NCBI GenBank assembly: GCA_024508855.1
Contig: JANINJ010000026.1
Coordinates: 62,001-126,000 of the forward strand
Direction: 5' to 3'
Length of the DNA: 64,000 nt
Origin: Xanthobacteraceae bacterium
GTDB taxonomy: Bacteria > Pseudomonadota > Alphaproteobacteria > Rhizobiales > Xanthobacteraceae
Under the pieces are notes generated by a model. It had not been told where the DNA came from and made no database searches. It saw only the letters and a list, made by a program, of their open reading frames with translations. The translations under genes and the position numbers were made by a program. Of this stretch, positions 1-64,000 are shown in pieces. Numbering within the stretch: position 1 is the first letter of the stretch; each line of letters begins with the position of its first letter.

Positions 1-1059
1 TTTTGTCTAACGCGCCCTGCGGCCGGCACAATCGACGTTGACGCTCCCGCGAGCCAGGCAGTCATGCGATCGGAGCTTGCGACCAAACTGCCGCCCGGGC
101 CGTGGTTGATTTTTGGGCGGCGGCGACAAGGACCCAAGATTAGGCCGAGGATTGTCCCGTCGGAAGGAAGGAGGTCAACGGCTGAGGCTGAGAGTACGGC
201 CTTGGAGCGAGCGATCGAGATTGAGGCATCTGGTGTACGTCTGAACGCGCTTTTGCACGCGTATTCGAAGCCCGATCAGCTTTCCATGCGCGAGCTTCGA
301 ATGATCATGGATCTTCTCGTGCTCTCACGGAAGGAGGGGCTGCCGATTTCCTCCGTTGACGCATTGAGGTTACTCGGGCGTTGCCCCCCTCTCGCCGTCT
401 CGCTGCTCGCCTCTTGCGAGTCGCTGGCAGAACGCGCCGCGCTGCTCGATCTGCAGCGGGAGCTGCCCTTTTTGTGGTGCTCCACCTCCGTTGGGGATTG
501 GCTCGAAGCGTTTTCGCTTCGCCTGAAGCAGATAGGCGAGAAGCTCGCTGCTGTCGGAATCGAGAGCGCAGCTGGGATTAGAAGCATAAGTGGTGCCCTT
601 GATGATATCGTCAATCTGAGGCCCGAGTTGTCGGCACATGCAAAATTCGTCTTTCTTGTTTGTGTCGCTGCGGAAATGGCCAAACATAGAAAGACGATTG
701 ATGGAACAACGCTCAATTTTCGTCAGTCCCCTCGTCGCGATGGGATTCGGCGGGAAGTGGATCGACTGATCGGCCGGCATGATGACGATACATTGCCTCC
801 GCAAAGCATATTCAGCTCGAAAACCCTGCTCTCTAGGCGACCGTACTTCGAGCCTTACAACTCGAATTTTTCCGAGGTTATCGCGGCGCCGCTGCTCGTC
901 GCCGATCATGCGAGCGGAAGAGTTAGGCTTGAGCAAGACGAACTACGGCGTAGTCGTGACGCGTGGCTGTACGATCCTGAGTATTTCGAAACGGTCTTTC
1001 CAATGGGGCTAGACGAAGCGCTTCGCAGCTCTGCGAGCGCTGAGAAGGTGCGGGCATGA
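1..1059 (+). CDS. C-terminal part of an unknown defence-island protein, cut by the left edge (possibly DruH/DruG-like)
   Basis: The frame is open from base 1 to the TGA at 1059, so the visible 352 codons are probably the C-terminal part of a longer protein; the first ATG at 64 has no convincing ribosome binding site and would give 331 residues. It is largely helical, with no catalytic motif I can name. Segments such as PPGPWLIFGR near the visible start and DPEYFETVFP near the end remind me of the STY4851/ECs_5259 family, which accompanies very large DUF1998 helicases; this is recollection, not a search. The stop overlaps the helicase start by four bases (ATGA), so the two are translationally coupled and likely work together. 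An alternative is that it is a complete 331-residue accessory protein. Confidence 0.6.
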   Translation, partial: FCLTRPAAGTIDVDAPASQAVMRSELATKLPPGPWLIFGRRRQGPKIRPRIVPSEGRRSTAEAESTALERAIEIEASGVRLNALLHAYSKPDQLSMRELRMIMDLLVLSRKEGLPISSVDALRLLGRCPPLAVSLLASCESLAERAALLDLQRELPFLWCSTSVGDWLEAFSLRLKQIGEKLAAVGIESAAGIRSISGALDDIVNLRPELSAHAKFVFLVCVAAEMAKHRKTIDGTTLNFRQSPRRDGIRREVDRLIGRHDDDTLPPQSIFSSKTLLSRRPYFEPYNSNFSEVIAAPLLVADHASGRVRLEQDELRRSRDAWLYDPEYFETVFPMGLDEALRSSASAEKVRA

Positions 1060-4000
1060 TTGATCTCGATCGCATGATGACGCGGTTGCCGGAGCAGGCA
1101 GCTGACGCCATCATCGGAATGTTGCGTCCACGCTCTCGCACCCTGGCGAGTTACCTGCGTAGCGTTTGGGGGGCGTCGGCCGGTAGCCCCGGCTCCCTGA
1201 TTGCCGAGCCGTTCGTGGAAGGTGCTTTCCCCTGGCTACCATTGAAGGGAGGATGGTCCGGACTTGACCAAGGGTTATTCGATCGTCGAACGATCGACGT
1301 GCTCAATTCGGTATCGTATCCGCCATATGCTCACCAGGCGGACGCTTGGAAACGCCTGACGTCCGCCGATCCACGCTCGGTGATTGTGTCCAGCGGCACG
1401 GGTTCGGGTAAGACCGAATGCTTTCTCGCGCCGATTCTCGATCGGCTCATTAGGTTGTCCGATGGGGGCCAAAGGCAGCTGGAGGGCGTGCGCGCTCTGT
1501 TGCTTTATCCGCTCAACGCGTTGATCAGCAGCCAGGAGGAGCGGCTGGAACGCTGGTTCGCACCCTTCGGAGGCAGCCTGCGGTATTGCCTCTACAATGG
1601 CGAAACGCCTGAAACGGCCCGAGCTTCTGTGAGAGCCGAGCGGCCGTGGCGTGTTGGCGACCGCACCGCGCTACGCGCCTCACCGCCACCAGTGCTCGTG
1701 ACAAATGCCACGATGCTGGAATACATGCTGATCCGTCAAGTTGATGCGCCGATCCCGGCGCTGTCTCGGGGCACGCTGGACTTCATCGTTCTCGACGAGG
1801 CTCACTCGTACATGGGAGCGCAAGCTGCGGAGATTGCGCTTCTTCTGCGCCGCGTTGCGCTCGCATTTGGCCGAACGCCCGATCAGATTCGCTATGTGGC
1901 GACCTCCGCCACCATAGGCGGAGCCAATGCGAGGGCAGAGCTCCATGATTTTCTCTGCAATCTCTCTGGCGCGCCACGTGACGCCGTGGACGTTGTTGAA
2001 GGTTATCGCGCGCCCCTACCGCTGATGCCGACCTCTCAAGAGGGTGGTCAGATTCCGGTAAACGACCTCTCCGAGTTTGATCCGCTGGAGAGTGGTCGAA
2101 TACTGGCCGAATCGAAGAGATTGCGAGCCGTGCGAGAAGAGCTTCGGTCCGGCCAAATCTATTCCTGGCGTGCTTGGGCTCGCGAAACGGCGGCGCTCGG
2201 TGTTGGACAGAGCGATGCGACAAGGTTTCTCGTGGAAGCGGCCAGGGCGAGGGATCCCCAGGCCGACCCGGCGATGGCTGCCATCGGCGGAGATTCCATT
2301 CTACCAAACCGAGTTCACCTATTTCATCGGACGGTGAATGGGCTCTGGACGTGCATAAATCCCAACTGCTCAAAGAGTCCTGCACAGGGAGCGGACGGCT
2401 CTGATTGGAACTACGGAGCGATTTTCTCGGAGGCTCGCGAACATTGTCTGTATTGCGGGTCAATTGTGTTGGAGTGGGTCTGTTGCCAGCTGTGTGGCGA
2501 CGGAGCGTTGAGAGCCGAGGAGCTTGATGGTGGCTCCCGAATTGCTGCATGGAGCGAAGGTGACGATGAGGATGAGTTCGAGCAGACGCTCGAGCGAGAG
2601 GACCCAAGTGAAGATTCAGAGGACGATGATGGGGCAGCGATAGATGCCCCCGCGCTTATTTCACGCCGATATCTAACCTATCCCCCGAAACCTGGGTCAC
2701 GTCGACTGGATCTGGATTTGAAAACGGGAAGATTGGACGGGAATGCAAATGTAACGTTCGCTGCAAGTCGGGACATCCTGGAATGCGCGTGTTGCACGCG
2801 CGCGCCAAATCGGTTCGATCCAAGTCGCGGTGCAATGCGCCCGGTGGTAGCAGGTGCGCCATTCCTGATGGCTCAAATCACCCCAGGCTTTCTCGCAGAC
2901 TTGTCCCCGGAGCTCGATGCTTCCGAGCCACTTCCGTTCGATGGGCGTCGTCTCATCACGTTTACTGATGCCCGCCAGGGTACGGCGAGGCATGCGGCCA
3001 ACGTCCAGATCGCGTCTGAGCGGATGTTTGTACGATCATTCATCTATCAGTTCGTGCAAGAGGCCCCTCCGGTCAATCAACAAGAGCTCGAAGCGCTGAA
3101 CGCAAGAATCGCGCGGCTCAGGGAGTTTCCGAACGATCCAGAGTTCGCCCGATTGGCAGATGACTTCGAGCGCCAGCGATCGGCGATGCTTGATGGCGGT
3201 GCGAAGCGGTGGCGTGAACTGGTGCAAAGGCTAGCTGCGCACACCACGGTCAATACTTTCCTGAGAGACCTTTGGACCACAACTAATCGAGACGATCGCT
3301 TTCAAGATCCAGAGGTACTCGCAGAATTTCTGCTGTACCGAGAAGCGATGAGACGGCCAGTCCGTGCGAACTCCGCGGAGACGCTCGGATTATTCCGATT
3401 TGAACTACCTGGGATTGACCGCGCGGAGCCGCGAGTGCCTCCTGTGGCGCAGCGCATTGGTATGACCGATGAGGATTGGCGCGATCTACTTCGCCTCTTG
3501 GTCACGCACTTCTTGCGGACGAACGTCGCGCTCGACTTTCCACGATGGTGGTTGAGTTGGATAGACCGACGCCAGAGCCATATCGAGGTCAAACCGTGGA
3601 GCCCTGGGGAAAAATCAAGCCGATATGTGCGTCTTTGGCCAAACGCGCAGGGCCCGCGACTAACGCGCGTAGTACGGCTTCTGTTTCAGGCCCTGCAACT
3701 CGATCCTGACAGTCGCACTGACAAGGACAGCGTGGACGAAGTACTCACGGCTGCTTGGCGAGCACTCTTTCGTTTTTTGACTACCTCGGACAACGGATTC
3801 CGTTTGCGGCTGGGAGATCTCGCTGTTGCTCGAGTCGACAGGGCATTCTGGTGTCCAACAACGAGAAGGGTGCTGGACACGACCATTCGAGGACGAAGCC
3901 CCTATGACATCGACGGGGTTCACCCCGTCGCGACACCCATTACAATGCCACGCCTGCCATACTCTTGGCGTCGGGATTCGGTCGGGCAGATCGTGACCGA

Positions 4001-7000
4001 AGACCGGATCGACAACTGGCTGGCACTTGATCCGACCGTTGTGTCGCTTCGAAGTCTTGGAAGATGGGGCGATCAACAGGACCGTGCGGCGAAATTCTCG
4101 CCTTGGATACGCGCGGCGGAACACTCCGCACAACAGCCGAGTACAGCACTCCGCCGGTATGAGAGAGAGTTCAAGGCCGGTAGGATCAATGTTCTTGGCT
4201 GTTCTACGACCATGGAAATGGGTGTCGATATCGGCAGCATCGAGGCGGTGCTGAATACGAATGCACCGCCAGAGATCGCGAATTATCGCCAGCGCGTTGG
4301 TCGGGCAGGGCGGCAGCGTCAGCCGATCGCAGTAGGACTTACGCTCTGCAAGAATCGTCCACTGGACCAAATGACGATTTCGAATCCAATGGAGTATCTC
4401 CAACGTCAGGTGCGAACGCCTCGGGTGAGTCTTGACAGCCCGACCATCGCAACGCGTCATGCCGCTGCACTTCTCTTGTCGGAGTACCTTTCAAGCCTTG
4501 GATCGGAATTGCATAAGCTGACCAATCAGGCATTTTTTGGTCTCGCGGCGGAGGCGAACGCACCGACTGATCCACCACCGGCCTCGGCCTTCATGGCTTG
4601 GCTCGATACCGTGCCTTCGACTCCGGCGCTGTTGGACGAGTTGACATCGTTGCTGGCCGGTACTCCCGTCCGGCCGGGTTGGGATCTCGTTGAAGTGCTG
4701 AGAGCTCGTATGGATCGGATCCACTCCGAGATTCAGGCTGAATGGCAGGCGCTGGCGCCTGCCACCCCAGGGGGCTTGGCTGGAGATGTCGAACTCGCGG
4801 CAATCAACAGGGCGCGAGAAGTTCAGAGACTTCGTTTGGAGAGAGGGTATCTACTAGGTGAGTTGGCCGGCAGAGGCTTTCTTCCATCCTATGGCTTCCC
4901 AACCGACGTCGTTCAATTCGTAACCGAGACAGCCAGCGAGAGAGCGGCACGAGCGCGCCGAGTTGAGGAGGGGGAGGCGCCGCAAGAGCAGAGCTTCGGT
5001 CGGGGTTATCCGTCGCGGTCACGCGAAGTGGGTATCTATGAATACGCGCCAGGCCGTGGGATCGTTGTAGATGGTGTTGTTCGCGAGTCTGGAGGCGTCA
5101 CTCTCAACTGGCAAAGGCCCATATCACAAGATGGCCTTCGCGAGATACAAAGCTTGAGAACGATGTGGTCCTGTAGAACCTGCGGCGCCCTGAGCTCGAA
5201 ACCGTCCGCCGTTGGTCAAACGCCCTGCATCGAGTGCGGATCGAGTAGCTTCACGCCGATCCGGTATCTAAGTCCTGGAGGGTTTTCGGTCGATGTTCGG
5301 TTTAAGGTGCACGATGATCCATCTGATCTCGGCGGTTCGAGGGTTATAGACCCGTGGGTTTCGGCGCGAGAGGCGCCGTGGCGCTCACTGCCAGACCCTG
5401 ACATCGGCCGCGTGCGTGCAAGCGCGGACGGAACGATTTTTTGGTTCAATCCGGGGGATCATGGACACGGGTATGCAGTCTGTCTTCATTGCGGCCGTTC
5501 TGAAGCCGAGACAGTGGCGTCTGGCGGGCCTGGCCTAACAGGCCACAGGCCGCTGAGAGGTGCGCCAATGGCGGCCGATGGTCAAACCTGTACTGGCGCT
5601 CCGGAATACTCGCCCTATGCGGTCGTACGAAATCTCAATTTGGGGCACGAAATACGGACGGACGTCTGCGAAATCCAGCTCTATGACTGTCGTTCGAGGG
5701 ACGTTGCGTTGACGATCGCTCTCGCGCTACGTGAAGCCGTAGCCAAGAAGCTGGGCATTGACGCCGACGAAATGGGCTTTGCGGCGCCAGCTGCGCCAAA
5801 TAACCGCGGCGCGGATTCTTATAGCGCGGTGATATTCGACAGGGCCAGCGGAGGAGCGGGTTTCTCGACCGTGATCGCGCGTGACCCTGTGGCTTATTTG
5901 AGGGAGGCGCTTACTTTCCTCGACTGCTCGGCAATAGGTCGATGTGGAGACCGAGATGCGGTGCGGGTTTGTCCGCGTTGCGTTCTCGCGCCGGATGCGC
6001 AGCACACAGTAGAAGGCACGGATCGCTTGAGTGCCTATGCGTTGCTGGCGCAGTTACTCTCGCGCATTTCACTTCCTGAGCAGCATCGCCTGTTTGGGGT
6101 GGAGACGGTGTACGAGTCGGCTGCCCTTGCGGACGCGCTGAACGATTTGATCTCAACAAACCCAGCGGCCGACCTAACGCTGATATTGCACGGTGACCCA
6201 AGTGCGTGGGACTTTGAACGATGGCCCGCCGCCTCCGTCGTAGAGCGGTGGGGTGCCCGTGGGCGCAGTGCGTCGGTCGAAGTGAACGGGGCGATCTTGC
6301 AGCAAGCGGATGCAGTTACTCGCCGGAGAGTTGTTCTTTGGCTCGAAAGGGCGAGAGCTTCACTCCGGAATATGTCTCCGGGCAACGAGGACTTCCTTGC
6401 GGTGGTCACCGAGGCCGGACGAGAAATCACCGCGTGGCGATCGCTTGATCGGTCGGCTTATTCCATCGACCTGAATTGGGCGAGCACCACAGAGGCTCCC
6501 GTCGTCCGAGGCAACCTGGAAGCGGCGCCCGAAAGCACGGGGAATATCGATCCTCACACGTTGCTTGTCGAAAGAATACGTGAAGCCATCTTCGAAGTCG
6601 GCGCTGAACTTGATGGGCCTGTGGACGGCTTTGGAAAGCGGCTCAAGGCTATCATCGCGGGGCGGAACGATACTCTCGCAGCCGTGCTCTCAGAGCCCTG
6701 CATCGAACTGCGGTACTCAGATCGGTATCTTTTCAGTCCTCTCGTAGTAAGGCTTGTTTCCGAGCTGTTGAGAGGCTTTTCCGATCAGAACACTGAGATC
6801 GTCGTAGACACTCTGCTGCAACGCCGTGACCAACGTCGCCCAAAGATGGGAACGACGGTCAAAGATGATTGGGCAGACATGGATTCTCGTACAGTTGTTT
6901 TTGAACATCTGCTCAAGGGGGTGTCCGCTACAGCAAGGCTGGGACTACACCAGGATCTCGCTCACCGTCGTCGGCTCAGTTTCCGTACCGCTCGAGGAGA

Positions 7001-7163
7001 AGGGACGATTTTCTTCGATCAGGGCGTCGGATCGTGGAGTCCCGTGGGGTCAGTTGCCTTCAATCCAATGGCCGCAATTGCGGACCAACTTCAGGCAGTT
7101 CAGGCACCATTTCTTGTTAAGAACGGAGGAAATGGCACATTTTTGGCGTGCAGGTTGGATTGA
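1056..7163 (+). CDS. giant DEAD/DEAH-box helicase with DUF1998/MZB domain (Druantia DruE-like)
   Basis: A 2035-residue superfamily 2 ATPase, presumably the nucleic-acid motor of an antiphage system. Visible motifs in order: Q-motif region YPPYAHQ (about 88-94), Walker A GTGSGKT (114-120), DEAH (247-250), TSAT (283-286), several CxxC metal-binding pairs (about 432-480 and 577-580), motif VI QRVGRAGR (about 1078-1086), a CxxC...CxxC knuckle (about 1371-1395), then the DUF1998/MZB signature DRASGGAGF (about 1591) with a following CxxC. About 380 further residues follow with no domain I recognise. DrmA and DrmB of DISARM are much shorter; DruE of Druantia has about this size and architecture, which is why I prefer it. 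The methylase and Vsr genes follow on the same strand. Base composition is visibly lower in G+C than the flanking core genes. Confidence 0.85.
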   Translation: MIDLDRMMTRLPEQAADAIIGMLRPRSRTLASYLRSVWGASAGSPGSLIAEPFVEGAFPWLPLKGGWSGLDQGLFDRRTIDVLNSVSYPPYAHQADAWKRLTSADPRSVIVSSGTGSGKTECFLAPILDRLIRLSDGGQRQLEGVRALLLYPLNALISSQEERLERWFAPFGGSLRYCLYNGETPETARASVRAERPWRVGDRTALRASPPPVLVTNATMLEYMLIRQVDAPIPALSRGTLDFIVLDEAHSYMGAQAAEIALLLRRVALAFGRTPDQIRYVATSATIGGANARAELHDFLCNLSGAPRDAVDVVEGYRAPLPLMPTSQEGGQIPVNDLSEFDPLESGRILAESKRLRAVREELRSGQIYSWRAWARETAALGVGQSDATRFLVEAARARDPQADPAMAAIGGDSILPNRVHLFHRTVNGLWTCINPNCSKSPAQGADGSDWNYGAIFSEAREHCLYCGSIVLEWVCCQLCGDGALRAEELDGGSRIAAWSEGDDEDEFEQTLEREDPSEDSEDDDGAAIDAPALISRRYLTYPPKPGSRRLDLDLKTGRLDGNANVTFAASRDILECACCTRAPNRFDPSRGAMRPVVAGAPFLMAQITPGFLADLSPELDASEPLPFDGRRLITFTDARQGTARHAANVQIASERMFVRSFIYQFVQEAPPVNQQELEALNARIARLREFPNDPEFARLADDFERQRSAMLDGGAKRWRELVQRLAAHTTVNTFLRDLWTTTNRDDRFQDPEVLAEFLLYREAMRRPVRANSAETLGLFRFELPGIDRAEPRVPPVAQRIGMTDEDWRDLLRLLVTHFLRTNVALDFPRWWLSWIDRRQSHIEVKPWSPGEKSSRYVRLWPNAQGPRLTRVVRLLFQALQLDPDSRTDKDSVDEVLTAAWRALFRFLTTSDNGFRLRLGDLAVARVDRAFWCPTTRRVLDTTIRGRSPYDIDGVHPVATPITMPRLPYSWRRDSVGQIVTEDRIDNWLALDPTVVSLRSLGRWGDQQDRAAKFSPWIRAAEHSAQQPSTALRRYEREFKAGRINVLGCSTTMEMGVDIGSIEAVLNTNAPPEIANYRQRVGRAGRQRQPIAVGLTLCKNRPLDQMTISNPMEYLQRQVRTPRVSLDSPTIATRHAAALLLSEYLSSLGSELHKLTNQAFFGLAAEANAPTDPPPASAFMAWLDTVPSTPALLDELTSLLAGTPVRPGWDLVEVLRARMDRIHSEIQAEWQALAPATPGGLAGDVELAAINRAREVQRLRLERGYLLGELAGRGFLPSYGFPTDVVQFVTETASERAARARRVEEGEAPQEQSFGRGYPSRSREVGIYEYAPGRGIVVDGVVRESGGVTLNWQRPISQDGLREIQSLRTMWSCRTCGALSSKPSAVGQTPCIECGSSSFTPIRYLSPGGFSVDVRFKVHDDPSDLGGSRVIDPWVSAREAPWRSLPDPDIGRVRASADGTIFWFNPGDHGHGYAVCLHCGRSEAETVASGGPGLTGHRPLRGAPMAADGQTCTGAPEYSPYAVVRNLNLGHEIRTDVCEIQLYDCRSRDVALTIALALREAVAKKLGIDADEMGFAAPAAPNNRGADSYSAVIFDRASGGAGFSTVIARDPVAYLREALTFLDCSAIGRCGDRDAVRVCPRCVLAPDAQHTVEGTDRLSAYALLAQLLSRISLPEQHRLFGVETVYESAALADALNDLISTNPAADLTLILHGDPSAWDFERWPAASVVERWGARGRSASVEVNGAILQQADAVTRRRVVLWLERARASLRNMSPGNEDFLAVVTEAGREITAWRSLDRSAYSIDLNWASTTEAPVVRGNLEAAPESTGNIDPHTLLVERIREAIFEVGAELDGPVDGFGKRLKAIIAGRNDTLAAVLSEPCIELRYSDRYLFSPLVVRLVSELLRGFSDQNTEIVVDTLLQRRDQRRPKMGTTVKDDWADMDSRTVVFEHLLKGVSATARLGLHQDLAHRRRLSFRTARGEGTIFFDQGVGSWSPVGSVAFNPMAAIADQLQAVQAPFLVKNGGNGTFLACRLD

Positions 7164-7238
7164 CGGATTGGGAACGAAATGAGAACAGTGTTAACCTGAC
7201 AAACGGGTGGTGCTCGATTCGCTGAGTTGGGGTTGGAA

Positions 7239-8402
7239 GTGAAGGTCGCGGGATTATTCGCCGGCGTTGGGGGATTGGAGCGGGGCCTTGCTGCGGCGGG
7301 GCATGAGCCGAGCCTGCTTTGCGAAATTTGGGAACCCGCTCGTGCCGTCCTCGCGGCGAGGATGCCTGACGTTCCCTGTAAGCGGGACGTTCGAGACCTC
7401 AAGACCCTGCCGAGGGAAGTCGACCTGATAGCAGGCGGATTTCCCTGCCAGGATCTTAGCCAGGCAGGCCAAACTCTGGGTATTGGAGGCTCTCGGTCTG
7501 GGCTAGTGGGTGAAATCTTCCGTCTGCTCGACCGACGGCGCGTGCCATGGGTCGTGCTTGAGAATGTTTCATTCATGTTGCAACTCGACAAGGGAAGCGG
7601 CATGCGCACCCTGGTCGAAGCATTTGAGGAGCGCGGCTATCGCTGGGCTTATCGCGTCGTGAATAGTCTCTCGTTCTTGCCACAACGGCGGGAGCGTGTG
7701 CTTTTCGTCGCGACTACGACTGATGTCGATCCTGCTTCGGTCATTCTGACGGACGAAGCTGAGCCAAATGTGCTCCCAACCAATCTCGATGCGTATGCTC
7801 ACGGCTTCTATTGGACCGAAGGAATACGTGGTCTCGGGTGGGCCCCCGATTCGATTCCTACATTGAAGAATGGCTCGACCGTTGGGATCGCTTCTCCACC
7901 CGCGATCTTACTGCCATCAGGGGATGTCATTACACCCGACATTCGGGATGCAGAGCGCCTTCAAGGGTTTCCGGAGAACTGGACCCGTCCGGCAGAACAG
8001 GTTTCTCGTGCTTCGCTTCGCTGGTCGCTCGCGGGGAACGCCGTCACAGTTCCGGTTGCAGCGTGGTTGGGCAAACGTCTAGCTCGACCCGGCAAGTATG
8101 ACGCCGATCGAGATGGCGCACTTCCTGCGAGTGGCAGGTGGCCAACAGCGGCACGCTATGACGGCAACGGCCGATATGCAGTTCGAATCAATTCCTATCC
8201 AAAATGGGAAGCGCGACCCGCCTTAACGCAGTTTCTCCGTCACGATGGAAAACCCCTTTCGGCGCGTGCTACGCGGGGATTTCTTTCGAGGACCGAGCGA
8301 GCAAAGCTGCGCTTTGCGGACGGCTTTCAAGATCGACTTCGCGAGCATCTCTTTCGGATGGACGCCCTTGAGAACCCGAAGTTCGCTGTTGCTGCCGAAT
8401 GA
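7239..8402 (+). CDS. dcm: DNA (cytosine-5) methyltransferase
   Basis: Transfers methyl from S-adenosylmethionine to C5 of cytosine in a short target, marking self DNA. All core motifs are visible: I FAGVGG (about 7-12), IV GGFPCQ with the catalytic Cys (about 65-71), VI ENV (about 107), VIII QRRERV (about 148), and IX/X ERLQGFPENW and GNAVTVP (about 240-270). About 110 residues follow motif X as a C-terminal extension. I chose the GTG at 7239, giving MKVAGLFAGVGG as in relatives; in-frame TTG codons at 7227 and 7233 are alternatives, and there is no ATG. The stop overlaps vsr by four bases. Recognition sequence cannot be read. The residue order argues for an active enzyme; whether it protects against the helicase module, the adjacent nuclease, or both is inference. 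Confidence 0.93.
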   Translation: MKVAGLFAGVGGLERGLAAAGHEPSLLCEIWEPARAVLAARMPDVPCKRDVRDLKTLPREVDLIAGGFPCQDLSQAGQTLGIGGSRSGLVGEIFRLLDRRRVPWVVLENVSFMLQLDKGSGMRTLVEAFEERGYRWAYRVVNSLSFLPQRRERVLFVATTTDVDPASVILTDEAEPNVLPTNLDAYAHGFYWTEGIRGLGWAPDSIPTLKNGSTVGIASPPAILLPSGDVITPDIRDAERLQGFPENWTRPAEQVSRASLRWSLAGNAVTVPVAAWLGKRLARPGKYDADRDGALPASGRWPTAARYDGNGRYAVRINSYPKWEARPALTQFLRHDGKPLSARATRGFLSRTERAKLRFADGFQDRLREHLFRMDALENPKFAVAAE

Positions 8403-8818
8403 AGGCGGCGCGCCCCGATGCCGAAACATCCGCACGAATGGCGCGGATCAGGCAAAAGGGTACAAAGATTGAGACGATCGTCTCGACCGTGCTGCGCGAT
8501 CTGGGGGTCCACTATCGCAAGAACGTAAAAAAGCTTCCCGGCAGTCCCGATTTTGCGAACCGCTCAAAACGCTGGGCTGTCTTCGTAAATGGGTGCTTCT
8601 GGCATCATCACAAGGGTTGCCTGAGAGCGACAATACCCAAGTCAAACCGGAATTTCTGGCTTGCCAAATTTCGTGACAATAGACGCAGAGACGCACGAAG
8701 CATAACACTTCTTAGGCGTGAAGGTTATCGCGTCATCATCATATGGGAGTGTGAAGAGAATCAAATCCGAGGCAAGCTAACTAAGATCCTTAAATCGCGT
8801 CGCGTAGATGCCGGATAG
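8399..8818 (+). CDS. vsr: very short patch repair endonuclease Vsr
   Basis: Nicks DNA 5' of the T in T:G mismatches that arise when 5-methylcytosine deaminates, and so protects methylase target sites from mutation. The 139-residue length is typical. The catalytic frame is intact: Glu25, the PD pair ending at Asp51, GCFWHHH (about 65-71) with the zinc-binding and active-site histidines, and the second Asp near 98; the C-terminal IIIWECEE matches the family. It starts inside the methylase stop (ATGA, 8399-8402), the usual dcm-vsr coupling. Its last 42 bases overlap, antisense, the 3' end of the convergent nuclease gene. Fairly A+T-rich: 8641-8700 has 29 G+C of 60. Confidence 0.93.
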   Translation: MKAARPDAETSARMARIRQKGTKIETIVSTVLRDLGVHYRKNVKKLPGSPDFANRSKRWAVFVNGCFWHHHKGCLRATIPKSNRNFWLAKFRDNRRRDARSITLLRREGYRVIIIWECEENQIRGKLTKILKSRRVDAG

Positions 8819-9619
8819 CCGAGCAATCATGTTTTCATAGTTGTATATGTCGCCTTTGGGCGGCGCCGGCGGTCCACTCACGAGCTTAACAGCACTCCCG
8901 TCGTTGGCCATATCTATGACGACGATCGAAATCGCATCATAGCCCACACCGCCTACCTTTGATCGACGCGGGAGTTGCTTGATTTTGTCGATCGCTAGCT
9001 GGGCGTCGCGCGGCTGTTTGTGCTTACTCCACTCTGGATCTGACAACTTGTTCTTCTTGTTCAAATCTGGACTAAGGTAATTCTCCGCGACATTCACCAT
9101 GGTATAGGCGACTGCGATTGCCTGATCACTCGCTCCGTGAACGGTGAGATGCGACGAGTTTAGTTCGTCGTACAGGCGAGGAAGTGCACGCTGATGCGCG
9201 GTCATGCAAGCTTTGGCCTCAAGCGCCATGATTACCGACCCGACAGGGGCACGAACGAGTTGCGGAAGCTTGTCAAAGACGATCCGCTCTTCGTCGGTCA
9301 GTTCGATTTGGTAGCTTCTTCCCATACTTGCCAAGGTCTCAGTCGTGGTCGCACCGCCCGGCGTGCAGAGTACGAGGTCAAGATTCTTCTTCCGGTCGTG
9401 AACGAAGTCTCTCATTTCATGATTGATGCCGAAGCAAACTGCGCCGACCTCTACGTGACGCCTCAAGAGCGGGGTAGAGGCCATCAAATCAAAAATCACT
9501 CCCCAGCAGGCAATTTTCGAGTGATGATCACTCCGCGAGTGATACTGCCAGTCGTTGCGATAGCGGTCTCGAATGCTGGCCGACGATAGTGTTCGCGCCA
9601 ATATTGCAGGCCCATTCAT
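8777..9619 (-). CDS. probable PD-(D/E)XK restriction endonuclease
   Basis: A 280-residue protein not recognised by name. The stretch NLDLVLCTPGG (Asp about 81) followed by a beta strand and VIMALEAK (Glu134, Lys136) fits the D...ExK core of PD-(D/E)XK nucleases, although the spacing from D to ExK is long, and the helix after it (MTAHQRALPRLYDEL) is typical of the fold. Placement directly beside a cytosine methylase and Vsr strongly suggests the cognate restriction enzyme. I chose the ATG at 9619 because GAGG lies five bases before it; earlier starts (ATG 9670, GTG 9730) are possible but the GTG lies inside a 30-base palindrome. Its 3' end overlaps vsr on the other strand by 42 bases. Function is inference. 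Confidence 0.7.
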   Translation of the reverse strand: MNGPAILARTLSSASIRDRYRNDWQYHSRSDHHSKIACWGVIFDLMASTPLLRRHVEVGAVCFGINHEMRDFVHDRKKNLDLVLCTPGGATTTETLASMGRSYQIELTDEERIVFDKLPQLVRAPVGSVIMALEAKACMTAHQRALPRLYDELNSSHLTVHGASDQAIAVAYTMVNVAENYLSPDLNKKNKLSDPEWSKHKQPRDAQLAIDKIKQLPRRSKVGGVGYDAISIVVIDMANDGSAVKLVSGPPAPPKGDIYNYENMIARLSGIYATRFKDLS

Positions 9620-9710
9620 ACGTGCCTCAAAGTTTAGTCTTAATTTCTCGCTTTTAACTGATTCCCCCATGGGAAGCGGTCTTCCCGACGGATTCTCGCC
9701 AATAAAGCTC

Positions 9711-9740
9711 GCCGGGCGGGTTGAGCTCACCCCGCCCGGC
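9711..9740. repeat. 30-base near-perfect palindrome upstream of the nuclease gene
   Basis: GCCGGGCGGG at 9711-9720 pairs with CCCGCCCGGC at 9731-9740, and the ten bases between contain the palindrome GAGCTC, so the whole 30 bases are self-complementary but for one mismatched pair. It lies about 90 bases upstream of the chosen nuclease start on the minus strand. It could be an operator for control of the restriction gene or a hairpin terminator isolating it; no T-run follows on either strand, which weakens the terminator reading. Confidence 0.6.
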
Positions 9741-10289
9741 GGAGCAGTCTCCGATCGCCAATGCTGGCGATCAGTTCCAGGCGGTGCTGGACACTTTGGG
9801 ATATGGATCCGACGACCCGCGAGCAGCTTTGCTCAGGGCGATGCGTACCAACCGTGGTCGTTGCTGCGTTAGACAAACGGGGATGTCCCGGCCGGCGCTG
9901 AAGCCAGCGCCAACTTGCTGCAAGGCTCGACGCAGGCTGTGTCCGCTTGGCGCCGTCCGTAGCCTGCATACTAAGTCGACGAGGTGGCCTCTTCCGCGTC
10001 GACTTCATTCATTTCCGGCCCTAGCACCAAATGCCGCGCCATCCGTCACGGTCGCAAGCGCTTCAGCGCCCTTCTTCGAAGTAGGATCAAGTTGAAGCGC
10101 GCGTTGGTCCCACTGGAAAACTGCCGGTAAGCACCGCAAAGCCGCTCGCCCGCTACGGCGCTATTTGGGAGCGCGCGTCCGGGCGGCTTTGCTCTACGGA
10201 GGTACACCACCACTAGGACACGACCGTGGCGCCGAACATATCGTCAAAGGTTGTAGGAGAATTTGACGGGATGGAACGATGAGAGTAGG
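9741..10289. other. hairpin-dense stretch without a convincing gene
   Basis: No reading frame here looks protein-like throughout. Instead there are many perfect inverted repeats: GATCGCCA/TGGCGATC (9753-9772, four-base loop), GAGCA/TGCTC (9821-9834), GGCGCTG/CAGCGCC (9894-9911, four-base loop), GCGCCAA/TTGGCGC (9907-9953), AAGTCGACG/CGTCGACTT (9973-10005) and GCAAAGCCGC/GCGGCTTTGC (10136-10192). The stems at 9894-9911 and 9907-9953 share 9907-9911 and so exclude each other. This could be a structured RNA or a long 5' leader of the gene at 10324; it could also be decayed mobile DNA. No strand is assigned. Confidence 0.4.
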
Positions 10290-10311
10290 GCGCGGGACTA
10301 CGGTCCCGCGC
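10290..10311 (+). promoter_or_regulatory. stable UNCG-type hairpin just before the Shine-Dalgarno of the 10324 gene
   Basis: GCGCGGGAC (10290-10298) pairs perfectly with GTCCCGCGC (10303-10311) around a TACG loop closed by C-G, which in RNA is an extra-stable C(UACG)G tetraloop. GGAGG starts four bases later and the ATG is at 10324, so the hairpin would sit against the ribosome binding site of the leader. It may control translation, protect the 5' end of a processed message, or act as a protein-binding site. Confidence 0.5.
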
Positions 10312-10323
10312 ATCGGAGGAAAT

Positions 10324-10683
10324 ATGCTCGACGAGATTCAAGCGTTCATCGATCGGCTCCGCGATCAGAAGCCGCCGCCCGTAAAGGACATCTCGGCGAC
10401 CTGGCCGGAGATGGATAAGCGGCTTCGAGAAGATCAGGCCAAGGCCCACCAAGGAATGCTCGACGCGGCCGACGGGATCGAGGAGCACTTACGCAGGCTT
10501 TACGAACAGGGCGCAGACAGCCCTGACGCAATCGATATACTCGATCAAGTCGTCGCCATTTATTCGGCGACAAGATCTGACCGATTCATTGCGGGTTCGG
10601 GAATTGGCGATCCTTTTCGGGCAAGGGCACAGGCTCCGATGAAGATCATGCCTTGCGTGGTTCGTGCGCGACGAAGGCGCTGA
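10324..10683 (+). CDS. small protein of unknown function
   Basis: 119 residues, not recognised. A textbook ribosome binding site (GGAGG, four bases before the ATG) supports it as a real gene and decides the start over the upstream in-frame ATG at 10279. The first 80 residues are charged and helical (MLDEIQAFIDRLRDQ..., then an amphipathic stretch ending in AIDILDQVVAIYSATRSD); the tail is basic (RARRRR). The last 38 bases overlap antisense with the 3' end of the convergent HTH-like gene. A stable hairpin lies directly upstream. Its place in the island suggests an accessory or regulatory role, but nothing in the sequence shows it. Confidence 0.6.
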   Translation: MLDEIQAFIDRLRDQKPPPVKDISATWPEMDKRLREDQAKAHQGMLDAADGIEEHLRRLYEQGADSPDAIDILDQVVAIYSATRSDRFIAGSGIGDPFRARAQAPMKIMPCVVRARRRR

Positions 10684-11314
10684 GCGATCGACCGACTTGC
10701 GGGGTATCGTTGGAAAGCTCGTAGTCGCCGCGGAGTTCGTTCGCGATGCCCTCCACCACCTGCTGGGTGCCCACGGCGCGCTCCGGCGTGGTGTATACTG
10801 TGGGGTGCCATCCGTAAACGGGATCCCGGTGCACGCCGATGCGTACTCCGACAACGCCAAGTCTCGCGAGGATCATCTCTTCGATTTCCGCCGCAGTCGC
10901 TTGCTGTTTCTGGTGGGGCTTCAGGATCATCCGGCCTTCGGCGTCCACATCTTTCGACGGAAGCCATTCTGCCGATCCCGGGATGATCGTGCCGCCGATC
11001 AAGGCGATTCGATCGGCTGTGCTCTTTCCCCTGGGTTGGACCATATCGCCGGCCCGATGGTCCCATACCTTGAACCCGTGGACCTCCACCAATTCAGCGG
11101 CGTGATTGACCGCAGCGACCAGCATCCCGAACGACCTCTGGTAGACTTCGAGCTTTGCGCCGAGGTCCTTCCAAACCCCCTTGGGCACGTTCTCGGTGCC
11201 GGCCAGCCAGCGGCGCAAGCTCCGCTCGTTGACACGCAAGTCGCGAGCCAATGGAGCTTGCCACTCTTCACCGTAAAAAAACTCGCCAACATTTCGAAGA
11301 ATGTCTTGGTGCAT
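10646..11314 (-). CDS. hypothetical protein with N-terminal HTH-like segment
   Basis: 222 residues. The start is fixed by AGGAGG seven bases before the ATG at 11314; upstream in-frame codons are not needed. Residues about 20-42 (PLARDLRVNERSLRRWLAG) look like a helix-turn-helix of the kind that reads DNA, followed by PKGVWKDLG. The middle (about 85-130) contains VWDHRAGDMV and a DRIALIGGTIIPGS segment; the C-terminal half carries an AEIEEMILARLGVVGVRI helix-strand unit. I do not recognise the family. It may be a regulator of the neighbouring defence genes. The 3' end overlaps the small gene at 10324-10683 by 38 bases. Confidence 0.65.
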   Translation of the reverse strand: MHQDILRNVGEFFYGEEWQAPLARDLRVNERSLRRWLAGTENVPKGVWKDLGAKLEVYQRSFGMLVAAVNHAAELVEVHGFKVWDHRAGDMVQPRGKSTADRIALIGGTIIPGSAEWLPSKDVDAEGRMILKPHQKQQATAAEIEEMILARLGVVGVRIGVHRDPVYGWHPTVYTTPERAVGTQQVVEGIANELRGDYELSNDTPQVGRSLSAFVAHEPRKA

Positions 11315-11407
11315 AGTGGGCCTCCTGCCCAGTATCAGCGGCGGGGCCAATCCCCATCCGTGCACTTGAAAAGATAAGCGCGCGCGATCGGCGGCGCAAG
11401 GTCGCGG

Positions 11408-11860
11408 TCAACGAGGATTGACGACCCGGGTTATCTCAAAAAGGAGGTGATCCACGGTTTGGTCCGCGATCACCTCAGGATTGGGCACCGCCCCAGCAGC
11501 CCGCGACGGGTACCGCATGAAGTGGGTGCGGTGGAGTTCATTCAAAAAATCGATGTTCTCGGCAAGGGTCGAGTCGTGTTCAAGCCCGAGCCTGACAGCG
11601 GCTTCATACCAGCCAACCAGATCATGCTGCCTTGGTTCGTCGGGTATGGTCTTGCTGCTGGCCGAGTGGAAGACAAAGCCCTTCAGCGTCAACTCAATGG
11701 CATGGGTCACCAGCGCATATTTCGGCCAGTTCTGTTCTCCGCTTCGGGAGTCGGGCAATCGTATCGCCGCTTCCCGAAACTGACGTGCGCGGTTCAGATA
11801 TTGCTGCGCATCGCTACTGCCGGACGGCGGTGGGAATATCGGCGGCCTCATGCGTGTCAT
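11408..11860 (-). CDS. HEPN-like small protein
   Basis: 150 residues, last gene of the accessory block before the tRNA. The pattern AQQYLNRARQFREAAI (about 18-33), YALVTHAIELTLKGFVF (about 48-64), HDLVGWYEAAVRLGL (about 79-93) and a terminal RYP resembles HEPN-type four-helix proteins, which often bind nucleotides or cut RNA. The RNase signature Rx4-6H is not evident, so an RNase role is unproven. No good ribosome binding site precedes the ATG at 11860; a second ATG three codons later is possible. Solo HEPN proteins are common in defence islands and toxin-antitoxin pairs, but no partner nucleotidyltransferase is visible here. Confidence 0.5.
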   Translation of the reverse strand: MTRMRPPIFPPPSGSSDAQQYLNRARQFREAAIRLPDSRSGEQNWPKYALVTHAIELTLKGFVFHSASSKTIPDEPRQHDLVGWYEAAVRLGLEHDSTLAENIDFLNELHRTHFMRYPSRAAGAVPNPEVIADQTVDHLLFEITRVVNPR

Positions 11861-11939
11861 CTCAATTGATTTGTAGACACAGTGCAGACAAGAACTTTTT
11901 ATTGGAGCTAGGAATTTCGACTTAAACTATTGATTTTAT

Positions 11940-12015
11940 TGGTGAGCGCGGAGGGACTCGAACCCTCGACCCCATGATTAAAAGTCACGTGCTCTACCAC
12001 CTGAGCTACGCGCTC
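11940..12015 (-). tRNA. tRNA-Lys (anticodon UUU)
   Basis: On the minus strand the 76 bases fold as a full cloverleaf: acceptor GAGCGCG pairs with CGCGCTC, the anticodon stem CGTGA/TCATG encloses CTTTTAA with anticodon TTT, the T arm GAGGG-TTCGAGT-CCCTC is standard, and the 3' CCA is encoded (11940-11942). Its 3' end faces the lower-G+C defence island, the usual geometry for integrase-mediated insertion into tRNA genes. I saw no second copy of its 3' end inside the window, so the other attachment site, if any, lies beyond the left edge. Confidence 0.97.
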
Positions 12016-12168
12016 ACTCGCCGCGCTGTGTAGGGGGCCGATCCGCGCGGGTCAATAGCCCCTGTGAACAGCCTGCCGGTCCGAGATATCGCGAATTCTC
12101 TCGATTGTGCCGGCGGTTGGTATCGAATATTCGAGTCGAGTTGCAGCAATATCCGAATGCCGCAACGT

Positions 12169-14841
12169 TCAGTTTCCGTCCCGTCCGACGTCCGACGTAA
12201 CTTGCCGCTGCGCGCCGACGGCAGTCGGCATCGGCACCGGGCGCAGGCCGATCAGCTCCGCGGAGCGGATGCGGGCGTGGCGCCAGAAGGCGAACGAGTT
12301 GATGCGCGAGAGCTCAAGCGTCGCCAGCGCGACCGCCGACATGAACGGCAGGCTCTGCAGTACCAGCACGCCGGCGAAGATGTAGATCTCGGTGATCTGC
12401 CGGAAGCTGTTGGTCACCACCAGCACCACCGCGCCGGCCAGCAGCAGTACGCAGATGACCGCTTCCCAGAACGCCTGGAATTCGATCGACATCCGCGACA
12501 GGCCGCCCTTCGAGGTGCGCGCGAACGGAAGGTGTTCGGTGATCATGCCGTTGGCGACGGCGCGCGACACCGTCCATTGCACCGACATCGCCGCGATCAT
12601 CGCGCCCAGCATCTGCGGCGTCTTGATCGACACGCGCAGCCGGTAGAGCGCGAGGAAGTGCGCGAGCGATACGACGAATGCCGCGATGATCGGCAGCGTC
12701 AGGATCTTGTCGGGGATTGCGATGTCGGCAAAGGCGACGATCGGCACCCAGATCAGGTTGAGCAGGGCGACCAGCACGCCGAGGCTTTCGGCGCCGAGCC
12801 AGTTCAGCCAGCCGAGCGCGAATTCGCGCTTCTGGTCCTGCGACAGGCGGCTCGCGCCGGGGAGGAATCGCCGCCAGTGCTTCTTGACGATCTGGAAGCC
12901 GCCATAGGCCCAGCGATGGCGCTGCTTCTTGAAGGCTTCGTAGGTGTCGGGCAGCAGGCCGTGGCCATAACGCTTGTTGGTGTAGTGTGTCAGCCAGCCT
13001 TGCTCGATGATGGCGAGGCCGAGGTCGGTGTCCTCGCAGATGGTGTCGCCGGCCCAGCCGCCCGCCTTGTCCATGGCGTCACGGCGGATCAGACACATGG
13101 TGCCGTGCACGATGATCGAGTTGAACTCGTTGCGCTGGACCATGCCGATGTCGAAGAAGCCGGCATATTCGCCGTTCATGACGTAGTGCATCAGCGACAG
13201 GTCTTCGTCGCGATGATCCTGCGGCGCCTGTACGAGGCCGACGCGTGGGTCGTCGAACGCCGGCACGAGGTCCTTCAACCAGTCCGGCTGCACCACGTAG
13301 TCGGCGTCGATGATGCCGATGATTTCGGCGTCGGCGGCGGTACGCTCCATGGCGATGCGCAGCGCGCCGGCCTTGAAGCCCTGTACCTTTTCGGCATTGA
13401 TGAACTTGAAGCGTTCGCCGAGCGTGCGGCAGTGATCCTGGATCGGCTGCCAGAATGCCTGATCGGGCGTGTTGTTGATGATGACCACGCACTCGAAGTT
13501 CGGATAATCCAGCCGCGCGACCGCATCGAGCGTCTGCTTGAGCATCTCCGGCGGCTCGAAATAGGCCGGGACGTGGATCGAGACCTTCGGGAATTTGCGT
13601 TCTGCGACCGCGGCTGCGGCGGTTTTTTCGGGAGAGAGCAGGCGCACCGGGCGATGGCCGAAGGCGACGGTGGCGATTTCCTCGATGCGCGCCATGGCGA
13701 TCAGGATCAGCGGCACCAGCAGGGTCAGGCCCAGCGTCATGGCGAAAGCGGAGCCCCAGACGAAGTAGTGGCCGTTCCAGTAAGCGAACACGGTTGCGAC
13801 CCATGCTCCCACGCCGTTGGCGGCGGCCGACAGCACGGCGGCCTGCATTACGGTGGGGCGGTAGAGGCGCAGGATCGGGAGCGACAGCAGCACGCCGATC
13901 AGGAGCGCGATGCCGGCAAGCTTCCAGTAAGCCGGATCGACCACCGGACCGGTCCAGTTGAACTTCGGTTCGCGGCTGGCGTTCAGAATGCCCCAATAGG
14001 GTCCGACGCCGCCTTCGAAATACTTCCACGGCTGATCGATGGCTTCGACGATGTTGTATTCCATGCCGATGGACTCGGCGCGGGTCACGAAATTGCGCAG
14101 CGTCACCGCCTGTTCGAACGGCCCGGGTACGGCGTTCTTTAGATTGTAGCCCGCGCTCGGCCAGCCGAATTCGGCGATCACGATGCGCTTGCCGGGAAAG
14201 GCGTCGCGCAGCTTCTGATAGATGATCAGCGCCTGATCCACGGCCTGCTTGTCGGAGAAGCCTTCCCAGTACGGCAGGATGTGCGCGGCGATGAAGTCGA
14301 CGGAGGAGGCCAGCTCCGGGTGTTCAAGCCAGATATTCCAGATTTCACCCGTAGTTACAGGAACATTTACCTGACTCTTGACCTTCTGGATGAGCTTGAT
14401 GAGGTCGTCGACTTTCTGATCGGCGCGGTAGATGGTTTCGTTGCCGACGACGATGCCGTTGACGTTGCTGTTGTGCTTGGCAAGTTCGACCGCCGCCTGC
14501 ATTTCGCGCTCGTTGCGGTCGACATGCTTGTCGATCCAGGCGCCGACCGTGACCTTGATGCCGGCCTCGTTGGCGATCGGGGGCACCAGTTCCACGCCGC
14601 CGGTCGACGAATAGAGGCGGATGGCGCGCGTCAGCGGCGCCAGCACCTTCATGTCGGCACGGATTTTCTCGGCGGTTGGAATGTTGTCGACGTCGGGATG
14701 GCCGCTGCCGTCGAACGGCGCATAGGAAACGCTCGGCAGGATACCGCGAAAATCGGGAGCGTCGCGCTTTTCGCGCAAGACGCCCCAAAGCGCCGCATGC
14801 GCAGCAGTGACGATCAGCAAAACGGCGACGACAGCACGCAT
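12169..14841 (-). CDS. ndvB: beta-1,3-glucan synthase with GH17 and GT2 domains (NdvB)
   Basis: An 890-residue membrane enzyme making the beta-1,3 backbone of the cyclic beta-1,3;1,6-glucans known from Bradyrhizobium japonicum, which serve osmoadaptation and symbiosis. An N-terminal hydrophobic anchor (about 3-20) is followed by a GH17-like domain (about 38-300, with SVSYAPF, VVGNE and FGWPSAG), two membrane segments, and a GT2 domain (about 420-650) with DADYVVQPDW, CEDTDLGL and the QRHRW signature; several C-terminal membrane helices follow. The Bradyrhizobium ndvB product has this same fused layout, unlike the giant Sinorhizobium NdvB that makes beta-1,2-glucan. An ndvD-like gene and ndvC follow in the next 3 kb, confirming the pathway. 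Confidence 0.9.
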   Translation of the reverse strand: MRAVVAVLLIVTAAHAALWGVLREKRDAPDFRGILPSVSYAPFDGSGHPDVDNIPTAEKIRADMKVLAPLTRAIRLYSSTGGVELVPPIANEAGIKVTVGAWIDKHVDRNEREMQAAVELAKHNSNVNGIVVGNETIYRADQKVDDLIKLIQKVKSQVNVPVTTGEIWNIWLEHPELASSVDFIAAHILPYWEGFSDKQAVDQALIIYQKLRDAFPGKRIVIAEFGWPSAGYNLKNAVPGPFEQAVTLRNFVTRAESIGMEYNIVEAIDQPWKYFEGGVGPYWGILNASREPKFNWTGPVVDPAYWKLAGIALLIGVLLSLPILRLYRPTVMQAAVLSAAANGVGAWVATVFAYWNGHYFVWGSAFAMTLGLTLLVPLILIAMARIEEIATVAFGHRPVRLLSPEKTAAAAVAERKFPKVSIHVPAYFEPPEMLKQTLDAVARLDYPNFECVVIINNTPDQAFWQPIQDHCRTLGERFKFINAEKVQGFKAGALRIAMERTAADAEIIGIIDADYVVQPDWLKDLVPAFDDPRVGLVQAPQDHRDEDLSLMHYVMNGEYAGFFDIGMVQRNEFNSIIVHGTMCLIRRDAMDKAGGWAGDTICEDTDLGLAIIEQGWLTHYTNKRYGHGLLPDTYEAFKKQRHRWAYGGFQIVKKHWRRFLPGASRLSQDQKREFALGWLNWLGAESLGVLVALLNLIWVPIVAFADIAIPDKILTLPIIAAFVVSLAHFLALYRLRVSIKTPQMLGAMIAAMSVQWTVSRAVANGMITEHLPFARTSKGGLSRMSIEFQAFWEAVICVLLLAGAVVLVVTNSFRQITEIYIFAGVLVLQSLPFMSAVALATLELSRINSFAFWRHARIRSAELIGLRPVPMPTAVGAQRQVTSDVGRDGN

Positions 14842-15017
14842 CGCGACTAAACCATACGGGGGCAGCTTGTTGGCGAAACGGATCCGTCCCCTAGATCCGG
14901 CCGAGATGGCGGCGATTCAAGCATAGCTTTGCCACGCAATTTATCCACTCGTGTGACGCGATGGCCCTTTAAGGGCGATACGTAGCCCAAACGGCAAATA
15001 TTCCGGATCGTTCCCAA

Positions 15018-15641
15018 TTATTTGGCCGGCGCCGCGGCCGGAGGCGGTGTAGCCGGCGTCGATGGCTGCTGCCCGCTGGGAGCCGGCGCAGGTGTCGCGG
15101 CGGCGGGAGCGGAGCCCGCAGCAGGGGGAGAGTTGTTCGCCGCCGTTTGCGGCTGCGCATTCGGATTGACCCAGCAGGCGTGAACGCGGCTGTTCAGGCT
15201 GTCCGGAACCTTCGGATCGATACCGCCGCCGAACCGCACCAGGCAACGGAATGTCGCCTGCACGTGGCCGCCGGGACATCCAAACCGGTCATAGAGGTCG
15301 AGATGACGGAACGCGGTGTCGAGATCGTCGCGCCACATCAGCGCCACGACGCGACGGCCGAGCCATACGCACTCCGGATTGCCGGCAGGGCCGTTGATGG
15401 CCTTGGCAGCCTCGGCGAATTCGTCGATCTTGCGCTGGCTTTCCTTTGCCGCAGCGGCAGCCTCGGCGGCGTTGGCCGGATTGGCGTTCTGTTGCTGCGC
15501 CGGCTGCTTGGCGTTCTGGTCCTGCGCGCGCAGGTCGCCGCTTTGCGCAATCGCGCCGCCGACGCCAAGCAACAACGCCAATCCCGGCACTGCCAGTGTC
15601 CGCAGAACCGCGCTTCGGAACTCAACCAGAATTTGACGCAT
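15018..15641 (-). CDS. ndvD: secreted beta-1,3;1,6-glucan biosynthesis protein (NdvD-like)
   Basis: 207 residues from the ATG at 15641. Residues 1-33 form a signal peptide or anchor (basic start, then LAVPGLALLLGVGGAIAQ). An Ala/Gln-rich linker leads to a conserved core of about 80 residues with cysteines in NPECVWLG, DRFGCPGGH, FRCLVRFGG and VHACWVNP, then a Pro/Ala-rich tail. In B. japonicum a third gene, ndvD, beside ndvB and ndvC is required for normal glucan synthesis; position and size fit, though I cannot align the proteins. It probably acts in the periplasm or at the inner membrane with NdvB and NdvC. It is divergent from ndvC, 268 bases away, and on the same strand as ndvB. Confidence 0.7.
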   Translation of the reverse strand: MRQILVEFRSAVLRTLAVPGLALLLGVGGAIAQSGDLRAQDQNAKQPAQQQNANPANAAEAAAAAKESQRKIDEFAEAAKAINGPAGNPECVWLGRRVVALMWRDDLDTAFRHLDLYDRFGCPGGHVQATFRCLVRFGGGIDPKVPDSLNSRVHACWVNPNAQPQTAANNSPPAAGSAPAAATPAPAPSGQQPSTPATPPPAAAPAK

Positions 15642-15892
15642 ACCATCCCCGAAATTCGATGCCCGCCCGCGGCAAAAACCTGTTGTCCAGATGCCGCTTA
15701 AATGGGTCCCCAATGCGGCGATGGGCAGATTAGAATCCCTTGTAGCACAAAATGCTTTTTGTCCAGTAAAGGCCAAAATTTTCAGGACCTCATCCGGGCC
15801 CGTCGTTGACAGAAGCGTGGATTGGTCTTCGGCTGCCCTTGGCAGATCGTCGATGACCGGTTAATCGACGACTCCGGGTGCACACTGTGCGG

Positions 15893-15940
15893 ATGAGGCA
15901 GACCGATTTTTGTCCGGAAAGCGTGCAAGTCACCGTTTGA
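15893..15940 (+). promoter_or_regulatory. possible 15-codon leader peptide before ndvC
   Basis: An ATG at 15893 opens a 15-codon frame, out of frame with ndvC, that stops with TGA at 15938-15940, three bases before the AGGAGG at 15944-15949. Translation of this leader could deliver ribosomes to the ndvC start. It is short and may be chance. Confidence 0.25.
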
Positions 15941-17574
15941 AACAGGAGGATCGGCCGATTTACGTTCGAACGCCGTTAGCCCTCCTCTTGTTATCGCTCT
16001 GCGCGATCGCCGGCATCTGGTGGTGGCTGGCCGAGCCGATCCGGCTCGCACACGCACCGATCGAATCGAACAGCAAGCTGGAATGCGTTTCCTACGCGCC
16101 GTTCCGCGAGGGGCAGAGCCCGCTTGTGAAGGGAACGGAGATTCCGCCCGAGCAGATCGCGCAGGATTTCGCCCAGCTCGCCAAAATATCGAAATGCGTG
16201 CGGACCTATTCGATCGAGAACGGTCTTGACAAGGCGCCGGAACTGGCGCGGAAGGCGGGGCTCAAGCTGATCCTCGGCATCTGGCTCGGTAGCAACCGGG
16301 TCAACAATCTGGTCGAGATCGCCACCGCCGTCGGACTGACCAAGGAATACGCAGACGTCATTACCGGTGTCGTGGTCGGCAACGAGGTGCTACTGCGCGG
16401 CGAGATGACGGCTACCGATCTGGCAGCGACCATTCGCTCGGTCAAGGCACAGGTCAAGGTGCCGGTCACGTATGCCGATGTCTGGGAATACTGGCTGCGC
16501 AATCGCGACGTCTACGACGCGGTGGATTTCGTCACCATCCATATCCTGCCGTATTGGGAGGACATCCCGATCCGTGCGCGTTACGCAGCCGCGCATGTCG
16601 ACTCGATCCGCAAGCGTGTGGCAGTCGCATTTCCCGGCAAGGAAATTCTGATCGGTGAAACCGGCTGGCCGAGTGCCGGGCGCATGCGCGAGGGCGCGCT
16701 GCCGTCGCGCACCAATCAGGCGCGGGTGGTTTCTGAAATCCTTCAACTGGCGAAGCGCGAGAATTTCCGGGTCAACCTGATCGAGGCCTACGACCAGCCC
16801 TGGAAGCGCCAGCTCGAAGGTACCGTCGGCGGCTATTGGGGATTGTTCGACGCCTATACGCGCGCGCTGAAATATCCCGCAGGGGAGCCGATCAGCAATT
16901 TCCCGCTCTGGAAGCAGGAAATGGCGGGCGGAATGGTGCTCAGCGTTTTGATCTTCGCCGCAGCGATTTGGACGGCGCGGCGGAGGCCGTGGGCACCACC
17001 TTTCGCCTGGTGGCTCGGCGTGTTCGCGTCAGCCACGGTTGCGGGTACGCTGCTGGGCGTCGCCGTCGACAAGATGTTGTACGAAAGCCTCGGCGTCGCC
17101 GGCTGGGTGCAGTGGGGGGCATTGCTGGCCGCCGGAATCCTGTCGCCGCTGTTGTCGGCAAGCGCGCTGATGTCGGGCCGGTCGCTGCCGACGTTCCTGG
17201 AATTTCTCGGACCGCGCCCCGGACGGACTTCGTCGCGGCGGCTGGTGCTGCTGGGCCTGGTGCTGATGGTGACGACGGTGATCGCCTGCGAAACCGCGCT
17301 CGGTTTCGTATTCGATCCGCGCTATCGCGATTTCCCGTTCGCGGCGCTGACCATGGCGGTTGTGCCGTTCTGGATGCTGATGACGCTCAACCGGCCGCAA
17401 TCGGGCGTGCGTCCGGTCGCCGAGGCTGCTTTTGCGGGATTGCTGGCTTTGTCGGCGATCTATATCGGCTTCAACGAAGGGCCGGCCAACTGGCAGTCAC
17501 TGTGGACCTGCCTGATCTATCTGATGCTGGGCGTCACACTGTGGCGGGCGCGGGCCGCGCAAATCCCAGGATAA
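15910..17574 (+). CDS. ndvC: beta-1,6-glucan synthase NdvC (GH17 plus membrane domain)
   Basis: Up to 554 residues. A single N-terminal membrane segment (PLALLLLSLCAIAGIWWWL) is followed by a GH17-like domain (about 55-330) with CVSYAPFREGQ, VVGNEVLLRG and GETGWPSAG holding the two catalytic-type glutamates, then seven or eight membrane helices. In B. japonicum ndvC is needed for the beta-1,6 linkages. There is no in-frame ATG near the start: TTG codons occur at 15910 and 15937, while the only strong Shine-Dalgarno (AGGAGG, 15944-15949) points to an ATT at 15958, eight bases on. I list the longest form. The 3' end overlaps the next convergent gene by 41 bases. Confidence 0.88.
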   Translation: MSGKRASHRLKQEDRPIYVRTPLALLLLSLCAIAGIWWWLAEPIRLAHAPIESNSKLECVSYAPFREGQSPLVKGTEIPPEQIAQDFAQLAKISKCVRTYSIENGLDKAPELARKAGLKLILGIWLGSNRVNNLVEIATAVGLTKEYADVITGVVVGNEVLLRGEMTATDLAATIRSVKAQVKVPVTYADVWEYWLRNRDVYDAVDFVTIHILPYWEDIPIRARYAAAHVDSIRKRVAVAFPGKEILIGETGWPSAGRMREGALPSRTNQARVVSEILQLAKRENFRVNLIEAYDQPWKRQLEGTVGGYWGLFDAYTRALKYPAGEPISNFPLWKQEMAGGMVLSVLIFAAAIWTARRRPWAPPFAWWLGVFASATVAGTLLGVAVDKMLYESLGVAGWVQWGALLAAGILSPLLSASALMSGRSLPTFLEFLGPRPGRTSSRRLVLLGLVLMVTTVIACETALGFVFDPRYRDFPFAALTMAVVPFWMLMTLNRPQSGVRPVAEAAFAGLLALSAIYIGFNEGPANWQSLWTCLIYLMLGVTLWRARAAQIPG

Positions 17575-17914
17575 GCAACCCGATCGCAAGGCCGGAAAGC
17601 GCGACATTGTAGAGCACGATGCCGAGACCGGCTGCGATCAGTCCGCCGGTCAGCAGCACGATGGACGGCCGGATCACGTGCAGCACGGCAATGATCAGCG
17701 CCACAATGCCGAACACCGAATTGCGGAACAGGTAGGTTGCCAGCAATCGCGCCTTGCAAAGATAGCTTTGCAGACCGGCGTCGCAGGCCAGCGTCACCGT
17801 GGACATTTCGATCGCCATATATCGCACATACAGCGCGTAACCGACGGTGACGAAACCGACGATCAGCAGCCATTGCACCTGATAGGGCGTGAGACGAAAC
17901 GGGTCTTTTTTCAT
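17534..17914 (-). CDS. small membrane protein of unknown function
   Basis: 126 residues starting at the ATG at 17914 (MKKDPFRLTPYQV). Hydropathy by eye gives about four membrane segments: WLLIVGFVTVGYALYV (about 14-29), one around the FGIVALIIAVLH stretch, one at IVLLTGGLIAAGLGIVLYNV, and a last one ending in GFARPAP. Two cysteines sit in an extracytoplasmic-looking loop (TLACDAGLQSYLCKARL). No known family comes to mind. It converges on ndvC with 41 bases of antisense overlap, so the two transcripts could interfere; a role in glucan export is only a neighbourhood guess. Confidence 0.7.
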   Translation of the reverse strand: MKKDPFRLTPYQVQWLLIVGFVTVGYALYVRYMAIEMSTVTLACDAGLQSYLCKARLLATYLFRNSVFGIVALIIAVLHVIRPSIVLLTGGLIAAGLGIVLYNVALSGLAIGLLILGFARPAPATV

Positions 17915-17996
17915 ACCGCGACTATGGTTCGGATCGTGCGAACGGGCAAGCCAGGCCGGGGCGGGGCTGTGCATGACCCGTGGGTGAGGGATGTAT

Positions 17997-19169
17997 CTAT
18001 CGCGCCAGTGCCGGTGGCGATGCCGCGGGCTGGGCTGCCGGTTTGGCCGGTTCCCGCTTGACGGTCCGCGGATGAACTCTCCGGTGGACCACGTGCTGCG
18101 CCGGTGGCTCGACATTGAACGAGAGCCGCTGGCCGTCGAATACCGATGTGGCGCAGGCCTGTCGCCGTGTCGCCAGCGCTGCACAGATTTTCGCGGCCGT
18201 GGCGGCGTCATCGAGCGGCCCGGCTATCAGCCGCAGATGGAGCTTCATGCCAGGGTGGCTTTCCTGCACCGAGATCAGGGGACGCAACCCGGCGAGTTCC
18301 GTATTAGATGCACCGACCCGCCGCCAGAGTGCGCGCAGTCCCTCGACGGAATTGGCGCCGCCGAGGTCGACGCCAAATTCGGTCCGCTGCACGGGGACTT
18401 CCGGCACCGGTTCGGTGGACGCGACGGTTTGTTCGGGTTCGTTTGATGCGGGCTGTCCGGTCCGCGCATGTGCATCCGGCGCGGTCAGTTTCGTTGCGGC
18501 CGGGTCCGGCGGCGCGAGAATTGACGGGGTTGGTGTCATCGGCGGCGAAGCCGCGATCTCCGGCGCACTCTGTAGAGCCGATGTTTCGGCTGCGTCTGTT
18601 GAACCGGCCGGCGCAACTATTGGCGCGGCGGTCTTTTCGGACTTCGGCGATATCGCCGAAAGCTTGCGCGTGGTTGGGGCGTCTGCGGTGGACGCTTCAG
18701 AGCCTGAGGGCGGTGGCGACATGGACCTGTCGGTTGTCGCACTGGGCGGTGCGTTTGAAGCGGACGGCGAAGTCCCCTGTGCCTGTCGGGCAATGGATCC
18801 GGTCACCGAGTCCAGCCCTTGTTCGAGCGTCGTGACACGCGCGTACAGCCGGTCGCGGTCGCTGTTCAGTGTCTGGATCGCCGACGACAGCCGCTTGTTC
18901 TCGACCTCGGCTTCACGGGCATAGCGCTGGATTCGCTTCGATTGTTGGTCCAGATCGGCGGCGGCGATCTGATCGCGTTGCGTATGGACATAGGACTTGT
19001 TGGCCAGCACGGCGATCGTAATCGCGGCGACCGCAGCCATGCCCCATGACCCGAGCCGCCACAGCGCGCGTTTGTCGAAGCTGTCTTCGTCGGCCAGAAA
19101 GTTCGTCAGCCAGCCGCCCTTGTCGTCCGCCGCGAAGCCGTTCGCCTTTTCTTTGCGATCTTTAGCCAT
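17997..19169 (-). CDS. membrane-anchored SPOR-type protein
   Basis: 390 residues. One membrane segment (WGMAAVAAITIAVLANKSYV, about 43-62) follows a cytoplasmic N-terminus; next comes a coiled coil (about 75-125, QRYAREAEVENKRLSSAIQTL...), a long Pro/Ser/Ala-rich linker (about 130-265), and a C-terminal domain (about 270-350) with FGVDLGGANSVEGLRALWRR and LHLRLIAGPLDDAATAAKIC, which matches the SPOR pattern that binds denuded peptidoglycan septal glycan. SPOR proteins usually act in cell division or wall remodelling. It reads toward the 126-residue membrane gene; 163 bases separate its start from the divergent glmU. Confidence 0.75.
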   Translation of the reverse strand: MAKDRKEKANGFAADDKGGWLTNFLADEDSFDKRALWRLGSWGMAAVAAITIAVLANKSYVHTQRDQIAAADLDQQSKRIQRYAREAEVENKRLSSAIQTLNSDRDRLYARVTTLEQGLDSVTGSIARQAQGTSPSASNAPPSATTDRSMSPPPSGSEASTADAPTTRKLSAISPKSEKTAAPIVAPAGSTDAAETSALQSAPEIAASPPMTPTPSILAPPDPAATKLTAPDAHARTGQPASNEPEQTVASTEPVPEVPVQRTEFGVDLGGANSVEGLRALWRRVGASNTELAGLRPLISVQESHPGMKLHLRLIAGPLDDAATAAKICAALATRRQACATSVFDGQRLSFNVEPPAQHVVHRRVHPRTVKREPAKPAAQPAASPPALAR

Positions 19170-19332
19170 CCGATTCTATCGGGCCCCACACCGGCGAATC
19201 ACGTCGAGACCTTATCAGGAATTGACCTGCGGTCGTCCCGTACCGGCAATTTGCAGCGGCGGTTCCGTTTGATCTTTGGTGGAAAATGCTTATTGACGGG
19301 CAACCGATGGATTTCGCCAGGCAGAACCAGCA

Positions 19333-20688
19333 ATGACCGCCAGAACGATTTTGACAATTGTGCTTGCCGCAGGCGAGGGCACGCGAATGCGCGCCTCACT
19401 GCCGAAAGTGCTGCACGCGGTGGCCGGCCGCTCGCTGCTGGCACACGTTCTCGACGCCGCGCCGAAAGGCGAAGGCACGTCGCTGGCCGTAGTCGTCGGA
19501 CCTAACCATCAGGCGGTGGCGGATGAGGCGCGGCGCGTTCGTCCCGACGCGGCGATCTTCACGCAGACCGAACGTCTAGGCACCGCGCATGCGGTGCTGG
19601 CGGCGAAGGATGCTATCGCACAAGGTTTCGACGATCTGCTGATCGCGTTCGGCGATACGCCGCTGATCTCGCACGAGACATTCGAGCGGCTGCGTGCACC
19701 GCTGAAAGCCGGTGCCGGATTGGCCGTGTTGGGCTTCCATGCCGCCGACCCGACCGGTTACGGCCGGTTGGTCGTCGACAACGGCCATCTGACGGCGATC
19801 CGCGAACAGGCAGACGCCAGCGCAGACGAGCGCAAGATCACGCTGTGCAACGCCGGCGTGATGGCGTTCGACGGCCGCCTTGCTCTGTCGGTGCTCGAAA
19901 ACATCGGCAATGCCAACAGCAAGGGCGAATTCTATCTGACCGACGCGGTGTCGATCGTTCGCGAACGTGGGCGCGATGCCGTTGTCATTGAAACCGGAGA
20001 GGACGAAGTGCGCGGCATCAACACCAAGGCCCAGCTTGCCGAAGCGGAGCAGGTGATGCAGGCGCGGTTGCGCCGTGCGGCGCTCGACGCCGGCGTCACC
20101 ATGATTGCACCCGACACTGTTTTCCTTGCGCCGGATACGACCTTCGGCAAGGACGTCACCATCGAGCCTTACGTGATCTTCGGCCCCGGCGTGTCCGTCG
20201 GTGACGGTGCCGTCATTCATGCATTCTCGCATATCGTGCAGGCGACGATCGGCAAGAACACGTCGGTCGGTCCATATGCGCGGCTGCGTCCGGGCACGTC
20301 GCTTGGCGATGGCGCGCGGATCGGCAATTTCGTTGAGACCAAGGCCGCGACGCTGGAGGCCGGCGTCAAGGTCAACCACCTGACCTATATCGGCGATACC
20401 CATGTCGGCGCCAATGCCAACATCGGCGCCGGCACCATCACCTGCAACTATGACGGCTTCAACAAGCATAAGACGCAGATCGGTGAGGGCGCCTTCGTCG
20501 GCTCCAATTCTTCGCTGGTCGCGCCGGTGAAGATCGGCAAGGGCGCCTATATCGGCTCGGGTTCGGTCATCGCCCGCGATGTGCCGGACGACGCGCTGGC
20601 CGTCGAACGCAGCCAGCAGAGCCTGCGGGAAGGCTGGGCCAAGCGGTTTCGCGAGATGAAGGCTGCCGAGAAGGCCGAGCGCGGCTGA
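19333..20688 (+). CDS. glmU: bifunctional UDP-N-acetylglucosamine pyrophosphorylase / glucosamine-1-phosphate acetyltransferase
   Basis: Makes UDP-GlcNAc for peptidoglycan and lipid A in two steps: acetylation of glucosamine-1-phosphate by the C-terminal half and uridylyl transfer by the N-terminal half. The 451 residues match the family. The nucleotidyltransferase signature [18 protein letters not shown] stands at about 9-26; the second half (about 250-420) is a left-handed beta-helix of hexapeptide repeats ([44 protein letters not shown]). glmS follows on the same strand after 137 bases, so the two consecutive steps of amino-sugar synthesis are encoded together. Confidence 0.97.
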
Positions 20689-20825
20689 GCGTTGTCAGAT
20701 GACGGGTTAGCGGCTTAACCCTGTGGCAATTCGCAATAAATTTTGAATATCACTGCATCTGTGATGTTGGCTAAGAGAGCCGTGCCGGTTCCCCGGCGGG
20801 CGACGATTTGGAGATATGGAACCGC

Positions 20826-22652
20826 ATGTGCGGCATTGTGGGGATTCTGGGTCGCGGCCCGGTTGCCGATCAACTGGTCGATTCACTCAAGCGTCTGGAA
20901 TATCGCGGTTATGATTCCGCCGGCGTGGCGACGCTGGAGGGTGGCGATCTCGCGCGGCGCCGTGCCGAAGGCAAGCTGAAGAATCTCGAGACACGCCTGA
21001 AATCCTCGCCGCTCGACGGCCATCTCGGCATCGGCCATACGCGCTGGGCGACGCATGGCAAGCCGACCGAAACCAACGCGCATCCGCACACCGGCGACAA
21101 TGTTGCGGTGGTTCACAACGGCATCATCGAGAATTTTCGCGAGTTGCGCCAAAAGCTCGAACGCGACGGCGCTCGCTTCGACAGCGAGACCGATACGGAA
21201 GTCGTTGCGCATCTGGTCGATTCCTATCTCGCCAAAGGGATGTCTCCCGCAGAAGCGGTGAAGTCGGCGTTGCCGCAACTGCGCGGCGCATTCGCGCTGG
21301 CGTTCCTGTTCAAGGACCATGACAACCTGATGATCGGCGCGCGCAAGGGGTCGCCGCTCGCGGTCGGCTATGGTGACGGCGAGATGTATCTCGGCTCCGA
21401 TGCCATTGCGCTGGCGCCGTTTACCGACAACATCAGCTATCTCGAAGACGGCGACTGGGTCGTGCTTTCGCGTACCGGCTGCGAAATCCACGACGAACAG
21501 GGTGCGGTCGTCCAGCGCGACGTGTTGCGATCGGGGGCCTCGTCGTTCCTCGTCGACAAGGCCAACTATCGTCACTTCATGGCCAAGGAGATCCACGAGC
21601 AGCCGGAAGTCGTCGGTCATACGCTGGCGCGTTACGTCGACATGGCGACCGAACGTGTCGAGATGCCGGTCAAACTGCCGTTCGATTTTCGCGACGTGCA
21701 GCGCGTTTCGATCACCGCGTGCGGCACGGCGAGCTATGCCGGTTTCGTCGCACGATACTGGCTGGAGCGCTTCGCGCGGCTGCCGGTCGAACTCGACGTC
21801 GCGTCCGAATTCCGTTATCGCGAAGCGCCGCTGCGCAAGGGCGATCTCGCTATTTTCATCTCGCAGTCCGGCGAAACCGCCGACACGCTCGCCGCGCTTC
21901 GTTACGCCAAGGCGCAAGGCGCGCACACGCTCTCCGTCGTCAATGTGACCACATCGACCATCGCCCGCGAAAGCGAGACCGTGCTGCAGACGTTGGCCGG
22001 CCCGGAAATCGGCGTTGCCTCGACCAAGGCTTTCACCTGCCAATTGATGGTACTGGCGACGCTTGCGATAGCCGCCGCCAAGGCGCGCGGCGAATTGTCG
22101 GCCGAGGAAGAGACGAAGCTAGTCCACGGCCTAATCGAGGTGCCGCGATTGATGACCGCGGCGCTGACCAGTGAACCGCAGATTGAACATCTGGCGCGTG
22201 ACATCGCGCGCTCCCGCGATGTGCTCTATCTCGGCCGCGGGACCAGTTATCCGCTGGCGCTCGAAGGCGCGCTGAAGCTCAAGGAAATCTCCTACATCCA
22301 TGCTGAAGGTTATGCCGCGGGCGAACTCAAGCATGGACCGATTGCGCTGATCGACGAGAACATGCCGGTGGTCGTGATTGCGCCGTACGACCGCGTATTC
22401 GAGAAGACCGTCTCGAACATGCAGGAAGTGGCGGCACGCGGCGGCAACATCATCCTGATGACGGACGCGAGGGGCGCCGCCGAGGCTACCGTCGAGTCGC
22501 TGGTGGCGATCGTCCTCCCGGACATGGAGCCGAGCTTTACACCGCTGGTCTATTCCATTCCCGTGCAGCTGCTGGCCTATCATACGGCCGTCACCATGGG
22601 CACCGACGTCGATCAGCCGCGCAATCTAGCGAAATCGGTAACGGTCGAATAA
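20826..22652 (+). CDS. glmS: glutamine-fructose-6-phosphate aminotransferase (isomerizing)
   Basis: First committed step of amino-sugar synthesis: fructose-6-phosphate plus glutamine gives glucosamine-6-phosphate. The start is set at 20826 so that Cys2 of MCGIVG becomes the N-terminal nucleophile after Met removal; longer frames upstream would bury it. This gives 608 residues, the usual length. The class II glutamine amidotransferase domain (about 1-220) shows HTRWATHGKP and HNGIIENF; two SIS sugar-isomerase domains follow, with CGTASYAG, SQSGETADT and SVIHAEGYAAGELKHGP-type segments near the C-terminus ending in DQPRNLAKSVTVE. Directly downstream of glmU. Confidence 0.97.
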   Translation: MCGIVGILGRGPVADQLVDSLKRLEYRGYDSAGVATLEGGDLARRRAEGKLKNLETRLKSSPLDGHLGIGHTRWATHGKPTETNAHPHTGDNVAVVHNGIIENFRELRQKLERDGARFDSETDTEVVAHLVDSYLAKGMSPAEAVKSALPQLRGAFALAFLFKDHDNLMIGARKGSPLAVGYGDGEMYLGSDAIALAPFTDNISYLEDGDWVVLSRTGCEIHDEQGAVVQRDVLRSGASSFLVDKANYRHFMAKEIHEQPEVVGHTLARYVDMATERVEMPVKLPFDFRDVQRVSITACGTASYAGFVARYWLERFARLPVELDVASEFRYREAPLRKGDLAIFISQSGETADTLAALRYAKAQGAHTLSVVNVTTSTIARESETVLQTLAGPEIGVASTKAFTCQLMVLATLAIAAAKARGELSAEEETKLVHGLIEVPRLMTAALTSEPQIEHLARDIARSRDVLYLGRGTSYPLALEGALKLKEISYIHAEGYAAGELKHGPIALIDENMPVVVIAPYDRVFEKTVSNMQEVAARGGNIILMTDARGAAEATVESLVAIVLPDMEPSFTPLVYSIPVQLLAYHTAVTMGTDVDQPRNLAKSVTVE

Positions 22653-22786
22653 CCGCGACATTCTGCGCACGCTTCGACGAGCCCTGAAAAGCAATGGGTC
22701 GTCGCGGTGATGCAAAAGTCTGCTACAATACCCATATGGCATGGGACATGCCGCAAATCCGCGCCTGATTGAATTTTGGAACACGA

Positions 22787-23557
22787 ATGACCCGCGACAG
22801 TCTGCCGCCCAAATCTGCACCGGGCACGCCTCCGCCGGATGCACCGCGCGGATTCATGGGGCGGATGCGCAACTACTTCCTCACCGGGCTGGTCGTCGCG
22901 GGTCCCGTCGCTATTACATTCTATCTGACCTGGTGGTTCATTACGTGGGTGGACGGTCTGGTCCGGCCATTCGTGCCGGTCGATTATCGTCCCGAAACTT
23001 ATCTCCCGTTCGGATTGCCGGGCTCCGGCCTCATCGTTGCGGTGGTCGCCCTGACGTTACTAGGCTTCCTGACCGCGAACCTGATCGGGCGAAAGCTGGT
23101 CGGGTTGGGCGAAAGCCTGCTCGGGCGGATGCCCGTCGTGCGCGCGATCTACCGCGGGCTCAAACAGGTGTTCGAGACGCTGTTCTCCGGCAACGGGTCG
23201 AGCTTCCGGAAAGTCGGTCTCGTCGAGTTTCCGTCGCCGGGCATGTGGTCGATCGTGCTGATCTCGCAGACGCCGAGCGTCGAAGTCGCGGCCAAGCTTC
23301 CTGTGGAAGAGCACATCTCGGTATTCCTGCCGTGTGCGCCGAACCCTACCACCGGATTTTTCTTCTACGTTCCGAAAAGCAAGATCATCGAGATCGACAT
23401 GAGCGCCGAAGACGCGGCGACGCTGATTATGTCGGCCGGCGTCGTACAGCCCGGATCGGACCCGCAGCGGAAGATCGCCGCACTAGCTGAAACCGCCAAT
23501 GCAGCGCGCGTCGCCAATACGGCCGCGTTGAATGCGGCGACGGCGAAAGCCGAGTAG
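22787..23557 (+). CDS. DUF502 family membrane protein
   Basis: 256 residues from the ATG at 22787; a TTG six codons earlier is in frame but unnecessary. Two membrane helices (NYFLTGLVVAGPVAITFYLTWWFITW, about 28-53, and GSGLIVAVVALTLLGFLTANLIG, about 84-106) precede a conserved soluble domain with GRMPVVRAIYRGLKQVFETL, VEFPSPGMWSIVLI and PTTGFFFYVPKSKI, all characteristic of DUF502. The function of the family is unknown; plant members affect organelle or membrane traits. The gene ends three bases before the convergent recG stop. A palindrome GGCATG-GGA-CATGCC lies at 22738-22752 upstream. Confidence 0.9.
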   Translation: MTRDSLPPKSAPGTPPPDAPRGFMGRMRNYFLTGLVVAGPVAITFYLTWWFITWVDGLVRPFVPVDYRPETYLPFGLPGSGLIVAVVALTLLGFLTANLIGRKLVGLGESLLGRMPVVRAIYRGLKQVFETLFSGNGSSFRKVGLVEFPSPGMWSIVLISQTPSVEVAAKLPVEEHISVFLPCAPNPTTGFFFYVPKSKIIEIDMSAEDAATLIMSAGVVQPGSDPQRKIAALAETANAARVANTAALNAATAKAE

Positions 23558-23560
23558 CCT

Positions 23561-25663
23561 TCAGCCCGCGCCGATCAGGGGGATCGCTTCGTCACGCTCG
23601 AACAGGTAGAGCAGGCAGCGTAGCGCGTCGCCCTGTTCGCCGGCCAACTTCGGATTGTCGCGCATGATCCGCAATGCTTCGTCGCGCGCCTGCGTGATGA
23701 GCTGGGAATGCACTTCCGACCGCGCAATGCGATAGCCGGGCAGGCCGCTCTGCCGCGTGCCGAGTACATCGCCTTCGCCACGCAGCTTCAGATCTTCCTC
23801 GGCGATGCGAAAGCCGTCGGTGGTCTCGCGGATCACACGCAGCCGTGCCGCGGACATTTCACCGAGCGGCTCACGATAGAGCAGCAGGCAGGTCGAAGCT
23901 TCGGAGCCGCGGCCGATGCGGCCGCGCAATTGATGCAGCTGCGCAAGGCCGAAGCGTTCCGCATTCTCAATCACCATGATCGTGGCAGCCGGTACGTCGA
24001 CGCCGACTTCGACGACGGTAGTTGCGACCAGCACCTGAATTTCGCCGGCGGCGAACGCCGCCATCACACGATCCTTCTCCGTTCCCTTCATCTGCCCGTG
24101 GACCAGCCCGACCTTGTCGCCGAAACGCTTCTGCAGGCTTTCGAACCGCGTGGTGGCGTCGGTGAGATGTTCGATCGCTTCCGATTCTTCCACCAGCGGA
24201 CAGATCCAGTAGACCAGCTTGCCGGCATCGACTGCGCGGCCGACGCCGTCGATCACCTCAGTGAGGCGGCTGCTTGGGATCGCGCGGGTGTCGATGGCCT
24301 GACGGCCGGCAGGTTTTTCGCGCAACTCGGAAATGTCCATGTCGCCGAAATAGGTCAGCACCAGCGTGCGCGGGATCGGCGTGGCGCTGAGCACCAGCAC
24401 GTCGACGGCTTCGCCTTTCGACGTGAGCGCCAGCCGCTCGCGGACGCCGAAGCGATGCTGTTCGTCGACGATGGCCAAAGCCAGCGCCTTGAAGATCACA
24501 TCGTCCTGGATCAGCGCATGGGTGCCGACCAGCAGGTCGAGTTCGCCGGCTGCGAGGCGGGCGAGGATATCGCGGCGCTCCTTGCCTTTCTCCCGGCCGG
24601 TGAGGATCGCGACGCGCAAGCCGGCGCGCTCCGCCAGCGGCGCGATCGTTTTGATATGCTGGCGCGCGAGAATTTCGGTCGGCGCCATCAGCGCCGCCTG
24701 CTTGCCGGCCTCGGTGACAGCGGCGGCCGCGAGCAGCGCGACCACGGTCTTGCCTGAGCCGACATCGCCTTGCAGTAGCCGCAGCATGCGGACCGGCTGC
24801 TGCAGATCGGCAGCGATGGCGGCTGCCGCCTCCTGCTGCGATGAGGTGAGGGCGTAAGGCAGCGCGTCGATGATCCTGTTGCGCAGATGACCGTCGCCGG
24901 TGTGCCGCACGCCGGCAGGACGACGCAGCTGCGCGCGGATCAGCGCGAGCGCGAGTTGTCCGGCGAGCAGTTCGTCGTAGGCGAGCCGCGACCAGAACGG
25001 ACCGTCCGGCAGGATGTCGGTGAGTTCGAGCGGCGCGTGAATCCGGTTCAGGGCTTCGGCAAGCGGCGGAAACCTGCAACGGCTGATGACATCGGGTGCA
25101 ATCCATTCAGGCAGTGCAGGGAGCTTCTGCAGCGCCTGCGCCACCGCGCGCCGCAGGGAGCCGAGCGCAAGGCCCTCGGTCAGCCGATAGACCGGCTCGA
25201 TGCCCGAGAGTTTGGCAAGCCCGGCTTCGTCGACGACGCGGTCCGGATGCACCATCTGCAACGTGCCGTCGAACACCTGCACGGTGCCCGAGACGTAACG
25301 CTTCTCGCCGACCGGCAACAGCTTTTCGACATAACCGGGCTTGGCGCGGAAATAGGTCAGCAGCACATCGCCGGTGTCGTCGCTGGCATAGACCAGATGC
25401 GGCGCACGGGAGCGGCCGGGCGGCGTGGGGCGATGCCGGTCGACCGTCACTTCCAGCGTCACCACCGTGCCGGGCACGGCATCGTGAACGGTCGGGCGCG
25501 CACGCCGGTCGATCACGCTGGTCGGCAGATGCAGCAGCAGATCGACCAGCCGTGGCGTTTCACTGCGGTCCAGCAGGTAGCGCAGCAGTTTGTCCTGCTT
25601 CGGGCCGACGCCCGGCAGGCTGGTGACCAGCGCAAACAGCGGATTGAGGATGGCGGGGCGCAT
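23561..25663 (-). CDS. recG: ATP-dependent DNA helicase RecG
   Basis: Branch-migrates stalled replication forks and recombination intermediates. 700 residues, typical length. An N-terminal wedge/OB domain (about 60-160, with TVVTLEVTVDRHRP and the VQVFDGTLQMVHPDRV strand) binds the junction; the helicase core has Walker A GDVGSGKT (about 300), DEQH (about 396), SATPIPRTL (about 425), the TRG-type segment, QLRGRIGRG (about 570) and the C-terminal LGTRQSG hallmark. It converges on the DUF502 gene and is divergent from sdhE-mfd, so two repair helicases with similar cores lie within 6 kb. Confidence 0.97.
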   Translation of the reverse strand: MRPAILNPLFALVTSLPGVGPKQDKLLRYLLDRSETPRLVDLLLHLPTSVIDRRARPTVHDAVPGTVVTLEVTVDRHRPTPPGRSRAPHLVYASDDTGDVLLTYFRAKPGYVEKLLPVGEKRYVSGTVQVFDGTLQMVHPDRVVDEAGLAKLSGIEPVYRLTEGLALGSLRRAVAQALQKLPALPEWIAPDVISRCRFPPLAEALNRIHAPLELTDILPDGPFWSRLAYDELLAGQLALALIRAQLRRPAGVRHTGDGHLRNRIIDALPYALTSSQQEAAAAIAADLQQPVRMLRLLQGDVGSGKTVVALLAAAAVTEAGKQAALMAPTEILARQHIKTIAPLAERAGLRVAILTGREKGKERRDILARLAAGELDLLVGTHALIQDDVIFKALALAIVDEQHRFGVRERLALTSKGEAVDVLVLSATPIPRTLVLTYFGDMDISELREKPAGRQAIDTRAIPSSRLTEVIDGVGRAVDAGKLVYWICPLVEESEAIEHLTDATTRFESLQKRFGDKVGLVHGQMKGTEKDRVMAAFAAGEIQVLVATTVVEVGVDVPAATIMVIENAERFGLAQLHQLRGRIGRGSEASTCLLLYREPLGEMSAARLRVIRETTDGFRIAEEDLKLRGEGDVLGTRQSGLPGYRIARSEVHSQLITQARDEALRIMRDNPKLAGEQGDALRCLLYLFERDEAIPLIGAG

Positions 25664-25692
25664 CAGAGAACCTAAAGATATTCCGGGCCGTC

Positions 25693-25715
25693 ATGCCCGG
25701 CTTTATGCCGGGCAT
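25693..25715. repeat. REP-like hairpin
   Basis: ATGCCCGGC (25693-25701) and GCCGGGCAT (25707-25715) form a perfect nine-base stem with a five-base loop, followed by TCCACGTCTTTTTT. The TCATGCCCGG...CCGGGCATCCACG layout is one of the widespread interspersed palindromes of Bradyrhizobiaceae genomes (from memory). It lies between the divergent recG and sdhE starts. Confidence 0.6.
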
Positions 25716-25851
25716 CCACGTCTTTTTTGTTATCCGGCGATCCGTGCAGACCGACGATTCACAGAACTCAAGGGCTGACATCGTCACCCCCGGGGTCTAT
25801 ATCAACCGCGCCCGGCACGTCCGGGCTTTCTGCGTTACGCAAGGTTGGGAC

Positions 25852-26142
25852 ATGACGGGAACGACACGATCGAGCCATGGGCTCGATGATCGACGCAAGC
25901 GACTGCTCTACCGGTGCTGGCATCGCGGGACGCGCGAGATGGACCTGATCCTCGGCCGGTTCGCCGATTCGGAGATCGCCTCGTTGAGCGAGATCGAACT
26001 GTCGGAACTCGAGCGCCTGATCGACGCTCCCGATCCCGATCTCTATGCCGCGCTGACCGGCAATACCGAGCCGAACGCCGAATTCGCGGGCGCGCTGTTC
26101 GAGCGCATCAAGTCGTTTCGGGTAGCGGACCACAACGCATGA
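25852..26142 (+). CDS. sdhE: FAD assembly factor SdhE (succinate dehydrogenase assembly factor 2)
   Basis: Promotes covalent attachment of FAD to SdhA, the flavoprotein subunit of succinate dehydrogenase. 96 residues from the ATG at 25852; the upstream extension in the same frame lacks family features and passes through the noncoding REP-like hairpin. The conserved RGxxE motif is present in CWHRGTREMDLILG (Arg and Glu about 24-27), followed by the acidic helical half typical of the DUF339 fold and the PDLYAAL segment. The stop overlaps the mfd start (ATGA, 26139-26142), a coupling common in Rhizobiales. Confidence 0.93.
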   Translation: MTGTTRSSHGLDDRRKRLLYRCWHRGTREMDLILGRFADSEIASLSEIELSELERLIDAPDPDLYAALTGNTEPNAEFAGALFERIKSFRVADHNA

Positions 26143-29100
26143 AAGCTCCGTCGCGATCTCCCGCAGAACTACTCGCGCCAGGCCGCGCGCTGACGCTCGC
26201 CAATGTCGCCGAGGGCGCGGAAGGGCTGATCGTCTCCGATCTCGCGCGCGCCGTGGCCGCGCGGCCGAAGGCGCCCGCCGTCAGCCTTGCGGTGATCTGC
26301 CGTGACGGTCCGCGCATGTCGCAACTGGCGCGCGCGCTGGAATTCTTCGCGCCCGATCTGGAGGTGATGCAGTTTCCGGCGTGGGACTGCCAGCCCTACG
26401 ACCGGGTGTCGCCGCACGGCGGTATCGTCGCGCAGCGCGTGACCACGCTTGCGAAGCTTTCTCGCCTCAAGGGCAGCGAGAAGCCGCTGATCGTGCTGAC
26501 CACGGTGAACGCCGCCACGCAGCGCGTTCCGGCGCGGGAGGTGATCGCGGCGCAGGCGCTGTCGGTGGCGCCGGGCAACGTGGTGCCGATGGACTCCATC
26601 GTCGCGTGGCTTGAGCATAACGGCTACAATCGTTCCTCGACGGTGCGCGAGCCCGGCGAATACGCGGTGCGCGGCGGCATCCTCGACCTGTTTCCGGCGG
26701 GGCTGGATCAACCGGTGCGCTTCGACTTCTTCGGCGATGCGCTGGAATCGATCCGCACCTTCGATGCGGAAACCCAGCGCACGCTATTGACCATGCGCGG
26801 TCTCGACCTCGTGCCGGTCTCGGAATTCCAACTCGTCACCGAGACCATTCGCCGCTTCCGGATGGGCTATGTCGCGGCGTTCGGCGCGCCGGAGCGTGAC
26901 GACATGCTCTACGAAGCCGTCAGCGAAGGCCGCCGCCATCCCGGCATGGAGCACTGGCTGCCGCTGTTTCAGGAGCGGATGGACACGCTGTTCGACTACC
27001 TCGGCGATGCGCCGGTAACGATCGAACCGCAAGGTGAGGATGCCGCGCGCGAGCGCTTCACGCAGATCAACGACTACTACGAGGCTCGGCGCGAGGCGCT
27101 CGAGCATCGCGGCGGTGGTGCGATCTACAAGCCGTTACCGCCGGACCGGCTCTATCTCACCGAACAGGAGTGGGGTACGCGCCTTGCGGATGCCGCGCTG
27201 GTACGGCTGACGCCGTTCGCGGTGCCGGAGGGCAGCGAGGGCGTGATCGACGCCGGCGCGCGGCAAGGCCGCAGCTTCGCGCCGGAGCGTGCCGACACCT
27301 CCGTGAATGTCTTCGAATCCGTCGTGGCGCATGTTCAGGGGCTGCAGGCGGCGCGCCGCAAGGTAGTCATCGCGCTGTGGAGCGAAGGTTCTCGCGACCG
27401 CATGGCGAGCATGCTGAAAGACCACAAGCTGCTCAACCTGACCAACGTCAACACATGGCGCACGGTGCAGGCAACACCGCGTAACGAAACCATGCTGGCC
27501 GTGGTCGGCATGGAATCCGGTTTCGAGACCGACAGCGTCTCCTTCATCACCGAGCAGGACATTCTCGGCGACCGGCTGGTGCGCCCGCGCAAGGCGAGCC
27601 GCAAGCTGGAAAACTTCATCTCCGAAGTCACCAGCCTCGCGACCGGCGATCTTGTCGTCCATGTCGAGCACGGCATTGGCCGTTTCGTCGGCCTGCAGAC
27701 GCTGGACGTCGCCGGTGCGCCGCATGATTGCCTCGAACTGCGCTACGCCAACGAGACGAAGCTGTTTCTACCGGTCGAGAACATCGAATTGCTGTCGCGC
27801 TACGGTTCCGACCAGGCCAATGTCGAGCTCGATCGGCTGGGCGGTGGCGGCTGGCAGGCACGCAAGGCCAAGCTCAAGAACCGCATCCGCGAGATCGCCG
27901 GCGAACTCATCAAGATCGCGGCCGAGCGGCATATGCACGAAGCCCCGAAGATGCCGGTGCAGCCCGGCCTCTACGACGAATTCTGCGCGCGCTTTCCCTA
28001 CGAGGAGACGGAGGACCAACTCACCGCCATCAACGCGACGTTGCACGATCTCGAAAGCGGCAAGCCGATGGATCGGCTGGTTTGCGGCGACGTCGGGTTC
28101 GGCAAAACCGAGGTGGCGCTGCGCGCGACGTTCGCGGTCGCGCTCGACGGCAAGCAGGTCGCGGTGGTGGTGCCGACGACGCTGCTCGCGCGGCAGCACG
28201 CGAAGAACTTCGCCGAGCGTTTCCGTGGCTTTCCGGTGAACGTCGCGCAGGCGTCACGGCTGGTGTCGTCGAAGGAACTGAGCCAGACCAAGAAGGGAAT
28301 TGCCGACGGCACCGTCGACATCGTCGTCGGTACCCACGCGCTGCTTGGCAAGTCGATCAAGTTCAAGGACCTCGGGTTGCTGGTGGTTGACGAGGAGCAG
28401 CACTTCGGCGTCAGCCACAAGGAGCGCCTGAAGCAGTTGCGCGCGCAGGTGCATGTGCTGACGCTGAGCGCCACGCCGATCCCGCGCACGCTGCAATTGG
28501 CGCTCACGGGCGTGCGCGACCTGTCGATCATAGCGTCGCCGCCGGTCGATCGCCTCGCGGTGCGCACCTTCGTCGCGCCGCACGATCCACTGATGATCCG
28601 CGAAGCCTTGCTGCGCGAGCGTTATCGCGGCGGACAGGCATTCTATGTCTGCCCGCGGATCGACGATCTCGCCGAGGTAAAGGATTTCCTCGACAAGAAC
28701 GTGCCCGAGATGAAGGTCGCGGTCGCGCACGGCCAGATGCCGCCGACCACGATCGAGGACATCATGTCGGCGTTCTACGATGGCAAGTACGATATCCTGC
28801 TGTCGACCACGATCGTCGAATCCGGCCTCGATATTCCGTCCGCCAATACGCTGATCGTGCATCGCGCCGACATGTTCGGCCTCGCGCAGCTCTATCAGCT
28901 GCGCGGCCGCGTCGGCCGCTCGAAGCTGCGCGCCTATGCGCTGTTCACCTTGCCCGCGCAGCAGAAGATCACGCCGCAGGCCGAACGGCGGCTCAAGGTC
29001 TTGCAATCGCTGGAAACGCTCGGCGCGGGATTTCAGCTTGCATCGCACGACCTCGACATTCGCGGCGCAGGCAACCTGTTGGGCGAGGAGCAGTCCGGTC

Positions 29101-29657
29101 ACATCAAGGAAGTCGGTTTCGAACTGTACCAATCGATGCTTGAGGAGGCGATCCTCAATCTCAAGGCCGGCATTTCCGAGCCCGTGGCCGATCGCTGGTC
29201 GCCGCAGATCACGCTCGGCATGCCGGTACTGATTCCGGAGGACTACGTGTCCGATCTGCCGGTCAGACTATCGCTGTATCGGCGGCTTGCCGATCTCGAA
29301 ACCGAGGAAGAGATCGACAGCTTCGCCGCCGAATTGCGCGACCGGTTCGGTCCGCTGCCGGACGAAGCGCGCTACCTGTTCAAGGTCGCGACCATCAAGG
29401 CCTATTGTCGCCGCGCCAACGTGGAGAAGATCGATGCCGGGCCGAAGGGCGCGGTGATCACCTTCCGCGACAATAGCTTTGCGCAGCCGGAGAAGCTGGT
29501 GTTCTTCATTCGCCAGCACGGTCAGGCCGCCAAGGTGCGGCCGGATATGAAGGTCGTGTTCCTGCAGAACTGGGAAACGCCGGAAGATCGCCTGACGGGC
29601 GCCACGGAAATCCTGCGCCAACTGGCCAATCTCGCGGAGGGCCGAAAGGCCGCTTGA
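26139..29657 (+). CDS. mfd: transcription-repair coupling factor Mfd
   Basis: Removes RNA polymerase stalled at DNA lesions and recruits UvrA. 1172 residues, the expected size, from the ATG that overlaps the sdhE stop. In order: an N-terminal UvrB-homology module (about 1-330, with QFPAWDCQPYDRVSPHG and RGGILDLFPAG), the RNA-polymerase-interacting CarD-like domain (DLVVHVEHGIGRF, about 503), then a RecG-like translocase with GDVGFGKTEVAL (about 650), DEEQHFGV (about 749), SATPIPRTL, the TRG motif and QLRGRVGRS, and finally the TRCF C-terminal domain that regulates UvrA binding. No sign of damage. Confidence 0.97.
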   Translation: MKAPSRSPAELLAPGRALTLANVAEGAEGLIVSDLARAVAARPKAPAVSLAVICRDGPRMSQLARALEFFAPDLEVMQFPAWDCQPYDRVSPHGGIVAQRVTTLAKLSRLKGSEKPLIVLTTVNAATQRVPAREVIAAQALSVAPGNVVPMDSIVAWLEHNGYNRSSTVREPGEYAVRGGILDLFPAGLDQPVRFDFFGDALESIRTFDAETQRTLLTMRGLDLVPVSEFQLVTETIRRFRMGYVAAFGAPERDDMLYEAVSEGRRHPGMEHWLPLFQERMDTLFDYLGDAPVTIEPQGEDAARERFTQINDYYEARREALEHRGGGAIYKPLPPDRLYLTEQEWGTRLADAALVRLTPFAVPEGSEGVIDAGARQGRSFAPERADTSVNVFESVVAHVQGLQAARRKVVIALWSEGSRDRMASMLKDHKLLNLTNVNTWRTVQATPRNETMLAVVGMESGFETDSVSFITEQDILGDRLVRPRKASRKLENFISEVTSLATGDLVVHVEHGIGRFVGLQTLDVAGAPHDCLELRYANETKLFLPVENIELLSRYGSDQANVELDRLGGGGWQARKAKLKNRIREIAGELIKIAAERHMHEAPKMPVQPGLYDEFCARFPYEETEDQLTAINATLHDLESGKPMDRLVCGDVGFGKTEVALRATFAVALDGKQVAVVVPTTLLARQHAKNFAERFRGFPVNVAQASRLVSSKELSQTKKGIADGTVDIVVGTHALLGKSIKFKDLGLLVVDEEQHFGVSHKERLKQLRAQVHVLTLSATPIPRTLQLALTGVRDLSIIASPPVDRLAVRTFVAPHDPLMIREALLRERYRGGQAFYVCPRIDDLAEVKDFLDKNVPEMKVAVAHGQMPPTTIEDIMSAFYDGKYDILLSTTIVESGLDIPSANTLIVHRADMFGLAQLYQLRGRVGRSKLRAYALFTLPAQQKITPQAERRLKVLQSLETLGAGFQLASHDLDIRGAGNLLGEEQSGHIKEVGFELYQSMLEEAILNLKAGISEPVADRWSPQITLGMPVLIPEDYVSDLPVRLSLYRRLADLETEEEIDSFAAELRDRFGPLPDEARYLFKVATIKAYCRRANVEKIDAGPKGAVITFRDNSFAQPEKLVFFIRQHGQAAKVRPDMKVVFLQNWETPEDRLTGATEILRQLANLAEGRKAA

Positions 29658-29678
29658 ACGGAGCCGATTCCGGGCTGT

Positions 29679-30911
29679 CTACGACGCGGCGCGATGCGCG
29701 TCGCTGTCGAGGCGAGACAGCAACATGGCGGCGGAATCCGTCGGAAGCAGCGTCTCCACTACAACATGCGGATCGACGCGAGCATCGCGTTTGGTGCTGT
29801 GCACGGTGTGCTTCACGACGCTGGCAAGCCGCCGGGCAACCGAGCCTGCGGTTCGCGAACTGGCTCCAATGAAGACCGCAACGATCGAACCGTCATCGCG
29901 CATCGTTGCAAAGTCGGTCCGCCGCATCAGCCGGCCGATGATGCGAGCCGCGTCGTACTGCACGCGGGCGGGCTGATCGCCGAGCGTGAACCGCGCCACC
30001 GAGAGACCGGCGCCGCGGCTCAAGGTCTGCTCGACCGTCCTGGCGAAATCGCGGTCGAATGCAGCCGGCGTCAGCAGACCGGTGCGCGGATCGAGCAGGC
30101 CGCCGGCATCGATCGACCGCAGCGTGCGCACGAGGCGTTGCTCGAACGCGTGCTGCCGGATCAGTGGCAGCGCATTGGTCGCGACATCGACGGGATCGCC
30201 GGCGATCATTTCGAGGTTGGGCAAATCGTAGCCGCGCGTCAGGCGAGCGGGAACGATCACCGGAAGATTGCGGAAGCGGGTGTCTTCCGCCAGCACGGTC
30301 AGGAATGCATCGACCACACGAGGCGTGAAACCATCGCCGATGACGATGCCGTCGACGTCGCGAGCGTTGAGATGTTTCGCTGCAGCCTCGATGCTGAGTG
30401 CACCGACGATGCCCATGCGCTCGCCTAGCGCTACCGAGAGCGCCGGATAGGAGACGCCGCGCCCGATTAGCAGCACCGTCGCGTCCTGGATCGGATCGCT
30501 GTCCGCGAGGCGGCTCTGAAGGGTCGGGCTGTCTGCGAGGCGGCGCAGCATGGTGACGTGCAATGACCTGACGCGCAGCGCAGCGCGCAATCGGGCGCCG
30601 AGGCGATCCGGATTGCTGTCCAGCGCCGATAGCGGGATCGCATTGGCAGGCAGCCGCGTGGTCGGGTCGATAAGGATCAGCGGGACATATGGCTGATGGG
30701 TCGTCAACCGATTGGCAAGGCGCGTGAGGGGGTCCAATCCCTCCGCCGGCATTTCGGCGACGATGGCGGCCGGCAGCAGCCTGGCGACGGCGTCCGATGC
30801 GTCGGCCCAGGCCACCTCGACCATCGGAAACAGTTTCGCATCCGTTAGCGCGGCCGTCAGCGAAGGCGACTGATTGATGGCGATAACGACGATGGGGCCG
30901 TGCTGGGACAT
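29679..30911 (-). CDS. PleD-like protein with degenerate GGDEF domain
   Basis: 410 residues. Two receiver-like alpha/beta units (about 1-115 and 130-245) are followed by a C-terminal domain beginning LDPRTGLLTPAAFDRDFART (about 275), the normal entry into a diguanylate cyclase GGDEF domain. However the active-site loop reads RDDGSIVAVF instead of GG(D/E)EF, so cyclic-di-GMP synthesis is unlikely. The first receiver-like units also lack a clear phospho-acceptor Asp context. It may bind nucleotide or act as a protein-interaction scaffold. It is the last of three genes on this strand (binding protein, ligase-like, this), 81 bases after the ligase-like gene, and converges on mfd with a 21-base gap. 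Confidence 0.75.
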   Translation of the reverse strand: MSQHGPIVVIAINQSPSLTAALTDAKLFPMVEVAWADASDAVARLLPAAIVAEMPAEGLDPLTRLANRLTTHQPYVPLILIDPTTRLPANAIPLSALDSNPDRLGARLRAALRVRSLHVTMLRRLADSPTLQSRLADSDPIQDATVLLIGRGVSYPALSVALGERMGIVGALSIEAAAKHLNARDVDGIVIGDGFTPRVVDAFLTVLAEDTRFRNLPVIVPARLTRGYDLPNLEMIAGDPVDVATNALPLIRQHAFEQRLVRTLRSIDAGGLLDPRTGLLTPAAFDRDFARTVEQTLSRGAGLSVARFTLGDQPARVQYDAARIIGRLMRRTDFATMRDDGSIVAVFIGASSRTAGSVARRLASVVKHTVHSTKRDARVDPHVVVETLLPTDSAAMLLSRLDSDAHRAAS

Positions 30912-30992
30912 CTGAACCGCAATGAGAATGATGCGGTCCGCACGCTAGGCCGTTGGACTTAATGTGGCGTCAACGGCATTGTTCGAGTTTAT

Positions 30993-32498
30993 CTAATCCT
31001 GTGCGGTTCGTTCGCGAAAGGCTTCCACCATCAAGGGGTTAAGTCCGAGTTCGGAAAGCGCCGCACGCGCCCGTCCGTTGTCGTTGGCGCGTCCTGCCAG
31101 ACGATAGCCGCTGACCCGGTTGGGCAGCGCGGTCAGCATCGCGCCTTCGCCGAGCCGTTTTGCCCAGGCATGCAGGTCCTCGGCCAGGAAGCGATAGCCG
31201 CCGACCGCCATCAGGCCCGGCGGCGGAGCGGTGATGCAGATGGTGCCGGTCGCGCGATCGAGGCGGGCGGCGTAGCCGGTGTCGACATAGTTCTGCGCCG
31301 GGGCGCTGCTGCGCACATCAAGGGCCGCAGCAGCGGCCGCATAGACCGAAGTGGGGACCATCGATCCGCGCAGTCCCAGCGTTCCGCTGGGCGTCAGCAC
31401 GATATCGCCGGCGATCGGCGATTGAGCGTCGTCACGCGGCGCGCCGAATGGGCCGGGCATGATCGGGGCGGGCAGTCCGTCGTCCAGACGCCGCGCGCCG
31501 AACAGGCCGATTTCGCCGAACAGATAGACGTCGGTGAATCCCACATTGGTCGCTGTCCACGCCGCGCTGGCTGCAACCTGTTCAGGCGCGCGCCAGAGAC
31601 CGATGACATTGCGCAGTATCGGAAGGCGCGACACGGCGCCATCCTCGTCCAGTCGCATCGCGATGGTCGCCGGCGCAATCAGCGTGTCGCATTCCAACTC
31701 AGTGATCTGTCGCTCGAGCACCTCGTCGTCGAACGGATGGTGCAGCGCCAGCGTGCCGCCGCTGAGCAGCCAGCCCATCAATGCGGCGGCGATGCCGGCA
31801 AACGACGTCATGGTCTGCGCGGACAAAATGCATGCAGCCTGCGGCATGCCGCTTTCGAGGAACACCGCAAGACCTCCGGCGATCATGCCGAGATGGGTAC
31901 GCGGAACGGGAAGTAAGCCCTGCGGCGTGACGTCGAACGAGATCATGGCCGCCTGTCGCGCATCGGGCGGCGGCATCGACGGCAGGATTTCGCCGTGGGC
32001 GATGACATCGTCGAGCGGGATCATCCCTTCCGGCAGGCTGGCGCCGAAGCCGCAGACATGGCGGATCGAGAACACTTCGACGGCGGCATTCATCGCGAGG
32101 TCGGCGTGGCTGACGCCATCGATCATGGCACAACTGACGATCGCGCGGGCCCCGATGCGATTGAGCGCTACCGCGAGTTCGGCATGGCGCCAGAGCTGCG
32201 GCAGCAGCGCGACGACGAGGCCGGCGCGATGCGCGGCGAGGATCGTCAGCGGCAGTTCGATGGTGTTCGGCAGTTGCAGCGCAATGATTGAATTCGGGGG
32301 CAGGCCGGCGGCGATGAAATGCGAGGCCAGTGCCGCAATCGCCCGGTCGGCCTGTGCGAAGGTGAGTTGTCGCGGCGATTGTCCGGTCACTCGCAGCTTG
32401 TCGAACGGATCGGCCAGCGCGAGCGCGTGCGGCTGGCGCGCCAGCACGCGCCGGAACAATCCATCGAGGGTTGGCGATGCGGGTGTCGTCTGCAGCAC
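30993..32498 (-). CDS. AMP-binding ligase-like protein, probably degenerate
   Basis: 501 residues with the overall layout of acyl-CoA synthetases (ANL superfamily): RQLTFAQADRAIAALASHF and the IIALQLPNTIELPLTILAAHRAGLV segment at the N-terminus are typical. But the Thr/Ser-Gly-rich phosphate loop (TSGTTGxPK) is replaced by FDVTPQGLLPVPRTH, and the catalytic Lys motif near the C-terminus is not visible, so adenylation activity is doubtful. The start is a GTG at 32496-32498 directly abutting the TGA of the upstream binding-protein gene, with no spacer, so it needs re-initiating ribosomes. Near residue 30 the peptide DPFDKLRVTG resembles translated interspersed repeats. Confidence 0.75.
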   Translation of the reverse strand: MLQTTPASPTLDGLFRRVLARQPHALALADPFDKLRVTGQSPRQLTFAQADRAIAALASHFIAAGLPPNSIIALQLPNTIELPLTILAAHRAGLVVALLPQLWRHAELAVALNRIGARAIVSCAMIDGVSHADLAMNAAVEVFSIRHVCGFGASLPEGMIPLDDVIAHGEILPSMPPPDARQAAMISFDVTPQGLLPVPRTHLGMIAGGLAVFLESGMPQAACILSAQTMTSFAGIAAALMGWLLSGGTLALHHPFDDEVLERQITELECDTLIAPATIAMRLDEDGAVSRLPILRNVIGLWRAPEQVAASAAWTATNVGFTDVYLFGEIGLFGARRLDDGLPAPIMPGPFGAPRDDAQSPIAGDIVLTPSGTLGLRGSMVPTSVYAAAAAALDVRSSAPAQNYVDTGYAARLDRATGTICITAPPPGLMAVGGYRFLAEDLHAWAKRLGEGAMLTALPNRVSGYRLAGRANDNGRARAALSELGLNPLMVEAFRERTAQD

Positions 32499-34379
32499 TC
32501 AATCACCTTTGCCGCGGCCGGGCGCGCTCTCGGGCTTGTGCCACCATGTCTCTGGAAGATATCCGGTCAGCGCGGTGGTCGCAGGCCTTTCTATCCGATT
32601 CCAGCGTGCGATCCATTGTTCCCGGACGTTGTACAGCGGAATTGCGTAGAAGCCCGAGATCAGTACGCGATCGAGCGCACGCACGGCAGAGACGAAGGCG
32701 GGCCGTTCGTGTGCAGCCAGCAGCGCCTCGATCATGGCGTCGATGGCGGGATCCTTCGCGCCCATGTAGTTGCGTGTACCCTGATGATCCGCGGCCTCGC
32801 TGCCCCAGTAGAACGATTGCTCGTTGCCGGGCGAGAGCGACTGGTCCCAGCGATTCTGGATCATGTCGAAATCGAAGGCGAGGCGGCGCTGGTCGAACTG
32901 CACCGCATCAACGGCGCGGACCGAAGCCTGAATGCCGGCGCGCTTCAGGCTGGCGCTGAACGCCAGCGCGATGCGTTCCTGATCCCGCGTCGTCACCAGG
33001 ATTTCGAATGCGAACGGCGCCTTGGTTCCATGCCGGCGAAGCTTCCCGTCTTTCAGTTCGTATCCAGCCTGCTGCAGCAGTGTCAGCGCGCGCCGTAACG
33101 TTGCGCGGTCGCGGCCGGAGCCGTCGGTGACCGGCAGCCGGTAGCTGCCGTCAAGAATGTCCGGGCGAACATGGCCTGCAAACGGCGCGAGCAGGGTGCG
33201 TTCGCGCGCATCCGCCGGGCGCGTGTAAGCCGAGAGTTCGGAGCCCGCGAAAAACCCGGCCGATCGCGCATAGAGGCCGAAGAAGTAGTTCCGGTTGATC
33301 CATTCGAAATCGTAGAGCAGCGACAGTGCTTCGCGGACGCGGATGTCGGCGAACAGCGGCCGGCGCGTGTTGAAGACCAGAAATTCGGAAGGATTGGGAA
33401 CGCCGGGCTTGATGACATCGCGGATCAGCGCGCCGGATTTCACCGCGGCGAGATCGTAGCCTTCGTGCCAGCGTAGCGGTTCGGTCTCGACGCGGAAATC
33501 ATAAAGCCCGCGTTTGAAGGCCTCGAACTGGGTGTTGGCATCGCGGTAGAAATCCAGCCGGATCTCGTCGAAGTTCCAGAGCCCGCGGTTGATCGGCAGA
33601 TCGCGACCCCAGTAATTTGGATCGCGCGTCAGCGTCACGCTGGTGCCAGGCTTCACGGTCGTCACGCGATACGGACCGGAACCGAGGGGCGGCGCCATCG
33701 AGGTATCTTCAAAGGTCGCGACATCGACCGCGTGTTTCGGCAGCACCGGCATCAGGCCGAGAATGAGCGGCAGTTCGCGGTCGCCCGCGTCGCCGAAGCG
33801 GAACCGCACGGTATGTTGGTCGATGGCTTTCGCCTCGGTCACCTTGGCGTAGTAGAGGCGGTGGTTGGGGCGGCCATGGTCGCGCAGCAATTCCCAGGAG
33901 AACAGCACGTCCTCCGCCAGCACTGGATGTCCGTCCGAAAACCGCGCGAGCGGATTGAGGTGGAACGTCACCTCGGTTCGGGCATCGTCGGTCTGGACGC
34001 TGTCAGCCAGCAGGCCATAGAGGGTGAAGGGCTCGTCGTTGCCGCGCGCCAGCAGGCTCTCGATCACGAATCCGCGAATTTGCTGCACCGCGAGGCCCCT
34101 CACGATCAGCGGATTGAGGCTGTCGAAGGTCCCCAGGATACCCTGTACCAGCCGCCCGCCTTTAGGGGCGTCTGGGTTGGCGTAGGGGAGGTGGCTGAAA
34201 TCCGCCGGCAGGGCCGGCGTGCCGTGCATCGCAATGCCGTGGCTCGGTCCAGCTGCGAAAGAAGGCGCACCGGCGAGTAGGCTTAGGGCTGGCACAAGGG
34301 CCACCACCAATCGGGCTGCGTGCTGTGCGGCCCGCAGAACAGGCGCCCAACGAGAGGGATTTGATTCGGTGCGGTTCAC
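32499..34379 (-). CDS. YejA-like periplasmic oligopeptide-binding protein (SBP family 5)
   Basis: 626 residues. A signal peptide spans about 1-43 (ARLVVALVPALSLLAGAPSFAAG). The mature part shows the family 5 pattern: PKGGRLVQGILGTFDSLNPL near the start, VTFHLNPLARFSDGHPVLAEDVLFSWELL (about 150-178), VREALSLLYDFEWINRNYFFG (about 340-360), and a C-terminal WDQSLSPGNEQ / NYMGAKDPAIDAMIEALL segment, closest in my memory to YejA of the microcin C/oligopeptide importer YejABEF. The permease and ATPase genes are not adjacent here. Its downstream neighbour, a ligase-like gene, is fused head-to-tail without a spacer, which suggests a linked function that I cannot name. Confidence 0.9.
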   Translation of the reverse strand: MNRTESNPSRWAPVLRAAQHAARLVVALVPALSLLAGAPSFAAGPSHGIAMHGTPALPADFSHLPYANPDAPKGGRLVQGILGTFDSLNPLIVRGLAVQQIRGFVIESLLARGNDEPFTLYGLLADSVQTDDARTEVTFHLNPLARFSDGHPVLAEDVLFSWELLRDHGRPNHRLYYAKVTEAKAIDQHTVRFRFGDAGDRELPLILGLMPVLPKHAVDVATFEDTSMAPPLGSGPYRVTTVKPGTSVTLTRDPNYWGRDLPINRGLWNFDEIRLDFYRDANTQFEAFKRGLYDFRVETEPLRWHEGYDLAAVKSGALIRDVIKPGVPNPSEFLVFNTRRPLFADIRVREALSLLYDFEWINRNYFFGLYARSAGFFAGSELSAYTRPADARERTLLAPFAGHVRPDILDGSYRLPVTDGSGRDRATLRRALTLLQQAGYELKDGKLRRHGTKAPFAFEILVTTRDQERIALAFSASLKRAGIQASVRAVDAVQFDQRRLAFDFDMIQNRWDQSLSPGNEQSFYWGSEAADHQGTRNYMGAKDPAIDAMIEALLAAHERPAFVSAVRALDRVLISGFYAIPLYNVREQWIARWNRIERPATTALTGYLPETWWHKPESAPGRGKGD

Positions 34380-34604
34380 CGGGGAAATTTACCACAGCGG
34401 CCATGCTTCGGCCCCGGTCGGACGGCAAAGAAGGTTGTCGGCATTGATCTTTTCGTTTGCCGTTGTATTGAAGGCGTACAATTGATGTTGGTTGCTCGGC
34501 CTGTCACTTAACCGCCTCATTTGGCAAAGAGACAGCGGCCAAACAGCCAGGTGCGGCGCCCATTTGCGGTTTCGGGCGCTCCCATTCAGAAAGGGCTTTC
34601 CGCA

Positions 34605-35423
34605 ATGAATTTTCCTAAGATGGCCGCGCTGGCGTGGCCGCGCGCGCAGGCCTTCGCTGTGCTGACGGCAGCGGCGTTTGCCGCGACGACGAGCATGACC
34701 CCGGTTCAGGCGCAGCCAGCCAACAACCACAAGGCCCCGGCCAAGACGGCTCCGAAGGCGGCTCCTGCCCAGAAGGGTGCTCCGGCCGCTCAGGCGCCGG
34801 CAGCGCCACAGGCCCCCGCAGCCGGCCAGCAGCCGCCCGAACAGCAGGTGCAGTTGATCTATGCGCCCTGGACCAAGTTCTGTCTGAAGGGACAGGATGC
34901 CAACGCCAAGCAGGTCTGCTTCACTGGCAAGGACGGTCGTATCGAGTCGGGTCAGCCGGTGATTGCCGCGGTCATCATCGAGCCGGAAGGCGAGGCCAAG
35001 AAGATCCTGCGCGTGACGCTGCCGCTCGGCATGCAGCTCGTCCATGGAACGCGCATCATCATCGACAACAATCCGCCGATGCAGAGCCCGTACGTGATCT
35101 GCTTCGCCAATGGCTGCATGTCCGACTACGAAGTCACGCCGGACATGATCAACAACTTGAAGAAGGGCCAGAACCTCATTGTTCAGGCGATCAATTCCAA
35201 CGGCGCACCGCTGACGCTGCCGCTGCCTCTGGCCGAATTCGCCAAGGCCTATGACGGTCCGCCGACCGACCCGAAGGTGTTCGAGGAAACCCAGAAGAAG
35301 CTGCAGGAAGAGCTGCAGAAGCGTGCTGCCGAGGCCCGCGCCAAGCTCGAGGCGCAGCAGCCGGCCGGAACGACACCGCCTGCGGCAGGTACCACGCCGC
35401 CCGCCAATCCCGCCGGGAAATAA
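34605..35423 (+). CDS. invasion-associated locus B (IalB) family secreted protein
   Basis: 272 residues from the ATG at 34605. A signal peptide (about 1-36, ending TTSMTPVQAQP) is followed by a Pro/Ala/Lys-rich linker (about 37-80), then the IalB-like core (about 82-215) with four cysteines (KFCLKG, QVCFTG, VICFANGC), VTLPLGMQLVHGTRIIIDN and SDYEVTPDMINNLKKGQ, and a charged coiled-coil tail (EETQKKLQEELQKRAAEARAKLEAQ) rich in Pro at the end. In Bartonella a member of this family promotes erythrocyte entry; in free-living relatives the role is unknown. A strong terminator follows 22 bases after the stop. Confidence 0.88.
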   Translation: MNFPKMAALAWPRAQAFAVLTAAAFAATTSMTPVQAQPANNHKAPAKTAPKAAPAQKGAPAAQAPAAPQAPAAGQQPPEQQVQLIYAPWTKFCLKGQDANAKQVCFTGKDGRIESGQPVIAAVIIEPEGEAKKILRVTLPLGMQLVHGTRIIIDNNPPMQSPYVICFANGCMSDYEVTPDMINNLKKGQNLIVQAINSNGAPLTLPLPLAEFAKAYDGPPTDPKVFEETQKKLQEELQKRAAEARAKLEAQQPAGTTPPAAGTTPPANPAGK

Positions 35424-35445
35424 CCGCGGGAACATCAAATCAAAA

Positions 35446-35469
35446 GCGCCCCGGTTGGGGCGCTTTTTT
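35446..35469 (+). terminator. rho-independent terminator of the IalB-like gene
   Basis: GCGCCCC (35446-35452) pairs with GGGGCGC (35457-35463) around GGTT, followed by six T (35464-35469). Four A precede the stem, so it may also work weakly for the convergent hspQ transcript. Confidence 0.92.
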
Positions 35470-35500
35470 CTTGGCTCGTTTCTGAAACGCGAGAGGGAAA

Positions 35501-35833
35501 TCAGTTGAGCGAGGGATTCCGTGGCCGGTAGCCGCCGGATTTATCTCTCACGAAGATTTCGGCCACCTGAGAATGGCGGATCGGCTCGCCGGAATCGTCC
35601 GGCAGTAGGTTCTGCTCGGAGACGTAGGCGACATATTCCGAGTCCGAATTTTCGGCGAGCAGATGATAGAACGGCTGGTCCTTGTGCGGACGCACTTCCT
35701 CCGGAATCGACAGCCACCACTCTTCGGTGTTGGCGAACTCCGGGTCGATATCGAACACCACGCCCCGGAACGAAAAAATCCGGTGCCGGACGATCTGGCC
35801 TATCTGAAACTTTGCGGTCCGCGTCTTTGCCAT
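35501..35833 (-). CDS. hspQ: heat shock protein HspQ (hemimethylated DNA-binding YccV family)
   Basis: 110 residues from the ATG at 35833; upstream in-frame codons lack family similarity. In enterobacteria HspQ binds hemimethylated DNA and acts as a specificity factor for Lon protease. Family marks are all present: AKFQIGQIVRHRIFSFRGVVFDIDPEF (about 7-33), NTEEWWLSIPEEVRPHKDQPFYHLLAE (about 35-61), YVAYVSEQNLLPDDSGEPIRH (about 67-87) and the RPRNPSLN tail. Converges on the IalB-like gene across the terminator. Confidence 0.95.
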   Translation of the reverse strand: MAKTRTAKFQIGQIVRHRIFSFRGVVFDIDPEFANTEEWWLSIPEEVRPHKDQPFYHLLAENSDSEYVAYVSEQNLLPDDSGEPIRHSQVAEIFVRDKSGGYRPRNPSLN

Positions 35834-35951
35834 GCCCGTCGAATAGACCAGGATTGTGGCCGATGCTAGAGGCAAACACCCCTACATTAGGCTGCCAGCG
35901 CGCTAAACTCCGCCGTGATTCCGGGCCGAAAATGAAGAAAATCCCGCTTTC

Positions 35952-36902
35952 ATGATCGATATTCTCAATCTTGCGTTGCCGTATTTCGGTCTGATCTTCG
36001 TCGGCTACGTCTGTGGAAAATGGAGGAACCTGCCGGAATCCGGGCTCGCCTGGATGAATTTCTTCGTGCTCTACGTCTCGTTGCCGGCGCTGTTCTTCCG
36101 CATCATGTCACGCACGCCGTTCGAGCAACTGGCCAATCCGCCCTTCGTGATCGCGACGACCTCGGCGACGGCAGGAGCGTTTTTCCTCTCGGCGCTGGTC
36201 GGCAAGCTGATCGGGCGGCTATCGATCCGCGAGGCGGCGATGGCGGGTCTCGCCGGTGGCTACGGCAATATCGGCTATATGGGGCCAGGGCTCGCACTCG
36301 CGGTATTCGGCATGCAATCGGCGGTGCCGACGGCGCTGATTTTCTGCTTCGACAGCATCTTCCTGTTTTCGGTGATCCCGCTCTGGATGGCGTTGACCGA
36401 CGGAACGCGGCGGCCGCTATTGCCGACGGTCTGGTTCGTCATCAAGGAAATCGCGCTACATCCGCTGATCGTCGCGGTCTTTTGCGGAACGCTGGCGGCG
36501 GCGTTCCACGTCCAGATGCCGGTGGCGATCGACGGCATGCTGCAGTTCCTGCAGAACTCGGCGGCGCCGGTGGCGCTGTTCGTGCTCGGCGTGACGGTGG
36601 CGCTGCGACCGTTCGGCCGTGTGCCGTGGGAGGTTCCTGGCCTTGTCGTCGTGAAATTGTTGATCCATCCGGCGCTCGCCTTCGCGCTGGTATGGTGGCT
36701 TGGTCCGTTCACGCCGGAATGGGCCGCGACCGCGGTGTTGATGGCGTCGTTACCGCCCGCGTTGAACGTCTTCGTGATCGCGCGGCAGTACGATACTTGG
36801 ACAGAACCGGCGTCCGCTGCAGTCCTGGTCGGAACCTTCGTGTCCGTTGTGACCCTTACCAGCGTGATGTGGCTGATCAAGACCGGCCACATCTCATTCT
36901 GA
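35952..36902 (+). CDS. AEC-family transporter (auxin efflux carrier type permease)
   Basis: 316 residues with about ten membrane helices arranged as two inverted five-helix halves: LALPYFGLIFVGYVCGKW, GLAWMNFFVLYVSLPALFFRI, ATTSATAGAFFLSALVGKLIG, then GGYGNIGYMGPGLALAVFG with the conserved Asn-rich crossover, and the C-terminal half with EIALHPLIVAVFCGTLAAAF and ASLPPALNVFVIARQY. Bacterial members export or import malate, malonate or other organic acids; the substrate cannot be told. It stands alone, convergent with the UbiH-type gene (15-base gap), 118 bases from divergent hspQ. Confidence 0.93.
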   Translation: MIDILNLALPYFGLIFVGYVCGKWRNLPESGLAWMNFFVLYVSLPALFFRIMSRTPFEQLANPPFVIATTSATAGAFFLSALVGKLIGRLSIREAAMAGLAGGYGNIGYMGPGLALAVFGMQSAVPTALIFCFDSIFLFSVIPLWMALTDGTRRPLLPTVWFVIKEIALHPLIVAVFCGTLAAAFHVQMPVAIDGMLQFLQNSAAPVALFVLGVTVALRPFGRVPWEVPGLVVVKLLIHPALAFALVWWLGPFTPEWAATAVLMASLPPALNVFVIARQYDTWTEPASAAVLVGTFVSVVTLTSVMWLIKTGHISF

Positions 36903-36917
36903 TGCTGCGAGCGAATG

Positions 36918-38117
36918 CTAGACCGGACGCCGCCATGTCGGCGCGAGGCCTTCGCGCATGGCGATGCGGCGTAGCGGTCCGACGGCGCTCAACAGATGCA
37001 GCCCGGCGGCGCGTGCGATCTGCACCGGCAGGAAATCGTTCAGCAGTGATCGGTTGGCCAGATCGATAGCCATGGTGCGGCTGGCAATGTCGCTGCGGCG
37101 CCGGGAATCGAACCGCGCCAGCACGAGCGGACCGCCGGGGTCTTCGCCACGCGCGATGGCGTCGGCCGCGATGTCCGCAATATCGGCGCCGTCACGTAAT
37201 CCCATATTGAGACCCTGTGCACCGATCGGCGGCAGCACGTGCGCAGCTTCACCGACCAGCACGACTCGGTTTTTCGCAAACTGCCGGGGCTGTTCGATAC
37301 CGAGCGGAAAAAGATGACGTCCCGGCTCGGCGCGAACCCGGCCGAGGATGGAATGCATCGCACGCTCGGCGGCATCGGACAGATCGTCATCGCTCAACGC
37401 CATCAGCCGCTCGGCTTCGGCCGGCGAAGCGACCCACACCACGCTGGAATGGTCTCCCGGAAGCGGAACGAATACGCACGGCCCTTCGGGGGTGTGGAAT
37501 TCCGTCGAGACGTTCCGGTGCGATCTTGTGTGGGAGATGTTGAACGTGAGTGCCGCCTGCTTGAGCGGGCGGCGCTTGACCTCGATGCCGGCGGCATCGC
37601 GGCAGATCGATTGCCGGCCATCGGCGCCGATAACAAGTCGAGCCGATGCCGCGTTGCCCTGTTGCATATGAACGGTGACATCGAGCTCGTCGATCTGGAT
37701 TGTCTCGGCCTCGTCGTCATAGCGAACGAGATGCGTCAGTTCGGCGGCGCGCGCTTCCAGTGCGGCGAGCAGGTCGCGGTTCGCGATATTGTATCCGAAT
37801 GCGTCGAGCCTGATCTCGTCCGCGACGAACCTGACCTCGGGCGCGCGGATCAGCCGGCCGGTGTCATCGACCAGTCGCATTGTTTGCAATGCCGCTGCCT
37901 TGTCCTGGCAGCGATCCCATACGTCGATCCGCTGCAGGAATTCCACCGAACCGCGCAGCAGTGCCGTGGTGCGATTGTCCGGGTAGGGCTTTCGGCTGGC
38001 GATCAGCGCGACGCGAATATCCGCCTGCGCCAGTGCGATCGCCGTTGCCAGCCCGACTGGACCGCCGCCGACCACGATGATGTCATGTTCGGCTTGTTGT
38101 GAAGAAATACCGTTCAT
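36918..38117 (-). CDS. UbiH/UbiF/COQ6-family FAD hydroxylase (ubiquinone biosynthesis)
   Basis: 399 residues from the ATG at 38117. An aromatic-ring monooxygenase probably acting on ubiquinone precursors. FAD-binding marks: HDIIVVGGGPVGLATAIALAQ (about 11-31), the internal DG segment LVIGADGRQSICRDAAGI (about 165-182), and VLVGEAAHVLPPIGAQGLNMGLRD (about 285-308). The C-terminal helix SAVGPLRRIAMREGLAPTW is typical of the subfamily. Which ring position it hydroxylates cannot be told; alphaproteobacteria use several combinations (UbiL, UbiM, UbiH, UbiF). Divergent from pcs by 135 bases. Confidence 0.92.
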   Translation of the reverse strand: MNGISSQQAEHDIIVVGGGPVGLATAIALAQADIRVALIASRKPYPDNRTTALLRGSVEFLQRIDVWDRCQDKAAALQTMRLVDDTGRLIRAPEVRFVADEIRLDAFGYNIANRDLLAALEARAAELTHLVRYDDEAETIQIDELDVTVHMQQGNAASARLVIGADGRQSICRDAAGIEVKRRPLKQAALTFNISHTRSHRNVSTEFHTPEGPCVFVPLPGDHSSVVWVASPAEAERLMALSDDDLSDAAERAMHSILGRVRAEPGRHLFPLGIEQPRQFAKNRVVLVGEAAHVLPPIGAQGLNMGLRDGADIADIAADAIARGEDPGGPLVLARFDSRRRSDIASRTMAIDLANRSLLNDFLPVQIARAAGLHLLSAVGPLRRIAMREGLAPTWRRPV

Positions 38118-38252
38118 TCCGGGACAATCGGTATTCGCACGGGTAAATGCAAGCGCCGTCGCAAGGGCGTGGCGCAAATTTGATTGCGCGGCGGAACGTC
38201 GCAAGCCTCAATATACAAGACAGCGTGATTCCTGCTAAAACGCACGAACCCT

Positions 38253-38987
38253 ATGACGCCGATGAACCAATCAGAACAACCGTGTCCGTCACGGTCCGCG
38301 CGCGCCGCGGCCTTCGGCGTCCATGTCTTTACGGCGCTGGGGGCGGGGATCGCCCTTGTGGCGCTATTGGAGGCCGTGCGTGAACACTGGGCGGCGATGT
38401 TTGCCTGGCTCGGCGTCGCATTGATCATCGACGGTCTCGATGGGCCGATCGCCCGTCGCCTGAATGTCATCGAACTTCAGCCGGACTGGTCCGGCGAGAC
38501 GCTCGATCTCGTCGTCGATTTTGTCACCTACGTTTTCGTTCCGGCCTATGCGATTGCGGCAAGCGGCCTGCTGCTGCCGATCGCGGCTCCGGTGCTCGGC
38601 GCGGGAATCGTCGTGACCAGCGCGCTCTATTTCGCCGATCGGCGGATGAAGACCGACGACAATCACTTTCGCGGATTTCCGGCGCTGTGGAACGCCGCCG
38701 CGTTTTATCTGTTCCTGCTGCATCCGTCGCCGGCGCTTGGGACGCTGGCGATCGCGGGACTGATCGTTCTCACATTCGTGCCGATCCATGTGATCCACCC
38801 AGTCAGGGTGACGCGAGCGCGGAATTTCAATCTAATCCTGATCGGCATATGGGCGGTTCTCGCGATCGTCTCGGTGATCGATGATTTCAATGTGGGTTTG
38901 CCGGTCCGCGTCGCATTATGTGCGATCGGACTGTATGTCGTTTTCGGTGACGCGGTGATCCGCCTGATGAGGCCAGCAAAAGCATGA
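38253..38987 (+). CDS. pcs: phosphatidylcholine synthase
   Basis: Condenses choline with CDP-diacylglycerol to make phosphatidylcholine, a lipid typical of plant-associated alphaproteobacteria. 244 residues; an ATG three codons later (38262) is equally possible. Eight or so membrane helices surround the CDP-alcohol phosphotransferase motif: DGLDGPIARRLN with the later Asp residues in SGETLDLVVDF (about 75-105), the larger-than-usual spacing that marks Pcs proteins. The DRRMKTDDNHFRGFPALWN loop is also characteristic. Its stop overlaps the terC start by four bases (ATGA), suggesting co-translation. Confidence 0.93.
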   Translation: MTPMNQSEQPCPSRSARAAAFGVHVFTALGAGIALVALLEAVREHWAAMFAWLGVALIIDGLDGPIARRLNVIELQPDWSGETLDLVVDFVTYVFVPAYAIAASGLLLPIAAPVLGAGIVVTSALYFADRRMKTDDNHFRGFPALWNAAAFYLFLLHPSPALGTLAIAGLIVLTFVPIHVIHPVRVTRARNFNLILIGIWAVLAIVSVIDDFNVGLPVRVALCAIGLYVVFGDAVIRLMRPAKA

Positions 38988-39709
38988 TCGACCTATTGAC
39001 CAGCCCCGAAGCGTGGGCGGCGCTGTTGACCCTGACGGCGCTGGAGATCGTGCTTGGCATCGACAATGTCATCTTCCTGTCCGTCATCGTGTCGCGCATT
39101 CCGCCGCGGCAGGCGAAACGTGCGCGGCAGATCGGACTGGCGCTGGCGCTGGTGTTTCGTATCCTGCTGCTCAGCCTGCTGGTGTGGCTGATCGGATTGA
39201 CGCAAGCCGTGTTCACCGTCAACGGCATCGGGTTTTCGTGGCGCGACATCATCCTGATCGGCGGCGGTGCATTCCTGATCGCCAAGGCGACGCACGAGAT
39301 TCACGGCGAGGTCGAAGCGCGCGAAGGCGGAGGGGATTCGGCGCAGCCCAAATCCAGTGCGTTCTTCTGGATCATCGTCCAGATCATCATCATCGATCTG
39401 GTGTTCTCGCTGGATTCCATCATCACTGCGATCGGGATGGCGCAGGATCTCGAGGTCATGATCGCCGCGGTGATCATCGCATGCGCCGTGATGTATGTGT
39501 CGTCGGGGCCGGTGGCGCGGTTCGTGGCGGAACATCCGACGACGAAAATGCTAGCGCTGGCATTCCTTGTCTTGATCGGCGTCGCGCTGGTCGCGGACGG
39601 CTTTAAATTCCATATTCCGCGCGGCTACATCTACTTCGCCATTGCGTTCTCGCTGGCAGTGGAGGTGTTCAATATTCTCGCCCGGCGCAACCGGCAGCGG
39701 GTGCCCTGA
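38984..39709 (+). CDS. TerC-family integral membrane protein
   Basis: 241 residues, seven membrane helices. Family marks: LEIVLGIDNVIFLSV (about 21-35) and the second-half LVFSLDSIITAIGMAQ (about 145-160), each bearing the paired acidic residues thought to form a metal path; a charged cytoplasmic loop HGEVEAREGGGDSAQPKSS separates the halves. TerC relatives in bacteria are linked to manganese export during secretion and to tellurite resistance. It overlaps the end of pcs by four bases. Being coupled to a membrane lipid enzyme suggests co-expression for envelope assembly, which is inference. Confidence 0.93.
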   Translation: MIDLLTSPEAWAALLTLTALEIVLGIDNVIFLSVIVSRIPPRQAKRARQIGLALALVFRILLLSLLVWLIGLTQAVFTVNGIGFSWRDIILIGGGAFLIAKATHEIHGEVEAREGGGDSAQPKSSAFFWIIVQIIIIDLVFSLDSIITAIGMAQDLEVMIAAVIIACAVMYVSSGPVARFVAEHPTTKMLALAFLVLIGVALVADGFKFHIPRGYIYFAIAFSLAVEVFNILARRNRQRVP

Positions 39710-39797
39710 CGCGGCGTTCACCACGCCACTGTACCCGAGTTGACAACGAGGCGGGGTTGGTTATCGATCATGCCAAGCAGGTTTCGGGAGGCATGAG

Positions 39798-40772
39798 ATG
39801 ATCAAGGCCGTGCGTGTGCATAAGGTGGGCGGGCCGGAAGCGCTGGTTTACGAGTCCGTCGACGTGCCTCCGCCCGGCGCCGGCGAAGTTCATATCCGGC
39901 AACATGCGGTCGGCCTGAATTTTATCGACGTCTACTATCGCACCGGCCTCTACAAGGCGCCGTCGATGCCGTTCGTTGCCGGCAACGAAGCCGCCGGCGA
40001 GGTCGTCGCCGTCGGTCCCGGCGTGACCGATTTTCATCCCGGCGATCGGGTTGCTTATTACTATAACCTCGGCGGCTACGCGACCGAGCGCAACATTCCG
40101 GCCGAGAAACTGGTGAAGCTGCCGGACCACATCACCTACGAGCAGGGCGCCGTGCTGATGCTGAAGGGCCTCACGGTGTGGTACCTTCTGCACAAGACCT
40201 TCAAGGTCGAGCCGGGACATCGCGTGCTGATTCATGCGGCGGCAGGCGGGATCGGTTTGTTGGCGTGCCAATGGGCCAAGGCCCTTGGTGCGCACGTCAT
40301 CGGGACGGTGGGATCGAAAGCGAAGGCCGATCTCGCGCTGGCCAACGGCTGCGATCAGGTGATCCTCTACAACGAGGAAGACTTTGTCGCGCGCGTCAAA
40401 CAGATCAGCCGCAACGAATTGTGCGACGTCGTCTATGACGGCGTCGGCAAGACGACGTTCCCCGGTTCGCTATCATGCCTGAAGCCGCGCGGCCTGTTCG
40501 TCAGCTTCGGCAACGCGTCGGGTCCGGTGCCGCCATTCGCTCTGGCCGAACTGAACAATCATGGTTCGCTGTTCGCGACCCGGCCGAAGCTCAACGATTA
40601 TGTCGCCAAGCGGTCCGATCTGATCGAAGGTGCCGACACGCTGTTCTCCGCAGTGATCAACGGCAAGCTGCACGTGCCGATCAATCACGCCTATGCGCTC
40701 AAGGATGCCGCCAAGGCACATATCGATCTTGAAGGCCGGGCGACGACCGGCGCGGCGATCCTGAAGCCGTAG
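39798..40772 (+). CDS. NADPH:quinone oxidoreductase (zeta-crystallin type)
   Basis: 324 residues of the MDR superfamily, zinc-free branch. Reduces quinones by one electron using NADPH. The N-terminal catalytic domain has KVGGPEALVYESVDVPPPGAGEV and VGLNFIDVYYRTGLYK; the Rossmann domain has LIHAAAGGIGLLACQWAKALGAHVIGTVGS (about 142-171), with AxxGxxG for NADPH, and no structural or catalytic zinc cysteines. The quinone oxidoreductase pattern VYDGVGKTTFPGSLSCLKPRG is present. GGGAGG precedes the ATG. It stands alone and converges on rimO; an interspersed palindromic element fills the gap. Confidence 0.93.
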   Translation: MIKAVRVHKVGGPEALVYESVDVPPPGAGEVHIRQHAVGLNFIDVYYRTGLYKAPSMPFVAGNEAAGEVVAVGPGVTDFHPGDRVAYYYNLGGYATERNIPAEKLVKLPDHITYEQGAVLMLKGLTVWYLLHKTFKVEPGHRVLIHAAAGGIGLLACQWAKALGAHVIGTVGSKAKADLALANGCDQVILYNEEDFVARVKQISRNELCDVVYDGVGKTTFPGSLSCLKPRGLFVSFGNASGPVPPFALAELNNHGSLFATRPKLNDYVAKRSDLIEGADTLFSAVINGKLHVPINHAYALKDAAKAHIDLEGRATTGAAILKP

Positions 40773-40813
40773 TGCGTTGCGACATATACGAGACGGTTGG
40801 CAAAATACCTGAC

Positions 40814-40940
40814 GTCGTCCCCGCGCAGGCGGGGACCCTTACGCCGTGACTTTCATGGTGATCGGCAGTACTTATTGCCGCACCGGTCTTCCTCACCGTT
40901 GATGCCGATGGTTATGGGTCCCTGCCTTCGCAGAGACGGC
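40814..40940. repeat. MITE-like palindromic repeat, copy A
   Basis: About 127 bases with imperfect terminal inverted repeats: GTCGTCCCCGCGCAGGCGGG at the left end mirrors the right end TCCCTGCCTTCGCAGAGACG. The interior shares ACGCCGTG, TTCATGGTG and CTTATT with copy B at 53308-53461. It sits between the convergent qor-like gene and rimO, where its folded RNA could serve as a bidirectional terminator. No transposase inside. Confidence 0.75.
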
Positions 40941-40960
40941 CAATCAGGTGGTTGATTTTC

Positions 40961-42283
40961 TCAAAACCCCGCGACGGTGCCGTGCAGGTCGTACTGATCG
41001 GCGCGCTCGATCTTCGCGGTGACGATCTCTCCCACTTTCAGCGGACGGCGGCTGGACACATACACCGTGCCGTCGATCTGCGGCGCGTCCGCCTTCGAGC
41101 GTCCTTTCGACACCGTGGGGCCGACCTCATCGATGATGATTTGCTGACGCGTGCCGACCTTGCGCTTGAGGCGTCGCGCGGAAATCTTCTGCTGGCGCGC
41201 CATCAGCGCATTCCAGCGCTCGGCCTTGACCTCGTCCGGCACCGGATTCGCGATGGCGTTCGACGTCGCGCCGGCGACCGGTTCGTACTTGAAGCAGCCG
41301 ACGCGGTCGATCTCGGCTTCATCCAGCCAGTCGAGCAGGTAGGCGAAATCGGATTCAGTCTCGCCGGGGAAGCCGACGATGAAGGTCGAGCGCAACGTCA
41401 GCTCCGGACATTGCTCGCGCCACTTCTTGATGCGTGCCAGCGTCTTGTCCTGCGCGGCGGGGCGGCGCATTTGCTTGAGTACGTCGGGGCTCGCATGCTG
41501 GAACGGGATGTCGAGGTAGGGCAGGATTTTGCCGTCGGTCATCAGGCCGATGACTTCGTCGACATGCGGATAGGGATAGACATACTGCAGCCGCACCCAG
41601 GCGCCGAGTTCGCCGAGTTCGCGTGACAGGTCATAGAATTTGGCGCGGACCTCGCGACCCCTCCATGGACTCGCCGCGTATTTCAGATCGATGCCGTAAG
41701 CCGACGTGTCCTGCGAGATGACCAGCAGTTCCTTGACGCCGGCCGCGACCAGCTTCTCGGCCTCGCGCAGCACGTCGGCCGCCGGGCGCGACACCAGATC
41801 GCCGCGCAGCTTCGGGATGATGCAGAAGGTGCAACGATTGTTGCAGCCTTCGGAAATCTTCAGATAGGCATAGTGCCGCGGCGTCAGCCGGACGCCCTGC
41901 GGCGGCATCAGGTCGAGATGCGGATTGTGCAGCGGCGGGATCGCGCGATGCACGGCATCCAGCACGCTCTCATATTGCTGCGGTCCGGTAATCGACAGCA
42001 CGTTGGGATAGGCCTCTTCGATCTGCTCGGGCTCGGCGCCCATGCAGCCGGTGACGATGACCTTGCCGTTCTCGGCCATGGCCTCGCCGATGGCGCCGAG
42101 CGATTCCTGCTTGGCGCTGTCGAGGAACCCGCAGGTGTTGACGATGACGACGTCGGCGCCGTCGTGCTTGCGCGCCAGCTCATAACCCTCAGCCCGCAGC
42201 CGCGTGATGATACGCTCGGAATCCACCAGCGCCTTGGGGCAGCCGAGGGAGACAAAGCTGATTTTCGGGGCGGCGTCGTTCAT
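40961..42283 (-). CDS. rimO: ribosomal protein S12 methylthiotransferase RimO
   Basis: A radical-SAM enzyme that adds a methylthio group to Asp89 of ribosomal protein S12. 440 residues. The N-terminal UPF0004 domain (about 8-110) carries the auxiliary cluster cysteines ([32 protein letters not shown]). The radical-SAM cluster is CNNRCTFC (about 147-154) followed by [11 protein letters not shown], and the C-terminal TRAM domain (about 375-440) includes the [23 protein letters not shown] segment. Alternative MiaB is excluded by the IPKLRG signature. It stands alone; the FNT locus starts 409 bases away, divergent. Confidence 0.97.
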
Positions 42284-42521
42284 ATTCGAGGGTCCGGGTT
42301 GAGGCCGGATGGCTAACCCCGATCGGAGCTTATTTCAAGGCACCAATCTGCGGCTGAACGGGCAGTTTGCGCGAGTTTGGGCAGACTTGCCGTCTGCCGT
42401 GCGTGCGATCTGCCCAAGCGACGGGCGGTACGCACATCGGCGTGCCCATTTTGGCGTCAGGAGATAGGCGGGCACGCCACGGACGGGGTGCTCATCCTTA
42501 TTCCCGCACCTGTTTGGCGTC
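42284..42521 (+). promoter_or_regulatory. upstream control region of the nitrite locus, with inverted repeats
   Basis: No gene is seen between rimO and the FNT gene (42284-42692). It holds TTGGGCAGA (42377-42385) mirrored by TCTGCCCAA (42409-42417), GGCGTGCCC (42439-42447) mirrored by GGGCACGCC (42470-42478), and a GCAC-N6-GTGC dyad at 42432-42445. They lie 45 to 145 bases upstream of a sigma-54 promoter, the distance at which enhancer-binding activators such as NtrC sit. The dyad differs from the NtrC consensus spacing by one base, so the activator is uncertain. Confidence 0.45.
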
Positions 42522-42537
42522 TGGCACGCCGATTGCT
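42522..42537 (+). promoter_or_regulatory. sigma-54 (RpoN) promoter of the FNT/nitrite locus
   Basis: TGGCACG-CCGA-TTGCT at 42522-42537 matches the -24/-12 consensus TGGCACG-N4-TTGCW exactly, with the invariant GG and GC twelve bases apart. Transcription would start near 42548, leaving a leader of about 145 bases before the ATG at 42693. Control by nitrogen status through RpoN fits a nitrite uptake and reduction locus. Confidence 0.8.
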
Positions 42538-42692
42538 CTTGGTTAGGCGGGCCCACTGGGTCGTCAGTGAGCCGGCGCTTCCAGCCGGCTGCTGCACGAG
42601 GTCTGGCCCCGAACGGTTTCGGCGTTGGACTGCGGAGGCGGGTGTCGACGCGGATCGGTTCGGGCAATTCGACGAACATTAAAGGAGCTTCG

Positions 42693-43526
42693 ATGTCCTA
42701 TCTCGTACCTTCGGAATTCGTCACCAAGATGGTGGATGCGGGCGAATCCAAGATCTTCATGTCGACGCGCGACACGATCATCCGGGCCTACATGGCGGGC
42801 GCTATCCTGGCGCTGGCGGCGTGGTTCGCGATCACGATCAACGTCAATACGGGCCAGCCGCTGGCCGGCGCGATCCTGTTCCCGGTCGGCTTCTGCATGC
42901 TCTATCTGCTGGGCTTCGATCTCCTCACCGGCGTGTTCGTGCTTGCACCGCTGGCCTGGATCAACAAGCGCCCCGGCGTCACGCTTGGCGGCGTTTTGCG
43001 CAACTGGGGTCTTGTCTTCATCGGCAATTTTGCCGGCGCGCTGACAGTTGCGTTCATGATGGCCTTCGTCACGACGTTCGGTTTCACGCAGGGCCCCGAC
43101 AAGGTCGGTGCCGTGATCGGGAATATCGGCGAGGGGCGGACCCTCGGCTATGCCGCGCACGGTGCGGCCGGCATGGCGACGCTGTTCATTCGCGGCATGC
43201 TTTGCAACTGGATGGTTTCCACCGGTGTCGTGGGCGCGATGGTGTCGACCTCGGTGAGCGGCAAGGTGATCGCGATGTGGATGCCGATCATGCTGTTCTT
43301 CTACATGGTGTTCGAACATTCCGTCGTGAACATGTTCCTGTTTCCGGCGGGCCTGATGCTGCATGCGCCGTTCTCGGTGATGGACTACTTCATCTGGAAC
43401 GAGATCCCGACCGCGCTCGGCAACCTCGTGGGCGGCCTGACCTTTACCGGTCTCACGCTTTACGCGACGCATGTGAAGACCGCCCCGGCACGCGAACTGC
43501 GGACCGTGTCGCCGCGCGTAGCCTGA
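42693..43526 (+). CDS. formate/nitrite transporter (FNT family), probably nitrite uptake
   Basis: 277 residues from the ATG at 42693, preceded by AAAGGAG at good distance; the longer in-frame extension runs through the sigma-54 leader and is rejected. Six membrane helices as in the pentameric FocA/NirC channels: AYMAGAILALAAWFAITI, LAGAILFPVGFCMLYLLGFDLLTGVFVLAPLAW with the conserved FDLLTG turn, NWGLVFIGNFAGALTVAFMM, then ATLFIRGMLCNWMVSTGVVG with the half-helix break and WMPIMLFFYMVFEHSVVNMF with the conserved EHSVVNM selectivity segment. Neighbouring nirA-type genes argue for nitrite rather than formate. Expressed from the sigma-54 promoter upstream. Confidence 0.93.
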   Translation: MSYLVPSEFVTKMVDAGESKIFMSTRDTIIRAYMAGAILALAAWFAITINVNTGQPLAGAILFPVGFCMLYLLGFDLLTGVFVLAPLAWINKRPGVTLGGVLRNWGLVFIGNFAGALTVAFMMAFVTTFGFTQGPDKVGAVIGNIGEGRTLGYAAHGAAGMATLFIRGMLCNWMVSTGVVGAMVSTSVSGKVIAMWMPIMLFFYMVFEHSVVNMFLFPAGLMLHAPFSVMDYFIWNEIPTALGNLVGGLTFTGLTLYATHVKTAPARELRTVSPRVA

Positions 43527-43540
43527 TCGCCGTTGGACGG

Positions 43541-43572
43541 AGGAGCCTCGCCGCACTAAGGTCGAGGCTCCT
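43541..43572 (+). promoter_or_regulatory. intercistronic hairpin between the FNT and phosphatase-kinase genes
   Basis: AGGAGCCTCG (43541-43550) pairs perfectly with CGAGGCTCCT (43563-43572) over a twelve-base loop. Only two T follow, so it is at most a weak terminator; it could instead stabilise the transporter message and lower downstream expression. The same stem covers the sequence before the next start at 43590. Confidence 0.6.
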
Positions 43573-43589
43573 TCGATGTGATATCATCC

Positions 43590-45317
43590 ATGCCTAGCGA
43601 GCTCAGCTTGTCCGTCGGGCAATATTCCGACAAGGGGCGCAAGGAAACCAACCAGGATTTTCATGGCGTTCTGATTCCGGGCGAGCCGTTGCTGTCGATG
43701 AAAGGCATCGCAGTCGTTCTCACCGACGGGATCAGCAGCAGCGATGTCAGCCGGGTCGCCAGCGAGTCCGCCGTCAAGAGTTTTCTCACCGACTACTACT
43801 GCACATCGGAAACCTGGTCGGTGAAGACCTCGGTGCAGCGCGTGATCGCTGCGACCAACTCCTGGCTGCACGCGCAGACACGGCGAGGGCGGCATCCTTA
43901 CGATAGTGACAAGGGTTATGTCTGTACGCTCAGCGCGATCGTCTTCAAATCGACCACAGCGCACATCTTCCATATCGGCGATTGCCGCGTCTATCGCGTC
44001 GCCGGGAATACGCTGGAGCAACTGACCGACGATCACCGTGTGGTCATCTCGTCCGCGGAAAGCTATCTGGGTCGCGCGCTTGGCGTAAATCCGCGGATCG
44101 AGATCGACTACCGGCCGGTTGCCCTTGAGGCCGGTGAGGTGTTCGTGCTGGCGACCGACGGCGTATACGAATACGTGTCGCCGCGCTTCATCACCGAGAC
44201 GATCGCGGCCAATGCCGACGATCTCGATTCCGCAGCGCGTGTGATCGTGCAGGCATCGTTCGATCAGGGCAGTCCGGACAATCTCACGGTTCAGATCGTC
44301 AGGGTGGATCAACTTCCCGATGCCGAAACCGGCGAGTTGATGCGCGTGCCCGAATTGCCGCTGCCGCCACTATTGGAGGCGCGCGCGGTGTTCGACGGCT
44401 ACCGGATCATCCGGGAGATTCACGCCAGCAGCCGCAGCCATATCTATCTCGCTACCGACATGAGTACCGACGGTCTCGTTGCACTCAAGATACCTTCCAT
44501 CGATTTGCGGGACGATCAGGCCTATCTCAGGCGTTTCATGATCGAGGAGTGGGTCGCGCGCCGGATCGACAGTCCACACGTACTCAAACCGCAGGTGCAG
44601 TCCAGGCCACGGCACTATCTCTATGCAGCAATGGAGTTCGTCGAAGGGCAGACCCTGACGCAATGGATGATCGACAACCCGAGGCCGGATCTGGAAACCG
44701 TGCGCAAGATTGTCGAGCAGATCGCCAGCGGCCTGAACGCCTTCCATCAGAAGGAAATGCTGCATCAGGATCTTCGGCCCGACAACATCATGATCGATGC
44801 CACCGGCACCGTCAGGATCATCGATTTCGGCTCGACGCGTGTCGCGGGCGTGGCCGAAGCCCTGCCGGCAGCCGGGGAGGACATCCTCGGAACGGTTCAA
44901 TACACCGCGCCGGAGTATTTCCTCGGAACCATCGGCACGCCGCAAGCCGATCTCTATTCGCTTGGCGTGATCGCCTATCAGATGCTGACCGGCGAGTTGC
45001 CGTTCGGCGCTTCGGCCGCTCGCGCCCGTACCCGGTCGCAGCAGCGAAAGCTGAAGTACAGATCGGCCGCAAATGGCGATCGAAATATTCCAGTCTGGAT
45101 CGACGGCGCTCTGAGGAAGGCGGTGCATCCGGATCCGGCGGGGCGATACGACGCGCTGTCGGCGTTCGTGTTCGATCTCCGCCATCCCAACCCGGCATAT
45201 CTGTCGTCATCGGCGCCGTTGCTGGAGCGCAATCCCGTCATCTTCTGGCAGTGCGTGTCCTTGCTGCTGGCCGGGTGTGTCGCGGCGCTTCTGCTGCACG
45301 CGGCCTTCTTGCGATGA
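43590..45317 (+). CDS. PP2C phosphatase-Ser/Thr kinase fusion with C-terminal membrane anchor
   Basis: 575 residues from the ATG at 43590 (a GTG at 43578 is in frame). The N-terminal PP2C-type domain (about 1-235) has DKGRKETNQDF, LTDGISSSDV (the usual DGMGG is altered), IGDCRVYRVAG and SPDNLTVQIVRVD. The kinase domain (about 265-520) has VALKI (Lys about 299), HQDLRPDNIMID in place of HRD, DFGST, and GTVQYTAPEY activation end; the glycine loop is atypical (IHASSRSHIY). A last helix FWQCVSLLLAGCVAALLLHAAFL (about 550-572) anchors it. Such fusions recur beside nitrate/nitrite assimilation genes, so it may switch the FNT channel or reductase post-translationally; the target is unknown. Confidence 0.9.
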   Translation: MPSELSLSVGQYSDKGRKETNQDFHGVLIPGEPLLSMKGIAVVLTDGISSSDVSRVASESAVKSFLTDYYCTSETWSVKTSVQRVIAATNSWLHAQTRRGRHPYDSDKGYVCTLSAIVFKSTTAHIFHIGDCRVYRVAGNTLEQLTDDHRVVISSAESYLGRALGVNPRIEIDYRPVALEAGEVFVLATDGVYEYVSPRFITETIAANADDLDSAARVIVQASFDQGSPDNLTVQIVRVDQLPDAETGELMRVPELPLPPLLEARAVFDGYRIIREIHASSRSHIYLATDMSTDGLVALKIPSIDLRDDQAYLRRFMIEEWVARRIDSPHVLKPQVQSRPRHYLYAAMEFVEGQTLTQWMIDNPRPDLETVRKIVEQIASGLNAFHQKEMLHQDLRPDNIMIDATGTVRIIDFGSTRVAGVAEALPAAGEDILGTVQYTAPEYFLGTIGTPQADLYSLGVIAYQMLTGELPFGASAARARTRSQQRKLKYRSAANGDRNIPVWIDGALRKAVHPDPAGRYDALSAFVFDLRHPNPAYLSSSAPLLERNPVIFWQCVSLLLAGCVAALLLHAAFLR

Positions 45318-45454
45318 ACGAAATTAGTGCAGCGCACAAACAATAGGCAACTCCGCTGAAATCGCTGGCACCGGGCCGTTGCGCGAAAGTTCGCGCGTAA
45401 GGGCTAATTTGCCACAAGCATCTGATTTAGCTGAAAAATTACTGCCCGGATGCG

Positions 45455-45470
45455 TGGCACGGAAATTGAT
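45455..45470 (+). promoter_or_regulatory. possible second sigma-54 promoter before nirA
   Basis: TGGCACG-GAAA-TTGAT at 45455-45470 has the -24 box and the correct spacing, but the -12 box has GA where GC is nearly invariant, so strength is doubtful. A short hairpin (GCGCGA-AAGT-TCGCGC, 45381-45396) lies upstream. The 239-base gap after the kinase gene would allow an independent promoter. Confidence 0.3.
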
Positions 45471-45556
45471 TAGGCAATGCTGTGGAGCTTTGGCTCCGAC
45501 CTGAAACCAACAGTCGGTTCCATTCGGGGCCGAACAGCAGAGAATCGCCGCGCACG

Positions 45557-47353
45557 ATGAAGCACGAAACTGTCACGGAAAACTTCAGCGACGAACAGAA
45601 GCGCTATCTCGAAGGCTTCATGTCCGGCCTTCAGATCGGGCGCGTCGGGCGCGGCGCTGTGCTCGGTGGTGCAAAGAGCGAAGCCAAAGCCGATCCCGAA
45701 CCGACCGGGCCGGATGCCGCGCACCTGAAGGCGCAGGATCGGTTTCTCCGCGACGGCAAGAAATTATCCGACCCGGAGAAGTTCAAGCGCGAGCAGCATC
45801 CGTTCGATGCCTATGAGCGGCTGAAGGAGCAGGCGCGCACCAACACGCCGCCGACGCCTGCGGATAATTTCCGCTGGCGCTATTACGGCATGTTTTATGT
45901 CGCCCCGGCCCAGACCTCCTACATGTGCCGGCTGCGCATTCCGAACGGCATACTCAGGCACGGACAGTTCGCAGGACTTGCCGATCTCGCCGAGCGATAT
46001 GGCGGCGGCTACGCGCATGTCACGACGCGCGCGAACATCCAGATCCGCGAAATCGAGCCGAAGAACACGGTGCCGATGATCGAGGAGATTCAGGATCTCG
46101 GATTGTGCTCGCGCGGCTCGGGAGCGGACAACATTCGCAATGTCACCGGCACACCGACGGCCGGGATCGATCCGGTGGAGTTGCTCGACACGCGGCCATA
46201 TGCGCGGGAATGGCATTTCCACATCCTGAACGATCGGTCGTTGATCGGCCTGCCGCGTAAGTTCAACGTGGCGTTCGACGGGGCAGGGATCATTCCCGTG
46301 CTCGAAGACACCAACGACATCGCCTTCGCCGCGGCGGAGGTGAAGGAAGGCTTCGGCGTCGAGCCGGGCATCTGGTTCCGCCTCGGTCTCGGCGGGATCA
46401 CCGGCCACAAGGATTTCGCTCGCGATACCGGCGTCATCGTCAAGCCGTCCGAGACGACGATGGTGGCCGATGCCATCGTGCGCGTGTTCACCGAGCATGG
46501 CGATCGGACCAATCGTCTGAAGGCGCGATTGAAGTATGTGCTCGATGCCATGGGTTTCGACAGGTTTCTCGAACTGGTCGAGGAGCGATTGGGTCGCAAG
46601 CTGGCGCGAGTCGGTGCCGACGCAATCGCTCCCCGGCCAGACCATGACCGGTCGGCGCATATCGGCGTGCATGCGCAGAAGCAGCCGGGAATGAACTGGA
46701 TCGGCGTCGTGCTGCCGGTCGGCAGACTGACGCCCGAGCAGATGCGCGGCCTCGCGACAATTTCCCACGATCTGGGCGACGGCGATATCCGGCTTACGGT
46801 GTGGCAGAATCTGCTGATCTCCGGCGTGGCGGATGCGAACGTGCCTCTCGCAATTGCTGCGATCGAAGCGCTCGACCTCGCAGTCAAGGCGTCGTCGATC
46901 CGCGCGGGACTGGTTGCCTGCACGGGCAATGCGGGCTGCAAGTTCGCGGCATCCGATACCAAGCGTCACGGCGACGCCATTGCATCGTGGTGCGAGGAGC
47001 GGGTGAAGATCGACGGCCCGCTTAACGTTCATTTGACCGGGTGTCATCACTCCTGCGCGCAGCACTATATCGGCGATATCGGCTTGCTGGCGGCCAAGGT
47101 GTCCATCAACGAGGAGGGCGATACGGTCGAAGGCTATCACCTCTATGCCGGCGGCGGCTTCGGTGCCGACGCCGGCATAGCACAGGAGGTCTATCGCGAC
47201 GTGAAGGCGGAAGACACGCCGACAGCGGTCGAGCGGCTGCTTCGCGCCTATCTGGCCAATCGCACGTCGCCGGACGAAACCTTCGTGGCGTTCTCGCGGC
47301 GGCATGACGGCGAGGCGTTGCGGAAACTGGCCGACGCGGAGGTGATGGCATGA
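45557..47353 (+). CDS. nirA: siroheme nitrite reductase, NirA type
   Basis: Reduces nitrite to ammonium with six electrons on a [4Fe-4S]-siroheme centre; sulfite reduction is the alternative. 598 residues from the ATG at 45557. Two ferredoxin-like half domains alternate with siroheme-binding domains: FRWRYYGMFYVAPAQTSYMCRLRIPNG near 100, YAHVTTRANIQIREI (about 153-167), and the cluster ligands in CTGNAGCKFAASDTKRH (about 453-470) and TGCHHSCAQHYIGDIGLL (about 494-511). The C-x5-C and C-x3-C spacing is intact. The product overlaps the next gene by four bases, so reductase and flavoprotein are made together. The neighbouring FNT transporter supports nitrite as substrate. Confidence 0.9.
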   Translation: MKHETVTENFSDEQKRYLEGFMSGLQIGRVGRGAVLGGAKSEAKADPEPTGPDAAHLKAQDRFLRDGKKLSDPEKFKREQHPFDAYERLKEQARTNTPPTPADNFRWRYYGMFYVAPAQTSYMCRLRIPNGILRHGQFAGLADLAERYGGGYAHVTTRANIQIREIEPKNTVPMIEEIQDLGLCSRGSGADNIRNVTGTPTAGIDPVELLDTRPYAREWHFHILNDRSLIGLPRKFNVAFDGAGIIPVLEDTNDIAFAAAEVKEGFGVEPGIWFRLGLGGITGHKDFARDTGVIVKPSETTMVADAIVRVFTEHGDRTNRLKARLKYVLDAMGFDRFLELVEERLGRKLARVGADAIAPRPDHDRSAHIGVHAQKQPGMNWIGVVLPVGRLTPEQMRGLATISHDLGDGDIRLTVWQNLLISGVADANVPLAIAAIEALDLAVKASSIRAGLVACTGNAGCKFAASDTKRHGDAIASWCEERVKIDGPLNVHLTGCHHSCAQHYIGDIGLLAAKVSINEEGDTVEGYHLYAGGGFGADAGIAQEVYRDVKAEDTPTAVERLLRAYLANRTSPDETFVAFSRRHDGEALRKLADAEVMA

Positions 47354-48954
47354 ACCAGATCACGCCGTCTGCGCGACTGGAAGTCATTCCGGCATCGGCG
47401 CCGTTCTCCGAAAGCCAGCGGGCATGGCTGAACGGCTTTCTCGTCGGGTTGCTGGAACTCGACGGCGCCGTGCCGCTTTCGCCGGAACAGAACAGTGCCG
47501 TCGTCAACGGCGTCGTTGGAGATGGCGACGACGGCGAAGCGCCGTGGCACGATCAGACCATGCCCATCGCCGACCGCATGAAGCTTGCGGAAGGGCGGCC
47601 GTTGCGCCGGCGGATGATGGCAGCGATGGCGCAGCAGGATTGCGGCCAGTGCGGCTACAACTGCAACGACTATGCGGACGCGCTCGCCAGCAAGGCGGAA
47701 GGCAGGATCAATCTGTGCGTGCCCGGCGGCAAGGAAACCGCCCGCATGCTGAAAAGCCTGCACGAAGAACTGGAGAAGGCCCCGGGAGCGGCTGCCGCCG
47801 AAGCGTCGCCGGCGCCCGCGGCCGCACCGGTCCCCGGAACGCTCGGCCGTTCGCGGGATAATCCGACGCTTGCCAAATTCATCTCCCGCCGGTTGCTCAA
47901 CAAGCCCGGATCGGAAAAGGAAACCTGGCACATCGAGTTCGATCTGGAAGGAAGCGGCATCGACTATGTCGTCGGCGACTCGTTCGGCGTGTTCGCGCGC
48001 AACGATCTCGGGCTGGTCGATCAGATCATCGCGGTGCTCGGTGCCTCGCATACCGTTCAGGTCAACGGCAAGGAACTGCGCGATGTGCTGCGCGATGACG
48101 TGTCGTTGTCGCCCGCGCCGGACAAGCTGTTCGAGTTGCTATCGTTCGTGAGCGGCGGCGCGTTGCGCGAGAAGGCACGCGCACTGGCGCAGGGCGAGGA
48201 TCCCGACGGCGATGCGGCCCATCTCGACGTTCTCGCCGCCTTGCAGAAATTCATGGGCGTGCGGCCGCATCCGGAAGCCTTCATCGAGGCGCTGGAGCCG
48301 CTGCAGCCGCGGCTGTATTCGATCTCGTCGTCGCACAATGCGACGCCGGGGCGACTGTCGCTCACCGTCGATACAGTGCGTTATATCATTAGCAAGCGTC
48401 AGCGGCTGGGGTTGGCTTCGACCTTCCTCGCGGAACGGATCAATCCGGGAGATGAATTCAGGGTCTATGTCCAGAAGGCGCATGGTTTTGCGCTGCCCGA
48501 AAATCCCGATACGCCGATCGTCATGATCGGTCCCGGCACCGGCGTGGCGCCGTTCCGTGCCTTCCTTCACGACCGCGCGGCGACGAAGGCGAGCGGCCGC
48601 AACTGGCTGTTCTTCGGCCATCAGCGCAGCGATCGCGATTTCTTCTATGCCGATGAGCTGAATGCGATGAAGACGTCCGGCGCATTGACACGGCTGTCGC
48701 TGGCGTGGTCGCGCGATGGCGAGAAGAAGTTCTACGTGCAGGACCGCATGCGCGAGGTGGGACGCGATCTGTGGAATTGGCTGGCAGACGGCGCGCACGT
48801 GTACGTCTGCGGTGATGCCAAGCGCATGGCGAAGGATGTCGAACGGGCGCTGGTCGATATCGTCGCGCAGTTCGGGGCACGGACGACGGACGAGGCGGTC
48901 AGCTTCGTCGCGGAACTGAAAAAACGAGGGCGGTATCAGCAGGACGTTTACTGA
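47350..48954 (+). CDS. Fe-S/FAD/NADPH oxidoreductase, electron donor to the nitrite reductase (CysJ-like)
   Basis: 534 residues. The first 60 residues repeat the AWLNGFLVGLLELDG docking-like segment seen at the start of NirA (SDEQKRYLEGFMSGL), then a [4Fe-4S]-type domain with CGQCGYNCNDYADAL and a distal Cys in LCVPGGKE (about 97-122). The flavin reductase part (about 185-534) has the FAD motif RLYSISSS (about 319), GPGTGVAPFRAFL for NADPH (about 394), and ends in the usual aromatic VY. The flavodoxin (FMN) domain of CysJ is missing, replaced by the Fe-S domain, so electrons would pass NADPH to FAD to Fe-S to NirA. Start overlaps the nirA stop (ATGA). Confidence 0.88.
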   Translation: MNQITPSARLEVIPASAPFSESQRAWLNGFLVGLLELDGAVPLSPEQNSAVVNGVVGDGDDGEAPWHDQTMPIADRMKLAEGRPLRRRMMAAMAQQDCGQCGYNCNDYADALASKAEGRINLCVPGGKETARMLKSLHEELEKAPGAAAAEASPAPAAAPVPGTLGRSRDNPTLAKFISRRLLNKPGSEKETWHIEFDLEGSGIDYVVGDSFGVFARNDLGLVDQIIAVLGASHTVQVNGKELRDVLRDDVSLSPAPDKLFELLSFVSGGALREKARALAQGEDPDGDAAHLDVLAALQKFMGVRPHPEAFIEALEPLQPRLYSISSSHNATPGRLSLTVDTVRYIISKRQRLGLASTFLAERINPGDEFRVYVQKAHGFALPENPDTPIVMIGPGTGVAPFRAFLHDRAATKASGRNWLFFGHQRSDRDFFYADELNAMKTSGALTRLSLAWSRDGEKKFYVQDRMREVGRDLWNWLADGAHVYVCGDAKRMAKDVERALVDIVAQFGARTTDEAVSFVAELKKRGRYQQDVY

Positions 48955-49132
48955 GAGTCGCAGGATTCACCAAAAAAGCCGGCGAATAAATTGTTCGTCG
49001 AACGGGTCTTGGAGAGAAATTTGATCTGCCGGCAGGGGGTTGCGCGCAACCCCTGTCGTTATTTCACGGACGCTCTTGCCGCTGGCGATGGCGGCGCTTC
49101 AATGTTGCACATCAAGGCGTTGGAGACTGTCC

Positions 49133-49279
49133 ATGAACGACCCCGAAGCTCCCCTGTTTCCCTATGCACGAGTGCTGTCCGGCCGCACCGAAGATCGCGT
49201 GCACGCCGTTGCGCTGTGCACCGCCTTCATCCTGATCGCCGCTGTGTTGTTCGGCACGCTGTCGTTCCGGCCGTTCTAG
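49133..49279 (+). CDS. 48-residue single-span membrane protein
   Basis: A short frame with a good ribosome binding site (GGAG seven bases before the ATG at 49133). A polar N-terminus of about 24 residues (MNDPEAPLFPYARVLSGRTEDR) leads into one hydrophobic helix (VALCTAFILIAAVLFGTL). It lies 178 bases after the reductase gene on the same strand and could be a small subunit or regulator of that system or of the FNT channel, but nothing proves it. I do not recognise a family. A longer in-frame form starting at 49040 is less likely. Confidence 0.5.
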   Translation: MNDPEAPLFPYARVLSGRTEDRVHAVALCTAFILIAAVLFGTLSFRPF

Positions 49280-49315
49280 AACCGGATTCCGATACCGGCC
49301 GACAATGAGCGGCCG

Positions 49316-50071
49316 TCAGAACGGACGGACCTCGATCCCGCTATCCTTGAGCGCCTGCCGAACCGCACGCGCGATCTCAACCGCTCCCGGCGTATCGCCG
49401 TGAATGCAGACCGTGTCGAGTTGCACCTTGATCGTTTTGCCCGAGACCGAGACGACGGCGCGGTCCTGCACCATCCGCACGACGCGCTGGGCGATCTGCG
49501 CGGTGTCGTGCAGCACGGCGCCCGGCTTGCGCCGCGACACCAGCGTGGCGTCGTCCTCATAGGCGCGGTCGGCAAACACTTCATGGACCAGAGGCAGTCC
49601 CGCCGCTTCGCCCGCGGTGACGAGCCGCGAGTTCGCCAGCACGACGAATTTGAGATTGCGGTCCACCGCCTTGATGGCGGATGCGATGGCGCGCGCGGTC
49701 ATGTCGTCCTCGCAGGCGACATTCGATAGCGCGCCGTGCGCCTTGACGTGCGTAACCTTGTGACCCGCGAGCGCCGCAACCGCCTGCAACGCGCCGATCT
49801 GGTAAGCCACGAGATTCTCGATTTCGGCGGCGCTCAGTCCGGCCACCGGCCGGCGCCCGAAGCCATGAAGGTCGCGATAGCCCGGATGCGCGCCGACATT
49901 GACGCCGCGCGCCTTGGCGAGTTGCACGGTCTTGCGCATGATGTCGGCATCGCCGGCATGAAACCCGCAGGCGACGTTCACGCTGGTCGCGAGATCGATC
50001 ATCGCGGCGTCGTTGCCCATCTCCCACGCGCCAAAACCTTCGCCGAGGTCGCAGTTCAGATCGATCGTCAT
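49316..50071 (-). CDS. pxpA: 5-oxoprolinase subunit PxpA (LamB/YcsF family)
   Basis: 251 residues from the ATG at 50071. With PxpB and PxpC it hydrolyses 5-oxoproline (pyroglutamate) to glutamate using ATP. Family marks: [21 protein letters not shown] (1-21), [14 protein letters not shown] (about 36-49), [15 protein letters not shown] (about 62-76), [10 protein letters not shown] (about 117-126) and [22 protein letters not shown] (about 166-187). It is the third gene of a minus-strand pxpB-pxpC-pxpA operon, 37 bases after pxpC, an order common in proteobacteria. Confidence 0.95.
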
Positions 50072-50108
50072 GAGGTTCGCTCCGTGTCGTGTCTTTCTTG
50101 TCTTGGGT

Positions 50109-51155
50109 TCACGGTTGATGGCCGGACGAGTTGTCGGGCTGCCAGGTGCCGGCATCGAATGCATTCACGGCCGCGCCGGCGACGTTGGCATTTTGCAGCG
50201 CTTCGATATTGAAATCAAAGCCGCCCGGTTCGCGCAACCGGCTCGGCAGACTGTGCAGCAACGCGTCCATCGCGCGCGCCGCGGCCTGCGCATCCCTCAT
50301 GCTCACGGCCTTGAAGCGAAAGCCGCGCCCGGCGGGAATCTGCGCGAAGCGTCCGATGTCGGCGCTAATGACAGTGGCGATCTTCGGGTAGCCGCCGGTG
50401 GTGCCGCGATCCGGCATCAGCACGATGGGCTGTCCGTTGCCGGGAACCTGAATGCTGCCGTTCACGGTGCCGTCGGACACGATGTTATGTCCGTGAAGAT
50501 GCTTGATGACCGGTCCCTCCAGCCGATAGCCCATGCGATCGCTGGTGCCGGAGATTTTCCATTCGCTGTCGAGAAAGAGGCTGAGCGCGTCACCGAACTC
50601 ATCGTCCTGCGGTCCGGGCACAATCCTGATCGGCCCATCGGACTTGGCGGGAAGAGCGATGGAACGTTCGCCGGACACCGACGCCGCGGCGACCTGCAAT
50701 TCATCGCCGGACTGCAGCGGGCGAGGGTAGGGGCTTCCCAATCCGGCTCGCGCATTGACGGCGAGGCTGCCGAACATCGGCACGCCCGGGATACCGCCGC
50801 CGATGGCCAGATAGCTGAAGACTTCGCCGCGCGCCGATCCCAGCGTGAGGCTTTCGCCGTCCGCCAGCGTCAACGACTGCAGCAGCGGTACGTCGTGCGC
50901 GCCGACCTTGGCGCTACGCGGCGCGCCGGCGACCGCGATGCGGATCGCTCCGTCGCGCGCTGTGAACGTGGCGCTTAAAGGTCCGAGTTCGATGGCCGCG
51001 CCGAACATTGGATTACCCGCCAGGCAATTCGCGGCGGCAAGCGCCAGCCGATCCATCGCGCCGCTCGGTGTCAGGCCGTAGCGTTGCGCGCCATAGCGTC
51101 CGCCGTCCTGCACGGAGGTCGCGGGGCCGACCGCTGTGACGACGAGCTTGCTCAT
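50109..51155 (-). CDS. pxpC: 5-oxoprolinase subunit PxpC (KipA/biotin-dependent carboxyltransferase family)
   Basis: 348 residues from the ATG at 51155, which overlaps the pxpB stop (ATGA); the longer in-frame form would read through pxpB and is rejected. Marks of the family: [27 protein letters not shown] near the start (about 8-34), [38 protein letters not shown] (about 115-130), VVP-like [11 protein letters not shown] (about 185), [11 protein letters not shown] (about 215) and [20 protein letters not shown] (about 255-274). Works with PxpA and PxpB. Homology to urea amidolyase explains alternative database names. Confidence 0.95.
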
Positions 51156-51883
51156 GACGCGACCAGCTCGGCGACGATTTCGCCATGCTCTGCCGCACGG
51201 TCGCGCTCGATGAATTCCTTGGCCTCGATCGGGTAAAAGATCACCTCGTCGCCGGGCTCGAGCAGGAACACCGGTTCGCGGTTGAACTGATAGGTTCGCA
51301 CCGGCGTGCGCCCCAACAGATGCCAGCCGTTCGGGCCTGCAAGACATTGAATGCCGGCCTGCACTCCGCCGATCGGAATTGTGCCGGCCGGAGTCACCAG
51401 GCGAGGATTCAGGCGGCGCGACAGTTCGAGCGTCGGATCGAGGCCGCTGAGATACGACCAGCCCGGCGTGAAGCCGATCATGGCGACGCGATAGGTCGCG
51501 CCGGCATGCCGGGCAATCAACGTTTCGGTTGATAGATCGAGCGCCTTCGCAGTCTCTTCAAGGTCGATGCCGTATTCGCCGCCATAGGTCACGGGAATGC
51601 GCCAGCGGCGGGCTGCCTCGCGCTGCGTCGGCGGCTGTTGCGCGAGGGCCGACAGGTTTGCGCCGAGCGTTTCGTAATCGACTCGGAGTGGATCGTAGTG
51701 CACCAGCAGCGACCTATAGGTCGGCACCGTTTCCGTGACGCCGTCGACCGGCGAGGTCATCAGCAGGCGATCCAGCGCCAGTACGCGCCGGTTGGCCTCG
51801 TCATCGATTGTGCGGCTGAATTCAACCGTGATGGCGGCGTCGCCACTCGGCAGAATGCGAGGCGGGGAAAGCGTTGCGGCCAT
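51152..51883 (-). CDS. pxpB: 5-oxoprolinase subunit PxpB (KipI/allophanate hydrolase subunit 1 family)
   Basis: 243 residues from the ATG at 51883 (MAATLSPPRILPSGDAAITVEF), which matches where relatives begin. The frame stays open upstream with another ATG at 51991, whose extra 36 residues are hydrophobic in part (AMACALAAGLLTG); I consider them untranslated since PxpB is cytoplasmic, but no strong ribosome binding site decides. Marks: VPTYRSLLVHYDP (about 55-67), IPVTYGGEYGIDLEETA (about 98-114), IGFTPGWSYLSGLDP (about 136-150), TPAGTIPIGGVQAGIQCLAGPNGWHLLGRTP (about 165-195). First gene of the pxpBCA operon. Confidence 0.92.
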   Translation of the reverse strand: MAATLSPPRILPSGDAAITVEFSRTIDDEANRRVLALDRLLMTSPVDGVTETVPTYRSLLVHYDPLRVDYETLGANLSALAQQPPTQREAARRWRIPVTYGGEYGIDLEETAKALDLSTETLIARHAGATYRVAMIGFTPGWSYLSGLDPTLELSRRLNPRLVTPAGTIPIGGVQAGIQCLAGPNGWHLLGRTPVRTYQFNREPVFLLEPGDEVIFYPIEAKEFIERDRAAEHGEIVAELVAS

Positions 51884-52122
51884 GCCAGTCAGAAGCCCTG
51901 CTGCGAGTGCACAAGCCATAGCGCGTTTTGATCTTCGTTGGAATCCGGTTTGAGAGAGAAATGCGAGCGACTTCAATAAATTAATATGCATCGCCGTGAT
52001 AAGGTGTGATGATCGGCGGCGAGATTGCCGGCAAAACCGGCAGATTTCGCGCGCTGCACTTGACGCGGTCGCCGCCGCTCGCAAGATGCGCCGCAACCCA
52101 CCCCGACCGGAGCTGTTTTTCG

Positions 52123-52827
52123 ATGTCCCTGACCCCACAAGCCATTGCAACGCTGTCGCATGTCTCCACCGCGACCATCACCACGGTGCTTCTGAAGAAG
52201 GGGCTGCGAAATGTCTGGTTGCGCGGCTCGCGTCCGCTGCTGCCGGGACAGAAGCGGCTGGTCGGCCCGGCCTTCACGCTGCGGTTCGTTCCCGCGCGTG
52301 AAGATCTCGCGACGCCGGAATCATGGTCGTCGCCGATCTCGACACGCACCGCCATCGAGGCGATGCCGGAAGGCTGCATCGCCGTGGTGGATGCCATGGG
52401 CATTACGGACGCGGGAATTTTCGGTGACATCCTTTGCGCGCGCATGGTCAAGCGCAAGGTGACGGCGCTGGTGACCGATGGTGTCGTCCGCGACCTCGAA
52501 GGTGTGCTGGGAACGAACTTGCCGGTGTGGTGCGCGGGGCAGGCGGCGCCGCCTTCGGTTGCGGGCCTGACCTTCGTGGGCTGGGGCGAAGCGATCGGTT
52601 GCGGCGGCGTTGCCGTGTTCCCGAACGACGTCATCGTTGCGGACCAGGACGGCGCGGTGGTGATCCCGCAGGCATTCCTCGATCACGTTCTGGCGGAAGG
52701 CCCGGAACAGGAACGAATGGAAGCGTGGATCGTCAATGAGGTGAACAACGGTGCTTCGTTGCCGGGTCTTTATCCGATGAACGCCGACACCAAGGCCCGC
52801 TACGCCGCATCGAAATCGAAAGGCTAG
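52123..52827 (+). CDS. RraA-like protein (HMG/CHA aldolase family)
   Basis: 234 residues from the ATG at 52123. The fold is shared by RNase E inhibitor RraA and by 4-hydroxy-4-methyl-2-oxoglutarate aldolases. Marks: GLRNVWLRGSRPLL, RLVGPAFTLRFVPA (about 46-59), DAMGITDAGIFGDILCARM (about 90-108, substrate loop GxxxGD-like), TDGVVRDLEGV (about 118-128) with the Arg-Asp-x-Glu set used by the aldolases, and VFPNDVIVADQDGAVVIP (about 165-182). The RDxE set favours a lyase on a small keto acid rather than an RNase E regulator. The cupin gene follows after four bases. Divergent from pxpB. Confidence 0.88.
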   Translation: MSLTPQAIATLSHVSTATITTVLLKKGLRNVWLRGSRPLLPGQKRLVGPAFTLRFVPAREDLATPESWSSPISTRTAIEAMPEGCIAVVDAMGITDAGIFGDILCARMVKRKVTALVTDGVVRDLEGVLGTNLPVWCAGQAAPPSVAGLTFVGWGEAIGCGGVAVFPNDVIVADQDGAVVIPQAFLDHVLAEGPEQERMEAWIVNEVNNGASLPGLYPMNADTKARYAASKSKG

Positions 52828-52831
52828 AGCT

Positions 52832-53239
52832 ATGGACGTTTTCCCGAACGGTTCGCGGCCCACGATACGTGCGCCGAAGGACTATTTCACCGGCACCGTG
52901 TGGCAGGATCCGATCATCGCGGCGAGCGCCCCCGCGCGCCTGATGGCGACGCGGGTGACGTTCGAGCCCGGTGCGCGGACGGCATGGCACACCCATCCAC
53001 TGGGGCAGACGCTCTACGTGGTGTCCGGCGTGGGGCGGCTGCAGACCGAAGGCGGTTCCGTGCGCGAAATCCGTCCCGGCGATACGGTGTGGATTCCGCC
53101 GGGCGAAAAGCACTGGCATGGCGGTTCGCCGACCAGCGGCATGGTCCACATCGCGATGCAGGAAGCCGTCGACGGAAGTGCCGCGACCTGGCTCGAACAG
53201 GTGTCCGATGCCGACTACGGCGCGCCGCTCGGAAGCTGA
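52832..53239 (+). CDS. small cupin protein ((R)-mandelonitrile lyase-like cupin)
   Basis: 135 residues folding as one beta barrel. The metal-binding cupin motifs are FEPGARTAWHTHPLGQTLYVVSGVG (two His; Gln where Glu is usual, about 49-73) and PGDTVWIPPGEKHWHGG (His about 93-95). The VWQDPI near the start and MVHIAMQ near the end recall the cupin hydroxynitrile-lyase-like group, whose natural substrates are mostly unknown. Likely translated with the RraA-like gene, four bases upstream; together they may form a short keto-acid or aromatic catabolic pair. The palindromic repeat copy B follows. Confidence 0.88.
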   Translation: MDVFPNGSRPTIRAPKDYFTGTVWQDPIIAASAPARLMATRVTFEPGARTAWHTHPLGQTLYVVSGVGRLQTEGGSVREIRPGDTVWIPPGEKHWHGGSPTSGMVHIAMQEAVDGSAATWLEQVSDADYGAPLGS

Positions 53240-53307
53240 GCGACCGCTACGTTTCGTCACGATCGTTGACGCATGCCCGCGAATTGAATCGCCGCAGCAA
53301 CATCAGC

Positions 53308-53461
53308 GCCGTCCCTGCGAAGGCAGGGATCCATACGCCGTGCGTTCATGGTGTGGGGAGCGCTTATTCCGCAAGGACAGATCAAGCCGAATGTGCGATT
53401 GAAGCATCGCGCCACATCACCGACGCTCCGGAATATGGGCTCCTGCCTTCGCAGGGACGAC
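53308..53461. repeat. MITE-like palindromic repeat, copy B
   Basis: About 154 bases. The left end GCCGTCCCTGCGAAGGCAGG is matched, inverted, by CCTGCCTTCGCAGGGACGAC at the right end, nearly perfect over about 28 bases. Interior blocks ACGCCGTG, TTCATGGTG and CTTATT are shared with copy A. It fills the gap between the convergent cupin and PheC-like genes. Confidence 0.8.
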
Positions 53462-53478
53462 ACTGCGGGCGTAGCTGG

Positions 53479-54264
53479 CTATTCAAACCACTTATCGTAG
53501 ATTTTCTTGAAGCTGCCGGTCGCGATCGCGATGTGCAGCCACTGATCGACGAAGGCCTTGAGGGCGACGTCGCGCTGCAGCCAGTAGGCCTTTTCGGCGA
53601 AGTCGAAGGGCTTGTCCGGATGGATGGCGCAGAGCACGCCGGGGTGGCGCTTCTGCTGATAGCGCGTCTCCGATGCGTCGGTCATCATCAGGTCGGCATC
53701 GCCCTTGGCGATCTCGTCGAAGATCGTCACGTTGTCGTTGTAGACTTGGATGCCGGCGCTCTTGATGTGCTCGCGGGCGAACCGCTCGTTCGTGCCGCCC
53801 GGATTGACGATGACGCGCGTGCCCGGCTTGTCGATGTCGGCGAGGGTCTGGAATTTATCCTTGTCGGTGCAGCGTGCGATCGGTGTCTTGCCCTCGCGTA
53901 GTACGGGGTCGGAGAACAGTCCGACCTTCTGCCGGTCCAGCGTGATCGACACACCGCCCATCGCCACGTCGAAGGCGTCGGATTCAAAATCCTTCTTCAA
54001 GGTCGGCCAACTGGTTTTGACGAAAGCGACCTTGACGCCGAGCGCCTTGCCGAGCGCTTCGGCCATGTCGACATCGAAGCCGGTAAACTGCGACGCAGCC
54101 TGGTCGTAATGCGTGAACGGCATGTAGTCGCCGGTCATGCCGACGCGCAGCGTTCCGCGACGCAGGATATCGTCCAGACGCGAAGCCGGCGCCGGTTGCT
54201 GAGCGGATGCAGCCGATATCGTCAAGGCGAGACAAGCCGCGGCAACCCGCATGAGTGTTTTCAC
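53479..54264 (-). CDS. periplasmic PheC-like protein (cyclohexadienyl dehydratase / amino-acid-binding fold)
   Basis: 261 residues with a signal peptide (about 1-22, ACLALTISAASAQ). The fold is that of family 3 solute-binding proteins, but the sequence follows the Pseudomonas periplasmic cyclohexadienyl dehydratase PheC very closely in my memory: GTLRVGMTGDYMPF (about 37-50), KTSWPTLKKDFESDAFDVAMGGVSI (about 83-107), REGKTPIARC, VIVNPGGTNERFAR, DNVTIFDEIAKGDADLMMTDA and PFDFAEKAYWL. That enzyme turns prephenate or arogenate into phenylpyruvate or phenylalanine. Plain amino-acid binding is the alternative. Thirty bases after the small gene at 54295, so co-transcribed with it. Confidence 0.82.
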   Translation of the reverse strand: MKTLMRVAAACLALTISAASAQQPAPASRLDDILRRGTLRVGMTGDYMPFTHYDQAASQFTGFDVDMAEALGKALGVKVAFVKTSWPTLKKDFESDAFDVAMGGVSITLDRQKVGLFSDPVLREGKTPIARCTDKDKFQTLADIDKPGTRVIVNPGGTNERFAREHIKSAGIQVYNDNVTIFDEIAKGDADLMMTDASETRYQQKRHPGVLCAIHPDKPFDFAEKAYWLQRDVALKAFVDQWLHIAIATGSFKKIYDKWFE

Positions 54265-54294
54265 TAGCGCAGTTCCTGTCTGGCAAAAATCTCG

Positions 54295-54666
54295 TTACGG
54301 CTCGCTCGGCCGGTCACGCTCGGGCGGATTTGGACCCGTCATTTCGGTTTTCAGTTTTTCGAAGCGTTGCCGTGCGGCCTGTTCGCGCTCGTCGATGAAC
54401 TGGATCGCGGCCTCGCCGCTCATCGGTGCGCTGGTGATCGGCGTGGAGCGTTCGCCAATCGTCTCGTCGACGACATAGCGTCCGCCACCGACCGCGCGTG
54501 CGGTCCACTTGACGCGGATGGCATTGATCGGGCCGGGGCCGGCTTTCGAATAGCCATCGATCTCATGCAGCTTCGCAGCGGTATCGGGGGGAGTTTGTTT
54601 TCCCGGCTGGTCGAGAATGCTCGCGATCGCAGCCAAAGCGTGGTCGGTTGGATCGGTTGAGGTCAC
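54295..54666 (-). CDS. conserved-looking small protein of unknown function
   Basis: 123 residues starting at GTG (54664-54666), chosen because GGAGG stands at the right distance (CTGGAGGTATTGCC before it). A helical N-terminus (DHALAAIASILDQ) is followed by a beta-rich middle (PINAIRVKWTARAVGGGRYVVDETIGERSTPITSAP) and an amphipathic helix (GEAAIQFIDEREQAARQRFEKLKTEM), ending Pro-rich. No signal peptide, so cytoplasmic. Not recognised. It lies between the amidase and the PheC-like gene on the same strand. Confidence 0.65.
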   Translation of the reverse strand: MTSTDPTDHALAAIASILDQPGKQTPPDTAAKLHEIDGYSKAGPGPINAIRVKWTARAVGGGRYVVDETIGERSTPITSAPMSGEAAIQFIDEREQAARQRFEKLKTEMTGPNPPERDRPSEP

Positions 54667-54752
54667 GGCAATACCTCCAGAAGAAAACGATCAATAAAAG
54701 CGCAGTTTGGATGCGGCGGGTGTGACGGCCGCATCTTAATGCACGCCATTCG

Positions 54753-56177
54753 TCATGCACAGACCGGCGGGATTCGGTCTTTCCAGGGCCGTGCCTGTTC
54801 GAGCTGCGCCGCAAGGCGGAACAGCGTCGCCTCATCGCCGTAGCGCGCTGCGAACATCATGCCGAGTGGCAGGCCGGCGGCATTCCACGCCAGCGGCACC
54901 GACATCGCGGGCTGGCCGGACATGTTGAACATCGAGGTGCCGGGCATATAGCGGCGCAGCGCCCCCGGAATGAACGACAGGTCCTCGGCCATGGTGTTCA
55001 GTTCGCCGATCCGCACCGGCGGCGTGCAGAGCGTCGGCGACAGGAACACGTCGCAGTGTTCGAAGAAGGCCGCGAGGCTGCGCGAAATCTGGAACGCAGC
55101 GAGTTGAGCTGCGACATAGTCCGCGGCGTTGGCTTTCTCGGCGTTGTGCGAACTCGCCAGGGTCAGCTTCTCGAAATCCCGGTCGGTGACGGTGCGGCCG
55201 AGCCGCTGGGCGATCAGGCGCACGGTCAGCGCGGTATTCGCGCCGACGATGGTCGCCATCACCACGGCCGGATCGGCCGGCAGCGAGGGGGCACGTTCCT
55301 CGACATGATGCCCCAATCCGGAAAGCATCTTCGCCACGTCGCGCACGGCGCTGGCGATCTCCGGATCGATGGCATCCCCATAGGGCGATTTGTCGGTGAA
55401 GAAGACCCGCAGCTTGCCGGGTTCACGCGTGATCTCTTCAGCATAGGGCCGCTCCGGCGGTGGCGCGACGTAGGGGCTGGAGGCTTCCGGTCCCTGGATC
55501 GCGTCCAGCATCGCCGCGCTATCGCGAACGCTGATGCTGACGACGTGATTGCAGGAAAAACCGCCCCAGCCTTCGCCGCGATCGGGGCCGAGCGGCGTGC
55601 GGGCTCGCGTCGGCTTCAAACCGAATACGCCGGAAGCCGATGCCGGGATCCGGATCGATCCGCCGCCGTCGCTGGCGTGAGCGACCGGGAGGATGCGCGC
55701 TGCGACTGCCGCCGCGGCACCGCCGGATGAGCCGCCCGAGGAATGCTCGAGATTCCATGGATTGCGAGTGGGCCCGAACAAGCGGGATTCCGTTGTCGGC
55801 ATCAGTCCGAATTCCGGGCTTGATGACTTGCCGAAGACCGTCACGCCGGACGCGAGGAAACGCGCGGCCGCGGTGCCGTTGTGATCGGCGACATAATCCT
55901 TGAGGGCGGTGGCGCCGGACGTGGTGCGCGTGCCGGCAAGAAGCTCGAGGTCCTTCAGCAGGAATGGCACGCCGGTAAAAGGACCGTTCGGCAACCCGGC
56001 CTCGATCTGCTTGCGTGCATAGTCGTAATGCTTGACCACGACGGCATTGATCTGCGGGTCGACCTTGGCCGTCCGGGCGATCGCCTCATCCAGCAACTCG
56101 ACTGGGCTGACCTGCTTCGCGCGGACGAGTTCGGCGAGGCCGAGCCCGTCGTAGTTACCGTATTCCTTGAATGTCAT
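54753..56177 (-). CDS. amidase signature family hydrolase
   Basis: 474 residues. The Ser-cisSer-Lys triad is readable: Lys in PFLLKDLE (about 72), the cis-Ser in [14 protein letters not shown] (about 145-158) and the nucleophile Ser in [12 protein letters not shown] (about 169-180). Hydrolyses an amide, releasing ammonia or an amine; the substrate is not readable, and many relatives are 6-aminohexanoate-cyclic-dimer hydrolase-like. No GatB partner is nearby, and the length and lone position speak against tRNA-dependent GatA. It follows the hydroxyacid dehydrogenase after 71 bases and may be part of the transporter-linked catabolic unit. Confidence 0.9.
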
Positions 56178-56248
56178 GGGGATTCCGCTGTGGGAGAATT
56201 GATCGACGCCCGACAGGCGTCGTGCGGTTGTCTGGGGCTGTACCCGGC

Positions 56249-57238
56249 TTAGCCCAGCACGTCCTGATTGATGACGTTCTGGCGAATATGCTCACCGTCG
56301 AGCGCGCTCAGGATGTTGCGCGCTGTTTGCTCACCCATGCGGTCGAGCGCTTCACGCGTGACGCCCGCAACGTGCGGAGCGATGATTACGTTGGGAAGCT
56401 CGAACAGCGAATGACCGACCGGTGGCGGCTCCTGTTCGAACACGTCGAGGCCGGCGCCGGCCAATCTGCCTTCCACCAGTGCATCGTGCAGCGCGGATTC
56501 CACCACGATGCCGCCGCGGGCGGTGTTGACCAGATAGGCAGTCGGCTTCATCAGCCTGAGGCGCGCGGCATTGATCAGCCCGACGGTTTCCGGAGTCTTG
56601 GGGCAATGCAGGCTGACGAAATCGGCGCGGGGCAGGGCCGCATCCAGATCGCTCACCGGCTCGCAGCCGGCGGCCTTGATCTCAGCAGCCGATTTGTACG
56701 GATCGTAAACCAGCACGTTCATTTCCATCGCGAGACAGCGCTTTGCGGTGCGGGTGCCGATGCGGCCGAAGCCGACGATCAGCAGCGTCTTGCCGTACAG
56801 GTCGAAAGGCAGCAAGCCGAGGCGCGTGGCCCATTTGCCATCCCTGACGAGAGCGTGCAGTTCGGTGCCACGCTTGGCCAGTGTCATCATCATGAAGATC
56901 GCCTGTTCGGCAACCGAAGGCGAATTGGCAGTGCCGGCTACCATCAGCGGCACGTTGCGCTTGCTCAGCGCCGGAACATCTACGGCATCGAAGCCGACAC
57001 CGATGCGGGCGACCACCTTCATGTCCTGCGAGGCGTCGAGTTCGTTCTCACCGAAGGCGGTGGCGCCGAGCGCCACGCCGTGAACCGGCGCGTGCTGCCG
57101 GAGCATCGCGTCGAAATCCTTGGCGGAGATCATGTTGGGAAATTCGATGGCTTCGACGTCGCCTCGCTCTCGAAACAACTTCCAGCCCTGTTGTGACATC
57201 GACTCGGTGATGAGAAGTTTCTTCTTGTTGGTCGCCAT
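56249..57238 (-). CDS. D-isomer 2-hydroxyacid dehydrogenase
   Basis: 329 residues. Oxidises a D-2-hydroxy acid or reduces a 2-keto acid with NAD(P). Rossmann motif GFGRIGTRTAKRCL (about 155-168) followed by YDPY, so NADH is likely; catalytic Arg in NTARGGIVVE (about 241), Glu in DVFEQEPPP (about 270) and His in IIAPHVAGVT (about 292), spaced as in phosphoglycerate dehydrogenase relatives. The substrate-binding half has GVALGATAFGENEL and the RIGVGFDAVDVPAL loop. Thirty-three bases after the ABC ATPase gene, so the imported compound is probably converted to, or from, a 2-hydroxy acid. Confidence 0.92.
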   Translation of the reverse strand: MATNKKKLLITESMSQQGWKLFRERGDVEAIEFPNMISAKDFDAMLRQHAPVHGVALGATAFGENELDASQDMKVVARIGVGFDAVDVPALSKRNVPLMVAGTANSPSVAEQAIFMMMTLAKRGTELHALVRDGKWATRLGLLPFDLYGKTLLIVGFGRIGTRTAKRCLAMEMNVLVYDPYKSAAEIKAAGCEPVSDLDAALPRADFVSLHCPKTPETVGLINAARLRLMKPTAYLVNTARGGIVVESALHDALVEGRLAGAGLDVFEQEPPPVGHSLFELPNVIIAPHVAGVTREALDRMGEQTARNILSALDGEHIRQNVINQDVLG

Positions 57239-57271
57239 ATCCTGCCCTTGCTTGACCTTCTTATCGGTCCG

Positions 57272-58372
57272 TCAAATGACGGCCCCGGTTGCCTCATTTA
57301 ACAGGTGCATGTGATTGAGGTCTACTGCCAGCCGCAGCGGGGCACCTGCGCGCGCATCGACGGCGGGATTGACGCGGCCGCAGACCTGGCCGCCGGCAAG
57401 CGGGAAATACACAAAGGTCTCCATGCCCATCGGTTCGATGACGTCCGGCGTCGCGTCAAAGGTCTCGACGCCGGCGCCCGAGTTGAATTTGGCGTCCGCG
57501 ACGTGTTCGGGACGCAGGCCCAACAATAGTTTGGTGTCCCGCGAGACGGAATTGTAGCGGCTGGCGCGTACGCCCGGCAGCGGAAAGGCCAGCGTATCGG
57601 TGACCCGGACATGCAATGTCCCGCCGATATCTTCGAGCCGGCACGGCACGAAGTTCATCGCCGGCGACCCGATGAAGCTGGCGACGAAGCGCGTGGCCGG
57701 CTTGTGGTAGAGTTCGTTCGGCGGTCCGACCTGTTCGATGCGGCCATTGTTCATCACGACGACGCGGTCCGCGAGGGTCATGGCCTCGACCTGGTCATGC
57801 GTGACATAGACAGTGGTGGTGCGGACTTTCTGATGGACCTTCTTGATCTCGATCCGCATCTGCACGCGAAGCTTGGCATCGAGATTCGATAGCGGCTCAT
57901 CGAACAGGAAGACCTTTGGGTTGCGGACGATGGCGCGCCCCATGGCGACACGCTGGCGTTGCCCACCGGATAGTTGCTTGGGCTTGCGATCGATCAGCTC
58001 GGTAATGTCCAGCATGCGCGCGGCTTCGGTCACACGCTGCTTGATCTCGGCCTTCGGATAATGCTTGAGGCGCAGGCCGAACGACATGTTTTCCGCAACC
58101 GTCATGTGCGGATAGAGGGCATAGTTCTGGAACACCATCGCGATGTCGCGGTCCTTCGGCGGAACGTCGTTGACGATGTCGCCGCCGATCATGATGTCGC
58201 CGTCGCTGATATCCTCAAGGCCGGCGATCATCCGCAACGTGGTCGATTTTCCGCAGCCGGACGGGCCGACCAGCACGACGAACTCATGATCCGGAATATC
58301 GAGATCGATGCCGCGCACCGCCTCCACGTCATCGTAACGCTTGACGACCTTGCGCAAAGTTACATCGGCCAT
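57272..58372 (-). CDS. ABC transporter ATPase of the CUT1 (MalK/UgpC) type
   Basis: 366 residues from the ATG at 58372, four bases after the permease stop; the longer in-frame form starting at 58414 is rejected. Walker A GPSGCGKST (about 37-45), Q-loop MVFQNYALYPHMTV, signature LSGGQRQRVAMG (about 134-145), Walker B VFLFDEPLSNLD (about 154-165), H-loop YVTHDQVEAM, then the C-terminal TOBE regulatory region (about 240-366) with LGLRPEHV that marks the MalK group. Powers the importer formed with the two permeases and binding protein upstream on the same strand. Confidence 0.95.
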   Translation of the reverse strand: MADVTLRKVVKRYDDVEAVRGIDLDIPDHEFVVLVGPSGCGKSTTLRMIAGLEDISDGDIMIGGDIVNDVPPKDRDIAMVFQNYALYPHMTVAENMSFGLRLKHYPKAEIKQRVTEAARMLDITELIDRKPKQLSGGQRQRVAMGRAIVRNPKVFLFDEPLSNLDAKLRVQMRIEIKKVHQKVRTTTVYVTHDQVEAMTLADRVVVMNNGRIEQVGPPNELYHKPATRFVASFIGSPAMNFVPCRLEDIGGTLHVRVTDTLAFPLPGVRASRYNSVSRDTKLLLGLRPEHVADAKFNSGAGVETFDATPDVIEPMGMETFVYFPLAGGQVCGRVNPAVDARAGAPLRLAVDLNHMHLLNEATGAVI

Positions 58373-58376
58373 GAGA

Positions 58377-59291
58377 TCAACCCTTTGTCGCGCCGGCGGT
58401 GAGGCCGGCAACATAATAGTCCATGAGGAAGGCGTAGATGATCAGCGGCGGAGCTGCGCCCAGCAGGGCGCCGGTCATGATCTGCCCCCAGTTGAAGACA
58501 TCGCCCTTGATGAGGGTCGTGATGATGCCGGCCGGCATCACCAGTTGATCGGTCGATGTCGTGAACACCATCGGGTACAGGAACTGCGCCCACGACACGG
58601 TGAACGCGAAGATCGTCGCGGCGATCAGGCCCGGAAGGGCAACCGGGATGAAGATGCGGGTCAGCGTCTGGAACCATGACGCACCGTCGATAATGGCGGC
58701 CTCGTCGAGTTCCTTCGGAATAGACGCAAAATATCCAATCATGATCCAGGTGCAGAACGGCACCGTGAGCGTGGGATACACGATCACCAGCACATACCAG
58801 TGATTGATCAGCTCGATTCCGGTCCAGTTGCTGAAGGTCGCGAACATCTTGAACAGCGGAAGAAACAGCAGCGTGTCGGGAATGAGGTAAGTCAGGAAGA
58901 TACCGGTTGCGATCGTTGCCGAACCCCAAAAACGCATCCGTGCAAGGGCGAATGCGGCCGGCACGCTGATGAGCATGGTGATGATGACCACGAAAATCGA
59001 CACCAGCGCGGAGTTTCGAAAGAAGGTCAAAAACTGGCTAGAGCCCAAAAGGGCGCTGTAGTTCTCCAGCGTGGGGTGAAATACCCACCAGGGATTGGTT
59101 GCTGCGGAGATTTCGGTGCTGCTCTTGAGTGACGTGATCAGCATGTAGATGGGCGGCACCAGCGACATGAAGGTGAAGATCACGAGGAAAAAGTACGACC
59201 ACTTCAACGCCCAGGCTCGATCGCGGCTGATGCTGCCGTATTTGATCTTGCGCGTCGGCGCGGCCTTGTCGATCACTGTTACGCTGGTCAT
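58377..59291 (-). CDS. ABC transporter permease (MalG/CUT1 type)
   Basis: 304 residues, six membrane helices: WSYFFLVIFTFMSLVPPIYMLITSL first, then FRNSALVSIFVVIITMLISVPAAFAL, and the C-terminal ones ending in LIIYAFLMDYYVAGLTAGATKG. The inner-membrane-component EAA loop that contacts the ATPase is visible in PKELDEAAIIDGASWFQTLTRIFIPVALPGL (about 193-223). Its start overlaps the stop of the upstream permease by one base (TGATG), so the two are coupled. Substrate not readable; CUT1 systems take sugars, polyols or glycerophosphoesters. Confidence 0.94.
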   Translation of the reverse strand: MTSVTVIDKAAPTRKIKYGSISRDRAWALKWSYFFLVIFTFMSLVPPIYMLITSLKSSTEISAATNPWWVFHPTLENYSALLGSSQFLTFFRNSALVSIFVVIITMLISVPAAFALARMRFWGSATIATGIFLTYLIPDTLLFLPLFKMFATFSNWTGIELINHWYVLVIVYPTLTVPFCTWIMIGYFASIPKELDEAAIIDGASWFQTLTRIFIPVALPGLIAATIFAFTVSWAQFLYPMVFTTSTDQLVMPAGIITTLIKGDVFNWGQIMTGALLGAAPPLIIYAFLMDYYVAGLTAGATKG

Positions 59292-60229
59292 CAGGCTTCA
59301 TTCCCACGTTTGTTGATATCTCGCAGGATAAAGATCGCCGCGACGGCGAGGATCGGCACCATGAACAGCGAGACGCTGGCTCCGAGCGGAATGTCGCTGC
59401 TCTCGATGCCGAGCTTGAACGCCCAGGTCGCGAAGAGGTGCGTCTTGTCGAGCGGGCCGCCTGCGGTGAGGATGCGCACGATGTCGAAATTGGCGAACGT
59501 CACGATCAGCGAGAACAGCGTCGTGATGGCGATGATGTTCCGCATCATCGGCAGCGTCACGTACCAGATGCGTTGCCACCAGTTGGCGCCATCGATCGCA
59601 GCGGCTTCGTAAAGCTGGTCGGGCACGGACTTCAGCGAAGCGAGGTACATGATCATGAAGAACGGCATGCCGTACCAGACATTGACCAGGATCACCGAAA
59701 AGCGTGCCCAGTCGGCGTCGCCGGTCCATGGAATAGGCCCGATGCCGAAAAAGGAGAGCGTATAGTTGAAGGCGCTGTAGGACGGATCAAACAGCCACAG
59801 CCAGCCCAGCGTGCTCATCGCCGGCGGAATGACCCACGGCACCAGCAGCATGCCGCGCCACTTGCGCTGTCCCTTGGCCGGAATGTTGTGCACGAAATGC
59901 GCGACGATGAATCCGATCAGCGCTTTGAAGATCACCGCAGTGATGGCGAAGATGCAGGATTGCTTCACTACCAGCCAGAAGGTTTCCCGGGTGAACAGGA
60001 ACGTGAAGTTGCTGAAGCCGACGTAGCGCTGCATCGATTTGTTGAGCGTCGCGAGGTGCAGCGAATAGAATGCCGGATAGATCACCAGCACTGCGACGAG
60101 CACGATCAACGGCAGCGTCATGAAAAACGCCGACGTCGACTTCCGCTTGAGCGCATTGCGTAAGGAGGCTCTCTTGCGGGTGGCACTCGTTCGATTGGCA
60201 CGGTTGGGCTGAATCGCAACGTCGACCAT
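59291..60229 (-). CDS. ABC transporter permease (MalF/CUT1 type)
   Basis: 312 residues from the ATG at 60229, chosen because GAGGAG lies nine bases before it; an in-frame start at 60250 is weaker. A basic cytoplasmic N-terminus (RKRASLRNALKRKS) precedes TSAFFMTLPLIVLVAVLVIYPAFYSLHL, and six helices follow. The EAA loop reads VPDQLYEAAAIDGANWWQRIWYVTLPMMRNI (about 205-235). First of the two permeases; the binding-protein gene lies 177 bases upstream. Confidence 0.94.
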   Translation of the reverse strand: MVDVAIQPNRANRTSATRKRASLRNALKRKSTSAFFMTLPLIVLVAVLVIYPAFYSLHLATLNKSMQRYVGFSNFTFLFTRETFWLVVKQSCIFAITAVIFKALIGFIVAHFVHNIPAKGQRKWRGMLLVPWVIPPAMSTLGWLWLFDPSYSAFNYTLSFFGIGPIPWTGDADWARFSVILVNVWYGMPFFMIMYLASLKSVPDQLYEAAAIDGANWWQRIWYVTLPMMRNIIAITTLFSLIVTFANFDIVRILTAGGPLDKTHLFATWAFKLGIESSDIPLGASVSLFMVPILAVAAIFILRDINKRGNEA

Positions 60230-60406
60230 GATGCAGTCTCCTCGCTCCACGCCGGGAGCGATATTCAGCGAAGCTTTTGAAGTCGATCAAGGAGCGGCCG
60301 GTTCGTTACCGGCCGTTCGCTGAAGTGGCGCAATCGATATCGTGCGGATGGATGTCATCTGCGGTTGCACCGAAGTGCATCCGCAGATGGCGATCCGGAT
60401 CACCGC

Positions 60407-61744
60407 CTAGCTGCGCATGAAGCCTTCGCACTCGCTCTCGGCCCAGGACAGCGTCTTCTCCATGTCTTCGCCCTGGAAGTGTCGGACACACATTTTCGTA
60501 ATGGTGGCCTGAGCGTAGATTTGCTGGGCGATCTTCGGCGGCGCAGGCGATGCCGCGATCGACAAGGTCTGGAGATGATACGGGTCCGGGTAGCTGAAGA
60601 GGGTGCCCTTGGGCGGACCTTCTTCGGCCCAGGTCTTCAGCTTGGTCAGATTGGCGAACGATGGAAGGTCGTATCCGCCGCTGGCTTCCACGAGCCGCGC
60701 AACGGAATCCGGTTGCGAGAGATGTACCAGCAGGCTCTTCGCGGCCGGCTTGTTCTTCGAGAAGCTCCAGATCGTCCACAAGAAGGGCAGGAATGGAGCG
60801 AAGCGGCCCTTCGGGCCTTTCGGCATGCCGTGCGTCCAGCATTGCTCCGCAATCTGCGGGGCGTCACGCTTGGCCACCGCCCATGCGCTGGGCGGATTCA
60901 TGATCAGCGCCCCGCGTCCGGACACCAGCCATTTGTTGTTCGATGCATCGTCCCATGCGGTCACGTCGGCCGGCAGGAACGCCATCAGCTTCTTGTAGAA
61001 TTCAAGAGCCTGACGGACGTTGTCGGTCTTCACCGTGACGTTGCCCTTCGCATCCACCAAATCGGCGCCGAACGACTGGAAGAACGCGCCGGCGGTATCG
61101 ACCGAGTCGGTCGTCTCGCCCAAACCGATGCCGAACGGGGAGCCGCCCTTGTGGCATGCTTCCGCGGCTTTCAGGAAGGCATCGTTGGTCCAGGCGTCGG
61201 CCTTCGGTTCGGACCCGGCGGGATACATCGCCTGCACGTCGATGTTGGCGAATTTCTTCATCAAGTCGATACGGGAGCAGGGACCTTTGATCTGGCTGCC
61301 GATGGTTGCCGGTACGGCAAGCCATTTGTCGCCCTGTTTGCCGAGATACTTCACCGTGTCGTTGACGTCGCCGTTGAGCTTGATCAGCGGCTCCATGATG
61401 TCGTTCACGGGTTCGATATTGTCGGCGTAAGCGTGTGGCCACCATGTCGGCATCGCGAGGATGTCGTGGCCGGATTTTGCCTGCGCTTCGGCGGCGATGG
61501 TGAGAAGGTTCTTGTTTCCCTGACTGGTAATGTAGTCGATCGAGACTTCGACTTTTTCCTTTGCCGCCCATTCGTCGACGATAGCGGTGCAGGTTTTGTT
61601 GGCGCCCGGTACCCAGTGATCCCAAAAGCCCATCGTGAGCTTACCCGCTGCATGGGCAGTCCGGACGAACGGTGCGCTCATGAGAGCGGCCGACCCCGCA
61701 GCGGTCGCGGCTACAAATTGTCGGCGAGACAGTGTCCTCGACAT
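60407..61744 (-). CDS. ABC transporter solute-binding protein (family 1), Tat-exported
   Basis: 445 residues from the ATG at 61744 with GGGAGAG before it; the longer frame upstream has no family features. The N-terminus MSRTLSRRQFVAATAAGSAALMS carries a twin-arginine motif (SRRQFV), so export is by Tat, folded. The mature part follows the family 1 pattern: GFWDHWVPGANKTC, DILAMPTWWPHAYADNIEPVND, WLAVPATIGSQ (about 127-137), FGIGLGETTDSVDTAGAFFQSFGADLVD and a C-terminal WAESECEGFM helix. Binds the substrate in the periplasm for the MalFG-like permeases encoded downstream. Ligand unknown. Confidence 0.93.
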   Translation of the reverse strand: MSRTLSRRQFVAATAAGSAALMSAPFVRTAHAAGKLTMGFWDHWVPGANKTCTAIVDEWAAKEKVEVSIDYITSQGNKNLLTIAAEAQAKSGHDILAMPTWWPHAYADNIEPVNDIMEPLIKLNGDVNDTVKYLGKQGDKWLAVPATIGSQIKGPCSRIDLMKKFANIDVQAMYPAGSEPKADAWTNDAFLKAAEACHKGGSPFGIGLGETTDSVDTAGAFFQSFGADLVDAKGNVTVKTDNVRQALEFYKKLMAFLPADVTAWDDASNNKWLVSGRGALIMNPPSAWAVAKRDAPQIAEQCWTHGMPKGPKGRFAPFLPFLWTIWSFSKNKPAAKSLLVHLSQPDSVARLVEASGGYDLPSFANLTKLKTWAEEGPPKGTLFSYPDPYHLQTLSIAASPAPPKIAQQIYAQATITKMCVRHFQGEDMEKTLSWAESECEGFMRS

Positions 61745-62096
61745 CGTGTTCTCTCCCTTGTGAACCACAACTGTGTTTGTTTTTATCCTCCGTCTGCCAA
61801 CGATACCGATGGCGGTTGCGCGGAACTGCGGAGATTGTTGTTTTGATAATCTGAGCAGAAATGCCGCCGTCTGTCGAGAAAGCAGCGCACGAACGGGCAG
61901 CAAAGTTTTTGCCGGCCGCGAATGCAGCGCAACATGAAAGCGACGGATGGATCGACGATACCAAAAGACGACAGATGGGCGGACCGGGATTACTGCGATG
62001 CACACGATGGCCAGATTTGCGCAGGCAAGATAATTCCGACAGAGTTCGATCGATACGCATGGGCCGCGGGACGCCGGTATCAGACAGGAGAAAGCC
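61745..62096. other. divergent intergenic region, transporter versus monooxygenase
   Basis: 352 bases with no supported gene. It must carry both promoters; A+T-rich parts lie near 61760-61785 and 61835-61860, the likeliest promoter positions. AGGAG nine bases before 62097 serves the monooxygenase. I see no clear regulator palindrome. Confidence 0.5.
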
Positions 62097-63320
62097 ATGC
62101 AGGCCAGCCTCAAAACGCAATGCTGCATCGTTGGCGGCGGTCCCGCCGGGATGATGCTCGGCTATCTGCTGGGGCGGGCGGGTATCGAGACGCTGGTGCT
62201 TGAGAAGCACGCCGACTTCTTCCGCGATTTTCGCGGCGACACGGTACATCCGTCCACGTTGCAGGTGATGGACGAACTCGGACTGATCGACGATTTCCTG
62301 AAACTCCCGCATGACAAACTGCAGAAACTCGACGGCTACTTCGGCACGACCACGCTGCGGCTTGCTGATATCAGCCGCACCGGCGCGAAACATCCGTTCA
62401 TTGCTTTCATGCCGCAGTGGGATTTCCTGAATTTCCTCCGCGACAAGGGGCAGCGGTATCCGAAACTGAAGGTCATGATGAGCACCGAAGCGACCGATCT
62501 GCTCTGGTCGGACGGCGTGGTGACCGGGGTAAAGGCCAAGGGCCCAGAGGGGCCGATCGAGATCAGCGCCGACCTGGTTGTGGCATGCGATGGACGACAC
62601 TCGGTGGTTCGCCCCAGCGCCAAGCTCGATGTCGAGGAAATCGGGGCGCCCATGGATGTGCTCTGGTTCCGGGTCAGCAAGGGTTCCGAAAGCGAGAGTG
62701 TGCTGGCGCGGATCGAAAGCGGCAAGATGATGGTGACGCTTGACCGGGGCACTTATTGGCAATGTGCCTACGTGATTGCCAAAGGGCAGTACGAGGTGGT
62801 GAAGGCTCGGGGGATCGAAGCTTTTCGCGCCGACGTTGTCGAACTTGCTCCCATTCTCAAATCGGGAATAGCGGACGTCAAAAGCTGGGATGACGTGAAA
62901 TTGCTGACGGTCGCGATCAACAGATTGACGCGATGGACGCGGCCCGGGCTGCTCTGCATCGGAGATGCGGCGCACGCGATGTCGCCGGTCGGCGGCGTAG
63001 GCATCAACCTTGCAGTGCAGGATGCAGTTGCTACCGCGAACCTGCTGGCGGCGAAGATGTTGAAAGGCCGTCTATCCGAGGACGATCTCGATGCCGTACG
63101 TCGGCGGCGCGAGTTCCCGGTTCGGATGACGCAGGCCATGCAGGTGATCGTGCAGAACAACGTCATCACGTTGGCGCTCAAGCCCGGTAGTGAGCCGATC
63201 AAGCCGCCACTGTTCGCGCGCGTTGTCAACGCCATGCCATGGCTACAGGGAATAACCGCGCGGTTCATCGCCATCGGTGTGCGGCCTGAACACGTCCACT
63301 CGCCGGAGGCGATCTCCTAG
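62097..63320 (+). CDS. FAD-dependent aromatic monooxygenase (PHBH/UbiH-like)
   Basis: 407 residues. A class A flavoprotein hydroxylase that probably acts on an aromatic or phenolic substrate with NAD(P)H and oxygen. Marks: CCIVGGGPAGMMLGYLLGRAG (about 8-28) for FAD ADP, VVACDGRHSVVRPSAKLDVEE (about 160-180) with the DG motif, and CIGDAAHAMSPVGGVGINLAVQDAV (about 286-310). AGGAG precedes the ATG. It is divergent from the transporter operon and converges on the SDR gene with a four-base overlap of stops. Substrate not readable. Confidence 0.92.
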   Translation: MQASLKTQCCIVGGGPAGMMLGYLLGRAGIETLVLEKHADFFRDFRGDTVHPSTLQVMDELGLIDDFLKLPHDKLQKLDGYFGTTTLRLADISRTGAKHPFIAFMPQWDFLNFLRDKGQRYPKLKVMMSTEATDLLWSDGVVTGVKAKGPEGPIEISADLVVACDGRHSVVRPSAKLDVEEIGAPMDVLWFRVSKGSESESVLARIESGKMMVTLDRGTYWQCAYVIAKGQYEVVKARGIEAFRADVVELAPILKSGIADVKSWDDVKLLTVAINRLTRWTRPGLLCIGDAAHAMSPVGGVGINLAVQDAVATANLLAAKMLKGRLSEDDLDAVRRRREFPVRMTQAMQVIVQNNVITLALKPGSEPIKPPLFARVVNAMPWLQGITARFIAIGVRPEHVHSPEAIS

Positions 63321-64000
63321 CCCGAAATGGAAAAGCCGCCGTCGACCGGAATAGCAGTGCCGGTGACGAAGTCGGATGCGGCCGAGCTCAGGAAGACGGC
63401 AATTCCCGCGAAGTCGGCGGAGACACCCCACCGTGCCGCCGGCGTACGGGCCAACACCTTGCCGTGCAGACCGTCGACTTCCTGACGAGCCCGCTGGGTC
63501 AATTCCGTGTCGATCCAGCCGGGGAGGATCGCATTGACCTGAATGTTGTCCGCCGCCCAGGCACAGGCGCAGGAACGGGTGAACTGCACGATGCCGCCTT
63601 TGCTTGCAGCATAGGCCGGCGCGAAACTGGCGCCGAAGATCGACATCATCGAGCCGATATTGATGATCTTGCCACCGCCCGTGGTCTTCATGGCAGCGTG
63701 CGCCGCTTGCGAGCACAAGAACGCGCTGGTGAGGTTGGTGCTGATGACGGCATTCCATTCGTCGGCGGCCAGATCCTGCGGCGGCTTGCGGATGTTGATG
63801 CCGGCATTGTTGACGAGAATATCGAGCCGTCCGAATTGATCGGCCGTGCGCGCCACTGCGGTTTTGACCGCGTTGCGGTCGGTGACGTCGGCCTCTATGG
63901 CAACGGCCTTGCCGCCTGCCTTGGCGATCCCGTCTGCGGCCGCGACTGACTTGGTCCGGTTCCTGCCGACAATCACGACGGCGGCGCCCGCATCCGCCAA
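63317..64000 (-). CDS. SDR-family oxidoreductase, N-terminus beyond the right edge
   Basis: The visible 227 residues begin inside the Rossmann fold (ADAGAAVVIVGRNRTK), so the glycine-rich TGxxxGIG and the start codon lie beyond 64000. The rest is typical of classical short-chain dehydrogenases: NNAGIN (about 65-70), the active-site Ser in IINIGSMMS, YAASKGG with catalytic Tyr and Lys (about 130-136), NAILPGWIDTELT, and the C-terminal FLSSAASDFVTGTAIPVDGGFSISG. Resembles gluconate 5-dehydrogenase and 3-oxoacyl-ACP reductase relatives; substrate unknown. Its stop overlaps that of the convergent monooxygenase. Confidence 0.93.
   Translation of the reverse strand: MADAGAAVVIVGRNRTKSVAAADGIAKAGGKAVAIEADVTDRNAVKTAVARTADQFGRLDILVNNAGINIRKPPQDLAADEWNAVISTNLTSAFLCSQAAHAAMKTTGGGKIINIGSMMSIFGASFAPAYAASKGGIVQFTRSCACAWAADNIQVNAILPGWIDTELTQRARQEVDGLHGKVLARTPAARWGVSADFAGIAVFLSSAASDFVTGTAIPVDGGFSISG

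Follow-up and report, generated by a model that had tools for sequence, protein, structure and literature searches.

We consider it probable that a complete Druantia type III system and, docked immediately downstream of druE, a type II restriction-modification cassette act as sequential layers at one edge of the window (the whole 64,000-nucleotide stretch analysed, from a Xanthobacteraceae bacterium, contig JANINJ010000026.1). The linkage of this DruE branch with a C5-cytosine methylase (Dcm) and a very short patch repair endonuclease (Vsr) is unusual, and we infer that Druantia and the cassette are functionally coupled. The features of the locus, in window coordinates, were as follows.

1 to 1059, plus strand: 3' part of druH (PADLOC DruH3, NCBIfam YjiT_fam, PDB DruH 9tud)
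1056 to 7163, plus strand: druE, 2035-aa YprA-family helicase (PADLOC DruE3, PDB 9tu7, helicase motifs)
7227 to 8402, plus strand: dcm-type C5-cytosine DNA methyltransferase, 391 aa (PF00145, TIGR00675, motifs)
8399 to 8818, plus strand: vsr, very short patch repair endonuclease, 139 aa (TIGR00632, alignment with 1cw0)
8777 to 9730, minus strand: O317, putative restriction endonuclease of no named family, convergent with vsr (D..E-A-K pattern, neighbourhood)
-2234 to 9666: block of 11.9 kb common with Bradyrhizobium semiaridum (91% nucleotide identity)

The protein upstream of the helicase, left as unknown in the preliminary description, was merely cut by the window edge. On the genome contig the full druH (L002:13757-17059) encodes 1100 aa from a GTG start located 2243 bases before the window (G000:C26:59757, equal to L002:13757), and its product matched PADLOC DruH3 (242 bits across 20-1082), NCBIfam YjiT_fam NF038336 (301 bits, cut-off 150) and the DruH of PDB 9tud (82 bits). 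The frame preceding druH encodes an amidohydrolase-type protein on the opposite strand. The frame of druH ends at 1059 and overlaps druE by ATGA, and the coupling described earlier was therefore upheld, as was the 2035-residue DUF1998 helicase of DruE size, which contains DEAD, Helicase_C and MZB (DUF1998-type, Zn) domains. DruE scored 1910 bits against PADLOC DruE3 (PDLC00037), in a match spanning residues 4-2016 of 2035, and 842 bits against the solved DruE (PDB 9tu7), and featured Walker A (116), DEAH (247) and QRVGRAGR (1079) motifs. Its C-terminal region, a candidate nuclease region, aligned at 72 bits with 9tu7 1688-2083, the PLD-type nuclease part of the solved DruE, and H-x-R and DQGxG in the C-terminus were conserved across 18 aligned rows. 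Judged by sequence, DruH and the 2035-aa DruE are a complete Druantia type III. The locus resembles known Druantia type III (DruH-DruE; PDB 9tu7 and 9tud; M. smegmatis) in both genes, the helicase motifs, MZB and the C-terminal H-x-R/DQGxG, but differs in having the methylase, Vsr and O317 directly behind druE.

Assignment to Druantia had been proposed previously and is borne out by the DruE3 score, while the comparison with type II named the wrong type; type III could not be recognised there, since the window edge truncates druH. The gene order of Druantia type II is DruM-DruF-DruG-DruE. It is extremely improbable that the locus is a type II relative with altered gene order. A cytosine methylase near druE is common to the two, and Vsr is also found near druE in most DruE2-like loci examined, but the DruE2 profile scored 319 bits versus 1910 for DruE3, the gene before druE is druH with the amidohydrolase-type frame before it on the other strand, and the methylase is located behind rather than before druE. 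A YprA-type helicase is shared with ARMADA, DISARM and Dpd. According to PMC12458937, a Vsr-type nuclease is fused to the helicase in ARMADA and in some III-B systems; in the window Vsr is encoded as a protein of its own and has a methylase as partner. The helicase did not cluster with DISARM in profile searches, with at best 44 bits for DrmA and 77 bits for DpdJ versus 1910 for DruE3. A scan of DruH and of seven proteins from the window showed neither a PglX-like methylase nor a BrxHII-like helicase.

The 5mC methylase followed by Vsr downstream of the helicase was confirmed, but the genes are separate, in separate frames, and not fused to the operon as had been stated, with a gap of 63 nt from druE to dcm as called from a TTG, although the true dcm start is uncertain. 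Dcm matched PF00145 and TIGR00675 (137 bits, cut-off 100.65) and has the catalytic motifs PCQ (73), ENV (112), QRRER (153) and GN (270). The vsr gene overlaps dcm by ATGA, and its product matched TIGR00632 (113 bits, cut-off 97.85) and was alignable over residues 8-129 with E. coli Vsr (1cw0). The position aligned with His64 of E. coli Vsr is Asn. Dcm and Vsr look intact. A search of 6900-9000 gave no sigma-70-like promoter, and the three terminator-like hits were about as many as in shuffled sequence (2.0). A second C5 methylase is encoded elsewhere in the genome of the window (C6).

The convergent O317, a part of the cassette that had been missed previously, likely starts at Met38 (gene 8777-9619). 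Its D..E-A-K pattern was present in all 12 aligned rows, and dcm and vsr were present at 12 of the 12 O317 homologue loci whose surroundings were inspected. No usable match was found in PADLOC, Pfam or PDB sequence searches, and no homologues were found in viral contigs. Since an AlphaFold model from four sequences was unusable (pLDDT 36), the endonuclease label was drawn from the D..EAK pattern and from the genes beside O317. A radical-SAM assignment was set aside (TIGR04167, 19.8 bits versus a cut-off of 300). An archaeal homologue (H43) was 23% identical. O317 is probably the restriction endonuclease of the cassette, and dcm, vsr and O317 together resemble a restriction-modification cassette of type II. 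The tail is similar to type II systems with Vsr (M-V-R) in its C5 methylase, overlapping vsr and convergent third gene, but differs in being joined to druHE as one shared block and in its endonuclease being putative.

A profile search of the stretch around druE was used to compare 11 near loci (DruE at least 54% identical) with 70 distant loci (mostly 31-44% identical). Vsr was located less than 1.5 kb from druE in all 11 near loci and Dcm was present in ten, while neither was found at any of the 70 distant loci. The presence of Dcm-Vsr at related loci, raised in the preliminary description, was thus confirmed. Two further Mesorhizobium genomes showed the same linkage. The 11 near loci include four near-identical Mesorhizobium copies, and with the two further genomes there are six such copies in 13, so that the distinct near loci number about eight, the window included. 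Seven near genomes (7/11 near loci) were searched whole, and in each the sole match to this Dcm at E<=1e-20 adjoined druE; the L043 genome (DruE 41%) had no match to the Dcm of the window at this threshold. A Vsr match at L092 (E 0.057, 13 bits) was discarded as chance. In viral contigs there was one DruE locus (L113), with neither Vsr nor Dcm. When DruE was searched across the order, the window alone matched strongly, the runner-up scoring 131 bits, and the sole addition from a search of its own family (G591) fitted the L037 genome.

Across the order, 44 of 100 cytosine methylase loci had Vsr less than 5 kb from the methylase, indicating that it often accompanies a methylase anyway. It is possible, if somewhat doubtful, that the association is one of neighbourhood only, with a restriction-modification cassette hitch-hiking in a defence island at an insertion-prone spot behind druE and no functional link. 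The commonness of C5 methylases with Vsr is consistent with this, as are the clustering of defence genes in islands, which can yield linkage without cooperation, the reported enrichment of type I and IV restriction-modification near Druantia III (PMC13192584) and the finding that type I or N6 methylases follow druE at some distant loci (3-4 of 96 proteins scanned). However, distant druE genes were followed by a variety of genes, with at most four of the 96 proteins matching any one family, and hitch-hiking alone gives neither the contrast between near and distant loci nor the replacement of one Dcm-Vsr by a distant one.

Such replacements were evident in the tails of the near loci, which occupied the same place in four arrangements with Dcms only distantly related (42-47%). 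In L035 and L037, DruE was 66-71% identical but Dcm 45-47% and Vsr 33-34%. The block shared by L036 and L037 stops at the druE stop codon, indicating one tail swap there, and trees were counted as support for swapping. In the L039 group 3.8 kb separate Dcm from Vsr, and Dcm adjoins a GmrSD_N (DUF262) gene. In the branch of the window druH-druE-dcm-vsr-O317 form a single colinear block, about 11.8 kb long; no match was found for the flanks of the block shared with B. semiaridum. Profile scores of up to 1910 bits and the recurrence of this five-gene block elsewhere argue that the gene identities, O317 excepted, are not due to chance. Similarity ran 2.4-2.5 kb past druE in all six pairs among L034, L036, L038 and L114, and ended at druE in 17 of 21 distant-locus pairs. 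An att site at tRNA-Lys (11940-12015) was rejected as no 12-mer of the tRNA region recurred in C26:46001-77000, and none of the repeats found involve tRNA-Lys.

The retention of the place behind druE while the partner was replaced, together with the near-locus linkage, would also fit a Dcm-Vsr pair that is integral to this Druantia branch. The methylase would then mark self for DruHE, by analogy with type II, where DruM may do so, Vsr would be its repair partner or a supplier of nicks for DruE loading, and O317 would be a passenger. L035 and L041 have a methylase and Vsr with no recognised restriction endonuclease among the neighbours scanned, and among DruE2-like loci Vsr was less than 8 kb from druE in 14 of 16 and a C5 methylase was detected in 14 of 16. 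We nevertheless regard this as unlikely, since the Dcm-Vsr-O317 trio was present without DruE in all seven other O317 genomes of the order (in the same gene order in six), the trio persists in R. phaseoli where druE is only a relic, such a methylase is lacking at the 70 distant loci, and PMC13316683 reports that the Druantia III of M. smegmatis has two components. A broader proposal, rather unlikely in our estimation, is that a 5mC methylase and Vsr form a recurrent functional module of Druantia, general in the DruE2 type and repeatedly gained by one type III branch, in which the methylase marks self while Vsr both safeguards the genome so marked and supplies DruE with nicked DNA. If so, the window would hold a Druantia III subtype whose slot just behind druE takes interchangeable methylase-Vsr pairs, sometimes with an endonuclease. 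Of the new variant suggested in the preliminary description, the linkage in near loci stood, while a subtype defined by Dcm-Vsr was not demonstrated, since the tail is most readily taken for a docked type II restriction-modification cassette, which is also found in the absence of Druantia.

With a docked cassette and sequential layers, the methylase would mark the host genome at the site of the cassette, O317 would cut unmarked incoming DNA and Vsr would repair T:G mismatches left in the host by 5mC deamination. DruH would sense a phage component, and DruE would be favoured by ends arising from restriction and RecBCD/AddAB-type processing, cutting coming first and degradation next. According to PMC13192584, the DruE of E. 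coli is loaded onto DNA with 3' tails and breaks down long DNA. Sequential layers would explain why the pairing was kept while the partner enzyme was exchanged.

The mechanism of Druantia III has only just been described (2026 preprint PMC13192584), and a branch with an exchangeable methylase-Vsr unit bears both on its discrimination of self from phage and on its need for partners. Each locus seen in this branch is joined to such a unit, and in part of the branch the two move together as a single block. No description of Vsr near most DruE2-like loci was found in the literature searched, and this association is a second, directly testable pattern. The branch offers a natural setting in which to test whether restriction-modification and a helicase-nuclease defence cooperate.

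All four genes named in the preliminary description were confirmed in the window, including a protein upstream of the helicase, the helicase itself, a C5-cytosine methylase (Dcm) and a very short patch repair endonuclease (Vsr). The window corresponds to G000:C26:62001-126000. The first gene is cut by the window edge and its complete frame in the contig (L002:13757-17059) encodes 1100 aa that matched DruH, with 300.8 bits to NCBIfam YjiT_fam (cut-off 150), 242 bits to PADLOC DruH3 over residues 20-1082 and 82 bits to DruH in the PDB (9tud). The 2035-aa helicase scored 1910 bits with PADLOC DruE3 over residues 4-2016 and 842 bits with the solved DruE (PDB 9tu7). The other PADLOC scores were 460 for DruE1 and 319 for DruE2, and the DpdJ (77) and DrmA (44) families were far behind. 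Walker A, DEAH and QRVGRAGR motifs were found, and an H-x-R pair and DQGxG in the C-terminal region were conserved across 18 aligned DruE rows. Because of these profile and PDB matches, the helicase motifs and the kept C-terminal patterns, the druH-druE pair is, as judged from sequence, Druantia type III. The type considered initially was wrong, as DruH occurs with a DruE3 helicase (1910 vs 319 bits for DruE2). The Druantia types follow their original definition and carry PADLOC names. A frame of 1776 aa was seen at the DruH position of another locus (L045:4651-9981), compared with 1100 aa in the window, and gave 101 bits to the window DruH by phmmer.

The window methylase carries PCQ, ENV, QxRxR and GN motifs and exceeded the dcm model threshold (137 bits, cut-off 100.65). 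The Vsr exceeded the TIGR00632 threshold (113 bits, cut-off 97.85) and could be aligned to E. coli Vsr, with Asn where E. coli has His64. Contig C6 of the same genome encodes another C5 methylase, and the Vsr of this locus is the only one in the genome.

A DruE search of the GTDB collection, in which 436 matches were confirmed and the top 80 retained, gave 79 loci, of which ten (L034-L042 and L044, without L043) had DruE 54-95% identical to that of the window and 69 had DruE 31-44% identical. A Sinorhizobium mexicanum plasmid (L114, DruE 71%) was the eleventh near locus and a viral contig (L113) the seventieth distant one. Vsr and Dcm were scored by a profile search of all frames of at least 40 aa. 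Vsr lay within 1.5 kb of druE in 11/11 near loci and Dcm was present in ten, the exception being L042, where the contig stops 1249 bases past druE. Neither was found in the 70 distant loci (profile search, E<1e-3). Of the 69 genome loci among these, 51 extend 3 kb or more past druE, and absence is less telling in the rest, which are shortened by contig ends. The check for Dcm and Vsr as conserved companions was positive for the near loci and, within the stretches available, negative for the distant ones. Fisher tests (11/11 vs 0/70; 4/4 vs 0/51) assume independent loci, an assumption that does not hold here. Two Mesorhizobium genomes found later (G800 and G803) carried Vsr as well as Dcm, whereas three additional distant loci from Mesorhizobium (L172-L174) carried neither. 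Since L039, L040, L042, L044, G800 and G803 were near-equal in DruE score and the four compared were 99% identical around druE, the distinct near loci number about eight, window included. Seven of the 11 near loci were covered by a whole-genome search, and the sole match to the window Dcm (E<=1e-20) in each genome was the one beside druE; the L043 genome had no match in such a search.

A background of 150 genomes of the order, window among them, was searched for C5 methylases (PF00145, E<=1e-20, neighbouring pieces merged) and Vsr (PF03852, E<=1e-8). A Vsr lay within 5 kb of 44/100 methylase loci and a methylase within 5 kb of 44/53 Vsr, so Vsr beside Dcm is ordinary and the informative feature is the methylase-Vsr unit beside near-clade DruE. 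Behind druE in the distant loci, 96 proteins of 150-1200 aa were sampled from the first 5 kb, no more than two from any locus. No family matched more than four of them; phage integrase and a type I methylase model each matched four, and N6_Mtase three. The latter two matches indicate that other kinds of methylase are behind druE in some distant loci.

Sixteen DruE2-like loci were collected, five from the order sample, two from a 398-genome phylum sample and nine from 11 plasmid records, with the partial cyanobacterial matches H63 and H64 omitted. DruE2-like here means at least 543 bits to the DruE2 of a Burkholderia multivorans locus (L126), PADLOC DruE2 having been scored directly for L126 and two others only. 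Vsr was found in 14/16 within about 8 kb of druE (L126, L136, L145, L146, L148, L177 and L179-L186), 13 by profile and L179 by annotation at the stretch edge, and was not found in the fetched stretches of L147 and L178. L126 was reached via its Dcm, and leaving it out Vsr was present in 13/15. The distance was up to 1.5 kb in nine of the 14 and about 3-8 kb in L179, L180, L181, L185 and L186. A C5 methylase was detected in 14/16, with none found in L145 and L178. A further eleven DruE-like loci from the order sample had neither gene in the fetched stretch; in one of these genomes (G068) a methylase and a Vsr lie paired about 16 kb off, beyond that stretch. On the B. multivorans plasmid (L126:3906-11830) DruE2 is followed by a methylase of the window's PADLOC family (PDLC03324) and a convergent Vsr, and in L136 and L148 a PD-(D/E)xK gene (PF12705) sits between druE and vsr.

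The window tail ends with a third gene:

8777-9730, minus strand: O317, probable restriction endonuclease, convergent to vsr; homologues begin at Met38.

O317 occurred in 8/397 genomes of the order, the window's own and seven others. All seven had Dcm and Vsr matches in the same stretch and no DruE match (13.6-20 kb each). The window's gene order was kept in six, the exception being L130 with Vsr on the other side of Dcm, and the Vsr frame was shortened in L129. A PD-(D/E)xK-type D..E-A-K pattern was common to 12 aligned O317 rows, L129 omitted. O317 had no family match in PADLOC and Pfam profile searches and no match in a PDB sequence search, and its AlphaFold model was unusable. Because the three genes recur without DruE and O317 carries this pattern, the tail is most simply read as a methylase-Vsr-endonuclease cassette with O317 a putative endonuclease.

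The near clade was monophyletic (support 100/100; DruE tree of 23 rows, 10 near) and its tails fell into four arrangements.

Arrangement A: Dcm and Vsr codirectional, O317 convergent (window, L034, L036, L038, L114).
Arrangement B: Vsr and Dcm both facing druE in convergent orientation (L035 and, with an intervening HNH-endonuclease-like gene that gave 72 bits to PADLOC HNH, L037).
Arrangement C: Dcm and Vsr codirectional, then a gene for a TOTE-type primase-helicase that includes a DUF559 nuclease domain (L041).
Arrangement D: Vsr immediately after druE, Dcm 3.8 kb further along and next to a GmrSD_N gene (L039 group).

The primase-helicase gene (L041:18220-21012) adjoins the Druantia III and Dcm-Vsr locus. 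In L039 (18787-21666) Dcm stands end-to-end with the GmrSD_N (DUF262) gene and a frame of 261 aa, and a similar trio by a DruE2-like gene (L181:13938-16764) is annotated DUF262, HEPN-like nuclease and cytosine methylase. L037 and the window were 71% identical in DruE, 45% in Dcm and 33% in Vsr, and the Dcm of DruE-less cassettes was 64-72% identical to that of the window. In the Dcm tree, group A and an R. phaseoli plasmid locus (L123) formed a supported clade (98/99) nested in a larger group with DruE-less cassettes, Bosea plasmids and L126. Arrangements B, C and D fell outside that group, with weak deep support and some long branches.

The window genome and Bradyrhizobium semiaridum shared a single block of 91% nucleotide identity (window -2234 to 9666), running from druH to just past the O317 start, with no second match across the 26-31 kb compared. 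L036, L038 and L114 matched the same span with about 68% identity, the L114 match being split in three, and were 71-77% identical among themselves. All six pairs among L034, L036, L038 and L114 continued 2.4-2.5 kb beyond the druE stop, and all five A-B pairs whose alignment reached the stop ended there. The block common to L036 and L037 finishes at the druE stop codon. Among 21 distant pairs aligned to the stop, 17 ended within 160 bases of it and four continued for at least 1 kb, three of these being identical or 94% identical stretches. The R. phaseoli plasmid (L123:10001-12891) retained Dcm-Vsr-O317 with druE reduced to a 3'-end relic. The block is followed by two minus-strand frames (10646-11365 and 11408-11860) without a Pfam, PADLOC or NCBIfam match, and these by a tRNA-Lys gene (11940-12015, minus). 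No repeat of the tRNA-Lys end was detected in C26:46001-77000.

DruE has been described as a helicase-nuclease dimer, loading onto DNA with a 3' tail and degrading long DNA, probably at exposed ssDNA, and DruH as a likely sensor whose nuclease activity depends on dimer formation (PMC13192584). The same account describes Druantia III as sensitive to RecD loss and synergistic with Zorya II via RecBCD, with type I and IV restriction-modification enriched in its neighbourhoods (PMC13192584). DruH-DruE of M. smegmatis has been described (PMC13316683), and Druantia has been grouped with YprA-family systems, some relatives carrying fused Vsr-type domains (PMC12458937). No separate vsr-methylase pair beside Druantia was found in the accessible portions of the published literature, subscription papers aside. 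A layered defence may be envisaged in which restriction of unmarked DNA would yield ends and DruE, after licensing by DruH, would degrade DNA under processing or replication. Vsr would most simply repair deamination at methylated sites. The locus represents a known system whose partner is unusual, exchangeable and found across the clade.
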